60,729 bases of DNA, taken from the NCBI GenBank assembly GCA_035559815.1, contig DATMAT010000001.1, positions 1 to 60,729 of the forward strand. The letters run 5' to 3'. How positions within the stretch are numbered: the first letter of the stretch is position 1; every line of letters begins with the position of its first letter. This DNA is from Thermodesulfobacteriota bacterium (lineage in GTDB: Bacteria > Desulfobacterota_D > UBA1144 > Nemesobacterales > CSP1-2). The notes under the pieces were generated by a model that was not told the DNA's origin, ran no database searches, and worked only from the letters and a program-made list of their open reading frames with translations. Below, one piece after another: positions 1 through 60,729 of this stretch. A program made the position numbers and the translations under genes.

Positions 1-1127
1 AGCGGGTCGTAGTTGATGGCCCACTCGTCTATTCCGCCTTTAAGGCTTTTCACCTTTTTGAATCCAAGGTTTCTTAAGAATGTGGTTGCTCTCAGGCTTC
101 TTACGCCGTGATGGCAGTGTACGACTATCTCATCCGCCGTGTCCAGTTCGTTTACCCTGGAGTGAAGCTCGTTAAGGGGGATCAGTTTAGAGCCTTCCAG
201 GCGGCAGATTTCGTACTCGCCCGGTTCTCTGACGTCAAGAATAACTATGTCTTTTCCATTCTCTAGAAGTTCGTGAAATTCGTCTACCGTTATTTCCAGG
301 TCCTCTCCGGTGATACCCTCTTCGCCGCGGCCAAGCCCGCAGAATTCCTCATAGTCTATAAGTCCTTTGATCGTAGCATTTTCTCCGCAGATGGGGCAAT
401 TGGGGTCTTTTCGGAGTTTCAATTCCCTTATCTTCATCTCCATCACGTCGAGGAATAGCAGTTTTCCAATGAGCGGGTTGCCCGTTCCCAGGATCAGCTT
501 TATCGCTTCTGCGGCCTGCATGGTGCCGATTATTCCCGGAAGTATTCCCAAAACCCCTCCTTCGGCACAGCTCGGGACCATTCCCGGAGGTGGGGGTTCC
601 GGATAGAGGCAGCGATAGCACGGTCCTCTCATGGCGTCGAACACGCTTACCTGCCCCTCGAATCGGAAAATACTTCCGTACACGTTGGGTTTTCCGAGGA
701 GCACGCAGGAGTCATTAACTAAATAGCGTGTGGCAAAATTATCGGTGCCATCCACCACAATATCGTATTTTTTAATTATGTCGAGGGCGTTTTCCGATGT
801 CAGCCTGGTATTGTAGGTATCAATTTGTATTTCCGAGTTGATTTCATGAACCCGTTCCTTTGCCGATTCTACTTTGAGCTTTCCAACCTTGGCCTCGCTG
901 TGAAGTATCTGTCTCTGGAGGTTACTGAAATCGACTACGTCAAAATCCACTATGCCCAGGCGTCCTACGCCCGCCGCCGCCAGGTAGAGCGCTAGAGGGG
1001 ACCCGAGCCCCCCTGCGCCTATACAGAGCACGCTGGAAGAGGCAAGCTTTTCCTGTCCTTTAACCCCGACCTCGGGCATTATCAGATGTCTGCTATAGCG
1101 ACTGATTTGCTGGTTTGTAAGAGCCAT
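1..1127 (-). CDS. moeB: MoeB/ThiF-type adenylyltransferase with C-terminal rhodanese domain (3' end cut by window)
   Basis: An E1-like enzyme that adenylates the C-terminus of a small sulfur-carrier protein (MoaD, ThiS or CysO type) and, through its rhodanese domain, probably supplies the sulfur. The minus-strand frame opens at ATG 1127 (MALTNQQISRYSRHL) and has no stop before the window edge. Seen: the nucleotide-binding loop GAGGLGSPL near residue 37, the zinc cysteines CYRC and CPIC, and near the end a rhodanese loop CHHGVRS with the catalytic Cys, followed by GGIDEWA. This is the usual order for MoeBR/MOCS3-like proteins of about 380 residues, so only a few residues are missing. Its target pathway (molybdopterin, thiamine or cysteine) cannot be told from the context. 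The family is certain; the symbol is the conventional one. Confidence 0.9.
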   Translation of the reverse strand, partial: MALTNQQISRYSRHLIMPEVGVKGQEKLASSSVLCIGAGGLGSPLALYLAAAGVGRLGIVDFDVVDFSNLQRQILHSEAKVGKLKVESAKERVHEINSEIQIDTYNTRLTSENALDIIKKYDIVVDGTDNFATRYLVNDSCVLLGKPNVYGSIFRFEGQVSVFDAMRGPCYRCLYPEPPPPGMVPSCAEGGVLGILPGIIGTMQAAEAIKLILGTGNPLIGKLLFLDVMEMKIRELKLRKDPNCPICGENATIKGLIDYEEFCGLGRGEEGITGEDLEITVDEFHELLENGKDIVILDVREPGEYEICRLEGSKLIPLNELHSRVNELDTADEIVVHCHHGVRSLRATTFLRNLGFKKVKSLKGGIDEWAINYDP

Positions 1128-1147
1128 TACCGGTTACCTTCCTTTAA

Positions 1148-1304
1148 CTTGAGAATTCCCTGTGGCTTGCCACAGGGTTACCTTATCTATCCTCCCCCTT
1201 GATGGTGTAGGATCAAGGTGGGGGGTGATTCACCCTCGCCTTCATCCCCTCCCATCAAGGGAGGGGAAATTTTTGGATACCCTGCAGTTTGCAGGGTGGT
1301 TCAT
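1148..1304. repeat. Composite dispersed repeat, copy 1
   Basis: About 155 bp made of consecutive short palindromes: CCCTGTGGCTTGCCACAGGG, then a CCTCCCCCTTGATGG/CCCATCAAGGGAGGGG pair, then ACCCTGCAGTTTGCAGGGT. A nearly identical copy lies at 34900-35060 and a divergent one at 23245-23390. It fills most of the gap between moeB and the next gene. Confidence 0.8.
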
Positions 1305-1429
1305 TTCTAAATATTGAAGATAAAAAGGTTAATATAAAATTCTCTTGTTTTCAAATGGGTTGCCTTATCCCACCGTGGACTGGGTAAGTTCAGGCAGATT
1401 TATATATTAAGATGGTGAAATCAGGCAAA

Positions 1430-1454
1430 AGAGGCAGCTTTTTAGGCTGCCTCT
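1430..1454 (-). terminator. Rho-independent terminator, possibly bidirectional
   Basis: A perfect 9-bp stem, AGAGGCAGC with GCTGCCTCT, closes a 7-base loop. Read on the minus strand it follows the stop of the exported protein at 1486 and runs into a short T tract; on the plus strand it is followed by CAATTTTT. Confidence 0.65.
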
Positions 1455-1485
1455 CAATTTTTCTGGTAGGTGAGCGCGGTCTATC

Positions 1486-2121
1486 TTAATCCCTAACTAT
1501 GAAACCGGTGATGAACTGTCGGGGAACATCCCCAATCTCTTCCATATCTTCGTCCTGGTCGGTTATCAAGACGTGAACCGAATCGCTTGGGCCAAATTCC
1601 GACAGGTCAGCGTAAAATCTCCCTCTTCCTTTACTGTCGGTCGTAAATGACCCGAGATAAACCAAGTAAGGGAGTCCCTCAGAACTGTTACTAACTACAA
1701 TTGAGGGCGGCATTGGCGGTTCTTCATCATCCGGGAGACACTCTTCCTCTACACACTCGTCAGGCTCTGGCGTGGGCTCGGGCTCCGGTTCGGGTTCGGA
1801 GCAAACATTGTTCATGCCCGGTGTATAAACAAAGAGCACATCATAGGTTTTATTAGGCACTGTACCCCTCACTCTCAGTTCGAGTTTTCCATGATGAGCG
1901 ATTCTAACCCTGCTTTGCTGGGACATTTCTAGGGGGTCGGCGCCTAGAAGTTCACTTTCTGCTTCGAGTCCGCAGAGCATTGTAGTCTCGCTGCATTTGA
2001 CAAGAGGGGCCTTGAATTCTTGAAAATTTGAATCCCTTGGTCCAGCCTTGGCGATAAAGCTAATTCCAAAAGCAAAAAATACTACCAGAAAAGGCATCAT
2101 TCTTTTTGCTTGCTCTAGCAT
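1486..2121 (-). CDS. Exported protein with Pro-Glu repeat linker, unknown function
   Basis: 211 residues. The N-terminus is a typical signal peptide (basic MLEQAKR, hydrophobic FLVVFFAFGISF, cleavage likely after AKA). The middle holds a low-complexity Pro/Glu linker (EPEPEPEPTPEP) followed by an acidic stretch with two Cys (CVEEECLP), joining two small beta-rich segments. The second segment contains LVYLGSFTTDSKGRGRFYADL, which resembles a modified-residue or CHRD-like beta fold but is not diagnostic. A single transcription unit ending in the terminator at 1430-1454. It is probably periplasmic or surface exposed. No family assigned. Confidence 0.7.
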   Translation of the reverse strand: MLEQAKRMMPFLVVFFAFGISFIAKAGPRDSNFQEFKAPLVKCSETTMLCGLEAESELLGADPLEMSQQSRVRIAHHGKLELRVRGTVPNKTYDVLFVYTPGMNNVCSEPEPEPEPTPEPDECVEEECLPDDEEPPMPPSIVVSNSSEGLPYLVYLGSFTTDSKGRGRFYADLSEFGPSDSVHVLITDQDEDMEEIGDVPRQFITGFIVRD

Positions 2122-2232
2122 GACTTTCCTCCTTTTGTCCTAACTTTGGGATGGAGGCTAGCCTTGCGGGTTTTGTGAATTAAGGGTGGATATATATAAG
2201 TCAACCCTAATTCGGCAACCCAGCCGCCTTGT

Positions 2233-2265
2233 CCCGTGAGATAGTACTAACTGCGTCTCATGGGA
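2233..2265. repeat. CCCGTGAGATAG hairpin repeat, copy 1
   Basis: CCCGTGAGATAG pairs imperfectly with GTCTCATGGGA. Related hairpins are at 12518-12549 and 31296-31352. The rest of the 2122-2519 gap holds no convincing gene. Confidence 0.6.
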
Positions 2266-2519
2266 TTTAGGCCTGCGGCTTTGCGTCCCATCCTTTCGAA
2301 TGGTTTGCCCTTTCGTCAGGACTTTGATTTTTATTGAGGTCCATTAACGCAATGTCTATACCAATTGGACAAGGAAGAGGTTTAATACAATTTATCGTAA
2401 TAATTAATGAATTTTCTTTCTTCGAAATCTGGCGAACGTGTTGATGAGAAGAAAAATGCACAGATAGTTACAAACGTTGCACAGTTGACAATTAATGTAA
2501 GTATCTTGTCTTACGTTAA

Positions 2520-3281
2520 TCAGAGGCTCATTTCTCTTCGTTTTATGAAGGGAGTGTGTATCTGGTCCTTTTTATAATTCCCGGTCAGGGCATAAATTAT
2601 GACGTTTATTCCCAGTCTGAAAGCCAATTCCCGTTGAGGCTCTCCGCCGGGGATACATTCATACATCCATTTACCGAATTCGTCTTCAGACCATGCACCG
2701 CCCAAGTCGTTTCTTGAATAAATTACCGAGGTCCTTTCCTCATCGCTAAAGGTGATTCCCTCGATATAAGGCTTGACTATTTTTCTGCCGCTCGGGGAAT
2801 TAAGGAGATAAAATGACTTAAAAATTACGTGCTCGGATGGAATCCTGCCGAGAGGGAATTCAGGAAGGATGTTCTTGAATTCATCACGTATCTGGGAGTC
2901 GAAGGGGGAATACTCTTCTCCGGAAACGTCGTCTATAAGGAGTGTCCCTCCTAGCTTGAGGAATTTTCTCAGTCTTTTGATTTCCGGTTCGGTAAAGGGT
3001 TCAAAACTATTGCTTCCAGCGATGTAAATGAACGGGTAAAGGAAAAGGTCCTTATCCATGATTTCTATCGTCTTTCGCACGAAAGAGGTTTTTACACTGG
3101 TTCTTAAATCAAGCCAGGTCATCAACCGGTTAAAAGCCCTCGGTCTAGGGTCCCAATCGCCCCGATAAATAAGCTGGCAAAAGTAAAATTTGGAGGACTG
3201 GTAAGAGCCTAGGAGGGGAAGGGAGAAGACCCCAATCCCCCCAGCAGTAGTGATTCTGATAAAATCTCTTCTAGTTATCAC
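2520..3281 (-). CDS. Tat-exported DUF4159 domain protein
   Basis: 253 residues. It starts MITRRDFIRITTAGG, an RRxFI twin-arginine signal with a following hydrophobic stretch, so Tat export is expected. The remainder matches the DUF4159 pattern: an early FYFCQLIYRGDWDPRP segment, then FKDLFLYP-like and GGTLLIDD strands typical of the flavodoxin/ThuA-like alpha-beta fold. DUF4159 proteins usually accompany MoxR/VWA modules, but none is present here. The gene stands alone, and its start lies 170 bp downstream of the cspA hairpin on the same strand. Function unknown; the family call is good. Confidence 0.75.
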   Translation of the reverse strand: MITRRDFIRITTAGGIGVFSLPLLGSYQSSKFYFCQLIYRGDWDPRPRAFNRLMTWLDLRTSVKTSFVRKTIEIMDKDLFLYPFIYIAGSNSFEPFTEPEIKRLRKFLKLGGTLLIDDVSGEEYSPFDSQIRDEFKNILPEFPLGRIPSEHVIFKSFYLLNSPSGRKIVKPYIEGITFSDEERTSVIYSRNDLGGAWSEDEFGKWMYECIPGGEPQRELAFRLGINVIIYALTGNYKKDQIHTPFIKRREMSL

Positions 3282-3404
3282 CTTATGTTAATATTGTGCG
3301 TTAAGAATCATGGTGTCAAGGTATTTACGGTAGATAGAGGCGGGATATCTCCCTAGGTTTTCTATCTACTGACAAAACCCTAATTAACCAGAAATAACAC
3401 CAAG

Positions 3405-3434
3405 AACTGGGAAGGCTTACAGTAATAGCCCAGT
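3405..3434 (-). terminator. Hairpin downstream of cspA
   Basis: ACTGGG/CCCAGT arms lie just past a second inverted repeat (CTTCTTAA/TTAAGAAG, about 3435-3460) that overlaps the cspA stop codon. It is probably a transcript end for the cold-shock gene, although the T tract is weak. Confidence 0.4.
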
Positions 3435-3451
3435 CTTCTTAATAAGTTTTG

Positions 3452-3676
3452 TTAAGAAGCTTTATTCTGCTGTATTTTAAAGACCTTTGATGCCTGCGGT
3501 CCGTTTGGTCCTTCTGTTATCTCGTACTCGACTATCTCGCCCTGGGTCAGGCTCTTATATCCTTTTCCCTGGATCGCGCTATAGTGGACAAATATATCCT
3601 TTGTCGTTCCCTCCTCTGCTTCGATAAAACCGTAGCCTTTGGAGCTGTTAAACCATTTAACCTTTCCTCGTTTCAA
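3452..3676 (-). CDS. cspA: Cold-shock domain protein (CspA family), TTG start
   Basis: 74 residues, an RNA/ssDNA chaperone with a single OB fold. RNP1 (KGYGFIE) and RNP2 (DIFVHYSAI) are both intact, followed by the usual GPQASKV ending. A longer frame opens at ATG 3697, but that ATG has no Shine-Dalgarno, and a strong AAGGAGG lies inside it, 8 nt before the TTG at 3676. The TTG start gives [10 protein letters not shown], exactly the family N-terminus, so it is preferred. The transcript would carry a short leader from the promoter at 3715-3743. The symbol denotes family, not orthology. Confidence 0.9.
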
Positions 3677-3714
3677 AGCGAAAGCCTCCTTAAACATTAC
3701 TAATTAAGGGCTTT

Positions 3715-3743
3715 ACTATTGCACGTTTTTAAAATTTTGTCAA
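3715..3743 (-). promoter_or_regulatory. Sigma-70 promoter of cspA
   Basis: On the minus strand TTGACA (3743-3738) and AATAGT (3720-3715) are separated by 17 nt. Transcription would begin about 30 nt before the TTG start. The remaining upstream DNA to 4133 holds a short CTGAGC/GTCGAAG repeat near 4005-4022 and nothing else recognised. Confidence 0.5.
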
Positions 3744-4133
3744 CAGGGACGTACTTCTATCCACAGGGATTATATTCTGGGACATATTTTATTCTCTATT
3801 TGCCAAATATAAGCCTGAATAGGGTTTTATTTAAGATTAGAAAGTCATAGTTTTGAAAGGAATAAAGAAGGTTAATACATTCTCTAATGTTTAGAGTCTA
3901 TGCTGAACTTTTGTTAATTTAGAAATTCAGTCAAATAGGTTTTTAGTCAAGGGTGGGCATTGCTAATACCGTATGAATGAAATGGAAGGAACGCTTACCT
4001 GCACTGAGCTTAGTCGAAGTATATGCGTTCACTACGAAATTTGGTGATAATTACCCGTTTAGCACAAGATGAAATTCTTAAAATGTAATCTTCATTTGAT
4101 TCCTATAATGGATTAGGTTAGCTTTCTTTTCAA

Positions 4134-5294
4134 ATGAACGAACGGTATTTGACGGAAGAATCGATAGAGTACTACAGGAAAGAGTTTCCCGTGACCAAAA
4201 ATTACATTTATCTCGACCATGCCGGGGTAGCTCCGATATCCTTGAGGGTAAAAAGTGCGGTAGAGGGGTTTTTGAAGGAGGCTTCCGAGGCCGGTATTTT
4301 CAAGTATCAGGATTGGATGGATAGACTTAGTGTCGTCAGGACGAATTGTGCGAAACTAGTCGGTGGTGAGGCGGAGGAGGTAGCCTTCGTAAAAAATACT
4401 TCGCATGGACTTTCAATCATCGCCGAGGGGCTGGACTGGAAGGAAGGAGATAATGTGATCTTCTTTGAGAGGGAATTTCCGTCGAATGTCTATCCCTGGC
4501 TCAATTTAAGAAGAAAGGGAGTAGAGATTAGAGAGATTCCATCTCGTGGCGACAGTATTCTGGTCGAAGATATAGAAAGGCTTATGGATTTGAGGACAAG
4601 GCTCCTAACCATGAGCTCCGTGCAGTTTTCCAACGGATTTAGAATTGATTTAAAGAGTGTGGGAGAGCTATGTGCCGATAAGAATGTTTTATTCTGTGTT
4701 GACGCTATTCAAAGCCTCGGAGTAGTACCAATGGATGTCAGGGATTTCAAAGTCGATTTCCTTTCAGCGGACGGGCATAAGTGGTTATTGGCTCCTGAGG
4801 GAACTGGTATATTCTACTGCCGGAAAGAGCTTGCCGAAAAAATCAACCCTCCGCTTGTCGGTTGGAAGAGCATAGTGAACGAGTCTGATTATGACAGAAT
4901 CGATTTCCGTCTTAAAGAAAACACGCTCAGGTTTGAGGAAGGGTCCCTCAACGTCATGGGAATTTTAGCCCTTGGCGCTTCGATTGAACTCCTTATGGAG
5001 GTTGGCATTGAAAGAATTGAGGGCAGAGTGCTGGAGCTTGGCGACATTATCATAAGAGAAGCGGAGAAAAGGGATTTTGTGGTCAGGACCCCAAGAAGCA
5101 GAAAGGGGAGGGCGGGTATCGTTTCCTTTTCCGGAAATTTCGACCCACTTACTCTCAAAGATAAATTAAAATCCCTTGATGTCGTGGTTAATGTGAGAGG
5201 GGGAGCGCTTCGGGTGTCTCCACATTTCTACAATACTGAAGAAGAGATATCGAGGCTTTTTGACTCTATAGATAAGGTTTTGCAATCTAGGTAA
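4134..5294 (+). CDS. PLP-dependent class V aminotransferase / cysteine-desulfurase-like
   Basis: 386 residues. Fold-type I PLP enzyme: NTSHGLS binds phosphate, CVDAIQSLG carries the Asp that contacts the pyridine nitrogen, and SADGHKWLLAPEG carries the Schiff-base Lys. The N-terminus YIYLDHAGVAPIS is the class V hallmark. It resembles the isopenicillin-N epimerase/CsdA branch. The flexible active-site Cys loop of SufS-type desulfurases is not evident near the C-terminus, so cysteine desulfurase activity is not assured. It is monocistronic, with a weak Shine-Dalgarno. Substrate unknown. Confidence 0.85.
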   Translation: MNERYLTEESIEYYRKEFPVTKNYIYLDHAGVAPISLRVKSAVEGFLKEASEAGIFKYQDWMDRLSVVRTNCAKLVGGEAEEVAFVKNTSHGLSIIAEGLDWKEGDNVIFFEREFPSNVYPWLNLRRKGVEIREIPSRGDSILVEDIERLMDLRTRLLTMSSVQFSNGFRIDLKSVGELCADKNVLFCVDAIQSLGVVPMDVRDFKVDFLSADGHKWLLAPEGTGIFYCRKELAEKINPPLVGWKSIVNESDYDRIDFRLKENTLRFEEGSLNVMGILALGASIELLMEVGIERIEGRVLELGDIIIREAEKRDFVVRTPRSRKGRAGIVSFSGNFDPLTLKDKLKSLDVVVNVRGGALRVSPHFYNTEEEISRLFDSIDKVLQSR

Positions 5295-5305
5295 TTGAGG
5301 TGTAG

Positions 5306-5325
5306 GGGCACGCTGCAGCGTGCCC
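5306..5325. repeat. GTAG-type palindrome
   Basis: GGGCACGCTGCAGCGTGCCC, a perfect 20-nt palindrome directly behind the aminotransferase stop. It is one of about ten scattered palindromes whose outer bases begin GTAG (see findings), and it could act as a terminator stem. Confidence 0.6.
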
Positions 5326-5378
5326 ATTTGCAATAGAAATAATTGAACCGCTTCAGAAGGGTCCAACATGTTGAACCC

Positions 5379-5954
5379 CTACTGAATAATAATCTCTTTT
5401 TCGACTGAGGCCGATTTGTCTGAGTTTTGGTCTCTTACGGTAAACACTGCTTTATATGTTCCTGGAGGAACACCCGTCAGATTAAGAGTTATATTGGTAT
5501 AAAGGTCGTGAACCGGATTTCTGGAGTCAAATTCGGCATCGAGGAATTTCTTCTGTTCGAGAAGCGCTTCACCCTTATCATCTTTAAAACTCAGATCCGG
5601 GAAAAATCCACCGGTGTATGTTTCTCCTTTCTTCACAAAAACGATATTTTTCGGTTCTAAGTAAAAATAAAGGACTTCGTTGCTTTCATAAATGTTGTTT
5701 GCCCTTGGCTCGAATGCACTGAAATAGGGAGCCTCTCTTCTTACCGGGTAGAAGTTTTCTATAACCATTGGCGCTTTTAATCTTACTTCTTCAAGTGCTT
5801 CCTCTATGAATTTTACCGATTCGGCATATTTGCCGGATGAATAAGCTGTTGAAGCCTCTTGAAGTTTTACTTCTACAGAGGACTCGGACATTGACTCAGA
5901 GTTCATGCTGAAAAATAAAATTGCCAATACAGATAAGAATTTTATGTGATTCAT
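5379..5954 (-). CDS. Exported protein of unknown function with N-terminal helical repeat
   Basis: 191 residues with a signal peptide (MNHIKFLSVLAILFF). A short helical stretch (LQEASTAYSSGKYAESVKFIEEALEEV), resembling one TPR unit, comes first, followed by a beta-rich C-terminal half with PGTYKAVFTVRDQNS, an Ig-like/PKD-type strand pattern. It lacks Cys in the mature part, and no catalytic motif is visible. Convergent with the aminotransferase upstream, and a single gene on its strand. Likely a periplasmic structural or binding protein. Confidence 0.7.
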   Translation of the reverse strand: MNHIKFLSVLAILFFSMNSESMSESSVEVKLQEASTAYSSGKYAESVKFIEEALEEVRLKAPMVIENFYPVRREAPYFSAFEPRANNIYESNEVLYFYLEPKNIVFVKKGETYTGGFFPDLSFKDDKGEALLEQKKFLDAEFDSRNPVHDLYTNITLNLTGVPPGTYKAVFTVRDQNSDKSASVEKEIIIQ

Positions 5955-6076
5955 ATGAGCTACCCCCTGGAATAATGAAATCTTCGTACAAATTATTATT
6001 GTAGCTAGCCGATAATACCAGGTAAGGCGAATAAATGGAAATGGGTTTTAGCATGGCAGAATACGCCCTGACTCGA

Positions 6077-6106
6077 TTGACAATACAAACTCATTTTTGC
6101 TATGAT
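6077..6106 (+). promoter_or_regulatory. Sigma-70 promoter
   Basis: TTGACA (6077-6082), an 18-nt spacer and TATGAT (6101-6106), about 34 nt before the ATG at 6140. It probably drives the 6140 gene and the OmpA-family gene behind it. Confidence 0.6.
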
Positions 6107-6139
6107 ATGGAAAAATCTTAATGTAGTAGGAGGATTAGC

Positions 6140-6730
6140 ATGCGATTAAAAATCAATTTGAGACGGATGAGGGCCTTCTTTCAAATTTTTTTTATTTCTT
6201 TAGCGATTTCACTCTATGCTTCTGGCTTTCCTAAAGCTCAAGAAGAGGAGGGAATTATAGAGGTGGAAGAGGTTGAGGAGGTTACTCCGCCTGCCCCTGC
6301 TTCCACGCCTGCTGCAAAAACTCCTTCAGTTATAGCTACGACGGACGGTGAATATCCGGACATAAGGGTGGAAGTCACAGAGCTCAAGCGCACAAGCGGC
6401 AATACGGTTACATTAAAGTTTACGATAATTAATGATTCGTCCGAGGATATGAATTTCAGCTACGACTTTGGTGAGGCAGGGCAGTACGAAACGGGTGATT
6501 TTAACAGCATAGGTGGGGTCAATCTTGTCGATGCGGCTGGCAAGAAGAAATACCTTGTGCTGCGGGATTCGAACGGCAAATGTGTATGCAGCCGCGATTT
6601 AAAAAGTATCAAACCCGGGGCGCGCGCCAAACTTTATGCCAAGTTCCCGGCCCCTCCTGAGGAGGTAGAAAAGATAACCATAGAAATACCCCACTTTATC
6701 CCGATGGATGATGTTCCTATAAGCAAATAG
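6140..6730 (+). CDS. Exported protein of unknown function (DUF4352-like beta domain)
   Basis: 196 residues; the ATG is preceded by GTAGGAGG. A signal peptide (about residues 1-34), a Glu/Val-rich and Pro/Ala-rich linker (EVEEVEEVTPPAPAST), then a beta-sandwich-like domain (IRVEVTELKRTSGNTVTLKFTI, later CVCSRDLKSIKPGARAKLYAKF). The pattern of a polar strand on bond-type sequence with a late PG.xxxLYAKFPAPPEE resembles DUF4352/telomeric-repeat-like exported domains. The short gap to the OmpA gene suggests co-transcription, so a cell-envelope role is likely. Confidence 0.7.
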   Translation: MRLKINLRRMRAFFQIFFISLAISLYASGFPKAQEEEGIIEVEEVEEVTPPAPASTPAAKTPSVIATTDGEYPDIRVEVTELKRTSGNTVTLKFTIINDSSEDMNFSYDFGEAGQYETGDFNSIGGVNLVDAAGKKKYLVLRDSNGKCVCSRDLKSIKPGARAKLYAKFPAPPEEVEKITIEIPHFIPMDDVPISK

Positions 6731-6825
6731 GGAGTGATTGATTTCGGGGGTTATGATCAGGTCTTCGTTTGGTCTCGCTCTGTAAGGGACCGGTTTGAAT
6801 TGGGCATCAGCAGAGGGAGGTTATC

Positions 6826-7389
6826 ATGCCAAATTTGATTTGCTTACTAAAAAGAGGAGGGAGCCTCTTCTTGATCGTTAGTATGTTTATTTGTGTTGAT
6901 ATTTTCCCGGATGTAGCAGAAGCGCAAGTAAGTCTGGAAACGCGAGTTGTGGATCTCATTTTTAGAGTGGAGAATCTAAAAGGAGCTACACAAGACATCG
7001 AAGTAAAGGAAACCGAGACCGAGATAAGAATTGAATTGTCCGGGGATATCTTGTTTGATTTTGATAAGTGGAATATACGCCCGGCGGCAGAGCCTGTTCT
7101 TACCCAGGTTGCGGAGGTTATAAATCAGTATCCCGATGCCGCCGTTTTGATAGAGGGATATACAGACTCAAAAGGCTCGGATTCCTATAATCTCCGGCTT
7201 TCAGACAAGCGCGCTGCTTCAGTGAAAGATTGGCTGGTGAGAAAGGGTAGAGTTGGCAATAAAAAGATGACCACAAAAGGCTGGGGGGAAGCTAATCCCG
7301 TAGCTCCAAACGAGAATGCGGATGGAAGCGATAACCCAGAGGGCAGGCAGAAAAACCGAAGAGTGGAGATAACGGTGAAGAAGGGGTAG
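6826..7389 (+). CDS. OmpA-family peptidoglycan-associated protein
   Basis: 187 residues with a signal peptide ending near AEAQ. The C-terminal 110 residues form an OmpA-like domain: DILFDFDKWNIRP, VLIEGYTDSKGSDSYNLRLSDKRAASV and GRQKNRRVEI carry the Asp and Arg that bind the meso-diaminopimelate of peptidoglycan. No beta-barrel or lipobox Cys is present, so it is a soluble periplasmic OmpA-C protein. Shine-Dalgarno GGGAGG precedes the ATG. It is the partner of the preceding exported gene. Confidence 0.88.
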   Translation: MPNLICLLKRGGSLFLIVSMFICVDIFPDVAEAQVSLETRVVDLIFRVENLKGATQDIEVKETETEIRIELSGDILFDFDKWNIRPAAEPVLTQVAEVINQYPDAAVLIEGYTDSKGSDSYNLRLSDKRAASVKDWLVRKGRVGNKKMTTKGWGEANPVAPNENADGSDNPEGRQKNRRVEITVKKG

Positions 7390-7422
7390 AAAGATTTTTG
7401 TCTTTTATTGGTAGTAGGTCCA

Positions 7423-8004
7423 ATGTCGGATGACCGGTTCTCACATTCAACTTACCTGGTTCGCAAAAAACTCTTTTCGCTTTTTGGCAGCAAGTTTCAT
7501 ATCTATGGTCCTGATGGAGAGGTTGTTTTGTATTCAAGGATGAAGCCATTTAAGCTGTGGGAAGATATAAGTCTTTATACCGGTGAGGATATGCAAACCG
7601 AGGTTTTGTCTATTAAAGCCAGGAACATAATTGACTTCGCTGCCGCTTACGACGTAATGGATGTTATAAGCAAAGAAAGGATAGGTGCTTTAAAGAGAAA
7701 GGGTTTTAAATCCATTCTGAAAGACGAGTGGATTTTCCTGGACAACGAGGGTCGGGAGATTGGCTTTATAAAGGAGGATAGCAGGCTACTTGCCTTTCTA
7801 AGGCGTTTTATTACTAATATAATTCCACAAGAATTTCATGGCTACATTAAGGGAACACCGGTTTGCACATTCAAGCAGCTCTTTAATCCTTTCGTTTTGA
7901 AAATCAGAGCCGATTTTTCCGGGGACGTTAATGGTCTACTGGATAAAAGACTGGGAATAGCAGCGGCTGTACTTTTATGCGGGATTGAGGGAAGACAAAG
8001 ATAA
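7423..8004 (+). CDS. LURP-one-related / phospholipid-scramblase-like protein
   Basis: 193 residues from ATG 7423; an in-frame TTG at 7408 would add five residues and is less likely. The sequence follows the tubby-like C2/LOR pattern: an early YLVRKKLFSLFGSKFHIYGPDGEVV, a middle IGALKRKGFKSILKDEWIFLD, and the closing helix LDKRLGIAAAVLLCGIE that fills the barrel. Bacterial members have no assigned reaction. It is 33 nt behind the OmpA gene and may share its transcript. Confidence 0.7.
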   Translation: MSDDRFSHSTYLVRKKLFSLFGSKFHIYGPDGEVVLYSRMKPFKLWEDISLYTGEDMQTEVLSIKARNIIDFAAAYDVMDVISKERIGALKRKGFKSILKDEWIFLDNEGREIGFIKEDSRLLAFLRRFITNIIPQEFHGYIKGTPVCTFKQLFNPFVLKIRADFSGDVNGLLDKRLGIAAAVLLCGIEGRQR

Positions 8005-8076
8005 TCCATGAGATTTGCTTGGCTAATTGTACATTTTCGACTCACTCTCTCTATAAATACCGCTCCTGATATTGTA

Positions 8077-8098
8077 GGGGCGAATCTTGTACTCGCCC
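8077..8098. repeat. GTAG-type palindrome
   Basis: GGGGCGA and TCGCCC arms around ATCTTGTAC, preceded by TTGTA. It is a divergent member of the GTAG family and lies between two convergent genes. Confidence 0.45.
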
Positions 8099-8138
8099 AG
8101 GATGCTTATGAAATGGCAACAGAAAGGGCTTCTGCACA

Positions 8139-9170
8139 CTAATTACTCTTTTCGCCTATCTTCTCTACGACTTCATTCAAAAATCCCTCGACGGACATGC
8201 CCTTCTTTGCGGCTATTTTTTTTATAAGCTCGTATCCCTCCTCACCGGACAGGGATTTACTGTTCCCCTTTTCATTTATGTTCAGTTCAAAGGGCTTGCT
8301 GGCCTCGCCAAAATAGACGCTTAGGTGAGGGAATGGAATTTCAATTCCCTTCTGGTCGAATGTATTCTTGATTCTCCGCCTGAGCTCCCGCCCTACTTCC
8401 CACTGCTTGAGCGGCAGGGTGGTAATAATGCATTTTATGGTTACCTCTGAGCTTCCGAAGTTGTCCACCCCGAGAATATTCAGCGGTTCGAGTATTAACG
8501 GGCCGAAGGTCTCGTCTTTTGACATCTCCTCTCCGATCTCTTTGAGCACCTTTATTACATGATCGACGTTCTCTTTGTAGGCGACTCCCACATCTATCAC
8601 ATACCGGGAAAATCCCATGCTCCTGTTAGATAGTGTGTTTATGGTCCCATTCGGGAATATGTGGACGGTTCCCTCAAGGTCTCTCAACACGATGGTCCTA
8701 AGATTAATCTGTTCGACCAGCCCTCCCGTCCCATTTATCTCGGCAACATCTCCCACCCGAACCTGGTTTTCCATGATTATGAATAGGCCGCTGATTATAT
8801 CCCTCACCAGGTTCTGAGCGCCGAATCCGACGGCTAAGCCGACGATGCCAGCGCCAGCTATGATTGGAGCGATGTCCATGCCCAACTCTCTCAGTATCAT
8901 CATGATGGCTATAAGGGTAAGTGCTATGGATGTTGCCTTTCTCAATAGGTTGCCTATGGTCTTAACCCTTTTCTCCGTCTCTACGGCGGATACGAATTCC
9001 CCTTCTTTTAATACGATGTTTTCTAACCTTCCGATAAGAACGTAAATCAGCTTCACAAGAACGTATGCCCCGATAGCTATCACCACAATACGAATTCCAG
9101 AGGTTAGAAGCCAATTAACGAGGTTTTCTAAAAAAGCTTCATTAAATATCGAAGAAAAGATACTAGGCAT
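8139..9170 (-). CDS. Small-conductance mechanosensitive channel (MscS family)
   Basis: 343 residues. Three N-terminal membrane helices (about 15-110), then the pore-lining helix with the family pattern GIVGLAVGFGAQNLVRDIISGLFIIMENQ (residues about 110-140), the beta domain (VRVGDVAEINGTGGLVEQI) and an alpha-beta C-domain. A C-terminal extension of about 55 residues (from EASKPFELN onward) ends in a helical tail, longer than in E. coli MscS. It releases solutes under hypo-osmotic shock. It is the last gene of the run cdaA-mgtE-mscS; AAGGAGGG precedes the ATG. The 130-bp gap to mgtE could hold its own promoter. Confidence 0.92.
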   Translation of the reverse strand: MPSIFSSIFNEAFLENLVNWLLTSGIRIVVIAIGAYVLVKLIYVLIGRLENIVLKEGEFVSAVETEKRVKTIGNLLRKATSIALTLIAIMMILRELGMDIAPIIAGAGIVGLAVGFGAQNLVRDIISGLFIIMENQVRVGDVAEINGTGGLVEQINLRTIVLRDLEGTVHIFPNGTINTLSNRSMGFSRYVIDVGVAYKENVDHVIKVLKEIGEEMSKDETFGPLILEPLNILGVDNFGSSEVTIKCIITTLPLKQWEVGRELRRRIKNTFDQKGIEIPFPHLSVYFGEASKPFELNINEKGNSKSLSGEEGYELIKKIAAKKGMSVEGFLNEVVEKIGEKSN

Positions 9171-9299
9171 TTGCTTTTCCCTCCTTTGCTGAAGTTAATG
9201 AAGAACCACCCCAAGCCTCGATGGGTTCGATTCGGTTGTTATCAGGAATTGTTACGAAAGTATAACCGAGTACCCCTTTTTATTCCAAGATTAACCCCT

Positions 9300-10610
9300 T
9301 CAGACCAGGAAGTTCTGGAACAATACGGCAAATCCCAAGAAGGCGAAAAACCCCAGCACATCGGTGACCGTAGTCAGTATAATGCTCGATGATTGAGCCG
9401 GGTCCAGGCCCATAGCCTTCATGGTGGTGGGAATCAACGCCCCGGCCAAACCGGCCGCGACCAGGTTCACGACCATGGCTAATCCGATCACCAGTCCTAA
9501 AAAGGGGTTTCCCTTCCACACCCAAGATATGGCAGCGGTTACCAATCCTATAATCAGCCCATTCAGAAAACCGATCTTTGCTTCCTTAAGTACCAAGCTT
9601 CTTACTCCATTGGGCGAAATCTCCCGCATTACCAGTCCCCGCATCACAACGGCAAGGGATTGAGAACCGGCATTGCCGCCCTGCCCGGCAACAATGGGCA
9701 GAAAAACGGCCAGTACGGTTATTTTTGCGATTGTATCCTCGAATAGGTTTACCACCGAGGCGGCGAGGAAAGCTGTGGCCAAATTAATATGAAGCCATGG
9801 CAGTCGTTTCTTCAACGAAAACCAGATTGGGGAGAAGGCGCGTTCATCCCCGCCCGCTCCAAACATCTTCTGTATGTCTTCGGTTGCCTCCGCTTGAGCC
9901 TGGCTAATTAGTTGGTCTGCCTTTACGATGCCGAGCAGGCGTTTTTCGTTATCCACCACCGGGGCCGCAAAGAATTTCCGCTTGGAGATTTCGTTTGCCA
10001 CCTCTTCCCGGTCTGTAAAGGCGTTTACGGAAAATACCTCCTTTCTCATCACCGATTCGAGGGTTTCCTGCCCTTGGGCAAGGAGAAGGTCCCGCATGTT
10101 CAGCACGCCGACCAGATGGTTTTCCGAGTCTATGACATATACATAGGATGCCGGAGATTGCCTGTGAGCCACCGAGCGTATTTTTTGGATGGCATCTTCG
10201 ACACGCACGTCGGAATGAAAGGCCAGGAATTCCGTGGTCATGATGCTTCCGGCGCTGTCTTTGGGATAGGTCAAGAGTTCTTGAATTCGCCTTTTTGTTT
10301 TCTCGGAAAGATGGCCAAGCAATTTTTTTCTAGTTTCATCGGGGATTTTTACTAGCATCGCCGCCCCTTGCTGGGGCTCCAGGTTCTCGACTATCTGCTT
10401 GAATGTATCGGAGGGGACCTCTTGCAGAAGGGCCGCTGCCTGCCTGACCTGTAAGTGGGGAAATATCCTTGCAGAGAGGGATGGAGGTAGGGCCTTTAAT
10501 ATTTCAACCGCTTTTTCTTCGTCCATTGTCTCGAGGGTATGGGTTGCGGTGAGGGGATCATACTCGAAGAATTTGGTGACAAAAGGCAGTAATGGCGAAT
10601 TGGCTTCCAT
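9300..10610 (-). CDS. mgtE: Magnesium transporter MgtE
   Basis: 436 residues. Domains in order: N-terminal superhelical MgtE-N domain (about 20-120; its repeats such as LLQEVPSDTFKQIVENLEPQQGA are visible), a CBS pair (about 125-245) that senses cytosolic Mg2+, a connecting plug helix, and five C-terminal membrane helices with the pore motif AGQGGNAGSQSLA. It is complete. A GGGGGTG Shine-Dalgarno lies before the ATG; its start is 32 bp behind the cdaA stop, so the two are almost certainly co-transcribed. Confidence 0.95.
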   Translation of the reverse strand: MEANSPLLPFVTKFFEYDPLTATHTLETMDEEKAVEILKALPPSLSARIFPHLQVRQAAALLQEVPSDTFKQIVENLEPQQGAAMLVKIPDETRKKLLGHLSEKTKRRIQELLTYPKDSAGSIMTTEFLAFHSDVRVEDAIQKIRSVAHRQSPASYVYVIDSENHLVGVLNMRDLLLAQGQETLESVMRKEVFSVNAFTDREEVANEISKRKFFAAPVVDNEKRLLGIVKADQLISQAQAEATEDIQKMFGAGGDERAFSPIWFSLKKRLPWLHINLATAFLAASVVNLFEDTIAKITVLAVFLPIVAGQGGNAGSQSLAVVMRGLVMREISPNGVRSLVLKEAKIGFLNGLIIGLVTAAISWVWKGNPFLGLVIGLAMVVNLVAAGLAGALIPTTMKAMGLDPAQSSSIILTTVTDVLGFFAFLGFAVLFQNFLV

Positions 10611-10642
10611 CGGGATGCACCCCCTTAGAAAAGTTAATTGGG

Positions 10643-11890
10643 TTATCGTGCCTGGTTTTTTGACTCAAGGCGTACTTCAATTCTATGGGGTTCTATAGAC
10701 TCTAATTTGATATCCTTCGGATAAGATAGATTAGATTCGGAGATATTAATCGTTTTTATACCGTCTTCGACAGAATTAGGTATCTTCAGGGATAATTTGA
10801 TTTCATTCTCGTTCAGGAGATAGAAAGCTCTGTGCTCTCCGGAAAAGGTCACCTTTAATTCCTTTGGCTCTATGTCGGTTACTTCGTGTTGTGATAGTAT
10901 GGCGGAACTCTCTATGGGGATGATAAAACTTCTATATACCGGCCTGGAGCCGTAAACGAAGATAAACCAAAGAGAAATGGTTATGAGAAGTGCTAGGGCT
11001 TTTTCTCTGTAATTCTTCGTGAATATTGAATACCATGGTTTTTCCAGGCTATAAGGACTCATTTCTTCATAGAAGTTTTCCAGGAGCAAGATCAACTGTT
11101 CTGGCCCGACCTGGCGGATATCACCGTTCCTGGCTGCCGCAATCGTTCCCCGTTCTTCCGAAACTACAAGACACAGGGCATCGGTAAGCTCGGATAGTCC
11201 TAGGGCTGCGGCATGGCGCGTTCCAAGATTTCCTAGCTTAGCAAAATTCTTCGAAAGCGGCAGATGGCATGAGAACTTGGAGATGCGGCCTTTTTCTATT
11301 ATGACGGCGCCATCATGGCCGATGGAATGTTTATCGAAGAGGCTCTTGAGAAGGGGCTCGCTTATTTCCCCGTTCAGGTCAACTCCGCCATCAAGGTATC
11401 TAATGATAATATCCTTCCCGGGTATAACAACTAAAGCTCCAGTACTTTCCCTGGCTAAATCAATCAGGGTTCTCGCCAGTATCTCAATTTCTCGGTGAAT
11501 TGAACTGGTTGATCTTTGGTTTTCTAAATCGTTGTTTATTCCCCAAATAGGTAAACGCTCAAAGAAACTTCTAATCTTATGCGGTATATCCTCGAAGAGC
11601 TGCCTAAGCTTTTCTGGCACTTTTCCGAATAGCTGTCTTAGCTCTTCTTGGAAGATAACGATTATGGCAACCAGTATCACCGCAAAAAAAGCCTGGAGCA
11701 CAAATGTGGTGAGGACTAGATTAAACATTCGGGCGAACAGGTAAACCAGGCCGATTATTATAATGCCGGTCAAGACGAATGTAGCCTTTGTCCTCTTGAA
11801 CCAGACCAGGACCGTGTAAATCAAGACTGACATGAAAAGTATGTCCAGGAATTCTGAAATTCCGATTTCCTTGAGGAATCCTAAGCTCAC
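10643..11890 (-). CDS. cdaA: Diadenylate cyclase (CdaA type) fused to a YbbR/CdaR domain
   Basis: 415 residues, GTG start. Makes cyclic di-AMP from two ATP. Residues about 10-80 form three membrane helices, followed by a coiled linker and the DAC domain with HDGAVII (DGA motif) and GTRHAAALGLSE, where the usual RHR reads RHA. After about residue 295 a new hydrophobic segment (ALALLITISLWFIFVYG) leads into one YbbR-like beta domain (LKVTFSGEHRAFYLL...). In most bacteria CdaA (about 270 residues) and its YbbR-containing regulator CdaR are separate proteins; here both are in one chain. It heads an mgtE-mscS operon, which fits the role of c-di-AMP in ion and osmotic control. Activity with the altered motif is untested. 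Confidence 0.9.
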   Translation of the reverse strand: MSLGFLKEIGISEFLDILFMSVLIYTVLVWFKRTKATFVLTGIIIIGLVYLFARMFNLVLTTFVLQAFFAVILVAIIVIFQEELRQLFGKVPEKLRQLFEDIPHKIRSFFERLPIWGINNDLENQRSTSSIHREIEILARTLIDLARESTGALVVIPGKDIIIRYLDGGVDLNGEISEPLLKSLFDKHSIGHDGAVIIEKGRISKFSCHLPLSKNFAKLGNLGTRHAAALGLSELTDALCLVVSEERGTIAAARNGDIRQVGPEQLILLLENFYEEMSPYSLEKPWYSIFTKNYREKALALLITISLWFIFVYGSRPVYRSFIIPIESSAILSQHEVTDIEPKELKVTFSGEHRAFYLLNENEIKLSLKIPNSVEDGIKTINISESNLSYPKDIKLESIEPHRIEVRLESKNQAR

Positions 11891-12517
11891 CGGGTTTTAT
11901 TTCCTCAAATTTTTAAGATGCTAAAAATAGAAATATGATATTGCGCCTTTCTGCTTAATCTTCAACAACTAGCCCATGGGTTATGCTTTGGTATGGACCA
12001 ATCATAACTACAATACAATTTATACTAAAAACATAGACAAGGCTAAAATTATTTTAGCCTTGGTTAAGGCTTGATTAAATACCGCAATAAACCACAAGGC
12101 TTAAAGAATGATTCTGGTCACTGCTGTCCAAATCATATAAGTTCAAACGGCATATTAGATATTTTGTAATATAAGTTTCTAGAAATGGGATTGCTTCGGT
12201 CGTGGAATTTATCCCTGCGGCTAGACTGCCCTGAGGAAATCGAAGGATTCATGGCAGGCCCTGAGCACTTCCACTTGCTGTATAGGGTTTGAAATAAGTA
12301 CATCGGCATCCTTCGACGATGCTCAGAGCCTGTCCTAAGTATAACGAAGGAATGAGCGGATGCATGCATCCGCTGGTAATGAGGAATAAAAAAATCCGTT
12401 CGTCCTGAGCCTGCCCTGAGCTTGACGAAGGGCAGAGTCGAAGGGCGAACACCTCAAGAAAATCCATCCTTCGACCGTGCACAGAGTTTGTAGTTCCCGG
12501 AATTCCCTCCTTCTTCT

Positions 12518-12549
12518 CCCCGTGAGATAGTAAAACTTATCTCATGGGG
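12518..12549. repeat. CCCGTGAGATAG hairpin repeat, copy 2
   Basis: CCCCGTGAGATA and TATCTCATGGGG arms around GTAAAACT, almost perfectly paired. It is the best copy of this hairpin family. Confidence 0.7.
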
Positions 12550-12574
12550 TGAATCACTAACCCAGATCCCCGCC

Positions 12575-12602
12575 AAGCAATCTCTGTATTTTGGACAAGC
12601 TT
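12575..12602 (-). repeat. TTGTCCAAAATAAGAGATTG dispersed motif
   Basis: Minus-strand copy reading AAGCTTGTCCAAAATACAGAG, then ATTGCTT. Other copies: 15448-15470, 24942-24965, 31593-31619, 45923-45950 and 59301-59324. Confidence 0.7.
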
Positions 12603-12698
12603 GGATTTTTGTATATTTTTACCCGCTTTTGATTACTCGTTGACAGAAAGCGGGGAAGATGTAAAATCCAACACTATCTATAATAATGAGGTGAAAAG

Positions 12699-13013
12699 AT
12701 GAACATCATCATAAGTCTAGTTATCTCTGTTATGTTAGCTATTGCATTATTCAACTTTACTACGGTCAACGCCGATGAAGGGGTGAAAGACTCGCTTTCT
12801 GGTGGAATAACCCTGGCCCAGGAGGGTGAGGGCGAGTATTTCGAGGACCCAGAACAGTATGAGGAGCCGGATGATCGGGTGTATGAGGATGAAGAAAACT
12901 ATGAAGATTACGATGATTATGGAGATGAGGGTGCCGGTGAGGAAATTGAGGAACCTTACTATCCGGAAGAACCAGACGTAGAAGAGGAGCATGAAGAGCC
13001 GAGTGACATCTAA
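12699..13013 (+). CDS. Exported, extremely acidic Glu/Asp/Tyr-rich protein
   Basis: 104 residues with a signal peptide (MNIIISLVISVMLAIALF, cleavage near NADEG). The mature part after about residue 45 is almost only Glu, Asp, Tyr and Pro (for example YEDEENYEDYDDYGDEG), with no Lys or Arg, and is predicted to be disordered. Such tails can bind Ca2+ or other cations or act as a charged surface layer. GAGGTG precedes the ATG. No homologue family recognised. The composition could be a coding artefact, but the signal peptide and ribosome site argue that it is real. Confidence 0.65.
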   Translation: MNIIISLVISVMLAIALFNFTTVNADEGVKDSLSGGITLAQEGEGEYFEDPEQYEEPDDRVYEDEENYEDYDDYGDEGAGEEIEEPYYPEEPDVEEEHEEPSDI

Positions 13014-13173
13014 AATCATCGTCGCTGGCTGTAGAGATGCCGCATCTTATCCCCGGTTACTCGGTAAAAGTTTTCCCGGAGTATAATATCTTATATGGTA
13101 ATCCATCCTTTTCTGATAATATAGTTATCAATTCAGCATAGTTAGAGTCTTTTTAGGAGGGGAAGGTAAATAA

Positions 13174-15147
13174 ATGGAGGAAGTCAGGTCTCATAAAAAG
13201 AGAAAAAATCACCTGGGAGAGACAAGGTCTCTTGGCCCGGTCCCTAATCTTGAGGAGCATGTAAGGCCTGATTGGTGGAGGCTCATTTTCAATGCTACCT
13301 ACTTAAAAACTGATGCCGATGTCGTCGATGACCATCGTATCACCAAGAGGGAAGTTGACCTATTCTCTGAGATATTAGGCTTATCGCAGAAGGACCGGGT
13401 TTTAGACCTTTGCTGTGGCCAGGGGCGTCATCTTATCGAGCTAGCAAAGCGCGGATTCCAGGATATCGAGGGCCTGGACCGCTCTCATTACTTGATACAA
13501 AAGGCGAAAACACAGGCCAAGAAAGAAGGGCTCAATATCAAGTTCCGGGAAGGTGATGCCAGAAAGTTACCCTACCTTTCTGACACTATGGACGTGGTCA
13601 TGATACTGGCTAATAGCTTCGGCTATTTTGAGACTTTGCAGGACGATTTGAGGGTGTTGAGGGAGGTATTCAGGGTTCTCAAGCCGTGGGGGAGGCTGCT
13701 CATAGATGTCACCGACGGCGAATACCTGAAAGAGCATTTCCAGCCCCGGTCCTGGGAGTGGATCGACAAAAAACATTTTGTGTGCCGGGAGCGTTCTCTC
13801 TCCGTAGATGGCCAGCGGCTAATTTCGCGCGAGGTGGTTACCCATGTGGAAAAGGGCGTGATAGCCGACCAGTTCTATGCGGAGAGGCTATACACCCGCG
13901 ACAACCTGAGAGACCTTCTCAAGACCGCAGGCTTTAGCGATATAACCTTTCACGGTGAGCTCTCTCCCGACTCCCAGCGGAAGCAGGACTTGGGGATGAT
14001 GGAGAAACGAATAATTGTTACTGCGGCGGTGAGAAAGGAGTGGACTTCTATAAAGAAGAAAAAGGAGACCGTGAAAAATATCGTGGTGACCCTGGGTGAC
14101 CCGTCAAAGCCGGACCCGTTAAAGCCGCTAGGTATCTTTGACGACGACGACTTTTACACTATCGACCAACTCAAAAGCGCATTGAGAGAGTTGGAACGAA
14201 AAAGCAATTACCATTTCAGCTACATTACCAACCACGACACGTTCATTCAGGATTTATTAACGCTAAAGGAGAGAGGAAAGGTTGACCTCGTGTTTAATCT
14301 CTGCGATGAGGGTTATTACAACGAAGCCCGGAAAGAGCTGCATATTCCCGCACTGCTAGACATACTGAAGATTCCGTACACCGGAGCAGGCCCACAGTGC
14401 CTGGCATTCTGCTATGATAAATCACTGGTACGCGGTATCGCCAAGGAGATGGGAATACCGGTGCCCGATGCCTTTTTCATCAAACCTGAGGATACGGTCT
14501 TCGAGCTTCCCTTTAGCTTTCCGGTCATCGTAAAACCCAACTTCGGGGATTCCAGTTTCGGCATAACGGTTAGAAGCGTATCCCATAGCGTGGAGCAGCT
14601 CACCAGCGCTATTTCCGAGATCAGGGAAAAGTTCGGCTACGATAAACCGCTACTGGTCGAGGAATTTCTCACCGGAAACGACCTCAGCGTGGGAATTATC
14701 GGAAACACCCTCGAATCTTATACTGTGCTTCCGATTACCGAAGAGGACTACTCCATACTCCCCCCCGAAATGCCCAGAATATGCGGATACGAGGCAAAGT
14801 GGCTGCCTGATTCTCCTTACTGGAACATTAAATCCGTTCCGGCGAGGCTTAAGGATGACACGGAGAAATTCATAATCGAATGCTGTTTAAAGCTGTATGA
14901 GAGGCTAGAATGTCGCGATTACTGCCGGTTCGATTGGAGATTAAACTCAGAGGGCAAACCAAAACTGCTTGAGGTTAATCCTAACCCCGGATGGGTCTGG
15001 GATGGGCATCTGGCCAAGATGGCCGCCCATATGGGAATTACCTATCCCCAGATGCTCAAGATGATTCTCCAGGCAGCCGAAAGAAGGCTAAAGCTACTCG
15101 AAGAAACCGAACCTGATAAGGACCATGTAGGCGCGGCGAAGATGTAA
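13174..15147 (+). CDS. Methyltransferase / ATP-grasp (D-Ala-D-Ala ligase-like) fusion
   Basis: 657 residues. The N-terminal 290 residues are a class I SAM methyltransferase: VLDLCCGQGRH (SAM loop, about residue 76), IEGLDRS, then LLIDVTDGEYL. A Lys-rich linker (about 285-300) leads to a D-Ala-D-Ala ligase-like ATP-grasp part (about 300-645): DLVFNLCDEGY, YDKSLVRGIAKEMGIPVP, FPVIVKPNFGDSSFGI (ATP-binding Lys and Gly loop), LLVEEFL, and the metal site LLEVNPNPGW. It would methylate and ligate an amino-acid or peptide-like substrate. The substrate is unknown. It lies in the same direction as, and 520 bp before, the GlgE operon, separated by repeats. GGAGGGGAAGG precedes the ATG. No second-strand gene of a typical peptide-biosynthesis cluster is nearby. 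Confidence 0.85.
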   Translation: MEEVRSHKKRKNHLGETRSLGPVPNLEEHVRPDWWRLIFNATYLKTDADVVDDHRITKREVDLFSEILGLSQKDRVLDLCCGQGRHLIELAKRGFQDIEGLDRSHYLIQKAKTQAKKEGLNIKFREGDARKLPYLSDTMDVVMILANSFGYFETLQDDLRVLREVFRVLKPWGRLLIDVTDGEYLKEHFQPRSWEWIDKKHFVCRERSLSVDGQRLISREVVTHVEKGVIADQFYAERLYTRDNLRDLLKTAGFSDITFHGELSPDSQRKQDLGMMEKRIIVTAAVRKEWTSIKKKKETVKNIVVTLGDPSKPDPLKPLGIFDDDDFYTIDQLKSALRELERKSNYHFSYITNHDTFIQDLLTLKERGKVDLVFNLCDEGYYNEARKELHIPALLDILKIPYTGAGPQCLAFCYDKSLVRGIAKEMGIPVPDAFFIKPEDTVFELPFSFPVIVKPNFGDSSFGITVRSVSHSVEQLTSAISEIREKFGYDKPLLVEEFLTGNDLSVGIIGNTLESYTVLPITEEDYSILPPEMPRICGYEAKWLPDSPYWNIKSVPARLKDDTEKFIIECCLKLYERLECRDYCRFDWRLNSEGKPKLLEVNPNPGWVWDGHLAKMAAHMGITYPQMLKMILQAAERRLKLLEETEPDKDHVGAAKM

Positions 15148-15668
15148 GAGTCTGAACTAAGTGGTCAGTTTTCTCTTAGTGTCAGTCCGTTCGTTATAAC
15201 TTACGAATTCAACTCTCCAGTTCAATTAGTAAAGGAGCATGAGTTTAATTATCTCTCGATATTTGATATCATTTTATAAAAAAACTTCTTAAATAACTGG
15301 TAGTGCCGTTTAACTACCGTCAAGGATTTGAAATAACTAGATAAAATTTGTTATCATGGATTTCAGGACGGTCAGTCTTTGAGATTTATTTTTCTTCGGG
15401 TTTTAACCTTGTGATTTCCGATGCAAGTTATAGGTTATGTATTAACAAACTTGCCCAAAATAAGAGATTGATTTTTGGAGTTGGCCTGATGAAGCAAAGG
15501 ACTTCAATAAAGGGTAAAGAAGAAGCACCCTCCTTCTTTTTCCTCCACCCTTGCGGGGGAGGATTAAGGTGTGGGGAGCTTATTTTCATTCACCCCCATC
15601 CCTTCGGCTTCGCTCAGGACAGTGTCCATCCCAGCCTTCCCACTCAGGTAGGGAAGTAGAGAGTCGGT
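15148..15668. other. Intergenic region with dispersed repeats
   Basis: Between the ATP-grasp fusion and glgE. Holds the TTGCCCAAAATAAGAGATTG motif (15448-15470), part of the composite CCTCCCCC repeat (about 15530-15660) and a CTTCGGCTTCGCTCAGGAC element near 15603. No gene is supported; the 103-residue open frame here is repeat sequence. Confidence 0.6.
15448..15470 (+). repeat. TTGTCCAAAATAAGAGATTG dispersed motif
   Basis: Plus-strand copy AACTTGCCCAAAATAAGAG then ATTG. About 20 nt further on it is followed by TGATGAAGCAAAGGA, and the copy at 24942 by TTGATGAAACAAAGATT, so the repeated unit may be longer than the core. Confidence 0.65.
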
Positions 15669-17651
15669 ATGATTGAAGGAAGAAAAAGGGTGATAATAGA
15701 AAATGTAAAACCGGAGGTTGATTGCGGCCGTTTTCCTATAAAAAGGGTCGTAGGGGAGAAGGTTGCCGTCGAAGCGGATATCTTTGCCGATGGCCACGAC
15801 TCTGTCTCGGCCTTGCTTCTATATAAAAGAGGAAAGGATAAAGAATGGATAGAAGTTCCTATGAAGTTAATCCAGAATGACCGATGGAATGCGGAGTTTA
15901 CCGTCGAGGAAGTCGGGGTTTACTCATATACACTGGCAGCTTGGGTTGACCATTTCAAAAGCTGGCGGAAGGCTCTCCAAAAGAAATACGATGCCGGTCA
16001 GGACATTGGAGTTGACCTTCTAATCGGGGCTGAATATGTTGAGCAGGCGTCGAAGCGGGCTTCGAGGGAGGATAAAAAGAAACTCTTGGCTTTTGCCGAC
16101 GTCCTAAAAAATAATAAAGCCGGAGACGAGTCCGAAACAGCCGCTTTTAGCGAAGAGCTTGCCGAGTTAATGGAGAGATATCCAAATAAAGACACTGCCA
16201 CCAAATACGAAAAAGAACTAAGGGTTGTCGCAGATAGGGAAAAATCGCTCTTCAGCGCCTGGTATGAGCGGTTTCCACGGTCTTGCTCATCGGAGCCGGG
16301 CAAGCACGGGACATTTGAAGACCTGGAAAAAATTCTTCCGGAGATAGCGCGTATGGGCTTCGATGTTATATATCTTCCGCCGATACACCCGATCGGAAAA
16401 ACCAATCGCAAGGGCAAGAACAATTCACCCATTTCCAAGCCGGACGACGTGGGCAGCCCCTGGGCAATCGGAGGAGAGGAAGGCGGGCATAAGTCCATTC
16501 ATCCGGAGCTTGGAACATTCGAAGATTTCGAGAGATTGTTGGATAAAGCCAAGGCTTATGGAATAGAGGTAGCATTAGACCTGGCGTTTCAGTGCTCTCC
16601 AGACCATCCCTACGTCAAGGAACACCCCGAGTGGTTTAGATGGCGGCCGGATGGGACGGTCCAGTATGCAGAGAACCCTCCCAAAAAATACGAAGACGTG
16701 CTTCCCATAAACTTCGAGACGGAAAACTGGGAAGAGCTCTGGGAAGAATTAAAGAGCGTCGTTCTATTCTGGATTGAGAAAGGCGTTCACATATTCAGGG
16801 TGGATAATCCCCATACCAAACCTTTTCATTTCTGGGAATGGCTCATCAAGGAAGTGAAGAGGGATTATCCCGAGGTTATCTTTCTATCGGAGGCCTTTAC
16901 CCGGCCGAAGGTCATGTACTATCTGGCTAAAGTTGGATTTACCCAATCCTATACCTACTTCACCTGGAGAAATACGAAGAGCGAGTTTATAGATTATCTC
17001 ACCGAGCTTACTGATACCGATGTTGCAGAGTATTTTAGGCCAAATTTCTGGCCAAACACCCCGGATATACTGCCGGAACATCTCCAGTTTGGGGGAAGGC
17101 CGGCTTTTATCATGCGCCTGGTGCTTGCGGCAACCCTCTCATCCAACTACGGAATCTACGGGCCGGCGTTTGAGCTCTCTGTGAGCGAGGCTCTACCAGG
17201 GCGGGAAGAATACTTCAACTCGGAAAAGTACGAAATAAAGCGGTGGGATTGGGACCAGCCGGGGAACCTTAAGGATATAATAGCCAGGGTCAACAAAATC
17301 AGGAGAGAAAATCCCGCCCTTCAATCCACACGGAACCTGAAATTCTACGAAGTGGATAATGACTATATCTTATTCTACGGTAAGGCAGCGGAAGAGTCAT
17401 CGAACGTCATACTGGCCGTGGTCAACCTGGACCCATATCACACCCAATCGGGTTGGGTAAAGGTTCCCATTTCGGAGCTCGGGATTGATCCCGGCCAACC
17501 CTATCTTGTGCACGACCTTTTGAGCGAGGATAAATTCATCTGGCAGGGAGAGAGAAATTATGTGGAGCTTAATCCACATATTCTTCCCGCCCGCATCTTC
17601 CGGGTCAGGAAAAAATTGAAGAGGGAAACGGACTTTGATTACTTTATGTAG
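15669..17651 (+). CDS. glgE: Alpha-1,4-glucan:maltose-1-phosphate maltosyltransferase GlgE
   Basis: 660 residues, GH13 subfamily 3. Transfers maltosyl units from maltose-1-phosphate to the non-reducing end of alpha-1,4-glucan. N-terminal domain (DUF3416, about 1-190, begins RVIIENVKPEVDCGRFPIKR), then a catalytic barrel with nucleophile Asp379 (FRVDNPHTKP) and acid/base Glu408 (LSEAFTRPK), and a C-terminal beta domain. First gene of glgE-treS/pep2-glgB, the complete trehalose-to-glycogen route. No defect seen. Confidence 0.95.
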   Translation: MIEGRKRVIIENVKPEVDCGRFPIKRVVGEKVAVEADIFADGHDSVSALLLYKRGKDKEWIEVPMKLIQNDRWNAEFTVEEVGVYSYTLAAWVDHFKSWRKALQKKYDAGQDIGVDLLIGAEYVEQASKRASREDKKKLLAFADVLKNNKAGDESETAAFSEELAELMERYPNKDTATKYEKELRVVADREKSLFSAWYERFPRSCSSEPGKHGTFEDLEKILPEIARMGFDVIYLPPIHPIGKTNRKGKNNSPISKPDDVGSPWAIGGEEGGHKSIHPELGTFEDFERLLDKAKAYGIEVALDLAFQCSPDHPYVKEHPEWFRWRPDGTVQYAENPPKKYEDVLPINFETENWEELWEELKSVVLFWIEKGVHIFRVDNPHTKPFHFWEWLIKEVKRDYPEVIFLSEAFTRPKVMYYLAKVGFTQSYTYFTWRNTKSEFIDYLTELTDTDVAEYFRPNFWPNTPDILPEHLQFGGRPAFIMRLVLAATLSSNYGIYGPAFELSVSEALPGREEYFNSEKYEIKRWDWDQPGNLKDIIARVNKIRRENPALQSTRNLKFYEVDNDYILFYGKAAEESSNVILAVVNLDPYHTQSGWVKVPISELGIDPGQPYLVHDLLSEDKFIWQGERNYVELNPHILPARIFRVRKKLKRETDFDYFM

Positions 17652-17658
17652 AAAAGGT

Positions 17659-17781
17659 AGCCACGGATGAACACGAATTTACTCGAATGACAAAATCGAA
17701 AGGGTAAGTTTGAAGCACGGTATTACTATAATGATTCTGTTTTAATTCGTATTTATTTGTGTGGATTCGTGGCAAATAGTC
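17659..17781. repeat. GCCACGGAT/ATTCGTGGC inverted-end repeat
   Basis: Starts GCCACGGATGAACACGAAT and ends TGTGTGGATTCGTGGC. The same kind of element is at 24186-24306 and 51041-51148. It separates glgE from treS without a terminator-like T tract. Confidence 0.65.
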
Positions 17782-17794
17782 TTAGGAGTTTTTA

Positions 17795-20700
17795 ATGTCT
17801 CAGAACGGAACCTATCTTGAAGACAATCCTATATGGTATAAGGACGCCATAATTTACGAACTTCATGTGAAAGCGTTCTACGACAGCAACGGCGACGGAA
17901 TAGGGGATTTCAAAGGACTAACCGAAAAGCTCGATTACCTGGAGGACCTGGGTATCACCGCTCTATGGCTTTTACCTTTTTATCCTTCGCCGCTAAGGGA
18001 TGATGGCTACGATATAGCGGATTACATGAACGTTCATTCTAACTATGGGACGCTCAGAGATTTTAAGGAATTTCTGAGAGAGGCCCATAGAAGGGGAATC
18101 CGGGTTATTACCGAACTCGTCGTGAACCACACCTCGGACCAGCATATCTGGTTTCAGAGGTCGAGGAGGGCAAGGCCTGGTTCCTCCTGGAGAAATTTTT
18201 ATGTCTGGAGTGATACGCCCGAAAAATATAAAGATGCTAGGATAATATTCAAGGATTTTGAGACATCAAACTGGGCCTGGGACCCGGTGGCCAAAGCCTA
18301 CTTCTGGCACCGCTTTTACTCCCACCAGCCGGACCTTAACTACGATAACCCTCAGGTTCAGAGGGCCGTCTTCCGGGCTATGGACCATTGGCTGGACATG
18401 GGGGTAGACGGACTACGCCTGGATGCGGTTCCCTATCTATTCGAGAGGGAAGGGACGAATTGCGAGAACCTGCCTGAAACCTACGAGTTTTTGAAGAAGC
18501 TGAGGTCATACGTTGACAGCAAATTCAAGAATAGAATGCTGCTTGCCGAGGCCAACCAGTGGCCGGAGGACGCTGTGGCCTATTTCGGAGGAGGGGATTT
18601 ATGCCACATGGCTTTTCATTTTCCCTTGATGCCTCGGATGTTCATGGCATCTTGGATGGAAGATAGATTCCCCATAATCGACATCCTGGACCAGACCCCT
18701 TCTATTCCGGAGAGCTGTCAATGGGCACTTTTTTTGCGTAACCACGATGAACTAACCCTGGAGATGGTGACCGACGAAGAGAGAGACTATATGTATAGAG
18801 TCTACGCCAAGGACCCGAGCGCCAGGATAAATCTGGGCATCCGCAGGCGCCTGGCTCCACTATTGGGAAACCACCGGAGAAAGACGGAGTTGATGAATAT
18901 TCTCCTTTTTTCCATGCCCGGAACGCCGGTCATTTACTACGGAGACGAAATCGGAATGGGGGATAATTATTACCTTGGCGACAGAAACGGCGTTAGGACG
19001 CCGATGCAGTGGAGTGCAGACAGAAACGCCGGGTTCTCCCGGGCCAACCCCCAGAAGCTTTATCTTCCCATAATCATAGATCCGGAGTACCACTACGAGG
19101 CTGTTAACGTGGAGAACCAGCAGAGAAATTTCTCATCCCTTCTCTGGTGGATGAAGCGGGTTATAGGCATGAGGAAAAGATTCAAGGCCTTTGGCCGAGG
19201 CAGTATTGAGTTTCTAAATCCGAGCAATCCGAAGGTTCTCGCCTTTATACGCGGTTATGAAGAGGAGAACATACTGGTGGTGGTAAACCTCTCCCGCTTT
19301 TCTCAGGTAGTGGAACTCGACCTCGCCAAGTTTTCGGGATATATACCGGAGGAGGTCTTCAGCGGAAATAGATTTCCGCCGATAAAGAAGGATTATCCTT
19401 ATGTCCTAACCCTGGGCTTTCATGATTATTTCTGGTTCCTGCTACGTAAGGAGCAGGAAGTAACTAAAATCAGGAAGAGGGAGGTTATACCCGAGGTGAG
19501 TATAAGCGGCTCTACGGCTTTAGTTCACAGCTCCAGACCCGGTAGAAATTGGGATTGGGTGCTCCAGGGAAAGGCCAAGGAGCAATTAGAGAAAGATATA
19601 CTGCCTTTATACATACAGGAGCGCAGGTGGTTTGGCGGAAAGGCCCGGGGTATTCAGGGGGTTAAAGTAATCGAAAACATCGCTGTTGAGAAGGATTCCT
19701 CTGGCTCCCGCCTTCTTTTCCTCGAAGTCAGGTATACCGAGGGGACACCGGATACTTATCTTCTTCCACTCTCCTTTGCATCTGGAGACGAGGCAGAGAA
19801 GCTCATAAAGGAAAATTCTCAAGGGGTCATTACTCGAATAAAATGGGATAAGGCAGAGGGAATAATCTACGATAGTGTGTACGACGAGGAGTTTCGTATG
19901 ACTCTCCTTTCGATGATAGCCAAGAGACATACGGCCAAGGCAAGCATGGGACAATTAGTTGCATATACCGGGAAGTTGTTCAAGAACTTGGACGATGAAA
20001 AAGGGTCAATCTCAAAAAAATCTCAGGTCTTCAAGGCGGAGCAAAGTAATACCTCAATCCTTTACGGAAACGAGCTTTTTTTCAAACTCTACCGACGACT
20101 GGATGAGGGAGTAAATCCGGATTTAGAAATTGAGAGATTTCTGACCGAGCGGGTGTCCTTTCCCAAGGTTCCGCCCTTTGCCGGCACTATAGAGTATAGA
20201 AAGCCGGGGTCGGAGCCAATAATCCTGGGCATCTTACAGGGCTTTGTCCCCAACCAGGGAGATGCCTGGAGATACAGCCTCGATTCTCTGAGAGGTTATT
20301 TCGAGAGATTGCTTTCCAGAGAAAAAGAGATCGGAGAGCTGCCTAAGGCCCCGGCCACTCTTTTGGATTCAACTCAACAGGATGTCCCCGTACTCGTTCA
20401 TGAGCTAATAGGAGGAGTCTATCTGGAAATGGTCAGGCTCCTGGGGAAAAGGACTGCTGAGCTTCATCTGGCGCTTTCTTCCGATGACACAGACCCAAAT
20501 TTTGCTCCGGAGCCTTTCTCAGTTTTATATCAGAGGTCGCTTTATCAGTCCATGCAGAGTCTTACCAAGAGGGTTTTTGGACTCCTCAGGAAAAATTTAA
20601 AGAACCTACCCGAGAGCCTGAGAGAAAATGCCGACTTTATATTAGGTTCGGAAAGGCAGATAATGGACTGCTTTAGGTCGCTTTTCAAGAAAAAGATATC

Positions 20701-21175
20701 GGCAGTAAAGATAAGAATCCATGGGGATTATCATCTGGGCCAGGTTCTCTTTACCGGAAACGATTTCGTAATAATCGATTTCGAGGGCGAGCCGGCAAGG
20801 CCGTTGACCGAGAGGAGACTGAAGAGGTCTCCGTTAAGAGATGTGGCCGGAATGATAAGGTCATTTCACTATGCGGCTTATAACTCTCTTCTAAAGCCGG
20901 CAGTGGCTATTAAATACGAAGATGTGCAAAAGTTAGAGCCCTGGGCCCTTATCTGGTATAAATACATAGCGGGGGTCTTTTTACACTCTTATCTAGAAAC
21001 GGCTAAAGAGGCTCCCTTCATTCCCAAGGATAGAGAGGAGCTGGATGTGATGCTCCGGGCTTACCTTATGGAGAAGGCCATATACGAGCTTGGTTATGAG
21101 TTAAACAATCGCCCCGACTGGGCTGTGATTTCGATGAAAGGGATAAGGGAGTTGCTAAATACCGTTGAGAGTTAA
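17795..21175 (+). CDS. treS: Trehalose synthase / maltokinase fusion (TreS-Pep2)
   Basis: 1126 residues. Residues about 1-550 are TreS (GH13_16), which interconverts trehalose and maltose: nucleophile Asp210 (GLRLDAVPY), acid Glu252 (LLAEANQ) and NHDELTLEM. From about residue 590 (LYIQERRWFGGKAR) the chain is maltokinase Pep2, which phosphorylates maltose to maltose-1-phosphate; the kinase catalytic loop is HGDYHLGQV with Asp978, and the metal-binding DFEGEP follows. Fused TreS-Pep2 directly channels maltose to GlgE. Shine-Dalgarno TTAGGAG precedes the ATG. Confidence 0.95.
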   Translation: MSQNGTYLEDNPIWYKDAIIYELHVKAFYDSNGDGIGDFKGLTEKLDYLEDLGITALWLLPFYPSPLRDDGYDIADYMNVHSNYGTLRDFKEFLREAHRRGIRVITELVVNHTSDQHIWFQRSRRARPGSSWRNFYVWSDTPEKYKDARIIFKDFETSNWAWDPVAKAYFWHRFYSHQPDLNYDNPQVQRAVFRAMDHWLDMGVDGLRLDAVPYLFEREGTNCENLPETYEFLKKLRSYVDSKFKNRMLLAEANQWPEDAVAYFGGGDLCHMAFHFPLMPRMFMASWMEDRFPIIDILDQTPSIPESCQWALFLRNHDELTLEMVTDEERDYMYRVYAKDPSARINLGIRRRLAPLLGNHRRKTELMNILLFSMPGTPVIYYGDEIGMGDNYYLGDRNGVRTPMQWSADRNAGFSRANPQKLYLPIIIDPEYHYEAVNVENQQRNFSSLLWWMKRVIGMRKRFKAFGRGSIEFLNPSNPKVLAFIRGYEEENILVVVNLSRFSQVVELDLAKFSGYIPEEVFSGNRFPPIKKDYPYVLTLGFHDYFWFLLRKEQEVTKIRKREVIPEVSISGSTALVHSSRPGRNWDWVLQGKAKEQLEKDILPLYIQERRWFGGKARGIQGVKVIENIAVEKDSSGSRLLFLEVRYTEGTPDTYLLPLSFASGDEAEKLIKENSQGVITRIKWDKAEGIIYDSVYDEEFRMTLLSMIAKRHTAKASMGQLVAYTGKLFKNLDDEKGSISKKSQVFKAEQSNTSILYGNELFFKLYRRLDEGVNPDLEIERFLTERVSFPKVPPFAGTIEYRKPGSEPIILGILQGFVPNQGDAWRYSLDSLRGYFERLLSREKEIGELPKAPATLLDSTQQDVPVLVHELIGGVYLEMVRLLGKRTAELHLALSSDDTDPNFAPEPFSVLYQRSLYQSMQSLTKRVFGLLRKNLKNLPESLRENADFILGSERQIMDCFRSLFKKKISAVKIRIHGDYHLGQVLFTGNDFVIIDFEGEPARPLTERRLKRSPLRDVAGMIRSFHYAAYNSLLKPAVAIKYEDVQKLEPWALIWYKYIAGVFLHSYLETAKEAPFIPKDREELDVMLRAYLMEKAIYELGYELNNRPDWAVISMKGIRELLNTVES

Positions 21176-21257
21176 GAGTTGCGAGTTTCGAGTTAAAATC
21201 TTTTCCTCTAAACCCAAGACTCGAAACGCGAAACTCAAAACCCGTAACTCGGAACCG
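21165..21257. repeat. Inverted array of degenerate GAGTTnn heptamers
   Basis: GAGAGTTAAGAGTTGCGAGTTTCGAG is followed about 50 nt later by the reverse-complement style CTCGAAACGCGAAACTC, so heptamers in both orientations face each other. It lies between treS and glgB and overlaps the treS stop codon. Comparable heptamer arrays surround the four-helix-bundle gene (43118-43560) and lie behind the cytochrome gene (51645-51720). Confidence 0.6.
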
Positions 21258-21270
21258 AAAGTGAGGTGTC

Positions 21271-23172
21271 ATGAGTAATACAAGTTTTTTTACCGAGCAT
21301 GATATATATCTCTTCAAGGAGGGTAGCCATTTTAGGCTTTACGATAAACTAGGCTCCCATCCGACCGTAGTGGATGATAGGCAAGGCACATACTTTGCTG
21401 TATGGGCTCCTAATGCGGAAAGGGTTTCCGTTATCGGAGAATTTAACGGCTGGAACCAGGACTCAAACCTTTTAGATGGGAGATGGGACGGCTCGGGTAT
21501 TTGGGAGGGATTTATTCCAGGGATTGAAAAGGGCACGGTTTATAAATACCATGTGGCCTCTAAGTACAATCGGTACAGCGTGGATAAAGCCGACCCCTTT
21601 GCTTTCTACTCTGAGACCCCGCCCAAGACTGCATCCCGGGTATGGGAAATGAATTATGAATGGAATGACCATGATTGGATGAAGAATAGAGGTAAGCATA
21701 ATGCGCTCAACGCCCCTTTCTCCATATACGAGGTTCATCTCGGCTCCTGGAGACGAATTCCCGAGGATGGAAACAGATATCTCAATTACAGAGAGATGGC
21801 GCATTATCTGGCTGACTATGTAAAGGATATGGGTTTCACCCATGTGGAATTTTTGCCGGTAATGGAGCATCCGTTTTACGGCTCCTGGGGATACGAGACC
21901 CTCGGTTACTTTTCTCCAACGAGCAGATACGGAACCCCGGAGGATTTTATGTACCTGGTCGATTATCTTCACCAAAATGGGATCGGTGTGATCCTGGATT
22001 GGGTTCCTTCTCATTTCCCGGGCGACGAGCATGGATTAGTCTATTTTGACGGCACGCATCTATACGAGCACGCCGACCCGAAGAAGGGATTTCACCCCGA
22101 GTGGAACAGTTATATATTCAACCACGGTAGAAATGAGGTACGCGCTTTTTTAATAAGCAGCGCTCTCTTTTGGCTAGATAAATATCACGTAGACGGTCTC
22201 CGGGTGGATGCGGTGGCCTCTATGCTTTATCTCGACTACGGAAGAAACGAGGGCGAATGGATACCCAACCAGTACGGCGGCAGGGAGAGTATAGAGGCAA
22301 TTAGCTTCATAAAGAGGTTTAATGAGGCGGTTTATGGAGAGCATCCCGGCGTGCAGACTATAGCCGAGGAGTCAACTGCATGGCCGATGGTCTCAAGACC
22401 GGTTTATGTAGGTGGTCTCGGCTTCGGCATGAAGTGGAACATGGGATGGATGCACGACACCTTGGATTATTTCTCTATGGATTCCATCTACCGGAAATAT
22501 CACCAAAACCAGCTCACCTTTAGTATATGGTATGCATTCTACGAAAATTTCGTCCTTCCACTCTCGCATGATGAAGTGGTGTATGGGAAAGGATCGCTCG
22601 TCGGAAAGATGCCCGGGGACGATTGGCAGAAGATGGCGAACCTGAGGGCTCTCTATGGTTATATGTATGGACATCCGGGGAAGAAGCTTCTCTTCATGGG
22701 AGGAGAATTTGGGCAGTGGAACGAGTGGTATCACGAAACCAGTTTAGACTGGCATCTTCTTGAATATCCTCCTCATCAAGGGATACAAAATTGGGTTAGA
22801 GACCTGAATCATTTTTACAAAACAGAACCGGCTTTATATGAGCTGGATTTTTCGATTGACGGTTTTCAATGGATCGATTTTCGAGATTCGGAGCAGAGCA
22901 TAATAAGCTTTATCCGGAAGGCCAGGAACAATGATGATGTAATACTGGTTGTCTGTAACTTCACCCCTGTCCCCAGGTATAACTACCGGGTGGGTGTACC
23001 GCGAGGCGGATTTTGGAGGGAGGCTTTGAACAGCGATTCCCGGATATACGGTGGAAGCGGCCATGGAAATTTAGGGGGTGTCGAGGCAACGCCTGTACCG
23101 AGCCACCAAAGATACTACTCCATTTCCCTGACTCTGCCCCCGCTGGGAGTTCTTTTTTTCAAGAGCGGGTGA
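21271..23172 (+). CDS. glgB: 1,4-alpha-glucan branching enzyme GlgB
   Basis: 633 residues, GH13_9. Introduces alpha-1,6 branches into the glucan made by GlgE. N-terminal CBM48 (about 25-120, with [20 protein letters not shown]), catalytic barrel with nucleophile Asp313 (GLRVDAVAS), the acid Glu of IAEEST (about 366) and LPLSHDEVV, then a beta C-terminal domain. Complete, with a GAGGTG Shine-Dalgarno. Last gene of the GlgE operon. Confidence 0.96.
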
Positions 23173-23244
23173 AATAACATTGACGTCGATTTCGTGATCC
23201 TTACCGTTTGCTTAGGATTTAGATTTTTTTGAATGCTGCTTAAT

Positions 23245-23390
23245 TTGAGAATTCAACGGGGCTTACCCGAAGTTAACCTTTTCCTCCCCCTTGATGGGGG
23301 AGGATTAAGCTGTCCTGAGCGAAGTCGAAGGAGTGGGGGGTGTTTCACCCTCGAAATTTTCGGATATTCCGTGGCTTGCCACTGGTAGCT
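23245..23390. repeat. Composite dispersed repeat, divergent copy, with a TCGAAGG element inserted
   Basis: TTGAGAATTCAACG, CCTCCCCCTTGATGGGGGAGG and a final GTGGCTTGCCACTGG recall the copies at 1148 and 34900. TGTCCTGAGCGAAGTCGAAGG sits inside it, so one repeat type has entered another. Confidence 0.6.
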
Positions 23391-23454
23391 TCATCAGGAT
23401 AAAATCTTGCTTGAAATGCAACTCAAGAATATTTACTAAAGGAGTTCCCCAAAT

Positions 23455-24171
23455 ATGCGCTCGGATGGAAGGCAATCGGATGAGATAAGGCCGGTAAAAA
23501 TAACCCGCGGGGTTATGAAATATGCCGAGGGGTCGGCATTGATTGAGATGGGAGAGACTAAGGTAATATGCGCGGCTACGATCGAGGAAACTGTTCCGCC
23601 TTTTCTTAAGGAAACGGGTAAAGGGTGGATTACGACGGAATACTCTATGCTCCCCCGGTCTACAAAAACGAGAAACGTTCGTGATGCGGTCAGAGGAAGG
23701 GTCAGCGGAAGGTCGCAGGAGATACAGAGAATCGTTGGGCGCGCTCTGAGAGCGGTGATAAATCTGGAGAAACTTGGGGAAAGAACCATTATAATCGATT
23801 GCGATGTGCTCCAGGCAGACGGCGGCACGCGCACTGCTTCTATCACCGGAGCTTTTGTTGCCCTAAGCGACGCAGTTCAGCATCTTTTTAGAGAAGGGAT
23901 ATTCCAGGAAAACCCAATCAGCGATTACGTAGCCGCTGTTAGCGTAGGAATCGTGGACGGAGAGATGATCCTGGATTTGAGTTATGAGGAGGATTCAAAG
24001 GCCGAAGTGGATATGAATGTGGCCATGACCGGGTCGGGTCTCTTGGTCGAGGTTCAGGGAACGGCGGAGTCAAAACCGTTTGGAAGGGAGGAGCTAAACC
24101 TGATGATTAACCTTGCCCAAGAAGGGATTTTAAGACTCATAGCCAAGCAGAAGGAGATCTTGGCGGAGTAA
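23455..24171 (+). CDS. rph: Ribonuclease PH
   Basis: 238 residues. Phosphorolytic 3'-to-5' exoribonuclease that trims tRNA 3' ends. The family signature is intact: [15 protein letters not shown] at the start, [56 protein letters not shown] and the terminal [16 protein letters not shown] precedes the ATG. It is followed by rdgB, a common rph-rdgB pairing, so both act in nucleotide/RNA housekeeping. Confidence 0.96.
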
Positions 24172-24185
24172 GTTTAATGATTTTC

Positions 24186-24306
24186 AGTCATGAATATACA
24201 CGAATGGACACGAATGAAGGATTTGAAAATCCAGATGAAGGCTGGTTTCAAGATTTCCCTTACTTTTTAATTTATCCGAGCTAATTCGTGCTAATCTGTG
24301 GCTAAA
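24186..24306. repeat. GCCACGAAT-type inverted-end repeat
   Basis: Opens TCATGAATATACACGAATGGACACGAATG and closes TAATTCGTGCTAATCTGTGGCTAAAT. It provides a spurious upstream GTG for rdgB. Confidence 0.6.
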
Positions 24307-24330
24307 TATTTTTTTTCACATAATGAGCTG

Positions 24331-24924
24331 ATGATAAAAGAAATTGTTCTTGCCACCAAAAATCGGGGAAAGATAAAAGAATTCAGCGACTTGTTAAGTC
24401 CGGTATTTGGCCGGATTATATCTCTCCGAGAATTCAATAACATTCCGGAAATAGTGGAGGACGGAGAAACATTCAGCGAGAATGCTCTCAAAAAAGCACG
24501 GGTCATTTCTAAACTAACCCAAAAAATAACCCTTGCCGACGATTCCGGATTAGAAGTAGATGCCCTCGGAGGCCGTCCCGGCGTTTTTTCCTCGCGGTAT
24601 GCCGGAGAGAATGCCGGTGATGAGGAAAACATCAATAAGCTATTACGAGAACTCAAAGGAGAAGCCAACAGAAATGCCCGGTTCGTATGTTGCCTCGCCC
24701 TGGTATTTCCTGATGGAAGAGAAATTACAGTGGAGGGCAGGTGCGAAGGGGTGATTGTGGAGGATCCGAGAGGTGAGGGCGGCTTCGGTTACGACCCGGT
24801 CTTCTACCTACCGGAGTTGAACAAAACCATGGCTGAGCTCACCCTAGAGGAGAAGAACCTAGTAAGCCACCGGAGCCGCGCCGTGAATGCTCTTATAATG
24901 TATCTCAACGGGCAGAAGGATTGA
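24331..24924 (+). CDS. rdgB: Non-canonical purine NTP pyrophosphatase (RdgB/HAM1)
   Basis: 197 residues from ATG 24331. An in-frame GTG at 24298 lies inside a dispersed repeat, so it is not used. Hydrolyses ITP, dITP and XTP to monophosphates and keeps damaged purines out of DNA. Signature: VLATKNRGKIKEF at the N-terminus, TLADDSGLEVDALGGRPGVFSSRYAG, GGFGYDPVFYLPE and a final SHRSRAVNAL. All active-site residues are present. Confidence 0.94.
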   Translation: MIKEIVLATKNRGKIKEFSDLLSPVFGRIISLREFNNIPEIVEDGETFSENALKKARVISKLTQKITLADDSGLEVDALGGRPGVFSSRYAGENAGDEENINKLLRELKGEANRNARFVCCLALVFPDGREITVEGRCEGVIVEDPRGEGGFGYDPVFYLPELNKTMAELTLEEKNLVSHRSRAVNALIMYLNGQKD

Positions 24925-24941
24925 GAAAGATAGTGGTGTAT

Positions 24942-24965
24942 ACTTGTCCAAAATAAGAGATTGCC
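24942..24965 (+). repeat. TTGTCCAAAATAAGAGATTG dispersed motif
   Basis: The exact core, in plus orientation, between rdgB and the permease. Confidence 0.7.
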
Positions 24966-25076
24966 TCGTGGAGGTCTGAGGTAGTGATTTTATGGCATGA
25001 TTGATGAAACAAAGATTACGGCAATATAGCCTCTAAATTCTACTCCTGGTTTCACGAATGAGGAAAAAGCGTCCTG

Positions 25077-26786
25077 ATGGCCACTCGTCCTGATGATTTG
25101 ATCTATACCGTTGATGACTTCCCGCCCTGGCCGAGGTTGATACTTCTCGGCTTACAGAACGTGGTACTGATTTCCATCTATCTGGTCTTCATCGTCATAA
25201 TATCAAACGCCGCCGGCAGTCCCCAGCATGTCACGGTCAGTGCCATAAGCCTGGGTATGATTGCCGTTGCCATCGCCACGATGCTTCAGGCAATTTGGAA
25301 AGGTCCGGTAGGCTCAGGGTTCCTGGCCCCGCCGGTATTCTCGGCGATATATTTAGGTCCGTCCTTATTAGCGGCGAAGGCAGGGGGTTTGCCCGCCGTG
25401 TTTGCCATGACCATATTTGCCGGAGCAATCGAGGTTTTGCTGTCCAGGTATTTACAGCACCTCCGCGGCGTGTTTCCCCCATCTGTATCCGGCTTCATAG
25501 TCCTGATAGTGGGAATAGAACTCGGATTAGTAGGCATGGACCAGGTGCTCGACGTAGGCGCATACAAGGGCCCACAGTTCAGCCAGCACTTATTTGTGTC
25601 CGTGCTTACTTTGGCCATCATCATAAGCTTGAGCGTGTGGTTCCGCGGATTGATGAGACTCATGTGTTCCATGCTGGGTATAGTTGTCGGCTTTCTGGTG
25701 GCCATTCCACTCGGTTTGGTTGAGGCGAAATCATTGGAGCTTTTCTCTAGTGTGAAGCTATTCGCCTTGCCCGACCCGTGGTTTATTTCTTATCATTTTG
25801 AACCCTCCTTAATTCCGGCATTTCTCACCGCCGGTGTGGCATCTGCGCTCCGTACGATTGGGGTAATAACTACCTGCCAAAAAATCAACGATGCCGACTG
25901 GAAGCGTCCGGAAATAAAATCAATCAAGGGCGGCATGCTGGCCGACGGCATAGGCTGCATGCTGGGAGGGTTATTAGGCGCGCCGGGAATGAATGCGGCG
26001 CCTAGTCTCGTGGGTGTTTCCAAGGCTTCCGGTGCTACCAGTAGATACATAGCGTTCTCGGCCGGTGTCATATTCATACTAATTGCCTTTTTGCCAAAAG
26101 TGGCTTCGGTGTTCTTGCTCTTGCCCATGCCGGTTGTGGGGGCAGCTTTGGTAGCCAATGCGTCCTTCATGATGGCCGGGGGCATACAAATCATGGTCTC
26201 GCGGAATATAGATACCCGGGTGACCTATGTTATCGGCGTTTCCCTGCTGCTTGGCTTGAGTAGGAAGGTATTTCCGGGCTACTTCGAGCAACTGCCCCAC
26301 ACATTGCAGTTGGTGACGGGTACAGTCCTATCCCTTGCCGTTATATGCGCCGTGCTCTTGAATCTCCTCTTTCGAATAGGCATAAGGCGCACCCAGGTTT
26401 TTGTTTTTGAGGAATCGGATATCTCGCTTGAGCGTCTGACGAAATTCCTTCAAGCGCAAAAGAAATCCTGGGGTCTCAGCGAAGAGGTAATCGAGCGTAG
26501 CGTATCTACCACGACCCAAGTCGTACACCACCTACAAGAAGTACATTTAATCCTGGGATCGGTGAAAATACTGGTGAGCTATGACCAGGTCGACTTGGTG
26601 ATCAATATCGAATATCAGGGCACTTTGTTGTCATTGCCCAACGTCGGACAGAAAAAAAGGGTGTTTGTGGAAGAGGAAGCGTTTGCATACGGCCTGGCCG
26701 ATTTTTTGACCGGTGTCTATCCGGATAGGATGGAGCTTTCATCAAAAGGAAAGAATGCTAACATCCGTCTCTATTTCAGCGCTTGA
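25077..26786 (+). CDS. NCS2-family purine/pyrimidine (uracil-xanthine) permease with an extra C-terminal domain
   Basis: 569 residues. The first 430 form about 12-14 membrane helices of the nucleobase-ascorbate transporter (NCS2/UraA) type, with the conserved helix-9/10 region GGLLGAPGMNAAP and the Gln-rich turn. Unlike ordinary permeases, about 135 soluble residues follow (from about RTQVFVFEESDISLERL). Their end has a long helix and GLADFLTGVYPDRM then a final beta strand, faintly like a degenerate GHKL ATPase. Nucleobase uptake fits its neighbour rdgB, but the substrate is unproven. Confidence 0.85.
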   Translation: MATRPDDLIYTVDDFPPWPRLILLGLQNVVLISIYLVFIVIISNAAGSPQHVTVSAISLGMIAVAIATMLQAIWKGPVGSGFLAPPVFSAIYLGPSLLAAKAGGLPAVFAMTIFAGAIEVLLSRYLQHLRGVFPPSVSGFIVLIVGIELGLVGMDQVLDVGAYKGPQFSQHLFVSVLTLAIIISLSVWFRGLMRLMCSMLGIVVGFLVAIPLGLVEAKSLELFSSVKLFALPDPWFISYHFEPSLIPAFLTAGVASALRTIGVITTCQKINDADWKRPEIKSIKGGMLADGIGCMLGGLLGAPGMNAAPSLVGVSKASGATSRYIAFSAGVIFILIAFLPKVASVFLLLPMPVVGAALVANASFMMAGGIQIMVSRNIDTRVTYVIGVSLLLGLSRKVFPGYFEQLPHTLQLVTGTVLSLAVICAVLLNLLFRIGIRRTQVFVFEESDISLERLTKFLQAQKKSWGLSEEVIERSVSTTTQVVHHLQEVHLILGSVKILVSYDQVDLVINIEYQGTLLSLPNVGQKKRVFVEEEAFAYGLADFLTGVYPDRMELSSKGKNANIRLYFSA

Positions 26787-26873
26787 GCAAGGACTGATTT
26801 CCCTATTGTGATCGCTGTTGAAGTTGTCTTAAAATAGTATGTTAGACAAGGCAAATAGTTTGAGGAGGGGTGT

Positions 26874-27173
26874 ATGAGAACAATAATATCTTTGAGTATT
26901 TTTTCCCACTTTTGTACTTTCGATAGTTTCTTGCAAATCTCCTGAAGATGGCCAAAGGGACCTCGAAAAACTCCAGTGGACATGGCAATTAGTCTCAGGA
27001 GTGGTCGACGGCGAGGAACTCCCTGACGAAGAAGTTAAAAACACCCAGATTATGATAAAAGGCAACACCTTCGTGCTTCCACATGCATCCGAGTAGGTAC
27101 AAGTCCTAAAGGAGCTTTTATAATTAATTCGGATACCGACCCTATGAAATAATCGATTTGATGTTGGATTATT
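26874..27173 (+). pseudogene. Decayed lipoprotein of the TIGR03067 type
   Basis: Begins at ATG 26874 behind GAGGAGGGG and encodes a signal sequence that loses frame in a TTTTTT run near 26899-26904. In the next frame it continues FPTFVLSIVSCKSPED, a lipobox with Cys, then DLEKLQWTWQLVSGVVDGEELPDEEV, which matches the WxxxSxxxDGxxxPxxxV pattern of TIGR03067 extracytoplasmic domains. A TAG follows HASE, and homologous sequence resumes after another shift (GTSPKGAFIINSDTDP). At least three lesions are visible. The homopolymer shift alone could be a sequencing error, but not all three. Confidence 0.65.
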
Positions 27174-27288
27174 AGGCATAGTCCAGACTCTTGGTGTCGA
27201 ATTATAATCAGTTATACATCTCTCAGTTATTTTGTACTATGCCGAATTCTAGGATGCCTACTTCTGAAGCTATCATCTTGTTATGCCA

Positions 27289-28641
27289 TTAAGTTATATT
27301 CCTTCTCCACACCCTCCTTATTACAATGAAAATCGGAATTAGGAGATAAAGTGGTATTGAAGGTTTAACACCAACCGATGCGATAGAGCAACCACCGCCT
27401 CCCTGGCTCTCAAGAATATCTGGTATTCCATCATTATCACTGTCCTCTGCTTCGAATGCCCCGATGTCGCATCTAGTTCCTTGAGGCCTTGTAATGCCGC
27501 GCTGGTCTGTATCAGGCGGAGGACAATCTGGATTGCCGGCGTCTATAGCCGGGCTACCAGTTAGCAAAGCCTGAGTTTCAGTAGGCCCCCCGTTATCCTG
27601 GAGGGGACCGAGTTTGGGGTCGGTATTGGGAAGATCTCCGGTAGAGGTAAGGCCGCAGGAGTTTCCGCTCTCCAGATTGTATCCTAATGACGTGATACTG
27701 CCTGAACAGTCTCCTCCCGATGGAGTGTTAGCAACGATGCTGCTGCTCAATTGAACTGTGCCCCCATTGTTAAAGATGCCACCGCCACCCTCGAAAGCCG
27801 TATTTTCGCTGATCGTGCTGTTAGTAATGGTCATCATACCCTCGTTAAAGATACCACCACCCTGGTTTGCCGAATCTCCATTTATAGTGCTGTTAGAGAT
27901 GGTTACAGTGCCATTGTTATTATAGATACCGCCTCCACCGACTTCTGCAGAATTAGATGAGATGGTACTGCTGGTGACAGTTACAGTACCCCCGTTAAAG
28001 ATACCGCCGCCTCTACCCTGGGCTCCATTGCTACTGAGGGTACTATCGGTGATGGTCAGTACTCCATCGTTAATGATGCCGCCCCCTATATCGGCCATAT
28101 TGCCGCTAATAATACTATTATTAATGTTCATAGTGCTCTCACCATCGATTAAGATGCCTCCACCCTGGCCTGGAAACACCCCGCCCATTACTACGGTATT
28201 GTTGCTGATTATGCAGTTATTCACGTCCACCGCCGAGGAGAAGCTGGAAATGCCGCCACCTAAGGTACCCATGCCGTTTTCTATTGTCATGCCTTCAATA
28301 GTTACAGTAGCAGATCCGACTGCAAATACGGGCGCGCCGTTTTGTATTCCTTCTACGACGGTATTATCAGCTCCAGCCCCTTGCAGTATAAGGTTCTTAC
28401 TAATACCCACGTTCTCTTGAAATGCCCCTGCGGCTATATCAATCGTGTCGCCCGAAGAGGCGGCATCAACCGCCTGCTGTATGGTATTACAGCTAGGGTT
28501 GGCCGTCGTACATGCATTTGAACCATCTCCGGGAACATTCCAAGTTGTTTGTCCCCACACCGGAACTGAGACGAGGGGAATTAGGTTTCCCATCACCGCT
28601 GTCATTGCCATCACGGCCAGTTTTTTTCTAGTTCCCTTCAT
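27289..28641 (-). CDS. Right-handed beta-helix surface protein with C-terminal sorting/anchor tail
   Basis: 450 residues. A signal peptide (to VWGQ), then NAMED-like start TIQQAVDAASSGDTIDIAAG, typical of a pectate-lyase/CSLREA-type beta-helix. The body has about seven turns of GGGIFN-type repeats (for example GGGIFNGGTVTVTSSTI). It closes with DTDQRGITRPQGTRCDIGAFEAE, the classic end of such passenger domains. A Gly/Cys hinge, then a hydrophobic helix IPLYLLIPIFIVI and an Arg-rich end RRVWRRN follow; this resembles a CTERM-type sorting signal. Probably exported and anchored at the cell surface as an adhesin-like protein. No catalytic site is evident. Confidence 0.8.
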   Translation of the reverse strand: MKGTRKKLAVMAMTAVMGNLIPLVSVPVWGQTTWNVPGDGSNACTTANPSCNTIQQAVDAASSGDTIDIAAGAFQENVGISKNLILQGAGADNTVVEGIQNGAPVFAVGSATVTIEGMTIENGMGTLGGGISSFSSAVDVNNCIISNNTVVMGGVFPGQGGGILIDGESTMNINNSIISGNMADIGGGIINDGVLTITDSTLSSNGAQGRGGGIFNGGTVTVTSSTISSNSAEVGGGGIYNNNGTVTISNSTINGDSANQGGGIFNEGMMTITNSTISENTAFEGGGGIFNNGGTVQLSSSIVANTPSGGDCSGSITSLGYNLESGNSCGLTSTGDLPNTDPKLGPLQDNGGPTETQALLTGSPAIDAGNPDCPPPDTDQRGITRPQGTRCDIGAFEAEDSDNDGIPDILESQGGGGCSIASVGVKPSIPLYLLIPIFIVIRRVWRRNIT

Positions 28642-28806
28642 ATCGTGGTTCCTCCTTGCCTCTTCTACTTGAGATTATCTCAAACTATAGACATGAAATC
28701 AATAGATTGTTAATATGAATGGTCAGATGGTAGGAACGGCTCTAACCATTCAGTAAATCATTAATTAATTACCTTAAGAGCACAGCGTTCCGAATTAATC
28801 CTTTCC

Positions 28807-30978
28807 ATGAAGATCAGGACAATAGGACCGGCGGGCCGGCTAATTATAGGGGCAATTCTGGGTATTCTTGCCGGGGTGTTTTTTGGGGATTACTGCAAGG
28901 TTCTAAACCCAATCGGCGTGGGCTACGTGATGTTGCTACAGGCCCCCATTTATCCTTTACTGGTAAGCGCCTTAATCCATGGTCTAGGAACGTTAAGCCC
29001 TTGTACATTCGGCAGCCTTTTCAAACGAGGGTGGATATTCTATTTGGCTGCCTGGGGTATTACACTGGGGGCAATCTTCATACTAGTCCAGGCTATCCCC
29101 CGGGTAAACGCCCCTTTCGTGATAAATCCGGCCCAAAAGGGACAGTCAGCGTCGAGTATACTTCAGCTTTTCCTTCCGGCTAATTTATTCACCGACATAG
29201 CGGGCAACCTTGTCCCGGCCGTGGTTATCTTCAGCGTTCTTTATGGACTGGCTATTCAGAGGTTCAAAAATAAGGAAAACATCCTTAACGTTTTTGATGC
29301 TATCAGCACCGCAAGCATTAAGATCTGGAATTGGGTGGCGATACTGGCGCCAATAGGGGTATTTGCCCTTTTCGCCGATTTAGCCGGAACGGTCTCGCTG
29401 GCCCAGCTCGAAAGCTTAACTCTATATATCCTGTTATTTGCCATCGGCTCTGTAATACTTGCATTCTGGGTGCTCCCGGCGGTGATAAGCGCCCTTACCG
29501 ACCTGCCGGTCAGGAGGCTGTTGAAGACAATGAGAAATGGCATTATCATGGGCGCGGTTACTACTATTTCTGCAACGGCTATCCCATATGTTATTGAGGC
29601 CGTGGGAAAGCTTGCCGCCGAGCATAATATAACCGATGAAAAGAGAGAGACGCTCGTCAAAACAACGGTCTCAATCACCTATCCGTTAGGTCAGTTAGGC
29701 AATCTCTTCGTATATCTATTCATGTTTTTTTCCTTCTACTATTTCAAACAGCCGGTTGATATAATGGAACAGGTTCTCTTGCCAATACTAACCCTGCTAT
29801 CTTCTTTCGGCAGCCCCACTGCCGCAGTAAACTCTGTGGCTTTTTTGAGTGCCTGGTTGAATATTCCCGGCGATGCCACGGAGCTATTCGTGGAAACGCT
29901 GGCAATCACCCGTTACTTCCAGGTTATTGCCACCGTTGTGGGATTTTACTTCATTCCCATACTAGTGCTTTTTGCCTTCTACGGGAGGTTGAAGATCAGC
30001 CCTTTGCGGTTGATTTCCGGTCTAGTTTTTCCAGCATTAATATTCGGGATCATTACATTTGGTCTTTTTCATCTCGAAGGATGGCTCATTCCGCAAAGGG
30101 TGAATACTTACCTCTCCTTTTCTCTTCCGGAGAGCGTGACAAACGGGGTTGATGTAACCGTTCACAAGACGGCCGAGACGGTTGAAATTAAACCGGAAGA
30201 TGCATCTTTGAATGAAACCAGCCTTGATCGCATCAAAAGAACCGGTGTGTTGCGTGTGGGCTACAATGTATTCCCAATTCCATTTTGCTACCTCAACAAT
30301 AAGGGAGAGTTGGTTGGATACGACGTTGCCTTTGCCTACGAATTAGCCCGTTCTTTGAATGTGAAACTGGTTTTTATTCCATTTGACTGGGATAGCCTTG
30401 TGAAGGACCTGAAGGCTAGCCGTTATGATATTGCCATGGCCGGCATATATGTCACCAACGAACGGATAGAGAGCGTAAAGGTGTCCAACTCCTATTTTAG
30501 GGGTCCGCTGGTAATGGTCGTCCCTTCAAGTCAGGCCCATAAATTTCTCTCTAGACAAAGGATAGCAAAGATAGAAGACTTGAAGATCGCGGTCTTCTAT
30601 GACCAGGTATTCCTCAACCTGGTGAACGAGACCTTTCCGCAAGCTCAGATGAAGGTTGTTTCCAACCTCGAGGAAATGGCCAGTTTTAATGGTTTTGATG
30701 CGGTTATCTGGACTTTAACCCAAGGGTCTATTTTAGCCAGCATGAAGCCCGGGCTTAGCGTTGTAGTACCAGAAGATTTGGGCCCTCCCTTTCTTTTCGC
30801 TTATTTGATGCCCCCCAATTCAAACGAACTACGCGAATACGTGAACTATTGGCTGGACCTGAAAGAAGACGATGGGTTTACGAAGAAGATGAACGATTAT
30901 TGGATTCTAGGAAAGCCCTCAGCCGACCCATCGCCCCGCTGGAGCGTTATTCGAAACGTGCTTCACTGGATTGATTGA
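28807..30978 (+). CDS. Dicarboxylate/proton symporter fused to periplasmic solute-binding domain
   Basis: 723 residues. Residues about 10-440 are an SDF (DctA/GltP) symporter with eight helices and re-entrant loops; the family's TT.SS and GSPTAAVNS-like loop is present. After a linker with SLNETSLDRIKRTGVLRVGYN (about 475) comes an SBP_bac_3 domain: LVGYDVAFAYELARSLNVKLVFIPFDWDSLVKDLKASRYDIAMAGI, the ordinary extracellular amino-acid-binding fold. The fusion places a substrate trap on the transporter. The start has a poor Shine-Dalgarno. Such chains are uncommon; substrate unknown (dicarboxylate or amino acid). Confidence 0.85.
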   Translation: MKIRTIGPAGRLIIGAILGILAGVFFGDYCKVLNPIGVGYVMLLQAPIYPLLVSALIHGLGTLSPCTFGSLFKRGWIFYLAAWGITLGAIFILVQAIPRVNAPFVINPAQKGQSASSILQLFLPANLFTDIAGNLVPAVVIFSVLYGLAIQRFKNKENILNVFDAISTASIKIWNWVAILAPIGVFALFADLAGTVSLAQLESLTLYILLFAIGSVILAFWVLPAVISALTDLPVRRLLKTMRNGIIMGAVTTISATAIPYVIEAVGKLAAEHNITDEKRETLVKTTVSITYPLGQLGNLFVYLFMFFSFYYFKQPVDIMEQVLLPILTLLSSFGSPTAAVNSVAFLSAWLNIPGDATELFVETLAITRYFQVIATVVGFYFIPILVLFAFYGRLKISPLRLISGLVFPALIFGIITFGLFHLEGWLIPQRVNTYLSFSLPESVTNGVDVTVHKTAETVEIKPEDASLNETSLDRIKRTGVLRVGYNVFPIPFCYLNNKGELVGYDVAFAYELARSLNVKLVFIPFDWDSLVKDLKASRYDIAMAGIYVTNERIESVKVSNSYFRGPLVMVVPSSQAHKFLSRQRIAKIEDLKIAVFYDQVFLNLVNETFPQAQMKVVSNLEEMASFNGFDAVIWTLTQGSILASMKPGLSVVVPEDLGPPFLFAYLMPPNSNELREYVNYWLDLKEDDGFTKKMNDYWILGKPSADPSPRWSVIRNVLHWID

Positions 30979-31036
30979 GGTTAAATTCGAGGCGATTAAC
31001 TCACCGCCGAAGGGGTTAATGGAGCAACTAATACCC

Positions 31037-31062
31037 TAGAGACGCATGGCAATGCGCCTCTA
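31037..31062. repeat. GTAG-type palindrome
   Basis: TAGAGACGCAT and ATGCGCCTCTA arms around GGCA. Confidence 0.55.
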
Positions 31063-31295
31063 CTTGGGTAAATAACTTCTATACGTTGTACTCTTGACTT
31101 GAGAATTTCCCCAGGCTGGGAGGCTGTTATTGCTAGGGATGTAGTTCCCTGACTTCCTCCCTCCCCGTCATTGCGAGCCGCTGTCTTTTGGCGGCGTGGC
31201 AATCCCGTATTTAGATTAATCATTAGACTGTTTTTTACATGTACTACTCTCCCTGTCATTCCGAGTGAAACGAGGAATCTTTCTTTAGATTTCTC

Positions 31296-31352
31296 CCCCC
31301 ATGAGATATGACCCCGTGGGATAGTAAAACTTATCCAATGGTTCTCACGGGG
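31296..31352. repeat. CCCGTGAGATAG hairpin repeat, copy 3
   Basis: CCCCATGAGATATG, then CCCCGTGGGATAGTAAAACT, TATCCAATGG and TTCTCACGGGG. Two nested hairpin arms of this family. Confidence 0.55.
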
Positions 31353-31592
31353 TATTCGAAATGACATTCGAGTCAGAGTGCTCCGGTCGTGGAAGTTATC
31401 CTTTCGACTAGCTGTATAGGGTTCCGAGTAAGTACATTGGTATCCTTCGACGTGGCTCTGGATGAGCGGATGTACACATCCGCTGTTAACCACGAATAAA
31501 AATCCCGTTCGTCCTGAGTAGTTCGACTAGCTCACTACAGGCTTAGTCGAAGGGCGAACACCTCAAAAAATCCTATCCCTTCTTTTTGCAGT

Positions 31593-31619
31593 GAAGCAAT
31601 CTCTTACTTTGGACAGGTT
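31593..31619 (-). repeat. TTGTCCAAAATAAGAGATTG dispersed motif
   Basis: Minus-strand copy: AACCTGTCCAAAGTAAGAG, then ATTGCTTC. Confidence 0.6.
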
Positions 31620-31803
31620 TGTCTGGGAATAACATTTTAGTCCTTATATTTAAGCTGACTACACATCTTAAATATGTTATATATTTACCGTTCACCGGCT
31701 AGTTTCCCATAACAATAGATGTTGCCTATCGACCGCGTCGATTAGGCTTTATAGGATGATTTAAAAGGCCTGAAAACAATCTATCCAAGGAGGGTTTTTG
31801 AAG

Positions 31804-33225
31804 ATGTCAACTATGGAATATAGAATCGAAACCGATTCGATGGGGGAGATGAGGGTTCACGTTTCCGCCTATCATGGTGCTCAAACGGCCAGGGCAGTCG
31901 AGAATTTCCCGATAAGCGGTATACGTTTTCCGAGGGAATTCATAGCTGCCATGGGGATGATAAAATTGGCCGCGGCTGAAGTAAACATGGAACTGGGGCT
32001 TCTTACTAAGAGAGTGGGCAAAGCAATAATCAGGGCAGCTAAGGAAGTAATAGAAGGCAAGCTGGACGATCATTTTGTCGTGGACATATTCCAAACCGGT
32101 TCGGGTACTTCCACCAACATGAACACCAACGAGGTCATCGCCAATCGTGCCAATGAGATGATGGGGGGCAAAATAGGAGATAAACATCCGGTGCATCCGA
32201 ACGACCATGTCAACATGGGTCAATCCAGCAACGATGTTATTCCTACGGCCATTCACGTATCGGCACTCGAGTCCATAGAAAAAAATCTTCTTCCGGCTCT
32301 CAAAAAACTTCAAAAGGCGCTGGATAAAAAGGCAAAGGAATTTGATCGGATAGTAAAAATCGGGCGCACCCATCTTCAAGACGCAACACCAATACGGCTG
32401 GGGCAGGAGTTTAGTGGTTACGCCAGCATGGTTGAGCATGGAATAAGAAGGGTTGAGAGTAGTAGGAATCATCTCTCCGAGTTGGCAATCGGGGGTACGG
32501 CGGTTGGTACGGGGATTAACACACATCCGGAGTTTGGAAGGCGCATGGCTAGGAAGCTAACCCAGATGACCGGGGTGCGTTTCAAAGAGGCGGAAAATCA
32601 CTTCGAGGCGCAGGGGGCGAAGGATGCTGTCGTCGAGACAAGCGGGGCGCTCAAAACAGTGGCAGTGAGTCTCACTAAAATAGCAAACGACATAAGATGG
32701 CTGGGAAGCGGGCCTAGGTGCGGCATAGGCGAGATACTTATTCCGCCAGTCCAGCCTGGTTCGTCCATCATGCCCGGTAAGGTAAACCCGGTGATTGCCG
32801 AGTCGGTATGTCAGGTAGCGGCTCAGGTGATTGGGAATGACGCCGTAATTACGATTGGAGGAATGTCCGGAAATTTCGAGCTAAATGTTATGATGCCAGT
32901 TATGGCTCACAACCTTCTTCAGTCTATTACTCTGCTGTCCAATGTTGTCAATGTTTTTACCGATAAATGCATAGTCGGCATCAAGGCGGACAAGAAGCGG
33001 TGTGAGGACATGATCGAGAAGAGCTTGGCCATGTGCACCGTTCTTGCTCCGATTATCGGCTATGACGCTGCGGCTAAGCTGGCAAAGGAGGCATACGAGA
33101 CCGGAAAAACAGTAAGGGAAGTGGCTTTGGAAAAAAAGATAATGCCCGAAGCCGAGCTGAGCAGGGTGCTTGACCCGTGGTCTATGACTATGCCCGGAGT
33201 CACAAGCTGGAGCGCCGGCGGGTAG
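31804..33225 (+). CDS. fumC: Class II fumarate hydratase
   Basis: 473 residues from ATG 31804 (MSTMEYRIETDSMGE). A TTG six bases upstream is too close to AAGGAGGG. Interconverts fumarate and malate in the TCA cycle. The three conserved regions are intact: HVNMGQSSND, the TRLQ-like GRTHLQDATP, and the signature GSSIMPGKVNPV, followed by NFELNVMMP. The length is that of fumarase, and GSSIMPGKVNPV occurs in both fumarase and aspartase; the DTPI/TRLQDAT context favours fumarase. Monocistronic, with no partner TCA genes nearby. Confidence 0.93.
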   Translation: MSTMEYRIETDSMGEMRVHVSAYHGAQTARAVENFPISGIRFPREFIAAMGMIKLAAAEVNMELGLLTKRVGKAIIRAAKEVIEGKLDDHFVVDIFQTGSGTSTNMNTNEVIANRANEMMGGKIGDKHPVHPNDHVNMGQSSNDVIPTAIHVSALESIEKNLLPALKKLQKALDKKAKEFDRIVKIGRTHLQDATPIRLGQEFSGYASMVEHGIRRVESSRNHLSELAIGGTAVGTGINTHPEFGRRMARKLTQMTGVRFKEAENHFEAQGAKDAVVETSGALKTVAVSLTKIANDIRWLGSGPRCGIGEILIPPVQPGSSIMPGKVNPVIAESVCQVAAQVIGNDAVITIGGMSGNFELNVMMPVMAHNLLQSITLLSNVVNVFTDKCIVGIKADKKRCEDMIEKSLAMCTVLAPIIGYDAAAKLAKEAYETGKTVREVALEKKIMPEAELSRVLDPWSMTMPGVTSWSAGG

Positions 33226-33247
33226 AATCGGTAATAATACGATTAAT

Positions 33248-33275
33248 GTAGAGACGCAAAATCTTGCGTCTCTAC
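33248..33275. repeat. GTAG-type palindrome
   Basis: GTAGAGACGCAA and TTGCGTCTCTAC arms around AATC, perfectly paired. It is about 20 nt behind the fumarase stop and could act as a transcript end. Confidence 0.65.
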
Positions 33276-33439
33276 AAATAGTTAATACCGCTGGACACGA
33301 ACAGAGGAGACCTTCCATCTGAAGTCAGTTGGTACACCGGCAGGTTGTCTAGATAGTATAATAGGAGTGACTGGAATGTACTCTTGTCCTTTTATGCCCG
33401 AGATTTTTAAAAATCAGTTTTTATTCAGGGAGGGTTGCC

Positions 33440-34225
33440 ATGAATGTAAAACAACTCTTTGACCTTACCGGAAGGGTGGCAATAGTCACCGGTGGATATA
33501 CCGGGATTGGGAGACAGATGGCGGAAGGGCTTGCCGAAGCCGGGGCCAATCTAGTCATCTGCGCAAGGAATTTTGACGGCTGCGTTCAGGCGGCCGAGGA
33601 GATTAAGAAAAATACCGGTGTGGAGGCTATCCCACTTAAATGCGACGTTTCAAAACACGATGACGTCCAAAAAATGGTAAACGAGACAATCGCCAAATTC
33701 GGCAAAATCGACATACTGGTCAATAATTCGGGCATAGCAATGGGCGGACTTCCGGAGGATACCAGGTTAGAAGATTGGGAACTCGTGCTTAAGGTGAATT
33801 TGACCGGCACCTTCCTCTGTAGCAAGGAGGCGGCCAAGTTCATGATTAAGGCTAAGAGGGGAAAAGTCATCAATATCGCATCGGTCATGGGTTTTCAGAC
33901 AACCGAGCTGGTGAGTGCGCCGGCATATGTGACGTCTAAAGGGGCAATAATTACGCTAACCAAAGATTTGGCTGTTAGGTGGATACCGCACAATATAAAC
34001 GTGAACGCAATAGCCCCCGGATGGTTCCCTTCGGGCATGACCGACCCGGTTCTTAGCCCGGATAAGATGGGTCTAGGAGATAGCCTGCTGCGCTCTATTC
34101 CGGCAAGGAGGTTTGGCGGGGATGACGACCTCAAAGGAGTCACAGTCCTCCTTGCTTCTCCTGCATCAGATTACATAGTGGGAGAGACTATTCTCGTAGA
34201 CGGCGGGACGCTGGCGAGATATTAG
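33440..34225 (+). CDS. Short-chain dehydrogenase/reductase (classical SDR)
   Basis: 261 residues. Cofactor loop TGGYTGIGRQ, NNSGIAMGG (NNAG motif with Ser), the catalytic Ser in NIASVMG, and Tyr-Lys in YVTSKGA, then the NVNAIAPGWF segment. The C-terminus (DYIVGETILVDGG) fits gluconate-5-dehydrogenase or 3-oxoacyl-ACP reductase members. GGGAGGG precedes the ATG. Substrate undetermined; a gluconate or related sugar role would suit the nearby glucose dehydrogenase, but the genes are 3 kb apart. Confidence 0.88.
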   Translation: MNVKQLFDLTGRVAIVTGGYTGIGRQMAEGLAEAGANLVICARNFDGCVQAAEEIKKNTGVEAIPLKCDVSKHDDVQKMVNETIAKFGKIDILVNNSGIAMGGLPEDTRLEDWELVLKVNLTGTFLCSKEAAKFMIKAKRGKVINIASVMGFQTTELVSAPAYVTSKGAIITLTKDLAVRWIPHNINVNAIAPGWFPSGMTDPVLSPDKMGLGDSLLRSIPARRFGGDDDLKGVTVLLASPASDYIVGETILVDGGTLARY

Positions 34226-34309
34226 AATTGGCGAATGACTCTTACCACGTAAGGAATTTATATAAATTCCCTCTTATTAACCGGGTCTTAAAATTTAATC
34301 AGAAAACTC

Positions 34310-34415
34310 GCCCTTCGACAAACTCAGGGCGAACGGCAGGTGCATTTGAATCGAGCTAGTCGTCTGGCTCATCAAAGGCCGTTCGTGGTGAGCCTGTCGA
34401 ACCATGAACGGCGAT
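34310..34415. repeat. CTTCGAC/CTCAGG inverted repeat cluster
   Basis: CGCCCTTCGACAAACTCAGG and, 60 nt on, GTTCGTGGTGAGCCTGTCGAAC. Facing copies of the common CTGAGC...GTCGAAGG element. Confidence 0.6.
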
Positions 34416-34464
34416 TATGAGTCTGTGATTTAGAATCGTACATTTTATTCATTGGCAATAGGCA

Positions 34465-34878
34465 TTAATCCACAACCGGTGTTGCCCCTAAAACCTCAAT
34501 CCTTGTCGGGGTCATGAATTGGGACCCGGAGCCGAGGGTTGTACCGCCTTTTAGATAAGTTCCTTTACTTTGTGGTGGCAATGTTATGGGCAGAAGACCG
34601 GTCTCCTGGCTAATTGTGATGCCTTCCTGAGAAGCCGAAGTGGAAGTGTAATAAACCCTTACCTTAATATCTTTATACGCTATGTCACTGGTGTTCTCGA
34701 TCGTCACGTGATGTATGATGGCTACAGCGCCCCAGGTGCCGTATACGGACCAGTCGGTGATTTTGACGTACCACTCCGGGTGTTCTACCATAAAATTCTT
34801 GGTTTCAATATCCTGAGCTTCTCCACTCGTGCACAAGATGCCAATCGCTATTAAAAAGCTTAAGGCTACGCGCTTCAA
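34465..34878 (-). CDS. Exported FxLYD-like domain protein
   Basis: 137 residues with a TTG start after GAGAGGA and a signal peptide (MKRVALSFLIAIGILC). The single domain has IIHHVTIENTSDIAYKDIKVRVYYTS and PPQSKGTYLK, the strand pattern of FxLYD/DUF3426-like exported beta-sandwiches. A similar plan is seen at 51163-51594. It is probably a periplasmic binding or structural unit; no function assigned. Confidence 0.7.
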   Translation of the reverse strand: MKRVALSFLIAIGILCTSGEAQDIETKNFMVEHPEWYVKITDWSVYGTWGAVAIIHHVTIENTSDIAYKDIKVRVYYTSTSASQEGITISQETGLLPITLPPQSKGTYLKGGTTLGSGSQFMTPTRIEVLGATPVVD

Positions 34879-34899
34879 TTTGGTCCTCTCTTACCTTAA

Positions 34900-35060
34900 C
34901 TTGAGAATTCCCTGTGGCTTGCCACAGGGATACCCTTATCCATCCTCCCCCTCGATGGGGGAGGATTAAGGTGGGGGTGATTCACCCTCCCCTTCATCCC
35001 CTCCCATCAAGGGAGGGGAAACTTTCGGATACCCTGCAGCTTGCTGCAGGGTGATTCATT
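34900..35060. repeat. Composite dispersed repeat, copy 2
   Basis: Matches the 1148-1304 copy: CCCTGTGGCTTGCCACAGGG, CCTCCCCCTCGATGGGGGAGG, CCCATCAAGGGAGGGG, and CCCTGCAGCTTGCTGCAGGG. The two copies differ by substitutions and a few small indels, so dispersal is recent or the structure is under constraint. Confidence 0.8.
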
Positions 35061-35107
35061 TAACATGATATATTAGATTACGTCGTTGTCGAATCGGATT
35101 CGAGGAA

Positions 35108-35587
35108 ATGAGAAATTCTTTGATGCCGGTTTTTGCCGGGTTTGTGGCTACCTTAGTTATGGCCTTGATTATGTTTGTGGTGCGGTTATATCTGGGCGCT
35201 CCGTTCATTCCGGAGCTTCTAGCCCAGGGGCTTCTCCCCACCTATTCGGCGGGCTTGTCTGATTTCTCATCTATTACATCTGCCGAGTTCTCAGTCTTTA
35301 TATTATCGACTTTAGCTCATTTGGGTGCAGGGACGATTCTCGGTGCGTTTTTCTTGTATCAGTGCCAGAGGTTCAAGTTGAGAAATCCGGTTTTACTTTC
35401 ACTTGCCTACTCTATCCTTCTCTGGCTTGTATTTTCTGCTATTTTACTCCCGCTCCTCGGTTTTGGCTTTTTCGGTCAATACTTCTCTGGTATTCCAGCA
35501 ATCGCCAATACCGCTCTTTTTATCTTCTTCCTGGTTTATGGTCTTGTTCTGTCTTTCTTTTTAGTTGGGGGGTGCAGAAGAGGATAG
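35108..35587 (+). CDS. Integral membrane protein, unknown function
   Basis: 159 residues with four predicted membrane helices (about 5-30, 60-88, 97-118 and 128-155), no signal peptide and few charges. The pattern of FAGFVATLVMALIMFVVRLYLGAP followed by a short loop is that of small YqhR/DUF6789-like proteins, but no family is certain. It lies just after the composite repeat. A weak GAGG precedes the ATG. Confidence 0.65.
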   Translation: MRNSLMPVFAGFVATLVMALIMFVVRLYLGAPFIPELLAQGLLPTYSAGLSDFSSITSAEFSVFILSTLAHLGAGTILGAFFLYQCQRFKLRNPVLLSLAYSILLWLVFSAILLPLLGFGFFGQYFSGIPAIANTALFIFFLVYGLVLSFFLVGGCRRG

Positions 35588-36225
35588 AAATATAGTCTGC
35601 TATGTGACGTCAGCACAAAACAATTAGAAACTAATAGCATATTCGCAAAACAAGGGTCTTCGACAGATGAAAACGCCTTTTTAAAATCGGGTTACTCTCT
35701 TTTTATGTTTGCCGTGCAAGTGCTGTCCTGACTATACTCATCCTTCGTCTCCGCTCAGGATGAAGAGATTTTACCGTGATTTATCCCTCTTCATGGTGAG
35801 CCTTTCGACTGCGCTCAAAGCCTGTCCTGAGCCTGCCGAAGGAATAAACTCCGTTGAACCATGGATCTTTCTAACACTAATATCTTTTTTTCAAGGGATT
35901 GCTTCGTCGTTTAATTTATCCCTTGGGCAAGCCTGTCCTGAGGGAATCGAAGGGCTCAGGGCAGGCTCTGAGTCTGCCGAAGTACTCCTCGCAAATGACA
36001 CGCAATGTCATAACCCTCCCCTTGTGTCCCCCCTTACTAAGGGGGAATTAAAGAGGGGCTGCTTCTTTTTATCCGTCATTGGAGCCCTTTGATTACCATA
36101 AGACCAAATGTGACAATCAATCTCTTCTTTCAGACGAGTTTAGTGTTACATATAAATCCAAAATTAACCCCCAAACGTATATTAGCTCGAACTGCTTAGT
36201 GATTAAGGATTTAAGGAGAGCGATA
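35588..36225. other. Intergenic region with CTGAGC/TCGAAGG repeats
   Basis: From about 35735 to 35985 there are several facing copies (for example GTCCTGAGCCTGCCGAAGGA and TTCGACTGCGCTC), followed by a CCCCTTACTAAGGGG-type hairpin near 36030. An open frame of 127 residues here is repeat sequence. Confidence 0.65.
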
Positions 36226-36952
36226 ATGGAACAGGTCGGCACAGTGGCGAAGGAGACAGCAAAGATATTTCACCTGGACGATATCGAAGAAGCCCTTATG
36301 ATTGATTCTATGCCAAGAGAATACACTGTGGATGTGTTGATGCCCAATTATAAGGCTTTAACCGATAAGGAGTTGATTAGAAGGTTTACGGAAGATGATG
36401 ACGAGGAGGCGTTTAACGAGATCGTCAATAGATACACGGATACGATTTACCGTACTGCGCTCAGAATCATCAATAATCCTAGTGACGCCGAAGAGGTCCT
36501 GCAGGAGGTCTTTGTAACCTTGATAAAAAAGCTGGACACGTTCGGCGAGGAGTCAAAATTCTCTACCTGGTTATATAGAGTAGTGGTAAACACTAGTTAT
36601 ATGTATCTAAGGGCTGAGAGGAAAAAGAATGAAAGCGAAATGAATCTCCCGGATTACGTTTCTTATGACCAGTCGGGAAGGCTTAACGGAATACGAAATA
36701 AGGATTGGAGTTATGAATCTGATATGGCTCTTCATGAGTATGGAGAGAATGGAAATCATCGAGAATGCGATAAGTGAGCTTCCAGAGTATAATAGGGTAG
36801 TCTTCCTATTAAGAGACGTCGAGGGTTTAACTAATGAGGAAGTGGCAAAGGTATTGGGAATCTCTCTTCCCGCAGTCAAGTCTAGAATCCGGCGGGCAAG
36901 GCTATTTTTAAGAGATAAGTTGTCAGATTATTTCTATGAATGGAGAAAGTAA
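36226..36952 (+). pseudogene. ECF sigma factor gene broken by a single frameshift
   Basis: Starts at ATG 36226 behind TAAGGAG; an in-frame ATG 147 bp upstream is ignored. It encodes sigma region 2 (EEAFNEIVNRYTDTIYRTAL, NNPSDAEEVLQEVFVTL, KFSTWLYRVVVNTSYMYLRAERKK). Near 36747-36752 (GGAGAGAATGGA) the frame shifts by one base and ends at TGA 36776. In the other frame, region 4 is complete (ELPEYNRVVFLLRDVEGLTNEEVAKVLGISLPAVKSRIRRARLFLRDKL) and stops at 36952. Deleting one A restores the protein at 36747. Either an assembly/sequencing error or a fresh mutation; the sequence is otherwise well preserved. No -24/-12 element is seen upstream. Confidence 0.75.
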
Positions 36953-36957
36953 GGCAG

Positions 36958-36977
36958 AGACGCATTGCCATGCGTCT
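36958..36977. repeat. GTAG-type palindrome
   Basis: AGACGCATTGCCATGCGTCT, directly behind the sigma gene. Confidence 0.5.
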
Positions 36978-37007
36978 TCATAAATACAAGGTTAAGGAGG
37001 GTTTGAA

Positions 37008-37211
37008 ATGACCATAACGATAGCCCCTTTTACCATAGATAGAAGCCATGACTGCAGTACTCCCTCTCCTGTATATGCAAGAGATGGACTCATTACTACC
37101 ATCACTTACTGGGGAATCTATATTGACGACAAGAACATTTCTTACACATCCAGCAAAGAGCTCGCTGAGAAGACAAAAGTGTGGATGGAAAAGTGGTTAA
37201 GGCTGACTTAA
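37008..37211 (+). CDS. Small protein of unknown function
   Basis: 67 residues with a good Shine-Dalgarno (AAGGAGG, 7 nt before the ATG). No signal peptide; one Cys. The sequence (YWGIYIDDKNISYTSSKELAEKTKVWMEKWL) suggests an alpha-beta fold with no known relatives. It follows the sigma gene closely and may be a co-transcribed product. Confidence rests on the ribosome site only. Confidence 0.5.
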   Translation: MTITIAPFTIDRSHDCSTPSPVYARDGLITTITYWGIYIDDKNISYTSSKELAEKTKVWMEKWLRLT

Positions 37212-37375
37212 AAATATGTGAGTTCGATGTCGAAAATATCATTGCGGCGGAATCAGTTAGAATCTAATTTCCCCTCCCATCCCTCCTCCTTCGAGGGGGA
37301 GGGTTAGGGTGTTAACCGTTACATTAAATTTTTGCCACTGCTGAGTTATATCGAACTCCTAATAGGAGGTTTACT

Positions 37376-38479
37376 ATGAAGGCAATTGCGGTTTTTCCGG
37401 GGAAGGCAGGAAGTATTCATCTGGCCGAGTTACCAAAACCATCGGTGGATGATGTACCCAACGGGCGCGGCGTGCTGGTTAAAGTGCTCCGGGTGGGTGT
37501 GGATGGAACGGACAAGGAGATTAACGCCGCTGAATACGGTCAGGCCCCTCCCGGATACGATTTTCTGGTTACCGGTCATGAATGCTTCGGGCGAGTGGTG
37601 GAGGTGGGAGAGAACGTAACGGAGCTTGAGCCCGGCGACTATGTTGTTCCTACGGTTCGCCGTCCAGGCAAGAGCTTTTACGACCAGATCGGTCAGTACG
37701 ACATGACCACCGATGATACATACTACGAGCGAGGCATCAATCTTCGCCACGGATACCTCACCGAGTATTTTGTCGACGAGCCTGAATACATAGTGAAATA
37801 CCCGGTTGGTCTTCGTCAAATCGGGGTGCTGCTTGAGCCGACAACTGTAATCGAGAAAGGTATCATCCAGGCATACGAAGCTCAGCGAAGGCTAAAAATC
37901 TGGAGGCTGAAACGAGCGGCGGTGCTAGGCGCAGGAACTATAGGACTCCTGGCTTCGATGTCCCTCAAGATGCGCGGTCTTGAAGTAACCGCATTCGGCC
38001 GGCGTTCAGCTCCATACAAAAATTCCGACCTCCTTTCTGAAATAGGCGTGCGATATCTTTCTACGGCAGAGATTTCCCTAAAAGATGCGGCTTCCAAGTA
38101 CGGCCCGTTTGATATCATATTCGAGGCAACGGGGTTTTCTCCGATCGTGTTTGAGGCGATGGAAAGCTTGGGCAAGAACGGTGTGCTAATTCTATCAAGC
38201 GTGACCGGAGGAGACCGCAAGTTGGAGATTCCGGCTGATGCAATTAACCTGGGGTTTGTCTTGGGAAATAAAGTTGTAGTCGGGACGGTTAATGCTAACC
38301 GCGATTACTTCGAGGCAGGGATTTATGACCATGCCCGCGCCGAGGCCCAGTTCCCGGGCTGGCTTTCCAAGTTTCTCACCCATCCGGTCGACGGTCTTGA
38401 GAACTATAAGGAGATGATGAGGCTTCTAACCGAGGAGAAAGAGGCGATAAAGGTCTTTGTGAACGTGGCCAAGGAATAG
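37376..38479 (+). CDS. gdh: Glucose 1-dehydrogenase (zinc alcohol-dehydrogenase family)
   Basis: 367 residues. GroES-like N-domain with [12 protein letters not shown], a nucleotide-binding core GAGTIGLLA, and the glucose-dehydrogenase signature [10 protein letters not shown] and later FDIIFEATG. This branch (archaeal-type GdhA) oxidises glucose or galactose with NAD(P) to the lactone. AGGAGGT precedes the ATG. Monocistronic. Confidence 0.9.
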
Positions 38480-38481
38480 AA

Positions 38482-38512
38482 CGTAGGGAACACACATGTG
38501 CGTTCCCTACGT
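38482..38512. repeat. GTAG-type palindrome
   Basis: CGTAGGGAAC and GTTCCCTACG arms around ACACATGTGC. It lies 3 nt behind the glucose-dehydrogenase stop and could terminate its transcript. Confidence 0.6.
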
Positions 38513-38957
38513 GCAGAAAGAAGCAAGAAAAGAGACCCAGTTACTATTTAACGGAGTCAAGACCCTTCGTCCTTAGCCGAGACTACCCTGAGCCTGAAAT
38601 GCAATGCGGGAATGTCTTACACGCTAAGTCATAATCAATCCCGCTCACCCTGAGCTGCGTCGAAGGGTGAGCTCCTCTTGCTAAAGCGCATCCTTCGATT
38701 AGACTCAGGATGAGCGGACTTGCATCCACTGTAAGAGCGTCAAGGAATTAAAACCGCTGGGATCTGGTGTACCCCCGATGAATTCGTCGAGGGTCAAGAG
38801 GGAGGAGGTCAGGGAACCGCATCGCAATGACATTCTGGGAAAATCGGTGAATGTTCTATTTCGATTAGCATAACTATTCATAGAGACGACCCGTCGGATT
38901 TCTTCCACGCCAGAGAGCGCTCTAAGCCGGGAGCATTCGGTATGACTAAAGAAAGCA
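38513..38957. other. Intergenic region with repeats
   Basis: Holds CTGAGCTGCGTCGAAGG near 38650, CTTCGATTAGACTCAGGATGAG near 38695, and a half copy of the GAGACGACCCG palindrome near 38880. No gene supported. Confidence 0.6.
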
Positions 38958-39410
38958 TTATACTGAGTTTAGTATCTGTTTCGGCGTTCTAACCTTAAGG
39001 TGAGAGATTTTTTCTAAGTGTTTGATGTTCCACGTACATATTTGGAAAACACCGTTGCCGAGAGCGGTCGCCGCCAAATAGACGTCAAAAATTCTTTCTC
39101 TGATAGCGGCAAAATCTTTGAGCAGAGATAGAAAATCCCATATCGTTTCATCCTTTGGCGCGATAACCTTTAAAAACATCGTGTATTGATTAATTGCTTC
39201 CTGAGCTAGTTCCATGGAGGCCGGTTTTTCGACCCGCTTAACATTGGTCACAGTAGCCATAAACTCGAGGATGTTTTGCTGTGCAACACAGGCGTGTAAC
39301 TTCCCGGAAGCAGCTAATTCTAACAGAGCCTTAGAATTTGAATGCTGCACTTCCCCTTTGTTAAAGGCGGCGACTAAAACGTTAGAGTCTATCAGCCAAT
39401 ACCTGGTCAT
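38958..39410 (-). CDS. PIN-domain ribonuclease toxin (VapC-like)
   Basis: 150 residues. PIN fold with the acidic site: LIDSNVLVAAF (Asp near residue 8), NILEFM (Glu), and ERIFDVYLAATALGNG (Asp), then TWNIKHLE. Cleaves RNA when free. Its ATG (39410) lies inside the end of the antitoxin gene, overlapping by 29 nt, so the two are translationally coupled. The overlap and gene order (antitoxin first) are standard for VapBC. Confidence 0.88.
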   Translation of the reverse strand: MTRYWLIDSNVLVAAFNKGEVQHSNSKALLELAASGKLHACVAQQNILEFMATVTNVKRVEKPASMELAQEAINQYTMFLKVIAPKDETIWDFLSLLKDFAAIRERIFDVYLAATALGNGVFQICTWNIKHLEKISHLKVRTPKQILNSV

Positions 39411-39669
39411 AAAGTTCTTCTCTATCAGTTATTTTAACTCGACCCAGATTTGTGGAGATTAGCTTTTCCTTGCCATGCGCCATTTCTCTTACATGACTCC
39501 CTTTTCTCTCCAGTCCACTATTGACCAGTTCCCAAACTTTCTCCGAAACGCTCTTTCCCTCGGCTTCGGCTATCAATTTCACCCTGCGGATGAGGGTTTT
39601 TCGCCCCTGAGGAATGGAAAGCGTAATCTTGCCTTTTTCTAACGTTCTGTCGGTCAGCTTACGAGCCAT
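39382..39669 (-). CDS. Antitoxin for the PIN toxin
   Basis: 95 residues. N-terminal half (KITLSIPQGRKTLIRRVKLIAEAEGKSVSEKVWELVNSGL) looks like a ribbon-helix-helix DNA-binding unit with a basic strand and two helices, and the C-terminal half (residues 60-95) should wrap the toxin. Named from position and pattern. Upstream GGAGG at -8. Autoregulation of the pair is usual. Confidence 0.75.
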   Translation of the reverse strand: MARKLTDRTLEKGKITLSIPQGRKTLIRRVKLIAEAEGKSVSEKVWELVNSGLERKGSHVREMAHGKEKLISTNLGRVKITDREELYDQVLADRL

Positions 39670-39853
39670 TTTCAGAACCTCCTATATTCAGCATACCACT
39701 TTGAAGTGGTATCATCAAACTTTCTCAACCTTTTTACAGAAACTAGAATAAAAAAGTCCATCTTCGTCAGGACAGGCATGTCAAACTACCAACGGCGGTC
39801 TGTGTCAAGTGTCCACTAACTAAATGATCATTGGCAGAACCCAGGCATAACTA

Positions 39854-39890
39854 TTTGTAGAGACGACCCGGCGGGTCGTCTCTACACAAA
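39854..39890. repeat. GTAG-type palindrome
   Basis: TTTGTAGAGACGACCCG and GGTCGTCTCTAC with a 3-nt loop. The longest arms of the family. Confidence 0.65.
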
Positions 39891-40003
39891 GGCCCTCTAA
39901 GCCCGGGAACATTCCGGCATGACCATGAATACGACTGTCATTCCCGCATAAGCGGGAATCCATAATTTAACCCCTTCAAATATGAATTTAGTCTCTCTAT
40001 ACA

Positions 40004-40023
40004 GGGCGTATGGCCATACGCCC
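40004..40023. repeat. GTAG-type palindrome
   Basis: GGGCGTATGGCCATACGCCC, perfect. Confidence 0.6.
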
Positions 40024-40194
40024 CTACGAGATGGTAAGGCAATTCGTCATATTGATTTGAATTTAGATTTTTTGTGCTTTATGATCATAACCCGATAAAG
40101 CAACAGTTTGCAGTATGATACTGTACTACATTTTTGCAGGATAATAAGTAGTTTGGCGAACGTCGCCAGTATGGGCTCAAGCAGGAGCAGACTG

Positions 40195-40584
40195 ATGAAA
40201 TTGAACAAGGACAAGATGACGGTGGGACAGAAGGCCGCGTTTACGAAGAAATGGCGAGAAGCATCTAGAAAGGCTCACCGCACCGGAAAGAATGCCAAAA
40301 CCTTCACGAAGTATTTTCTTGCTAAGGGCGGGTATAGGTATATGGATCTTGATAGCAAGAAAGGATACGAATACGAGGGTGTCGTCGATCTTATTGCCGT
40401 GAAGCGAGATACGAAGGACCCTGATCTACTCACTATCGTCTTGTTTCAGGTGAAGGGAGGTCGAGCACGAATAACTCGGAACGAAGTAAAGCATCTCCGT
40501 AAAGCAGTACGCCGCATTACCGTTCAGTGGAACGTTGCTGAGAAACCGGGTAAGGCCGTAAAGTTCAAAACACCATTGCTCTAA
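40195..40584 (+). CDS. PD-(D/E)XK nuclease-like protein, unknown function
   Basis: 129 residues from ATG 40195, which has AGGAG 9 nt upstream (earlier in-frame starts at 40171 and 40108 have none). A basic helical start (KKWREASRKAHRTGKNAKTFTKYFLAK) is followed by EYEGVVDLIAVKRD, then LLTIVLFQVKGG. The E...D...Q-x-K layout is that of restriction-endonuclease-like nucleases (Holliday-resolvase or VSR type); the usual Glu of E-x-K reads Gln. Probably a DNA- or RNA-cleaving protein. It stands alone near a toxin-antitoxin pair, consistent with a mobile or defence gene. Not assigned to a named family. Confidence 0.55.
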   Translation: MKLNKDKMTVGQKAAFTKKWREASRKAHRTGKNAKTFTKYFLAKGGYRYMDLDSKKGYEYEGVVDLIAVKRDTKDPDLLTIVLFQVKGGRARITRNEVKHLRKAVRRITVQWNVAEKPGKAVKFKTPLL

Positions 40585-40653
40585 AGCATCTCGAATACCT
40601 TCAATCGAACAGCCGTACAACACTATAATGTCTCGGATGTAGCAATCTAAAAA

Positions 40654-43110
40654 TTACTTTGGCCTCTTTATCCCCAGCTTCTGCATCCTAGACCTCAGGG
40701 TATTTGGATTAATTCCCAGGATGGTAGCGGCGCCCTGCTTTCCGTGTATCACCCAGTTGGTCTGCTCCAGCGCCCGAATTATGTGCGTACGTTCGACCTC
40801 TTCCAGTGTTTCTTTGACCCCGGTTTCAGGGACCGGGTTCAACCCCAATACGGATTCATCAATCTGGATGGTCGGGCCAGCCGAGACGACGGCCGCCCGC
40901 TCGATTATGTTCTGCAACTCCCTGATGTTTCCGGGCCAGGGATAGTTAACGAGCTTATTCATTGTTTCTTTGGAGATTCCCTCAACCTGCTTGCCTAACC
41001 TCTTAGCAAATTTAGTGACGAAGAAATTCACCAGGAGCGGGATGTCCGCTTTCCTTTCCCTTAGCGGCGGAACCTCCAGGGGGAAGACGTTCAGACGATA
41101 GAAGAGGTCTGACCGAAAGGCCCCGGACTTTACGGCATCGGAAAGGTCCCGGTTAGTAGCAGCGATAACCCTCACGTCTGCCTTGATTGGCTTACTGCTG
41201 CCCACCCGTTCAAATTCTCCCTCCTGAAGGACGCGCAGGAGTTTCACTTGCGTATCCAGGGGCAACTCTCCGACCTCATCCAAGAAGATTGTTCCCCCGT
41301 TAGCCAGCTCGAACCTTCCGATTCTTCTCTGCAATGCGCCGGTAAAAGCGCCCTTTTCATGCCCGAATAGCTCGCTCTCTACCAGTCCAGCAGAGATTGC
41401 CCCGCAGTTTACCTTGACAAGAGGACGGTCTTTACGCGGGCTCAAGTTGTGAATTGCTCTCGCTATCAGCTCCTTTCCTGTTCCTGTCTCGCCATAGATT
41501 AAAACGCTGGCATCGGTTGAAGCTACCTTCTCCACACTGCGAAGCGCCTTGTGGAGCGATTCGCTTTGTCCTATGATCTCTTCAAAATTGTATTCGGATT
41601 TGATTTCTTCTTGCAGATAAATGTTCTCCGCCTGTAGCCGGTTCTTAAGCTGTTCGACTTCCGAGAGCGCTCCCCGTAGTGCTTCCTCTGCCCGCTTACG
41701 CTCGGTAATATCCTCGACCATGGCAAACGTATAGATGAAATTTCCGTTAACGTCGCGTACCGACGAGCAATTCGTGTTTGCCCACATAAGCGAACCATTT
41801 TTTCTACGGTAACGCTTCTCGATTCTAAACTCCTTGCGTTTTCCTTGGACCAGTTCACCGAATACTCTTTTGCTTTCAGGAAGGTCTTCTGTAAGGGTCA
41901 CTTCCCTAAAGCTTATTTCTTTTAGTTCATCTTCGTTGTATCCAAGCATTTCCTGGAATGATTTGTTGACCTGGACGAATTTCCCATTGGCATCGTTGAT
42001 AGAGATTCCAATCGGGGCAGACTCAAAAAGAGTCCGGAAGCGCTCTTCACTTTTTTTAAGTGATTCCTCCGCTTTCTTTCGTTCGGTAATATCGGTCACG
42101 AAAGCATAGAGGTATTCCGGTTCTCCAGCCGCATTACGGTAGATATCGGCTATTAGCTCCACCGGTACCAGTGTTCCATCTTTCCGGATGTATTCTTTCT
42201 CGTACCGAACTGGAATTCCCTCCGTCATTAAGCTGGTGATTTGCCCTGCTTCGAATTCATGCCATGGTTCTGGAGTAATTTCCTGGTAGGTCATAAGGTG
42301 TAATTCTTTAGAGCTGTAACCGGTTAGCTGTTCATAGGCGTGATTGAACCTGATTAATCGTCCATCCAGGTTGCTTACGGCTACGGGCTGATTTGTTTGC
42401 TCTATCAAGTCATTGAGAAACCGAAGTTCGTGGGCTGTTTTCCTGAGCGTTTCTTCCGTCCGCTGGCGCTCGGCGATGTCAGCGGCGACTGCCTCGAGGT
42501 GCTCGAGAAACATGTCGGTTGAGACGTAGTACGGGTTCTTATGAACCGAGTCCTCGCGAATAATCAAGGGGTGTGTCTCGAAACCGCCATGATGCACGAT
42601 GTGGCCGGGCAACCCGCGCATGTCGTACATGCACACGACGACGCAAGGGAACTGTTTTGTGGCATCGGTGACTTTGGCCTCAAAAGCGAGCAGGTCCTCC
42701 TGGTCAGGCCAGTTGTGCTTGAACCACCCGATGTTCCCGAGGAGTCGGACGAGAGGAGTGCCGCCAGCTATTGCTTGTTCAAAGGTGGCAGCAATTGTTT
42801 GCAGGATCGCATCACCGGATGAATTCCCGCGCAACACGGTCAACCGTCGCTTGGCCTGCAAGGCTTCGACATCGAAGCCTCGTTTTCGCAAGATCTTAAA
42901 TACAGCTTGGTTGGCTTCATCGTGGCCAAAGATTACGCAGTGATCGGTGCCGAGTAACCCCGCTTCTAAGAAGCCAACAGCATCGGCGAACTCTTTGTCG
43001 GTTTCCCAGAAGTAGGCGACGTGGGCATGAAGAGGGACATGCTCATCTTTAATGCCCAGCTTGACTGAAGGCGGCTCAGACAGTGTTGGATGAGGTTTCC
43101 TGTTTTTCAT
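40654..43110 (-). CDS. Sigma-54 dependent activator with MEDS and two PAS domains
   Basis: 818 residues. Residues about 15-205 form a MEDS/DcmR sensory domain ([34 protein letters not shown]). Two PAS domains follow (about 225-350 and 350-475), then a coiled linker and the AAA+ domain: [16 protein letters not shown] (Walker A), [12 protein letters not shown] (sigma-54 contact), [10 protein letters not shown] (Walker B), [22 protein letters not shown]-like sensor. A Fis-type HTH closes it ([21 protein letters not shown]). Ligands (heme, flavin, dye or small molecule) are not predictable. The output half is nearly that of the next activator. Confidence 0.93.
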
Positions 43111-43117
43111 CGAAGTT

Positions 43118-43157
43118 ATTGGGAATTGGGAATTAGGAGTTTGGAATTAGTAATTAG
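43118..43157 (+). repeat. GGAATTA heptamer array, left arm
   Basis: ATTGGGAATTGGGAATTAGG, then AGTTTGGAATTAGTAATTAG. Roughly heptameric units. It is inverted relative to 43526-43560, so the two arms enclose the four-helix-bundle gene. Confidence 0.7.
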
Positions 43158-43158
43158 C

Positions 43159-43530
43159 TCAACCTCTGGTTCCTAAGTTCTTTATAAGCGCGTTTATCAT
43201 TTTACCAATTCTCTCGATGTTTTCTTCAAGTTGGCTTAATGTATTCTGATCGATGTAATTCAATCTATGGGAGATTATTAGTTGGGTTTCCAACTCCATT
43301 AAAGACCCTCTGGCGATCCTCAGAAACTGAACGTATTCCCCTGTTTTCCCTCTTCCCCAGCCCTCGGCTATATTAGTTGGTATTGATACCGCCGCCCTTT
43401 GAATCTGAGAGGTTAAAGAGTATTGCTCTTTTGGGGGAAAGCTTCGAGTTAATTCGTAAATTCCTTCTACCAGTTTTACTCCCTCTTGCCAAACCTTCAA
43501 TTCCTTGTAGCTTTCCACGTTTTCACCCAA
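43159..43530 (-). CDS. Four-helix bundle protein (S23 / 23S rRNA intervening-sequence protein)
   Basis: 123 residues; TTG start at 43530 as listed, GTG at 43518 (MESYKELKVWQEG) is an equally good choice. Family signature: SYKELKVWQEGVKLVEGIY, then SLTSQIQRAAVSIPTNIAEGWGR and EYVQFLRIARGSLMELETQL. These small proteins were found in intervening sequences of 23S rRNA and also occur free-standing. Function unknown. It lies between two near-identical activator genes, flanked by inverted heptamer arrays; the start codon is inside the right arm. Confidence 0.85.
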   Translation of the reverse strand: MGENVESYKELKVWQEGVKLVEGIYELTRSFPPKEQYSLTSQIQRAAVSIPTNIAEGWGRGKTGEYVQFLRIARGSLMELETQLIISHRLNYIDQNTLSQLEENIERIGKMINALIKNLGTRG

Positions 43531-43560
43531 TTCCCAATTCCTAACCCCTAATTCCTAACC
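43526..43560 (-). repeat. GGAATTA heptamer array, right arm
   Basis: CCCAATTCCCAATTCCTAAC, then CCCTAATTCCTAACC. It overlaps the four-helix-bundle start and supplies the last codons (GVRN, stop) of the activator that ends at 43548. Confidence 0.7.
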
Positions 43561-45617
43561 CCCGGCCTTCTTATTCCCAGTTTCTGCATCCTGGAGCGAA
43601 GGGTATTGGGATTCATGCCCAGTAAGGAGGCGGCGCCCTGCTTGCCGTCGATTATCCATTTTGTTTTTTCCAGAATATACAGAATGTGAGTACGCTCGAC
43701 GTCTTCCAAGGTATCGGAAGCTTGGCTTTTTGAACCGACATTTAGTCTTAAGAGGGATTCGTCTATCTCTATCTCCGGGCCTTCCGAAACGACCACGGCC
43801 CGCTCTATGACGTTTTGTAGCTCCCGGATGTTTCCGGGCCAGGGATAGCTCGCCAGCCTGTCCATGGTATTCTTTGAAACTCCCCTAATCTCCTTGCCGT
43901 GTTTACGGGCGAATTTGGTGAGGAAGAAGTTAACCAGAAGCGGGATATCTGACTTTCGTTCATGGAGCGCCGGGACCTCAATCGGGAAAACGTTTAATCT
44001 ATAGTAAAGGTCTGACCGGAACAACCCGTTTTTAACGGCGTCGTTAAGATTCCTGTTTGTGGCGGCGATGACGCGTACGTTTACTTTAATGGGTTTACTG
44101 CTCCCCACGCGCTCAAACTCTCCTTCTTGAAGCACCCGTAGGAGTTTTACTTGCGTGTCCAATGGCAGTTCGCTGACCTCGTCCAGGAATAATGTTCCCT
44201 TGTCTGCCAGCTCGAATCTGCCGATTCTTTGCTGCACTGCCCCGGTAAAGGCACCCTTTTCGTGGCCAAAGAGTTCACTCTCAAATAAACCCGTGGCTAT
44301 TGCCCCACAGTTGACTTTGACCAGTGGCCGGTCCTTCCGCGGGCTCAGGTTATGTATGGCCCGGGCCAGGAGTTCTTTTCCGGTTCCGGTTTCCCCGCTT
44401 ATTAGTATAGTGGTATCGGTATGGGCCACCTGCTCAACCTTTCGTAACACCGTCTTGATTGATTCGCTATGCCCTATTATTTCTTCAAAGTTGTATTCTG
44501 TCTTGATTTCTTCCTGTAAATAAGTTTTTTCTGCGTGCAGTTGGTTTTTAAGCTGTTCCAATTCGCGCAGGGCTTTCCGCAAAGCCTCCGCCTGCTGTGC
44601 ATTATTGATCGCAGTCTCGATTTGGTGCGCCACGATTTCGAGCAAATTCAACTCTTCTTCGTCGAAGGCGTTTCTTTGAAGGGAGAGTATAGTTATGGTT
44701 CCCCATGTTTTCCCCTCGTAGCGAATGGGCATACATAAATAACTCTTTACCCCCATTTCTCTGGTTGCAGGGTCGATAAAAGTATCTATGTCTGCATCCG
44801 GGGAGTACCTGGGCTTTCCCTCTGTAATAACCTTCCACCTGAAACCTTTTGGGTAGGGGATTCTTCTCAACCCTTCAATATATTGGTTTGGGTAGCCCCT
44901 ATGCGCCTTCAAGACTACTTCCTGTTCTTCGACGAGGTAAATGGTAACGCCGTCAGCCCGGTCTATATTCTTACTCAAGACCTCGACGGCATTTTCAAAA
45001 ACGTCCTGTAGGTTGATTGATTGGTGGACGGCGCGAGTTACCTTGCTGATGATGGTCTCGTAACGATTTTTCTTAGCCAACTGTGCGTAGCTTTCCCTGA
45101 GTGCATCCTCCGCCCGTTTTCTCTCCAGTTCGGCCCCGGCTCTGGCAGCAAAGATCTGGAGTATGGACATTCCGGTCGGTTTGTCCGGCAAAGGTTTATC
45201 ATCGAGAGCGGCCAGATGCCCCAGGACATTTTGCCAGGAATCCCTAATCGGGATCCCTAAAAAGCTCTCGGCCTGCCACTCGGCCAGACCCAGGTCTCTT
45301 GGGAATAATGACTGTAAATCATTAGGGTAATAACACACGTTCCCGGCAATGACATTTTCACAAGGGGTGCCGGCCAGGGCATACTCGAAGTTATCTCCAA
45401 AATCTTGACCCGCCCAAAAAGCGAGGGTACGGACTCTGGTTAGGGTTTTATCCGTACACTGCGTAACAAATGCATAGCGTACACCTAGGGCAGATGCAAG
45501 GTGGTGGACCAGTGAGCGAAAAAAATCGGGGCCGGTAGACGAAGCTGTTCCTTCGGCTAGGTGTCTCAGCAACTCCGATTCAACTGCCGCTTTCTTATTC
45601 CCTTCCTCATCGTTCAT
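43548..45617 (-). CDS. Sigma-54 dependent activator with two GAF domains
   Basis: 689 residues. GAF-1 (about 25-165), a short coiled segment, GAF-2 (about 190-345), a linker, then AAA+ ([39 protein letters not shown]) and Fis-type HTH ([21 protein letters not shown]). The linker and AAA+ parts are strikingly like those of the activator at 40654. The C-terminus RRPGVRN is repeat-derived; the sister ends KRPK. GAF pockets bind cyclic nucleotides, bilins or other small molecules; none is proven. Two sigma-54 elements near 57 kb and one near 58.2 kb may be targets of either activator. Confidence 0.93.
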   Translation of the reverse strand: MNDEEGNKKAAVESELLRHLAEGTASSTGPDFFRSLVHHLASALGVRYAFVTQCTDKTLTRVRTLAFWAGQDFGDNFEYALAGTPCENVIAGNVCYYPNDLQSLFPRDLGLAEWQAESFLGIPIRDSWQNVLGHLAALDDKPLPDKPTGMSILQIFAARAGAELERKRAEDALRESYAQLAKKNRYETIISKVTRAVHQSINLQDVFENAVEVLSKNIDRADGVTIYLVEEQEVVLKAHRGYPNQYIEGLRRIPYPKGFRWKVITEGKPRYSPDADIDTFIDPATREMGVKSYLCMPIRYEGKTWGTITILSLQRNAFDEEELNLLEIVAHQIETAINNAQQAEALRKALRELEQLKNQLHAEKTYLQEEIKTEYNFEEIIGHSESIKTVLRKVEQVAHTDTTILISGETGTGKELLARAIHNLSPRKDRPLVKVNCGAIATGLFESELFGHEKGAFTGAVQQRIGRFELADKGTLFLDEVSELPLDTQVKLLRVLQEGEFERVGSSKPIKVNVRVIAATNRNLNDAVKNGLFRSDLYYRLNVFPIEVPALHERKSDIPLLVNFFLTKFARKHGKEIRGVSKNTMDRLASYPWPGNIRELQNVIERAVVVSEGPEIEIDESLLRLNVGSKSQASDTLEDVERTHILYILEKTKWIIDGKQGAASLLGMNPNTLRSRMQKLGIRRPGVRN

Positions 45618-45983
45618 GATTTAACTCTGAATTGTGAAGACTGACTCCCGTACAATATAGCTTTCAAACTAACCCGAATCAAGAAATTGGCCTTTGCAAA
45701 CTGGTTTAGGCGGAATGGGGATTAACTATTTGGTCTCTATACATCCGGATGGGCTTTAATGAATTCGAGCCATATTCACCCTGCCGGTTCCTGCCAGTTT
45801 AAAATCGGCCTACAGCAACTACTGTCCAAATCATATCCGTTCAAGTAACCCGTGTATGTCCTGATGACATTAGTTTTTAGAAATGGGATTGTGGTCGTGG
45901 AATTTATCCTTTCTTTTTGCGGTGAAGCAACCTCTTATTTGGAACAAGTTCAGCCTACTGCACAAATTTGGGGTGCTCTGTCA
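45618..45983. other. Intergenic region with the 12120-type block
   Basis: From 45825 (CTACTGTCCAAATCATA) to 45950 the sequence echoes 12120-12200 and 31382-31620, including AGAAATGGGATTG and GTCGTGGAATTTATCC. It ends with the TTGTTCCAAATAAGAGG motif (45923-45950). Confidence 0.55.
45923..45950 (-). repeat. TTGTCCAAAATAAGAGATTG dispersed motif
   Basis: Minus-strand copy AACTTGTTCCAAATAAGAGG, then TTGCTTC. Confidence 0.6.
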
Positions 45984-46814
45984 TTAGCCTAATTTCTTTA
46001 CCCAAACGTCTACCGGTTCCTTTCGGCCTTTGAGCTCCAGATGATACGCTGTCATATCATTGGTTTTAAGCCCAGCAGCGGCTCTTGTGGCATCACTCAA
46101 CATAACTTCTCCTGCCCGGGCCTCGGATGCAAGCCGTGCTGCCACATTTGCAGTGTCTCCCAAGACGGCTATATCTGCTACACCGCCCTCCGTGCTCACG
46201 GCGCCGACGAAGGCCACACCGGTATGAATACCCACTCCTACCGGTATCCATGGCCCCCCCGGGTTCCCATGGCCCGTTACTCGAAGTATTTCCTCTCCGG
46301 CCTCTAATGCCACCCGAGCGTGCGAAGCTCCGGCTATACCCGGCACAAAGAAAGCGGTTACCTCGTCGCCTATCAACTTCTCCAGCAGGGCATTCCTCCT
46401 GAACAGTACCTTGGTCGTAGCCTTGTAAAAGCGGTCAATCAGATGGCTGAATTCAGCCGGGCTCATACTTTCGGCCAGCCCGGTTGACCCGCGAACATCC
46501 GCAAATAGCATGGACTGCTCGATCTCTGCACCTCCCCGATACTTACTGGCAGCCCTTTCACACACATTGCACAAATAAGGATTCATTCTGGAGGCTTCGA
46601 GCCCTATGAGGGTCCGGACCAACGTCCCTCCTATTCCGCCAAACGGATAATAGCATATTCCACATCGCGGGTCGGTGGGGAGCAATTTAGCGATGGGACG
46701 AAGGAACCTCGACTCAAACCACGGAGACCGGACGAATTTTGGGCACTCCCCAGTAGTCATATAGGTTCGCCACATCTCCTCAGCGAGTGGGTCGTTCTCG
46801 GTTTGTCTAGTCAT
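45984..46814 (-). CDS. Class III adenylate/guanylate cyclase with N-terminal Cys cluster
   Basis: 276 residues. The N-terminal about 100 residues contain CGICYYPFGG and YLCNVCE, two CxxC pairs, likely a zinc or Fe-S site. Residues about 100-270 are the cyclase domain: MLFADVRGSTGLAE (metal-binding Asp), LEKLIGDEVTAFF (metal and substrate Lys), VLGDTANVAARLAS (transition-state Asn/Arg). The metal and catalytic residues seem present. Product (cAMP, cGMP, cCMP or cUMP) undetermined. A second cyclase lies immediately upstream on the same strand. Confidence 0.9.
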   Translation of the reverse strand: MTRQTENDPLAEEMWRTYMTTGECPKFVRSPWFESRFLRPIAKLLPTDPRCGICYYPFGGIGGTLVRTLIGLEASRMNPYLCNVCERAASKYRGGAEIEQSMLFADVRGSTGLAESMSPAEFSHLIDRFYKATTKVLFRRNALLEKLIGDEVTAFFVPGIAGASHARVALEAGEEILRVTGHGNPGGPWIPVGVGIHTGVAFVGAVSTEGGVADIAVLGDTANVAARLASEARAGEVMLSDATRAAAGLKTNDMTAYHLELKGRKEPVDVWVKKLG

Positions 46815-46923
46815 CTTAATGAACCCTCAGCAAATTCAAGGCATCCTCAAACCAGGTGTCGGGTGCCGCACCTGGTTGGTTCACTTACAATACAACCGCG
46901 GTAATGCAGTTAGGCACATTCTA

Positions 46924-47757
46924 TCATCCCTGCCATCTTACCTCATACACCTGCACGGGATAGTCAAAACCCTTTAGTGCGATTCTTCCTAGATCCGTGA
47001 ATAATGATTTCTCGCCCGGATATTGATTGAAGATGACCTCTGCGGCCAGGATCTGGCCGGGATCGGCGTAATTACAGATTCGAGATGCCAGTTGAACGGT
47101 CGATCCAAATAAGTCGTTATCCTCTTCGACGGGCTCACCGGCACTCAGGCCGATTCTCAGGTGCATGGGTGTTTCTTTATTTTGCTTATTGTAATTTGCG
47201 AAAGCCTTCTGAATAGCGATGGTACACTCGATAGCCTGCGGGATTGAGGTAAAAGAGGCCATGATGCCATCGCCTGTGTGCTTTACTTCACGCCCGTCAT
47301 AGTCTCGCAAGGCAGTGCGTATAAGGGAGTTGTGAATATGGAGTAAATGTATAGCTTTGGCGTCCCCCAGTTGTGTGGTCATTGCTGTCGAGTCTTTCAG
47401 GTCTGTAAACATGATAGCGCGAAATGCTGAGTCGACGGCTGCACTGCTACTCGTTCCCGCGGTCTCCTTGGGCGCGGGGTCTTTTACCCTGCCCAGGAAG
47501 GCTTCTACGACCGTGGGGTCAACTTCGATTATCTCGTGAGGGATATCTCCATGTGCCTCATCGTGGGCTTTTCGGATACGCTCCTTGTTTGGGGCGTCGA
47601 CAAGGCAGAAGGTGGTGCCACGTTTCTCGTCAAACCAGTAGGTAAGGAACTGAACCCCATATTTTTCTTGAATCTTGAGGTCCTTTTCGTGGGCAAGGGC
47701 AATCGCATGTCGAGTTGCGCCTTCAATGTTGTAGTGGCGATCCATATAGATGGGCAT
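46924..47757 (-). CDS. DUF4242 domain fused to class III nucleotide cyclase
   Basis: 277 residues from ATG 47757 (MPIYMDRHYN), preceded by GCGGAG; an upstream TTG overlaps that site. N-terminal 95 residues form DUF4242 (MPIYMDRHYNIEGAT, DAPNKERIRKAHDEAHGDIPHEI), a small dimeric alpha-beta domain that can bind Ni. Then the cyclase domain (about 110-275): IMFTDLKDSTAMT, KHTGDGIMASF, GSTVQLASRIC, where the Asn of the usual NVAAR is Gln. Thus transition-state support may be weaker. Product unknown. The pairing of DUF4242 with cyclases is a recurrent arrangement. Confidence 0.88.
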   Translation of the reverse strand: MPIYMDRHYNIEGATRHAIALAHEKDLKIQEKYGVQFLTYWFDEKRGTTFCLVDAPNKERIRKAHDEAHGDIPHEIIEVDPTVVEAFLGRVKDPAPKETAGTSSSAAVDSAFRAIMFTDLKDSTAMTTQLGDAKAIHLLHIHNSLIRTALRDYDGREVKHTGDGIMASFTSIPQAIECTIAIQKAFANYNKQNKETPMHLRIGLSAGEPVEEDNDLFGSTVQLASRICNYADPGQILAAEVIFNQYPGEKSLFTDLGRIALKGFDYPVQVYEVRWQG

Positions 47758-48110
47758 ATCTAATCTCCGCAAATGTCTCCCTAGATTAGAATTAACAATA
47801 AAAATAGCAGTCTAATCTATGGATTATTGTTTCATTGTACTCGTCACATTCTGAAAAAACTAGGGTGAAAAATTAGTTGCGGAACTGATGGATTGTCACT
47901 TACGAAGCTTATACCTACTTATAATACGCGGAGCGGAATTCACCGTAGGAACACGACTCGGCGTGTTCCTGTATGACGGGTACGCCTTCCCTGCTCCAGC
48001 CGGAGGGGAAGTGTGACCACAATCTATCTCGCCGTCTTACCTAGGGTTGCACTCTAAGGGTTTGGTAAAGTAGAATATCAATTAACTTCAATTTTATTGG
48101 GGAGGTTAGC
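47758..48110. other. Intergenic region between divergent genes, with GTAG palindrome
   Basis: The cyclase and the MetE-like genes diverge here. GTAGGAACACG and CGTGTTCCTGTA arms (47945-47973) surround ACTCG. No -24/-12 element is evident. Confidence 0.55.
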
Positions 48111-49175
48111 ATGTTGATACCTACTGAGCCTATTGGCAGTATTCCCAGACCGCAGGAGCTTATCGAGGGTATAAAGGCGTTCGATGCCGGTCGCATCTCA
48201 CAAAATGAGCTGGATTCACTATATCACTCAGCAATCCTCGACACCTTCAGGCTCTTTGAGGCGACAGGATCACCAGTTATTACCGATGGAGAACAGAGCA
48301 AGCCAAGCTTTGCAACTTACCCAATCCATGGGCTCAAGAACATCGCCCCTGACGGTGTTGCAATTCACTTTGCTGACGGTCATGTGCGCCGATTGCCCAG
48401 GTTGACGGGAGGCCCCTTCTACTATAAGACTTATGCTTACACATATTTGGAGGTAGCAAAGAAGTATGCTCATATTCCGGTAAAACAAGCGGTCATCTCA
48501 GCATCGGCATTGAGCCTTCTATACCCGCAAACTGACATCGAGGGCTATTCCAGACAATCTTTTATCGAAGACCTACTTCGCGAGAACGAGGCCGACATTC
48601 GCCACTGTCTACAGAAAGGTGCTTATAAAGTTCAAATCGATTTCACGGAGGGAAGGCTCGCCGTCAAGCTGGACCCAACCGGGAAGCTTCTTAAAAGTTT
48701 TATAGACCTTAACAACCGGGTGCTCGATCGTTTTTCGGCAGAGGAGCGAAAGAAAATCGGAGTTCATACCTGCCCCGGTGGAGACCGGGACTCGACTCAC
48801 AGCGCAGATGTGGACTACGCTGGACTTTTACCGGATTTGTTTGAACTCAAGGCTGGGAATTTTTACATTCAATTGGCTAGCGAGAGTGACCGTCCCAAGG
48901 TTCTCAGGATAATTAAAGAGCACGTAAAACCCGATCAAAGGATTTTCATCGGAGTAATTGACCCGATAAATCCCAGGATAGAAACACCAGAGGAAGTAAG
49001 GGACCGGACTCTTGAAGCCGCCGAGTATATTCCGCTTAACCAACTGGGAACGACTGACGACTGCGGTTTTGCCCCGTTCGGCGACGATACTTCCACCTCT
49101 AGAGAGACGGCTTTTGAAAAGATTCGCGCCCGGGTTCTTGGTACTGCCCTGGCCGCCAAGGTACTCCGGGTCTGA
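48111..49175 (+). CDS. Cobalamin-independent methionine-synthase-like protein (MetE C-terminal family)
   Basis: 354 residues. UROD/MetE-like barrel: starts PTEPIGSIPRPQELIEG as in the family, and has VHTCPGGDRDSTHSADVDY and IDFTEGRL. The zinc ligands of MetE (His-Cys...Cys) are only partly matched (HTCPGG). These short proteins (about 350 residues) transfer methyl groups to or from thiols and cobalamin-like acceptors. GGGGAGG precedes the ATG. Substrate unknown; not necessarily a methionine synthase. Confidence 0.8.
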   Translation: MLIPTEPIGSIPRPQELIEGIKAFDAGRISQNELDSLYHSAILDTFRLFEATGSPVITDGEQSKPSFATYPIHGLKNIAPDGVAIHFADGHVRRLPRLTGGPFYYKTYAYTYLEVAKKYAHIPVKQAVISASALSLLYPQTDIEGYSRQSFIEDLLRENEADIRHCLQKGAYKVQIDFTEGRLAVKLDPTGKLLKSFIDLNNRVLDRFSAEERKKIGVHTCPGGDRDSTHSADVDYAGLLPDLFELKAGNFYIQLASESDRPKVLRIIKEHVKPDQRIFIGVIDPINPRIETPEEVRDRTLEAAEYIPLNQLGTTDDCGFAPFGDDTSTSRETAFEKIRARVLGTALAAKVLRV

Positions 49176-49463
49176 TAGGATCAGCACTGCTCGAAAAGCA
49201 GGGAAATTCTTAGAGTGAGCGTAAAACTTCTGAGTCACCTATATATGTGATCTCATAACCTTTGGATGAGAGTACTCCTTTATATCCGGGTGATTCGGAG
49301 AGAATTGAAAAAGAGGTAATATCGTCGCTGAGTCTGGCTATTACGAAGTATCCCCTTATCTAAGTTCTAAGACATGGAAGTGGGGGTAAATAAAACGGTT
49401 ACAGGTCTAACCAAGGGGCGGTCTGAATTTTGTTTTAGTTATTCTTTTACCGACAAGGTCGGT

Positions 49464-49754
49464 TTATTTCTTACGACCACTTGCCGCTACTTTAGCCTCG
49501 ATTCGCTGGACTCGGGTTAAAACCTGTTTGAGAAGCTTTCCGTTTTCGTCTATTTGTTTTTTGTTTCGGTTAAGTAACTCTCTATTTTGCTTAATTTGTT
49601 TCTCATTCTGGACAGGTTGTTTATAATTTCGCTCGAGAAGTTCCCTATTCCGCTTTATGAGCTCAGAATTACTATTCGCAGTAGAACTTATATTTTTTAA
49701 CTGTTCCTTAAGGGAACCTAACTCCGATAAAATCTTGTTTAAAATCTCCTCCAT
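49464..49754 (-). CDS. Small coiled-coil protein, unknown function
   Basis: 96 residues, almost entirely alpha-helical heptads. Repeats of IKRNRELLERN and IKQNRELLNRN (period 11-15) make a charged coiled coil ending in a basic tail. No membrane segment. A promoter at 49817-49846 lies 63 nt upstream. Could be a structural or scaffold protein; no family assigned. Confidence 0.6.
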   Translation of the reverse strand: MEEILNKILSELGSLKEQLKNISSTANSNSELIKRNRELLERNYKQPVQNEKQIKQNRELLNRNKKQIDENGKLLKQVLTRVQRIEAKVAASGRKK

Positions 49755-49816
49755 AATGGCCTCCTTCTAATCGAATATTGGTCTTTATAAGGCAAGTAAG
49801 TCCAAAATTTCTCGTT

Positions 49817-49846
49817 ATGCTACACTTTTTGTGTTTCCTTTGTCAA
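49817..49846 (-). promoter_or_regulatory. Sigma-70 promoter of the coiled-coil gene
   Basis: TTGACA (49846-49841), 18 nt, TAGCAT (49822-49817), minus strand. The spacer itself has ACACTTTTTGTGT symmetry. Confidence 0.5.
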
Positions 49847-49958
49847 GTGTATTAAATGGGGTGATACATAGACTCTTTTCATAGCTTTACACGGGGTGCT
49901 TCGTTTGATAGTATAGTGCTAAAGTTTTGTACCCGACTTAGATGAGTTAAGAAATCAC

Positions 49959-50501
49959 GTGCCGAATGAAAAGATTAATTTCCTTTTAGAAAGTTATAAG
50001 GATACGGAGAATCTGATTCGTCTTTGTGATGCTAAAGCAGCAGGAATTATTACTATCTTAGCCTTTATGTTTCTACCGCTAGTAACTCCATTGAAAGGAA
50101 CTGTAATTAGAGTTTTTGAGAAAGGAGAGGGCGTCTCGGAGTTAATAATGGGGGCAGTGTTAATAATCCTTATACTCGGTTTTCTTGGCTCTGCTTTGTT
50201 GACCTTTTCTTATATGTTTAAGACGGTAAAGCCCAGGAAAAAGGTTTTGGAGCACAGTTTTGAGACCAAAAATGTATTTTGGTGTCTTGATATTTGCCAG
50301 ATAGTAGAGAAACACGGAGCTGACCACTTTAGGGATTTAGTCAACCAAATAGATAGTTTCGACAATGAATTAATTAAGGCGGTAATTATCATCTCCCAGA
50401 TAGGGAAAGAAAAGCTACAAGCTATCGATAAAGCGAGTCAGTATTTGAAATATACGGCTATATTCTGGTTATCATTGATCGCCATTACCATCTTTATTTA
50501 G
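49959..50501 (+). CDS. PycTM-like (DUF5706) membrane effector, tentative
   Basis: 180 residues, GTG start. The N-terminal part has FLLESYKDTENLIRLCDAKAAGIITILA, matching the start of PycTM/DUF5706 proteins (helix with D-x-K-A then the first membrane segment). Two membrane segments come early (about 28-45 and 60-85), then a cytosolic helical region, an IIISQIGKEKLQAIDKASQYLKY amphipathic helix, and a last membrane segment (about 165-180). In Pycsar and CBASS systems, such proteins open the membrane when a cyclic nucleotide is made. Two nucleotide cyclases are 2-4 kb away, but not in an operon with it. The identification is by pattern only. Confidence 0.55.
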   Translation: MPNEKINFLLESYKDTENLIRLCDAKAAGIITILAFMFLPLVTPLKGTVIRVFEKGEGVSELIMGAVLIILILGFLGSALLTFSYMFKTVKPRKKVLEHSFETKNVFWCLDICQIVEKHGADHFRDLVNQIDSFDNELIKAVIIISQIGKEKLQAIDKASQYLKYTAIFWLSLIAITIFI

Positions 50502-50617
50502 AGATTTGGGATACAATCTAACCAGGTGAGTTTTTCCTCTATCTATGCTGTAGTTTTGACACTAGAGGGGGCTTGTGCTATATTGCGGAAACATTCATCG
50601 CTGAGTATATAAATAAA

Positions 50618-51022
50618 ATGGAAGAAATCGAGAGGATAACTCTTACCCTTCTATACTGCTTTATATTTGTGTTAGCGATAGACGTAGTACAGTCCAAAAG
50701 CAGAGAGTGTCCCGAGGGCACGATGAAGGTGCCTAATTCCAATATCTGTATTGAGAAAGTTAATCCCACCAGAGCAGCCAACTTCAAGGATGTATCCATG
50801 TATTGTCTTTCTCGAAATCTGGATATTTGCCTAGCTGAACAAATCGTAAAGGCGTGTCAGGAGGGATTAATAAAAGTACCATCGGTTCAAAGTCCTATGG
50901 TATTTCTTACGTCAAGTGGAATGTTCGTGAGCATGATGCCCGATTGCAACATTTCTAAAACAGGTCCTATCGGCTCTAGTGAAAAAGAACAGTTTTTGTG
51001 CTGTGCTAAGCTTTCTAAATAG
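50618..51022 (+). CDS. Exported Cys-rich protein resembling a small formylglycine-enzyme/lectin-like fold
   Basis: 134 residues from ATG 50618, giving a signal peptide (MEEIERITLTLLYCFIFVLAI). A TTG 45 nt upstream only adds a poor leader. The mature part has CPEGTMKVPNSNICIEK, then VSMYCLSRNLDICLAEQIVKACQEG and a final FLCCAK. The spacing recalls FGE-sulfatase family proteins (CPxGMV...FCI.., AxxYCxxRGxRLCTxxEWExAC, FRCC), but the Trp of the consensus and the length are missing. So a minimal relative without catalytic Cys pair is plausible. Function unknown. Confidence 0.5.
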   Translation: MEEIERITLTLLYCFIFVLAIDVVQSKSRECPEGTMKVPNSNICIEKVNPTRAANFKDVSMYCLSRNLDICLAEQIVKACQEGLIKVPSVQSPMVFLTSSGMFVSMMPDCNISKTGPIGSSEKEQFLCCAKLSK

Positions 51023-51040
51023 TTTATGAGTAGGTATTCA

Positions 51041-51148
51041 GCCACTAAGGCACAAAGGCACGAAGGAGAAATATGGGTTTTAAAGTCTTAATGCAGTTAA
51101 AAGAATTATTCTCTAATCTTGGTGTCTTCGTGTCTTTGTGGCTAAATA
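51041..51148. repeat. GCCACTAAGGCACAAAGGCACGAAGG/TTCGTGTCTTTGTGGC-type inverted-end repeat
   Basis: Left arm GCCACTAAGGCACAAAGGCA; right arm TCTTCGTGTCTTTGTGGC. Same style as 17659 and 24186, but with different bases. Confidence 0.6.
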
Positions 51149-51162
51149 GTCACAAATAGTTT

Positions 51163-51594
51163 ATGAATACGCAGGAATTAAGAAAACGAGTTCCAGGTAA
51201 TTTCTTCTACTTACTAATCCTGTCATTTCTCTTGATTATTCCGGCATCCGGAGAAGATTATGTAATTCGGCTTAAGAGTCTGGATGTATCAAAGGTTTCC
51301 GAGGAGCACTTTCAGATTAAAGGAGAGATAGTAAACAACACCGATACGGAACTAAAGCGCGTCTCCATAAAATTTAAGATTTACGATCCATCCGGGGAGG
51401 TGATTGAGGAAGACCAGATTTTGCCCTTTGTTAATCCAATTCCACCTCGGGGCAGTTCTCCATTTCTAATCCCGATCAGGTATTCTCGGAATATGGAGAT
51501 GGATAAGATCACCATGCACTTTATAAACCTGGTTGGGAATGAACTAAGTGTAGACCCTAATGGATATTCACTGGAGATTAAGGTTCCTAAATAA
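51163..51594 (+). CDS. Exported FxLYD-like beta-sandwich protein
   Basis: 143 residues with a signal peptide (NFFYLLILSFLLIIPASGED). The domain has FQIKGEIVNNTDTELKRVSIKFKIYDPSGEVIEED and IPPRGSSPFLIPI, the FxLYD pattern (residual strands with a central xxYDxxG). Function unknown; likely periplasmic. It resembles the protein at 34465 in fold but not in detail. Confidence 0.7.
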   Translation: MNTQELRKRVPGNFFYLLILSFLLIIPASGEDYVIRLKSLDVSKVSEEHFQIKGEIVNNTDTELKRVSIKFKIYDPSGEVIEEDQILPFVNPIPPRGSSPFLIPIRYSRNMEMDKITMHFINLVGNELSVDPNGYSLEIKVPK

Positions 51595-51644
51595 ATTGGA
51601 TTACGATGTATGATGCCGGATACACGATGCAAGATGAGTTAAGT

Positions 51645-51720
51645 ATCATGGATCATGGATCATGAATCATGAATCATGAATCATGAATCATGCATGCATA
51701 GATCATGTATCGTGAATCAT
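51645..51720. repeat. ATCATGA heptamer tandem repeat
   Basis: At least seven units of (A/G)ATCATG in a row, followed by degenerate units. It lies between convergent genes and ends at the cytochrome stop codon. Confidence 0.75.
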
Positions 51721-54092
51721 AGCTTTTTAATTGACTTAGCCACTCCGTTTTCTACCTCAATCTCAACCTTGTTGCATATTGAAATTCCCTCTAGGAGCTT
51801 AGGGTCGATTTTTATTACGCGCTTTTCCCTCTGAGCATCGTAAATACTAACGCTCCCGTTTTCCTTATCCATTGACATTACCAATCCTACTATCTTCTGC
51901 TCGGAAGAAGCAGAAGAACCGACTATTTTCTCCACACCGGTAGCCGGAGATAAATCAATTTGCCGGTCACCGCTGGCCAAGCCATTCGCCTTTACCTCAA
52001 TTAGCTTAGATTCGGTTGCCATATCTATGATCTTCAATCGTTTTTTAAGTTTTTCATCAAGCCCTAATCGGTCAAATATCAAAGGCGAGAGGTTCCTAAA
52101 TCTAAGTCGCACATCCAATTTGATTGGTCCCTTGACGTCGGGGGGAACGGAAATCGGGTAGATTCCAGTTCTGGTCTCGAGAGGTGGTATTCCATGTTTT
52201 ACGAATTTGTTTGCCTGGCTCGTCAAGAATACGTCGTCCTCCGTCCCGTCTGGATTCACCCTAATCATCTCCGATTGAAAGTTAACCAAATATTTATCCA
52301 AGGGAGCTGCATCCAATTTCACCTCCTGACTGCAACGGTTACGCAAATCAAGGTTTCCGTCCAGGTCACCCGAGACAAATAGCAGTCCATCCTCTGCATC
52401 CTTTGCAATAACCTCAATCCATAACTGACGCTCAACGGTGAATCCGGAGGGAAGATGGTGTCCCGCTCCGACGTTTGTTACATGCACCGCCACCTGAAAC
52501 TGAGAGCCGGGAGCAACCGATTTGGGAGCCTCGACCTCCATCTTGGCGCTATCTTTATGCAGTTCGTAGACCTCCTGTATGTATTCCCTCTGAATCCTGG
52601 CGGTTTCATCGCGGTTGTCAGCGTAAGGGAAAAAGTCCACAAGGTGATAGTCCACTCCAATCATAGAGTGGTTTGAGATTGGTCTCTCCGGCAAATCCAC
52701 ACCGGCCATAATGGCAGCAGGACCCATCACTTTTTTCTGACCCGGTTTACCGGGAATCGACCTCATGTGACACTCTTGACAGGTTATACCTTTTTCTGCG
52801 TACACGCTGTTCTTCCACTCGGCGAAGGTTTCCTCAACCCGGAGTCCCTTGGGAGTAACCACGTCATGACAAGAGCCGCAAAACTCGGATGTCTTAAGAT
52901 AATCGGAGTTGACGCTCTTATGAAAGTAGTTGCCTGCTGGCTTTGAGTCACCGTTAGTTCCTGTGCCAAAAGGCCCGTATTTCGTCCTGCCTGGCTCTAG
53001 AGGGAAGTCCCCGCTCACGAGCCCATGGTCTTTTGCTATAGTGTGGCAGGAGTCGCACTGGACACCCAGAACCCCGATCGGAGCCCTTTTCTCGTTTGGC
53101 ATCAGAGCGTCTTCGCCTATGGCGATGCTTACGGGTGCGTGACATTTAAAACAGAAGACTCCCACCTTTCCCTTACTGTCCTCCTGAACCTTTAAATTTA
53201 GGACAAAAGCAACCGGGCTCACCTGCCCGTATGCGTGCATCGAGCCAATCCACTCATCGTACTGTCTCTGATGGCATTGTCTGCATTCCTGGGGGCTCCC
53301 GAAATCAGAAGCAGTAGGAGGGAATACTCTAAAGCTGTCGTCGAGAACGTGCAGAGTAACCATTACCATGAGTCCCGCAGTCACGAGAAGATGGGCGGCC
53401 AGCCAGCCACGAAATAGGGGCTTATATTTGAGCTGGCTTATCGATTGTGTCTCTAGCTCCGCCCTCTCTTCGAGAAGGGCAACCGCCTTTTCAAAATCCT
53501 CCTTCTCTTCTTCCGGAAGAATCTCCCCCTTTGCCCGGAGTTCCCACCAGTATTCTGCGTCCGGGGCTAGCGGGGCAGGGGTGTTAAGCTCAGAGCCTAT
53601 TATCTTTTGGAATGGCCTCGATTTATTGTTCAATAAATCATTTATAGATTTGGTAACTTCGTCGAGCCGGGAGAGCACCTTTTCCTGTTCGGTGGCTATG
53701 GATGCGGGAACTCGGGTATAAAAATATCTACCCACTATACCGGTAACGATCACCAGGACGAGGAAGATCACACCGAACGTGCTGTAGTCCAAGCCAAAAC
53801 GAAACTCGGCGTGGAGGGCTATTATGAAAAGAGCCAAGAGTCCCAGATATATGTGTGCTAAAAGCCAACTGTCCAACCTCCCCGGCATACCCCGGGCCAG
53901 GCGTTTACGAACTGAGTAGGTCATCACGAAAAGGATAAGAAGAACGGCCAGTATGCCCAGGAAATAGACGATGCCGTTTTCAATTCCCGGTGTTGGAAGG
54001 TTAGGTCCCCAGCGATAAACCGCCCAGAAGATAAACCCGGCAGCCACGGTGAATAAAACCCATTTCTTATGAGTCTGAGAGATACTCATCAT
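51717..54092 (-). CDS. Membrane-anchored pentaheme cytochrome c
   Basis: 791 residues from ATG 54092, preceded by AAGGAG and overlapping the stop of the upstream gene (ATGA). The frame extends upstream to 54158, but that lies within the previous gene. The N-terminal about 260 residues have four or five membrane helices (including a second pair at about 230-255) with His residues that could bind heme b. Then five CxxCH sites: CRQCH, CFKCH, CDSCH, CGSCH and CQECH. A beta-rich C-terminal part (PGSQFQVAVHVTNVGAGHHLPSGFTVERQLW) follows. It would carry electrons between the membrane pool and a periplasmic partner; the partner is the coupled gene. Confidence 0.88.
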   Translation of the reverse strand: MMSISQTHKKWVLFTVAAGFIFWAVYRWGPNLPTPGIENGIVYFLGILAVLLILFVMTYSVRKRLARGMPGRLDSWLLAHIYLGLLALFIIALHAEFRFGLDYSTFGVIFLVLVIVTGIVGRYFYTRVPASIATEQEKVLSRLDEVTKSINDLLNNKSRPFQKIIGSELNTPAPLAPDAEYWWELRAKGEILPEEEKEDFEKAVALLEERAELETQSISQLKYKPLFRGWLAAHLLVTAGLMVMVTLHVLDDSFRVFPPTASDFGSPQECRQCHQRQYDEWIGSMHAYGQVSPVAFVLNLKVQEDSKGKVGVFCFKCHAPVSIAIGEDALMPNEKRAPIGVLGVQCDSCHTIAKDHGLVSGDFPLEPGRTKYGPFGTGTNGDSKPAGNYFHKSVNSDYLKTSEFCGSCHDVVTPKGLRVEETFAEWKNSVYAEKGITCQECHMRSIPGKPGQKKVMGPAAIMAGVDLPERPISNHSMIGVDYHLVDFFPYADNRDETARIQREYIQEVYELHKDSAKMEVEAPKSVAPGSQFQVAVHVTNVGAGHHLPSGFTVERQLWIEVIAKDAEDGLLFVSGDLDGNLDLRNRCSQEVKLDAAPLDKYLVNFQSEMIRVNPDGTEDDVFLTSQANKFVKHGIPPLETRTGIYPISVPPDVKGPIKLDVRLRFRNLSPLIFDRLGLDEKLKKRLKIIDMATESKLIEVKANGLASGDRQIDLSPATGVEKIVGSSASSEQKIVGLVMSMDKENGSVSIYDAQREKRVIKIDPKLLEGISICNKVEIEVENGVAKSIKKL

Positions 54093-55549
54093 AGATGCTT
54101 CTCCTTCTTGGGAATCACATCTTCGGTATCCCCAAAATACACCATTGGGTTTACCCATCGTATGGCATTTGTGGGACAGTTATTCGTGCAGGCCGTGTCC
54201 GGGTATCCCATGCAATTATCGCATTTAATAGCGAGATGCTTGGGCTTAAGCCTATCAGCCTTAGTCCATTTCTCTTCGCTAACCTCTTTTCTTCTCCCCA
54301 GCAGGACTCCTAGTATGTCAGACTTAGGCTCGTGCTTGGCAGGAACCATTTGAATGACATTATATGGACACCTTATAGCGCATCCGGCGCAACCTACGCA
54401 TTTATCGTCGATTATGTAAATCTCACCGGTGGGTGCGCGTTTTATGGCGTCGAAGTTACAGATAAGACACACCGGGTCGTGGCATAAACGGCAAGCAACG
54501 GGGACGGATATGTCGGCAATACGGGTGCCCCGTCGGTCTAAACGTGGATAGCCGTGTCGATCCTCGCATGCATCTACACAATTGTTACAGTGGATACAGG
54601 TTTTGAGGTCTATTATCAGAAGACTCTCTGCTTGAATTATTCCCTTTTCCACCAGTGCTTCTAGTTTCTCTGCTTTAGCCGGGTCTTTCTGGAGCTTAAG
54701 GGCCTTGAGCTTTCGCTCCGTTATAATGTCTTTTATCTCATCGGCAAGCTTTGGATTTGCCTCGATCAGTCTGTCAAAATCCTCTTTTAAGACCTGAAGC
54801 GCTTCTATCTTGGTGAAAGCAGATACGGTGGCGGTGCGCCTCCCATCTCCAAGAAGTGCCATCTCACCGAAGTAGTTGCCCTGAGAAATATAAGCCATAA
54901 TCTGCTCTTTCTCCTTTTGCTTTTTCGTAATTTTGACGAAGCCGGTACGAATAACATATAAAGAGTCGCCGACATCCCCTTCTCTGAAAATAACGTCTCC
55001 TTGGTTGTAAGACTTGAAACTTACCCCCTTCTCCAATTTCTCCAGCATGGCATCATCTAAGTTGGCAAAAAACGGCACCTTTCGGAGATAGGTCCTGACC
55101 GCTCGCTCAAAGTAAAAACCTTCGATGGTCTCCCTGAAGCGAGAGGAGTGCTTCATTAAATCCTTTAGCTCTTTGGCTGGTATCTCCAGCAGGTGGAGGT
55201 CCTCTTTAGCAGTCACAGTAGCACTCCGGGGATAACCGGAAAGAGCGGCCATCTCTCCAAATATGTTCCCTTCCCCCAGGAGAGCCAGTGTTAGATTTTT
55301 ATATCCCGCTGTACTTATGCTTATTTCTACACTTCCCTCCAGGATAGCGTAACAAGTATCACCGTACTCTCCCTCCCGGCATACTACGGTGCCTGTTAGA
55401 AACTGTTGCAGTGTTGATTTTTCGAACAATTTATCCAAATCCTCAGCAGGAAGCTGAGAAAAAATATGCATACGGCCTAGTTTGTTTTTTACAGATACCC
55501 TATCTACTTCCATCCCTTCCTCAACTTCTTTACTGAGAGCTGGCCTCAT
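54089..55549 (-). CDS. Cyclic-nucleotide-binding ferredoxin (two cNMP domains plus 4Fe-4S clusters)
   Basis: 486 residues. Two cNMP domains (about 25-145 and 160-280), each with a good phosphate-binding cassette: FGEMAALSGYPRSATV and FGEMALLGDGRRTATV, where the Glu and Arg needed for cyclic nucleotides are intact. Then a helical linker and an Fe-S part (about 315-480) with four Cys groups: CIHCNNCVDAC, CRLCHDPVCLIC, CVGCAGCAIRCP and CDNCMGYPDTACTNNCP. Resembles the electron-carrier subunits of complex iron-sulfur enzymes (HybA/CooF type). Its stop overlaps the cytochrome start. It could gate electron flow by cAMP or cGMP. Two cyclases are at 46-47.8 kb. Confidence 0.88.
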   Translation of the reverse strand: MRPALSKEVEEGMEVDRVSVKNKLGRMHIFSQLPAEDLDKLFEKSTLQQFLTGTVVCREGEYGDTCYAILEGSVEISISTAGYKNLTLALLGEGNIFGEMAALSGYPRSATVTAKEDLHLLEIPAKELKDLMKHSSRFRETIEGFYFERAVRTYLRKVPFFANLDDAMLEKLEKGVSFKSYNQGDVIFREGDVGDSLYVIRTGFVKITKKQKEKEQIMAYISQGNYFGEMALLGDGRRTATVSAFTKIEALQVLKEDFDRLIEANPKLADEIKDIITERKLKALKLQKDPAKAEKLEALVEKGIIQAESLLIIDLKTCIHCNNCVDACEDRHGYPRLDRRGTRIADISVPVACRLCHDPVCLICNFDAIKRAPTGEIYIIDDKCVGCAGCAIRCPYNVIQMVPAKHEPKSDILGVLLGRRKEVSEEKWTKADRLKPKHLAIKCDNCMGYPDTACTNNCPTNAIRWVNPMVYFGDTEDVIPKKEKHL

Positions 55550-55591
55550 AAGCCGGCCCCAAAATATTCAAGCCCTGTTCTACTTAGCTCC

Positions 55592-55600
55592 ATTATAGCA
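55592..55600 (-). promoter_or_regulatory. Extended -10 promoter for the redox operon
   Basis: TGCTATAAT, read on the minus strand, about 43 nt before the ATG. The -35 region falls at the edge of the inverted repeat at 55616-55650. Confidence 0.45.
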
Positions 55601-55615
55601 AATAACATATTACAT

Positions 55616-55650
55616 AACCATATCCATATGCTTGGATAATGGATATGGTT
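55616..55650. repeat. 12-bp inverted repeat next to the attC-like site
   Basis: AACCATATCCAT and ATGGATATGGTT arms around ATGCTTGGATA. It marks the boundary between normal-GC and GC-rich DNA. Confidence 0.7.
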
Positions 55651-55728
55651 AGCGCTCAGCCGCTGCCGGAAGCGGGAGCGATGCAGTATCGGACGCTGGA
55701 GGCAGTCGGCTGCGACGCCTTGTTCGGC
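55647..55728 (-). other. attC-like recombination site
   Basis: On the minus strand the segment begins GCCGAACAAGGC and ends GGCAGCGGCTGAGCGCTAACC. Inner arms CAGCCGACTGCC and GGCAGCGGCTG pair, leaving one unpaired A, as in the extrahelical base of integron attC sites. The terminal triplet is GCT instead of the canonical GTT (GTTRRRY). It lies directly downstream of the DUF1326 gene in the same sense, as in a gene cassette. Pattern-based; no integrase is present. Confidence 0.5.
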
Positions 55729-55792
55729 GGTCTCCGACCCACTCGTATTCTCGGTTTAGCCGGACAACTCGCAACGTTGGAAATGATGGTCC

Positions 55793-56437
55793 CTATCGTG
55801 AGCGGACCACCCCCTTGCCCGACTGGCGAAGAACCGTGAAATGACAGTAGGTGTCCGTGAGGTCGAGGGCGATTGAAGCCGTCGTCTTCGTGGTGCCACT
55901 GCCGATCTCCGCGACCTCGAACTCGATCCCATTCGGGAGGTCGATGCGAACGCGATGCTCAGCCCCCGTCGCAGCACTTCGGATCGGACGGGCCGTGGAT
56001 TCGAGTACGCCCGGGATCACGATACGCGCTCTTCTCCTCTCGATGTTCACCTCGAACTCGATGCGTTTGAAAAGAGGGGGATGGACGGTACTCGACATCA
56101 TCCGATAGACCCACCAGTGGGTTGCCCCTTCGTTGGTCTCGCCACCGTACAGGACTGTAGCAAGAGCGCCTCGTTGCTGGCTGTCCGCTCGCTCATCGAT
56201 GATGGCCTGACACTCGCCGTTGCCCTCGTAGATCGGTCCCGGCCAGGCGTAGAGGAGGGCTGCACCGAGGCCATCGAGCGCCAAGTCTCCAAAGTGGCCC
56301 TTGTCGATGAGAACAGCCGCGAAGCCCCGGCAGTCTCCGTACGTGGGACGGGGTGACTCGAATTGGCAAGGACAGGCGTAGTCGCAGTTGCAATTGCTGA
56401 ACTCGATGCCTTCTATGTACCAGTCAACCTGTGCCAT
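55793..56437 (-). CDS. DUF1326 domain protein, GC-rich
   Basis: 214 residues from ATG 56437 (MAQVDWYIEGIEFSNCNCDYACPCQFE), with GGAGG 6 nt upstream; a frame extending to 56611 lacks support. The CNCDYACPC metal-like motif at the N-terminus is the DUF1326 mark. The remainder is a beta-rich domain (YGDCRGFAAVLIDKGHFGDLALDG). Function unknown; these proteins often accompany a DUF2182 membrane protein, which is not seen here. Base composition is clearly higher in G+C than on either side, and the gene is followed by an attC-like structure, so it was probably acquired as a cassette. Confidence 0.85.
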   Translation of the reverse strand: MAQVDWYIEGIEFSNCNCDYACPCQFESPRPTYGDCRGFAAVLIDKGHFGDLALDGLGAALLYAWPGPIYEGNGECQAIIDERADSQQRGALATVLYGGETNEGATHWWVYRMMSSTVHPPLFKRIEFEVNIERRRARIVIPGVLESTARPIRSAATGAEHRVRIDLPNGIEFEVAEIGSGTTKTTASIALDLTDTYCHFTVLRQSGKGVVRSR

Positions 56438-56529
56438 GGTATCCTCCGTCAAAAGTACCGAATAGTTGCCGAACCATACTTTAGTATTCTCGGAGCACGC
56501 TTTTCGTGCATCTCCTTTTATGAAAATAG

Positions 56530-56862
56530 TTAATTCTTTTCCATAAGCATGCCAACCGCCTTCACCCCTCCTCGGTTTATGGCCATAGCAATGGGACAGA
56601 TAGCGTCGCAATGTCTCTTCAAACGCAGGTCAAAAGCAACAACATTTTCATTCGCTACAAAACTCGTTCCCCAGTTGCTGAAACCCTCCTGTCTGTCAAG
56701 TCTGAGGTTATCTAGAAACTCCCTTTCCCTTTTTACCAGGTAGGAGTTAAGGCTTTCGGCTGAAGACGGTACAGCCGTCAAGTTATAAGAGATATGTACA
56801 AAAACAGACGACGTTGACATCAGGGTAATTGTCAATGCTGTGACCGCCAAAAAGGTTTTCAT
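56530..56862 (-). CDS. Small exported protein under a sigma-54 type promoter
   Basis: 110 residues with a signal peptide (MKTFLAVTALTITLM, cleavage near residues 20-30). Mature part: a helical stretch (SYLVKREREFLDNLRLDRQEGF) and a C-terminal CDAICPIAMAINRGG segment with two Cys. No family recognised. Shine-Dalgarno GGAG, 12 nt upstream. Expression is likely from the -24/-12 element at 56906-56921, so a stress or regulatory role is possible. Confidence 0.65.
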   Translation of the reverse strand: MKTFLAVTALTITLMSTSSVFVHISYNLTAVPSSAESLNSYLVKREREFLDNLRLDRQEGFSNWGTSFVANENVVAFDLRLKRHCDAICPIAMAINRGGVKAVGMLMEKN

Positions 56863-56905
56863 TTCTTATCGCTCCATATCCTGCTTTTTCCTGTACAGAA
56901 GAGAG

Positions 56906-56921
56906 TGCATAGTCCGTGCCA
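56906..56921 (-). promoter_or_regulatory. Sigma-54 promoter (-24/-12), minus strand
   Basis: TGGCACGGACTATGCA, with GG and GC separated by 10 nt, as required. The first half is the full TGGCAC consensus. Start expected near 56895, 33 nt before the ATG at 56862. Confidence 0.7.
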
Positions 56922-57020
56922 GATACAAGAAGCAGAGGGAAAAGTACGGCAACCTCCTTCAAAATAATGAATTTCCGGTTTTTAGATTTGAATATTGGAA
57001 AAGTGGATATATGCGTACCG

Positions 57021-57056
57021 GTAAACTTTGTTTACAGCACAGTAAACAAAGTTAAC
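57021..57056. promoter_or_regulatory. Palindromic activator site between two sigma-54 promoters
   Basis: Perfect arms AACTTTGTTTAC (57024-57035) and GTAAACAAAGTT (57042-57053) with loop AGCACA. It contains three GTAAAC/GTTTAC half-sites. Its centre lies 132 bp from the minus-strand -12 element and 142 bp from the plus-strand one, typical for a shared enhancer of a sigma-54 activator. Confidence 0.65.
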
Positions 57057-57167
57057 GGTTAATAGGTCATATCATAGAATTGTTTAGAGAAATTTGCGGC
57101 ATGTAAAGACCCCAAAAATGTTATCAGACAAGGTGTTACATGCATTTATGGAATGCCCTTCCATATT

Positions 57168-57184
57168 TGGCCCACTCTTTGCCC
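57168..57184 (+). promoter_or_regulatory. Sigma-54 promoter (-24/-12), plus strand
   Basis: TGGCCCACTCTTTGCCC: GG (57169-57170) and GC (57181-57182) are 10 nt apart; 2 mismatches to TGGCACN5TTGCA. Transcription would start near 57194, 29 nt before the ATG at 57223. Confidence 0.6.
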
Positions 57185-57222
57185 TCTAGCAGAAACTGAA
57201 ATCAAAAAAGGAGGTGAACAAG

Positions 57223-57582
57223 ATGAAGGGAAAAACCTTTTTTATCCTCTTCCCAGCGCTGCTAGTCTGGCTCACCGTTTCATTAGCTGGTTCCGTTTTT
57301 GCAGGACAGGAAGAAGGAAAGAAAGTGACGGTGGAAGGTAACATAGTTTGCTTGATCCCGGATTATCAGAAGGGGACGGTTAACCCAGTGATCGCAACCG
57401 GGCCTTGTAATGAACTTCCACCACATCATCACCTTTTGGTGAGCAAGGATGGCAAGGTTTACACACTACAAGGTTTGGATCAGGGTATAAAGGCAATAGA
57501 GACAAATCCACACAGAACGAATGTGAAGATTACGGGTACGGCTCAGGAAAATCCAGGTGGCTGGGTTTTATATGTAGAGTAG
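57223..57582 (+). CDS. Small exported protein with HHH motif, unknown function
   Basis: 119 residues. The ATG (57223) lies 8 nt behind AAGGAGG; a GTG at 57214 is within that site and is rejected. Signal peptide (MKGKTFFILFPALLVWLTVSLAG, cleavage near VFAGQ). The mature domain: VEGNIVCLIPDYQKG, CNELPPHHHLLVSKDGKVYTLQG, IKAIETNPHRTNVKITGTAQ. Two Cys and the HHH run suggest metal or redox contacts, but the fold (OB-like) is uncertain. It is under a sigma-54 type promoter divergent from that of 56530-56862. Confidence 0.65.
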   Translation: MKGKTFFILFPALLVWLTVSLAGSVFAGQEEGKKVTVEGNIVCLIPDYQKGTVNPVIATGPCNELPPHHHLLVSKDGKVYTLQGLDQGIKAIETNPHRTNVKITGTAQENPGGWVLYVE

Positions 57583-57927
57583 GCTCTAAGGGTTAGAGCT
57601 TAAAATTGAGGGAGAGCTATATTTGGTCTCTCCCTCCAGAACATAATATAAAATAGTTCCAAGCAAGAACAGGTTTGAATAGTACTTCGAATGCGCCGAG
57701 AATTATATGATCCAAAAAACAAGCACAAAAGGGGGTCAGCTAGTTTCCCACGGTGTTGAATCCCCCAGGTAGTTTCCTGTGGTTCTACCACAATTAATTA
57801 TGATTTTCCCGGAGCTCTAACTTCATCCCTTACCCAACAGGATAGGGATGCTATTTATCGGGTTCTCAGCTTAATATCTATATCCATACCTCGGTTTATT
57901 ATTAACCGGGAAATATGTATTTATTAC

Positions 57928-57955
57928 GTAGGAACACGCCGTGGCGTGTTCCTAC
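57928..57955. repeat. GTAG-type palindrome
   Basis: GTAGGAACACGCC and GGCGTGTTCCTAC with a GT loop; nearly the 47945 copy with longer arms. Confidence 0.65.
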
Positions 57956-58092
57956 AATGGATTCTCGCTTTCACAAACAACAAGTCGTAAGTCCCTCAAT
58001 TTAGCCTACTCCCACAAAGTTTTACCAATTTTGCCGTGAAAATGCATGAGAGATGTATATGGATGTCATTTGGGCGCGCTGCAGTTGCTTCT

Positions 58093-58127
58093 CGTTACGA
58101 TATTTCGTAACGATCACGATATATCGT
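58093..58127. promoter_or_regulatory. Twin palindromic activator sites
   Basis: CGTTACGATATTTCGTAACG (58093-58112) and ACGATATATCGT (58116-58127), centres about 19 bp apart. They are 120-140 bp upstream of the -12 element at 58242, a normal position for a sigma-54 enhancer. Confidence 0.55.
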
Positions 58128-58228
58128 CCCGGAGATTTTTGAGCACTTTCCTAAGAGGAGGGGAAGTGCCTACAAAAAGAGGAGTGATCACGGCCAGTTA
58201 AGTTGACTTCTCTATGGCTTTTTCCTCT

Positions 58229-58245
58229 TGGCACATCCATTGCAC
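58229..58245 (+). promoter_or_regulatory. Sigma-54 promoter (-24/-12) of the STAS/ECF operon
   Basis: TGGCACATCCATTGCAC, an exact match to TGGCACN5TTGCA, with GG (58230-58231) and GC (58242-58243) 10 nt apart. It lies inside the longest possible frame of the STAS gene, which supports the start at 58286. Transcription start expected near 58255. Confidence 0.8.
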
Positions 58246-58285
58246 TTATATTCAAGTAAAAACAACTGCGGGAAGGAATAGAAGG

Positions 58286-58573
58286 ATGGTCAAAATCACG
58301 GAGACATCGGGAGACGAAAAAGCAGTTACCCTGAGGCTTGACGGAAAAATAGTCGATGCCTGGGTGGCGGATTTAGAAAGATTATGCCTCCACTACCGGG
58401 ACGAGGAACACAAGTCCATAGTGCTCGACTTTTCCGGCGTGACATTCGTGGATGAAAACGGCGTCGGTATGCTGCAAAGGATAAAGGACAGCCGGATAAA
58501 AATTATCAACTGTTCGCTCTTCATCGATGCGCTTTTACATAACCTGGTGAGCAGCGACCAAAAAAGTGATTAA
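58286..58573 (+). CDS. STAS domain (anti-sigma antagonist-like) protein
   Basis: 95 residues from ATG 58286 (MVKITETSGDEK); a frame from 58214 would overlap the promoter. Fold: LRLDGKIVDAWVADLERL and the signature loop LDFSGVTFVDENGVGML. Canonical antagonists have DSSG at this loop, with a phosphorylatable Ser; here it is DENG, so Ser is absent and a Glu takes its place. It may be locked in one state, or belong to a non-phosphorylated STAS group. Its 3' end overlaps a possible upstream start of the ECF gene and lies 34 nt before the preferred start; co-transcribed. Confidence 0.85.
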   Translation: MVKITETSGDEKAVTLRLDGKIVDAWVADLERLCLHYRDEEHKSIVLDFSGVTFVDENGVGMLQRIKDSRIKIINCSLFIDALLHNLVSSDQKSD

Positions 58574-58607
58574 AAGGATGAATAAAATGCAGATGAGGAG
58601 GGGAAAA

Positions 58608-59219
58608 ATGGACAATTTAAGTACAGCCGAGGAGAGAGGGGTGATGACTTACGTGGAGGATATACGAACCCCGGTTATGGGATTGATTCCCAAGGTCGCT
58701 TTGAAGGACAAATCTGCATTCAATGAGTTATACAACCGGTTCTCGCAGGTAGTGTTCAACCTGGCAATGAGAATAGTAGCGGACAGGGGGGAGGCCGAGG
58801 AGATCGTCCAGGAGGTATTTTTTCAGATATGGGATAAAGCCTCTCTATACGATTCTAACCGGGGGGCCGAGTCAACCTGGATCATAAACATAGCCAGGAG
58901 CCGGGCCATAGACAGGCTTAGAACCCTCGGATTCAGGAAATTTAACACCGAGATCAACGAGGAAAAAATAAACCACAAATCCGACCTTGCTACTATAATA
59001 GAGCAAAAAGACGAAAGAAAGACCATAATCCAGAAGGCGCTCGATAGTTTACCGGATGAGCAAAGGGTCGCAATAGAGATGGTTTATTTTGAAGGGTACA
59101 CCCACTACGAGATTGCCGAGAAGTTGAACCAACCTGTCGGGACGATCAAGACGCGTATATCTTTGGGCGTAGCCAAACTCAGGAAGCAAATCGCTCCTTA
59201 CATGAAGCAATTAAGCTGA
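58608..59219 (+). CDS. ECF sigma factor (SigK-like)
   Basis: 203 residues from ATG 58608, behind GAGGAGGGG. Region 2: AFNELYNRFSQVVFNLAMRI, ADRGEAEEIVQEVFFQIWDKA, STWIINIARSRAIDRLR. Region 4: SLPDEQRVAIEMVYFEGYTHYEIAEKLNQPVGTIKTRISLGVAKLRKQ. Intact. The NxxARSRAIDRLR pattern resembles the SigK/ECF19 group, whose partner is RskA, and an RskA-type domain is encoded downstream at 60058. A sigma-54 promoter upstream suggests a cascade. Confidence 0.92.
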   Translation: MDNLSTAEERGVMTYVEDIRTPVMGLIPKVALKDKSAFNELYNRFSQVVFNLAMRIVADRGEAEEIVQEVFFQIWDKASLYDSNRGAESTWIINIARSRAIDRLRTLGFRKFNTEINEEKINHKSDLATIIEQKDERKTIIQKALDSLPDEQRVAIEMVYFEGYTHYEIAEKLNQPVGTIKTRISLGVAKLRKQIAPYMKQLS

Positions 59220-59300
59220 GGAATTACTCAGGTGATCATGTGGGGTTAGTTTCACTTTGTGCCCTGAGTATTCTGTTTAGTGATGATTTAGTCGAGTTCA

Positions 59301-59324
59301 AACTTGTCCAGAATAAGAGATTGG
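59301..59324 (+). repeat. TTGTCCAAAATAAGAGATTG dispersed motif
   Basis: AACTTGTCCAGAATAAGAG, then ATTGG. A shorter related piece (TTTTGGACAGCAGTGAG) is at 59777-59793. Confidence 0.6.
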
Positions 59325-59399
59325 TTGTCACTAAAAGTGGGTGTCTCAAAATGATGGTATAGAAACAATTATCTCTTCCCACTTGCTGGGGAAGCCTGT

Positions 59400-59640
59400 A
59401 CTGGTCCTGACGAAGGGTCTATGGTTCGACTGAGTTTATTCCTTCTCCGATTAAATCGGGGACCAGCTCAGGACAGGCTTTGAGCGCAGTCGAAAGGCTC
59501 ATGGTTCGACGGAGTTTATCCTGAGTTCAGCGAAGGGCTCACCATGAAGGCAGATCTGAAACTCGCAACAATACCATGCCCTTCACCCTGAGTCCTTCGG
59601 CTTTTCTCAGGATAGACTACGACTAAGGGTGAGTAGGGTT
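59400..59640. repeat. CTGAGC/TCGAAGG repeat cluster
   Basis: At least six facing copies, e.g. TCGACTGAGTTTATTCC, GCTCAGGACAGGCTTTGAGC, GCAGTCGAAAGG and CTGAGTTCAGCGAAGG. It separates the sigma gene from its decayed copy. Confidence 0.65.
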
Positions 59641-59802
59641 AAAAAGCTATTTCAACAAATAGTATTAGAATGACGCTTGCATAGCAAACATAAAAGAGGG
59701 TGACCTGACTTTAAAAAGACATTTTTATCTATCTAAAGGCCTTGTTTTATTAGTATGAACCTCTAGTTTCGAATTATTTTGGACAGCAGTGAGTCGAGAT
59801 AA

Positions 59803-60057
59803 AAAATAAATCCAAAATCAAACTTTATTCGTATACAGGACGAAACAGGACTGAGAAAAGGGATAATTCAAAAAGCCCTGGCCAATTTTCCAGGATGAGG
59901 AGAGGTTTCGACAGAGATGTTGTGCCTGGGAGCCTGCGGATATAATCAAAATTATGAACAACCGGATAGGCCGGTCGGAACGGACAGAAAGACAGTCTAT
60001 CTGGATTTTATTAAGCTAAGAAATCTCATCGCTCCTTGCAAGGATATGCTGAAATAG
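59803..60057 (+). pseudogene. Decayed second copy of the ECF sigma gene, region-4 end
   Basis: In one frame the sequence reads KINPKSN...DETGLRKGIIQKALANFPG, a TGA at 59896, then a weakly alike tract (QPDRPVGTDRKTVYLDFIKLRNLIAPCKDMLK) ending at TAG 60055. It aligns throughout with KINHKSD..., TIIQKALDSLPDEQ, QPVGTIKTRIS and KLRKQIAPYMKQL of the gene at 58608. So it is a degenerate tandem duplicate of that gene; only the C-terminal third is preserved. The last codon abuts the ATG of the next gene. Confidence 0.75.
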
Positions 60058-60729
60058 ATGGAACACAAAGACGATTTTGAAGAACTGGTCACGCTCCACG
60101 CCCTTGGTGCTCTGAAAGGGGAAGAACTGAAAAAAGTTGAAGAGCACCTTAGAAATGGATGCAAGGCCTGCATGGATATCTTAGAGGAGACTGAATTAGC
60201 GTTATCCTTTCTTCCTTACTCTCTAGCCGATTACCCACTTTCTAAAAACCAATTGGGAAAGATTTTACGAAGGATAGATTCGGCTGAGATGTCCAAAGAC
60301 AGACCCTATACGCTTGACTTTGAAGAGATTTTCGACCGTTATGCCAACAAAGTATATTGGCTCGCCCTAACTTTGTTTGGAGAGAGAGCCGCCGCCGAAG
60401 AGATTGTGGAAAAGGTATTCACCAGAATCCGGGAGAGGGTTAGAAGATTTGAGGATGAAACAAAGCTCATCCAGGAGATTTATCGCCTGGCTGTAAATGC
60501 GGCTATCTCCAGACTTCGAAGACAGGATAAGAAAAGGATCGATGTTAACAACGTCTTGCCCCGATTTCAGGAGGACGGGCATCATCTAAGGGCGATAGTG
60601 GATTGGTCCCAGGAAGCGGATGGAAGTCAGCTCGAAAGAGAGTTTAGCAATGCCTTTGATTATCTTCCCTTAATAGACCGGGTGGTTTTAGTGCTGGGTG
60701 ATGTTGAGGGCATGTCTAATCGAGTTGTA
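60058..60729 (+). CDS. Anti-sigma (RskA-like zinc) domain fused to an ECF-sigma-like domain (3' end cut by window)
   Basis: The frame runs from ATG 60058 to the window edge, 224 codons without a stop. Residues 1-75: DDFEELVTLHALGALKGEEL...EEHLRNGCKACMDIL, the RskA/ZAS pattern, with zinc ligands His30, Cys35 and Cys38. Then from about residue 88: FEEIFDRYANKVYWLALTLFGERAAAEEIVEKVFTRI and LIQEIYRLAVNAAISRLRRQ match sigma region 2, and about residue 195 (SNAFDYLPLIDRVVLVLGDVEGMSN) matches region 4. Normal RskA proteins continue with a membrane helix instead. The ATG immediately follows the stop of the decayed sigma copy, as in a sigma/anti-sigma operon. Confidence 0.75.
   Translation, partial: MEHKDDFEELVTLHALGALKGEELKKVEEHLRNGCKACMDILEETELALSFLPYSLADYPLSKNQLGKILRRIDSAEMSKDRPYTLDFEEIFDRYANKVYWLALTLFGERAAAEEIVEKVFTRIRERVRRFEDETKLIQEIYRLAVNAAISRLRRQDKKRIDVNNVLPRFQEDGHHLRAIVDWSQEADGSQLEREFSNAFDYLPLIDRVVLVLGDVEGMSNRVV

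Follow-up and report, generated by a model that had tools for sequence, protein, structure and literature searches.

The fused reading frame and its neighbours

The window (the whole stretch of DNA analysed here, 60,729 nucleotides) corresponds to a single contig, C1; the genome measures 3.97 Mb and is assembled in 79 contigs. At its 3′ end lies an open reading frame, 60058-60729 on the forward strand, which begins with an ATG directly 3′ of a TAG at 60055 and is truncated by the end of the contig. Read across the window and a second contig of the same genome, C9, the gene order is STAS, intact sigK, repeat DNA, sigK remnant, fusion, HC2 and SEC (Table 1).

Table 1. Features at the fusion locus, in the window and on contig C9 (coordinates prefixed L003)
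Feature	Position	Strand	Evidence or remark
SEC, small predicted secreted protein	57214..57582	+	Paralogue of L003:651-1046, phmmer 2e-52
STAS-domain protein, 95 aa	58286..58573	+	Pfam STAS 3.5e-8; first gene of the presumed ancestral STAS-sigma-zfHC2 locus
SigK-like ECF sigma, intact, 217 aa	58566..59219	+	Pfam r2, r4 ~1e-15
Dispersed repeat DNA	59370..59640	+	54 genomic matches, counting itself
Decayed 3′ end of a second sigK gene	59803..60057	+	Abuts the fusion ATG
RskA-type anti-sigma domain, fusion residues 1-86	60058..60315	+	44-47% identity to the best RskA N-termini
ECF sigma half, fusion residues 87-224 (window part)	60316..60729	+	Pfam Sigma70_r2, r4_2; 47% identity to the L004 sigma
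zf-HC2 anti-sigma gene, 97 aa	L003:257-550 (contig C9)		3′ of the fusion
SEC gene	L003:651-1046 (contig C9)		3′ of the zf-HC2 gene

The intact SigK is 61% identical to the SigK of relatives in which this factor is paired with RskA, and no other RskA adjoins it. Only one other RskA-type domain was found in the genome, on contig C51, beside its own sigma gene. The sigK remnant aligns with SigK over 83 codons free of gaps (37% identity, E 3e-12); it has one internal stop and is without region 2. On the far side of the fusion, the zf-HC2 protein retains its CPDC motif and the form of its family. The two SEC copies are paralogues, so that the rearranged region has one copy on each side; for the copy in the window, neither Pfam nor NCBIfam gave a match over the cut-off. 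The repeat DNA is one among several intergenic repeat blocks. Scans for promoters and terminators gave signals not clearly above those of shuffled sequences.

C9 opens with exactly the 141 bases that close the window, and at the opposite end exactly 141 bases are common to contig C20, and to that one contig only; both window ends look like assembly-graph breaks (k = 141). Joining C1 and C9 gives a fusion protein of 256 aa terminated by a stop codon, with residues 1-224 encoded in the window and residues 225-256 on C9 (L003:142-240). The continuation past 60729 thus supplies the region 4 that the first-pass annotation could follow only in part, and Pfam recognises both Sigma70_r2 (1.5e-6) and Sigma70_r4_2 (6.5e-7) above cut-off in the joined protein. 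The domains and their order, with the anti-sigma part first and sigma regions 2 and 4 behind it, are supported as originally proposed. An AlphaFold2 prediction with the 224 aa of the fusion inside the window and two homologues reached a pLDDT of 40, too poor for reading.

The same annotation had named a frameshift in the assembly, joining two genes, as what would make the fusion spurious; the joined ORF contains none. An assembly artefact might be suspected because the assembly is in many contigs and the ORF reaches the end of one of them. However, the junction between the halves is in frame and lies ~400 bases inside the contig, the contig end falls within the sigma half, the two contigs agree there over an exact 141-mer, and the sequence beyond it fits the family as far as the C-terminus. 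Given an internal junction that keeps the frame and has beside it the same remnant-ATG arrangement as the sigK-rskA junction of relatives, an artefact is scarcely credible. The fused anti-sigma/sigma ORF is confirmed as real.

An RskA-type domain joined to a foreign sigma factor

Since Pfam zf-HC2 was only sub-threshold at the N-terminus of the fusion (0.014), the anti-sigma assignment is based on RskA homologues. Over residues 1-88, identity with the best full RskA proteins from this phylum is 44-47%, and the match stops just before the TM helix of these homologues. The His-Cys-Cys motif is retained (H30, C35, C38). The RskA_C domain, which scores ~1e-25 in both of the RskA relatives checked with Pfam (L045 and L035), is absent from the fusion by the same scan. 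A TM segment is likewise absent, the best 19-residue hydropathy mean being 1.08; the same measure gives 2.1-2.6 in all RskA relatives but L043 (1.44). The initial description of an RskA-like N-terminus without a membrane segment is therefore borne out on both counts. None of the seven sites invariant across all compared RskA domains is changed, and 4 of the 22 sites invariant in the SigK-paired RskA group are; judged from these sites, the anti-sigma half is normally conserved. Some matches from two genomes (G003 and G020) that extend over residues ~3-157 of the fusion belong to ordinary RskA proteins, not fusions.

The remainder of the protein, residues 88-256, is 47% identical to the ECF sigma factor of the L004 locus. 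In relatives, the genes corresponding to the two halves are unfused. The order STAS-sigma-HC2-SEC is found as separate genes in L006, L007 and L010, and STAS-sigma-HC2 in L004; in all four loci the STAS gene adjoins the orthologue of the sigma half. In L045-L052, rskA is a separate gene directly behind sigK, and its product has the TM helix and RskA_C. These matches indicate that the halves of the fusion derive from different sigma/anti-sigma pairs.

The end of the sigK remnant meets the ATG of the fusion as the end of sigK meets rskA in the relatives, which suggests that a sigK/rskA cassette entered a STAS-sigma locus. The first-pass annotation had noted neither this remnant nor an origin by insertion, nor the second anti-sigma gene downstream, which is on C9. 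We infer that the cassette was inserted between the STAS gene and the second sigma gene of a STAS-sigma-zfHC2 locus. There, rskA would have lost its membrane and outer parts, being cut just before the TM helix and joined to sigma region 2; either a deletion or an insertion could have brought the cytoplasmic RskA anti-sigma domain onto the second sigma factor in this way. If so, this one locus would show a membrane anti-sigma factor turning soluble and joining a foreign sigma factor, while the unfused ancestors persist in relatives. In five of the relatives (L046, L047, L048, L050 and L051) another ECF sigma gene lies directly 5′ of sigK-rskA, which indicates that stacked sigma genes are common in this phylum.

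A search for the same domain order, as the first-pass annotation had suggested, did not find it in any of the 57 further genomes examined from the phylum. Viral contigs gave no relative, and plasmids three weak partial matches, none reaching 80% coverage. The search of genome contigs returned two separate sigma genes only, in Methylomirabilota MAGs.

The sigma half: divergence, decay or retention

Among 18 ECF sigma factors compared, 24 sites are invariant; 9 of these are changed in the fusion, and at most 3 in each of the other members. Likewise, 21 of the 44 clade-invariant residues are lost. The sigma half evolves ~3 times faster than its sisters, with a branch length of 0.83-0.88 vs 0.24-0.37 on the single sister branches L004, L005 and L011. 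The residues lost include Q118, K127, the FSTWL stretch with Trp 140, and E223. In region 2, five residues invariant in 18/18 sigmas are substituted (Q118E, F137L, S138I, W140E and L141I), three of them (Q118, F137 and W140) being conserved residues of ECF regions 2.2/2.3. In the recognition-helix area of region 4 the changes are G229K, A234E, K236R, R238K and A242G. The sigma part had from the outset been described as lacking the region 2 Trp and having altered DNA-contact residues. Its degenerate state is supported, and the loss of the Trp is upheld, position 140 being E in the fusion and W in 18/18 relatives; the DNA-contact changes are partial, with the five region 4 changes just listed beside H240, R241 and R243, which are unchanged.

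These retained residues, together with N147 of region 2 and most of the C-terminus, could be taken to mark an active sigma factor whose changes in regions 2 and 4 have shifted its promoter specificity, the N-terminal domain being a passive leftover. However, that domain is the better conserved half, and the five region 2 residues invariant in every relative have become E, L, I, E and I. Because, in addition to this loss of near-invariant residues, the halves come from different pairs, a redesigned sigma factor is very improbable.

The first-pass annotation had also offered a self-inhibited sigma factor. In such a protein, the N-terminal domain would fold onto its own sigma half until proteolysis or the loss of zinc frees an active sigma. 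Both Pfam sigma domains are indeed recognisable, and fused anti-sigma/sigma proteins of such logic are known (PMC8999054). Three observations speak against this option: the halves derive from different pairs, the conserved residues of regions 2.2 and 2.3 are gone, and a separate zf-HC2 anti-sigma factor is still encoded next door. The first two make self-inhibition improbable, if less so than a shifted promoter specificity.

The main rival to a functional reading is that the fusion is recent, non-adaptive and heading for loss. Insertion of the cassette would have wrecked both rskA and the second sigma gene, and the frame would simply not yet have decayed. Consistent with this, decay is plain in the adjoining sigK remnant, and the intervening DNA contains dispersed repeats. 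The sigma half evolves fast and has lost nearly half of its clade-invariant residues. The fusion is known from a single genome, which also weighs against the functional reading.

On the other side, the frame of 256 codons has no internal stop. Neutral change of the observed size, along a branch that partly predates the fusion, is expected to introduce ~6 stops, and left none in only 0.1% of runs (P = 0.001). The normal conservation of the anti-sigma half also weighs against drift, as does the codon-position GC pattern, which is preserved in both halves. GC3 of the fusion counts against the functional reading, being ~0.45, at the low end of the genes of the window (0.39-0.66). In a codon model, omega is 0.20 on the sigma branch vs 0.08 elsewhere (2ΔlnL 3.3). 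Omega = 1 is rejected for that branch (2ΔlnL 11.3), which in part predates the fusion, and is not rejected for the shorter anti-sigma half alone. Taken together, we consider drift towards loss somewhat unlikely.

Possible partners and relation to known systems

The reading that we favour, with a probability of roughly 0.45, is that the fusion is a soluble anti-SigK factor whose degenerate sigma half has kept the ability to dock the zf-HC2 protein encoded downstream. Because the only other RskA-type domain found, on C51, adjoins its own sigma gene, the N-terminal domain of the fusion is the nearest candidate inhibitor of the intact SigK, which it would bind and inhibit as a soluble protein. The sigma half would have lost its promoter-recognising role. 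As HC2 adjoins that sigma factor in relatives, the sigma half is the natural HC2 target and might still dock this protein as a sigma mimic. Docking of HC2 could in turn modulate the amount of anti-sigma domain that is free for SigK, and the two circuits would thereby be linked. The earlier idea of a decoy or a regulator of the upstream SigK-like factor thus survives as the best-fitting reading, with the binding as a prediction.

The protein could also be a two-headed adaptor. One head would be a soluble anti-sigma domain acting on one ECF sigma factor, the other a degenerate ECF sigma bound by another anti-sigma factor, so that two sigma/anti-sigma circuits are coupled by partner exchange. We regard such an adaptor as unlikely. 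Should the fusion bind SigK as well as HC2, it would offer a natural link between two sigma circuits and, next to PhyR, another way to arrive at sigma mimicry.

Several known systems share parts of this design. RskA itself, the membrane anti-sigma-K factor, has the same N-terminal anti-sigma domain and the same position directly behind the end of sigK; the fusion lacks its TM helix and RskA_C, and carries a sigma factor in their place. Some ECF36 sigma factors begin with a fused anti-sigma part that has 3-4 TM helices and DUF2275 (PMC8999054). The anti-sigma part precedes the sigma part in both cases, but the fusion is predicted to be soluble, is RskA-type, has a degenerate sigma half, and shows neither a TM segment nor a DUF2275 match; DUF2275 was found in two of the phylum's genomes only. 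IutY (ECF243) and ECF48/52/53 also combine sigma and anti-sigma in a single chain, with a C-terminal membrane-bound anti-sigma part (PMC8999054), whereas the anti-sigma domain of the fusion is N-terminal. PhyR has a sigma 2/sigma 4-like module that does not act as a sigma factor, has a receiver domain, and was shown to bind NepR (PMC4598750). Both proteins would pair a sigma-like module, engaging an anti-sigma factor, with a regulatory domain, the binding being conjectural for the fusion; unlike PhyR, the fusion carries an anti-sigma domain and, by the Pfam scan, no receiver domain.

The first-pass annotation knew of no described family with this order. That is too broad in view of the N-terminal anti-sigma part of ECF36, and holds for the particular form seen here: no description of a soluble RskA-type domain before a degenerate sigma was found in the literature searched, a weak negative since the main ECF reclassification was not covered. 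We read anti-sigma/sigma fusions and sigma mimicry as already known, and the soluble RskA-type domain before a degenerate sigma factor as what is new here.

Two further genes in the window are worth recording. In anti-anti-sigma factors, the STAS domain usually carries a phosphorylated Ser at a defined position; the STAS protein upstream of sigK has N or E at this site (DENG), and may therefore lack phospho-regulation. At 36226-36954 another ECF sigma, broadly of the same family, is split: its regions 2 and 4 are in different frames that join near 36750, which points either to a frameshift in the gene or to a slip in the assembly.
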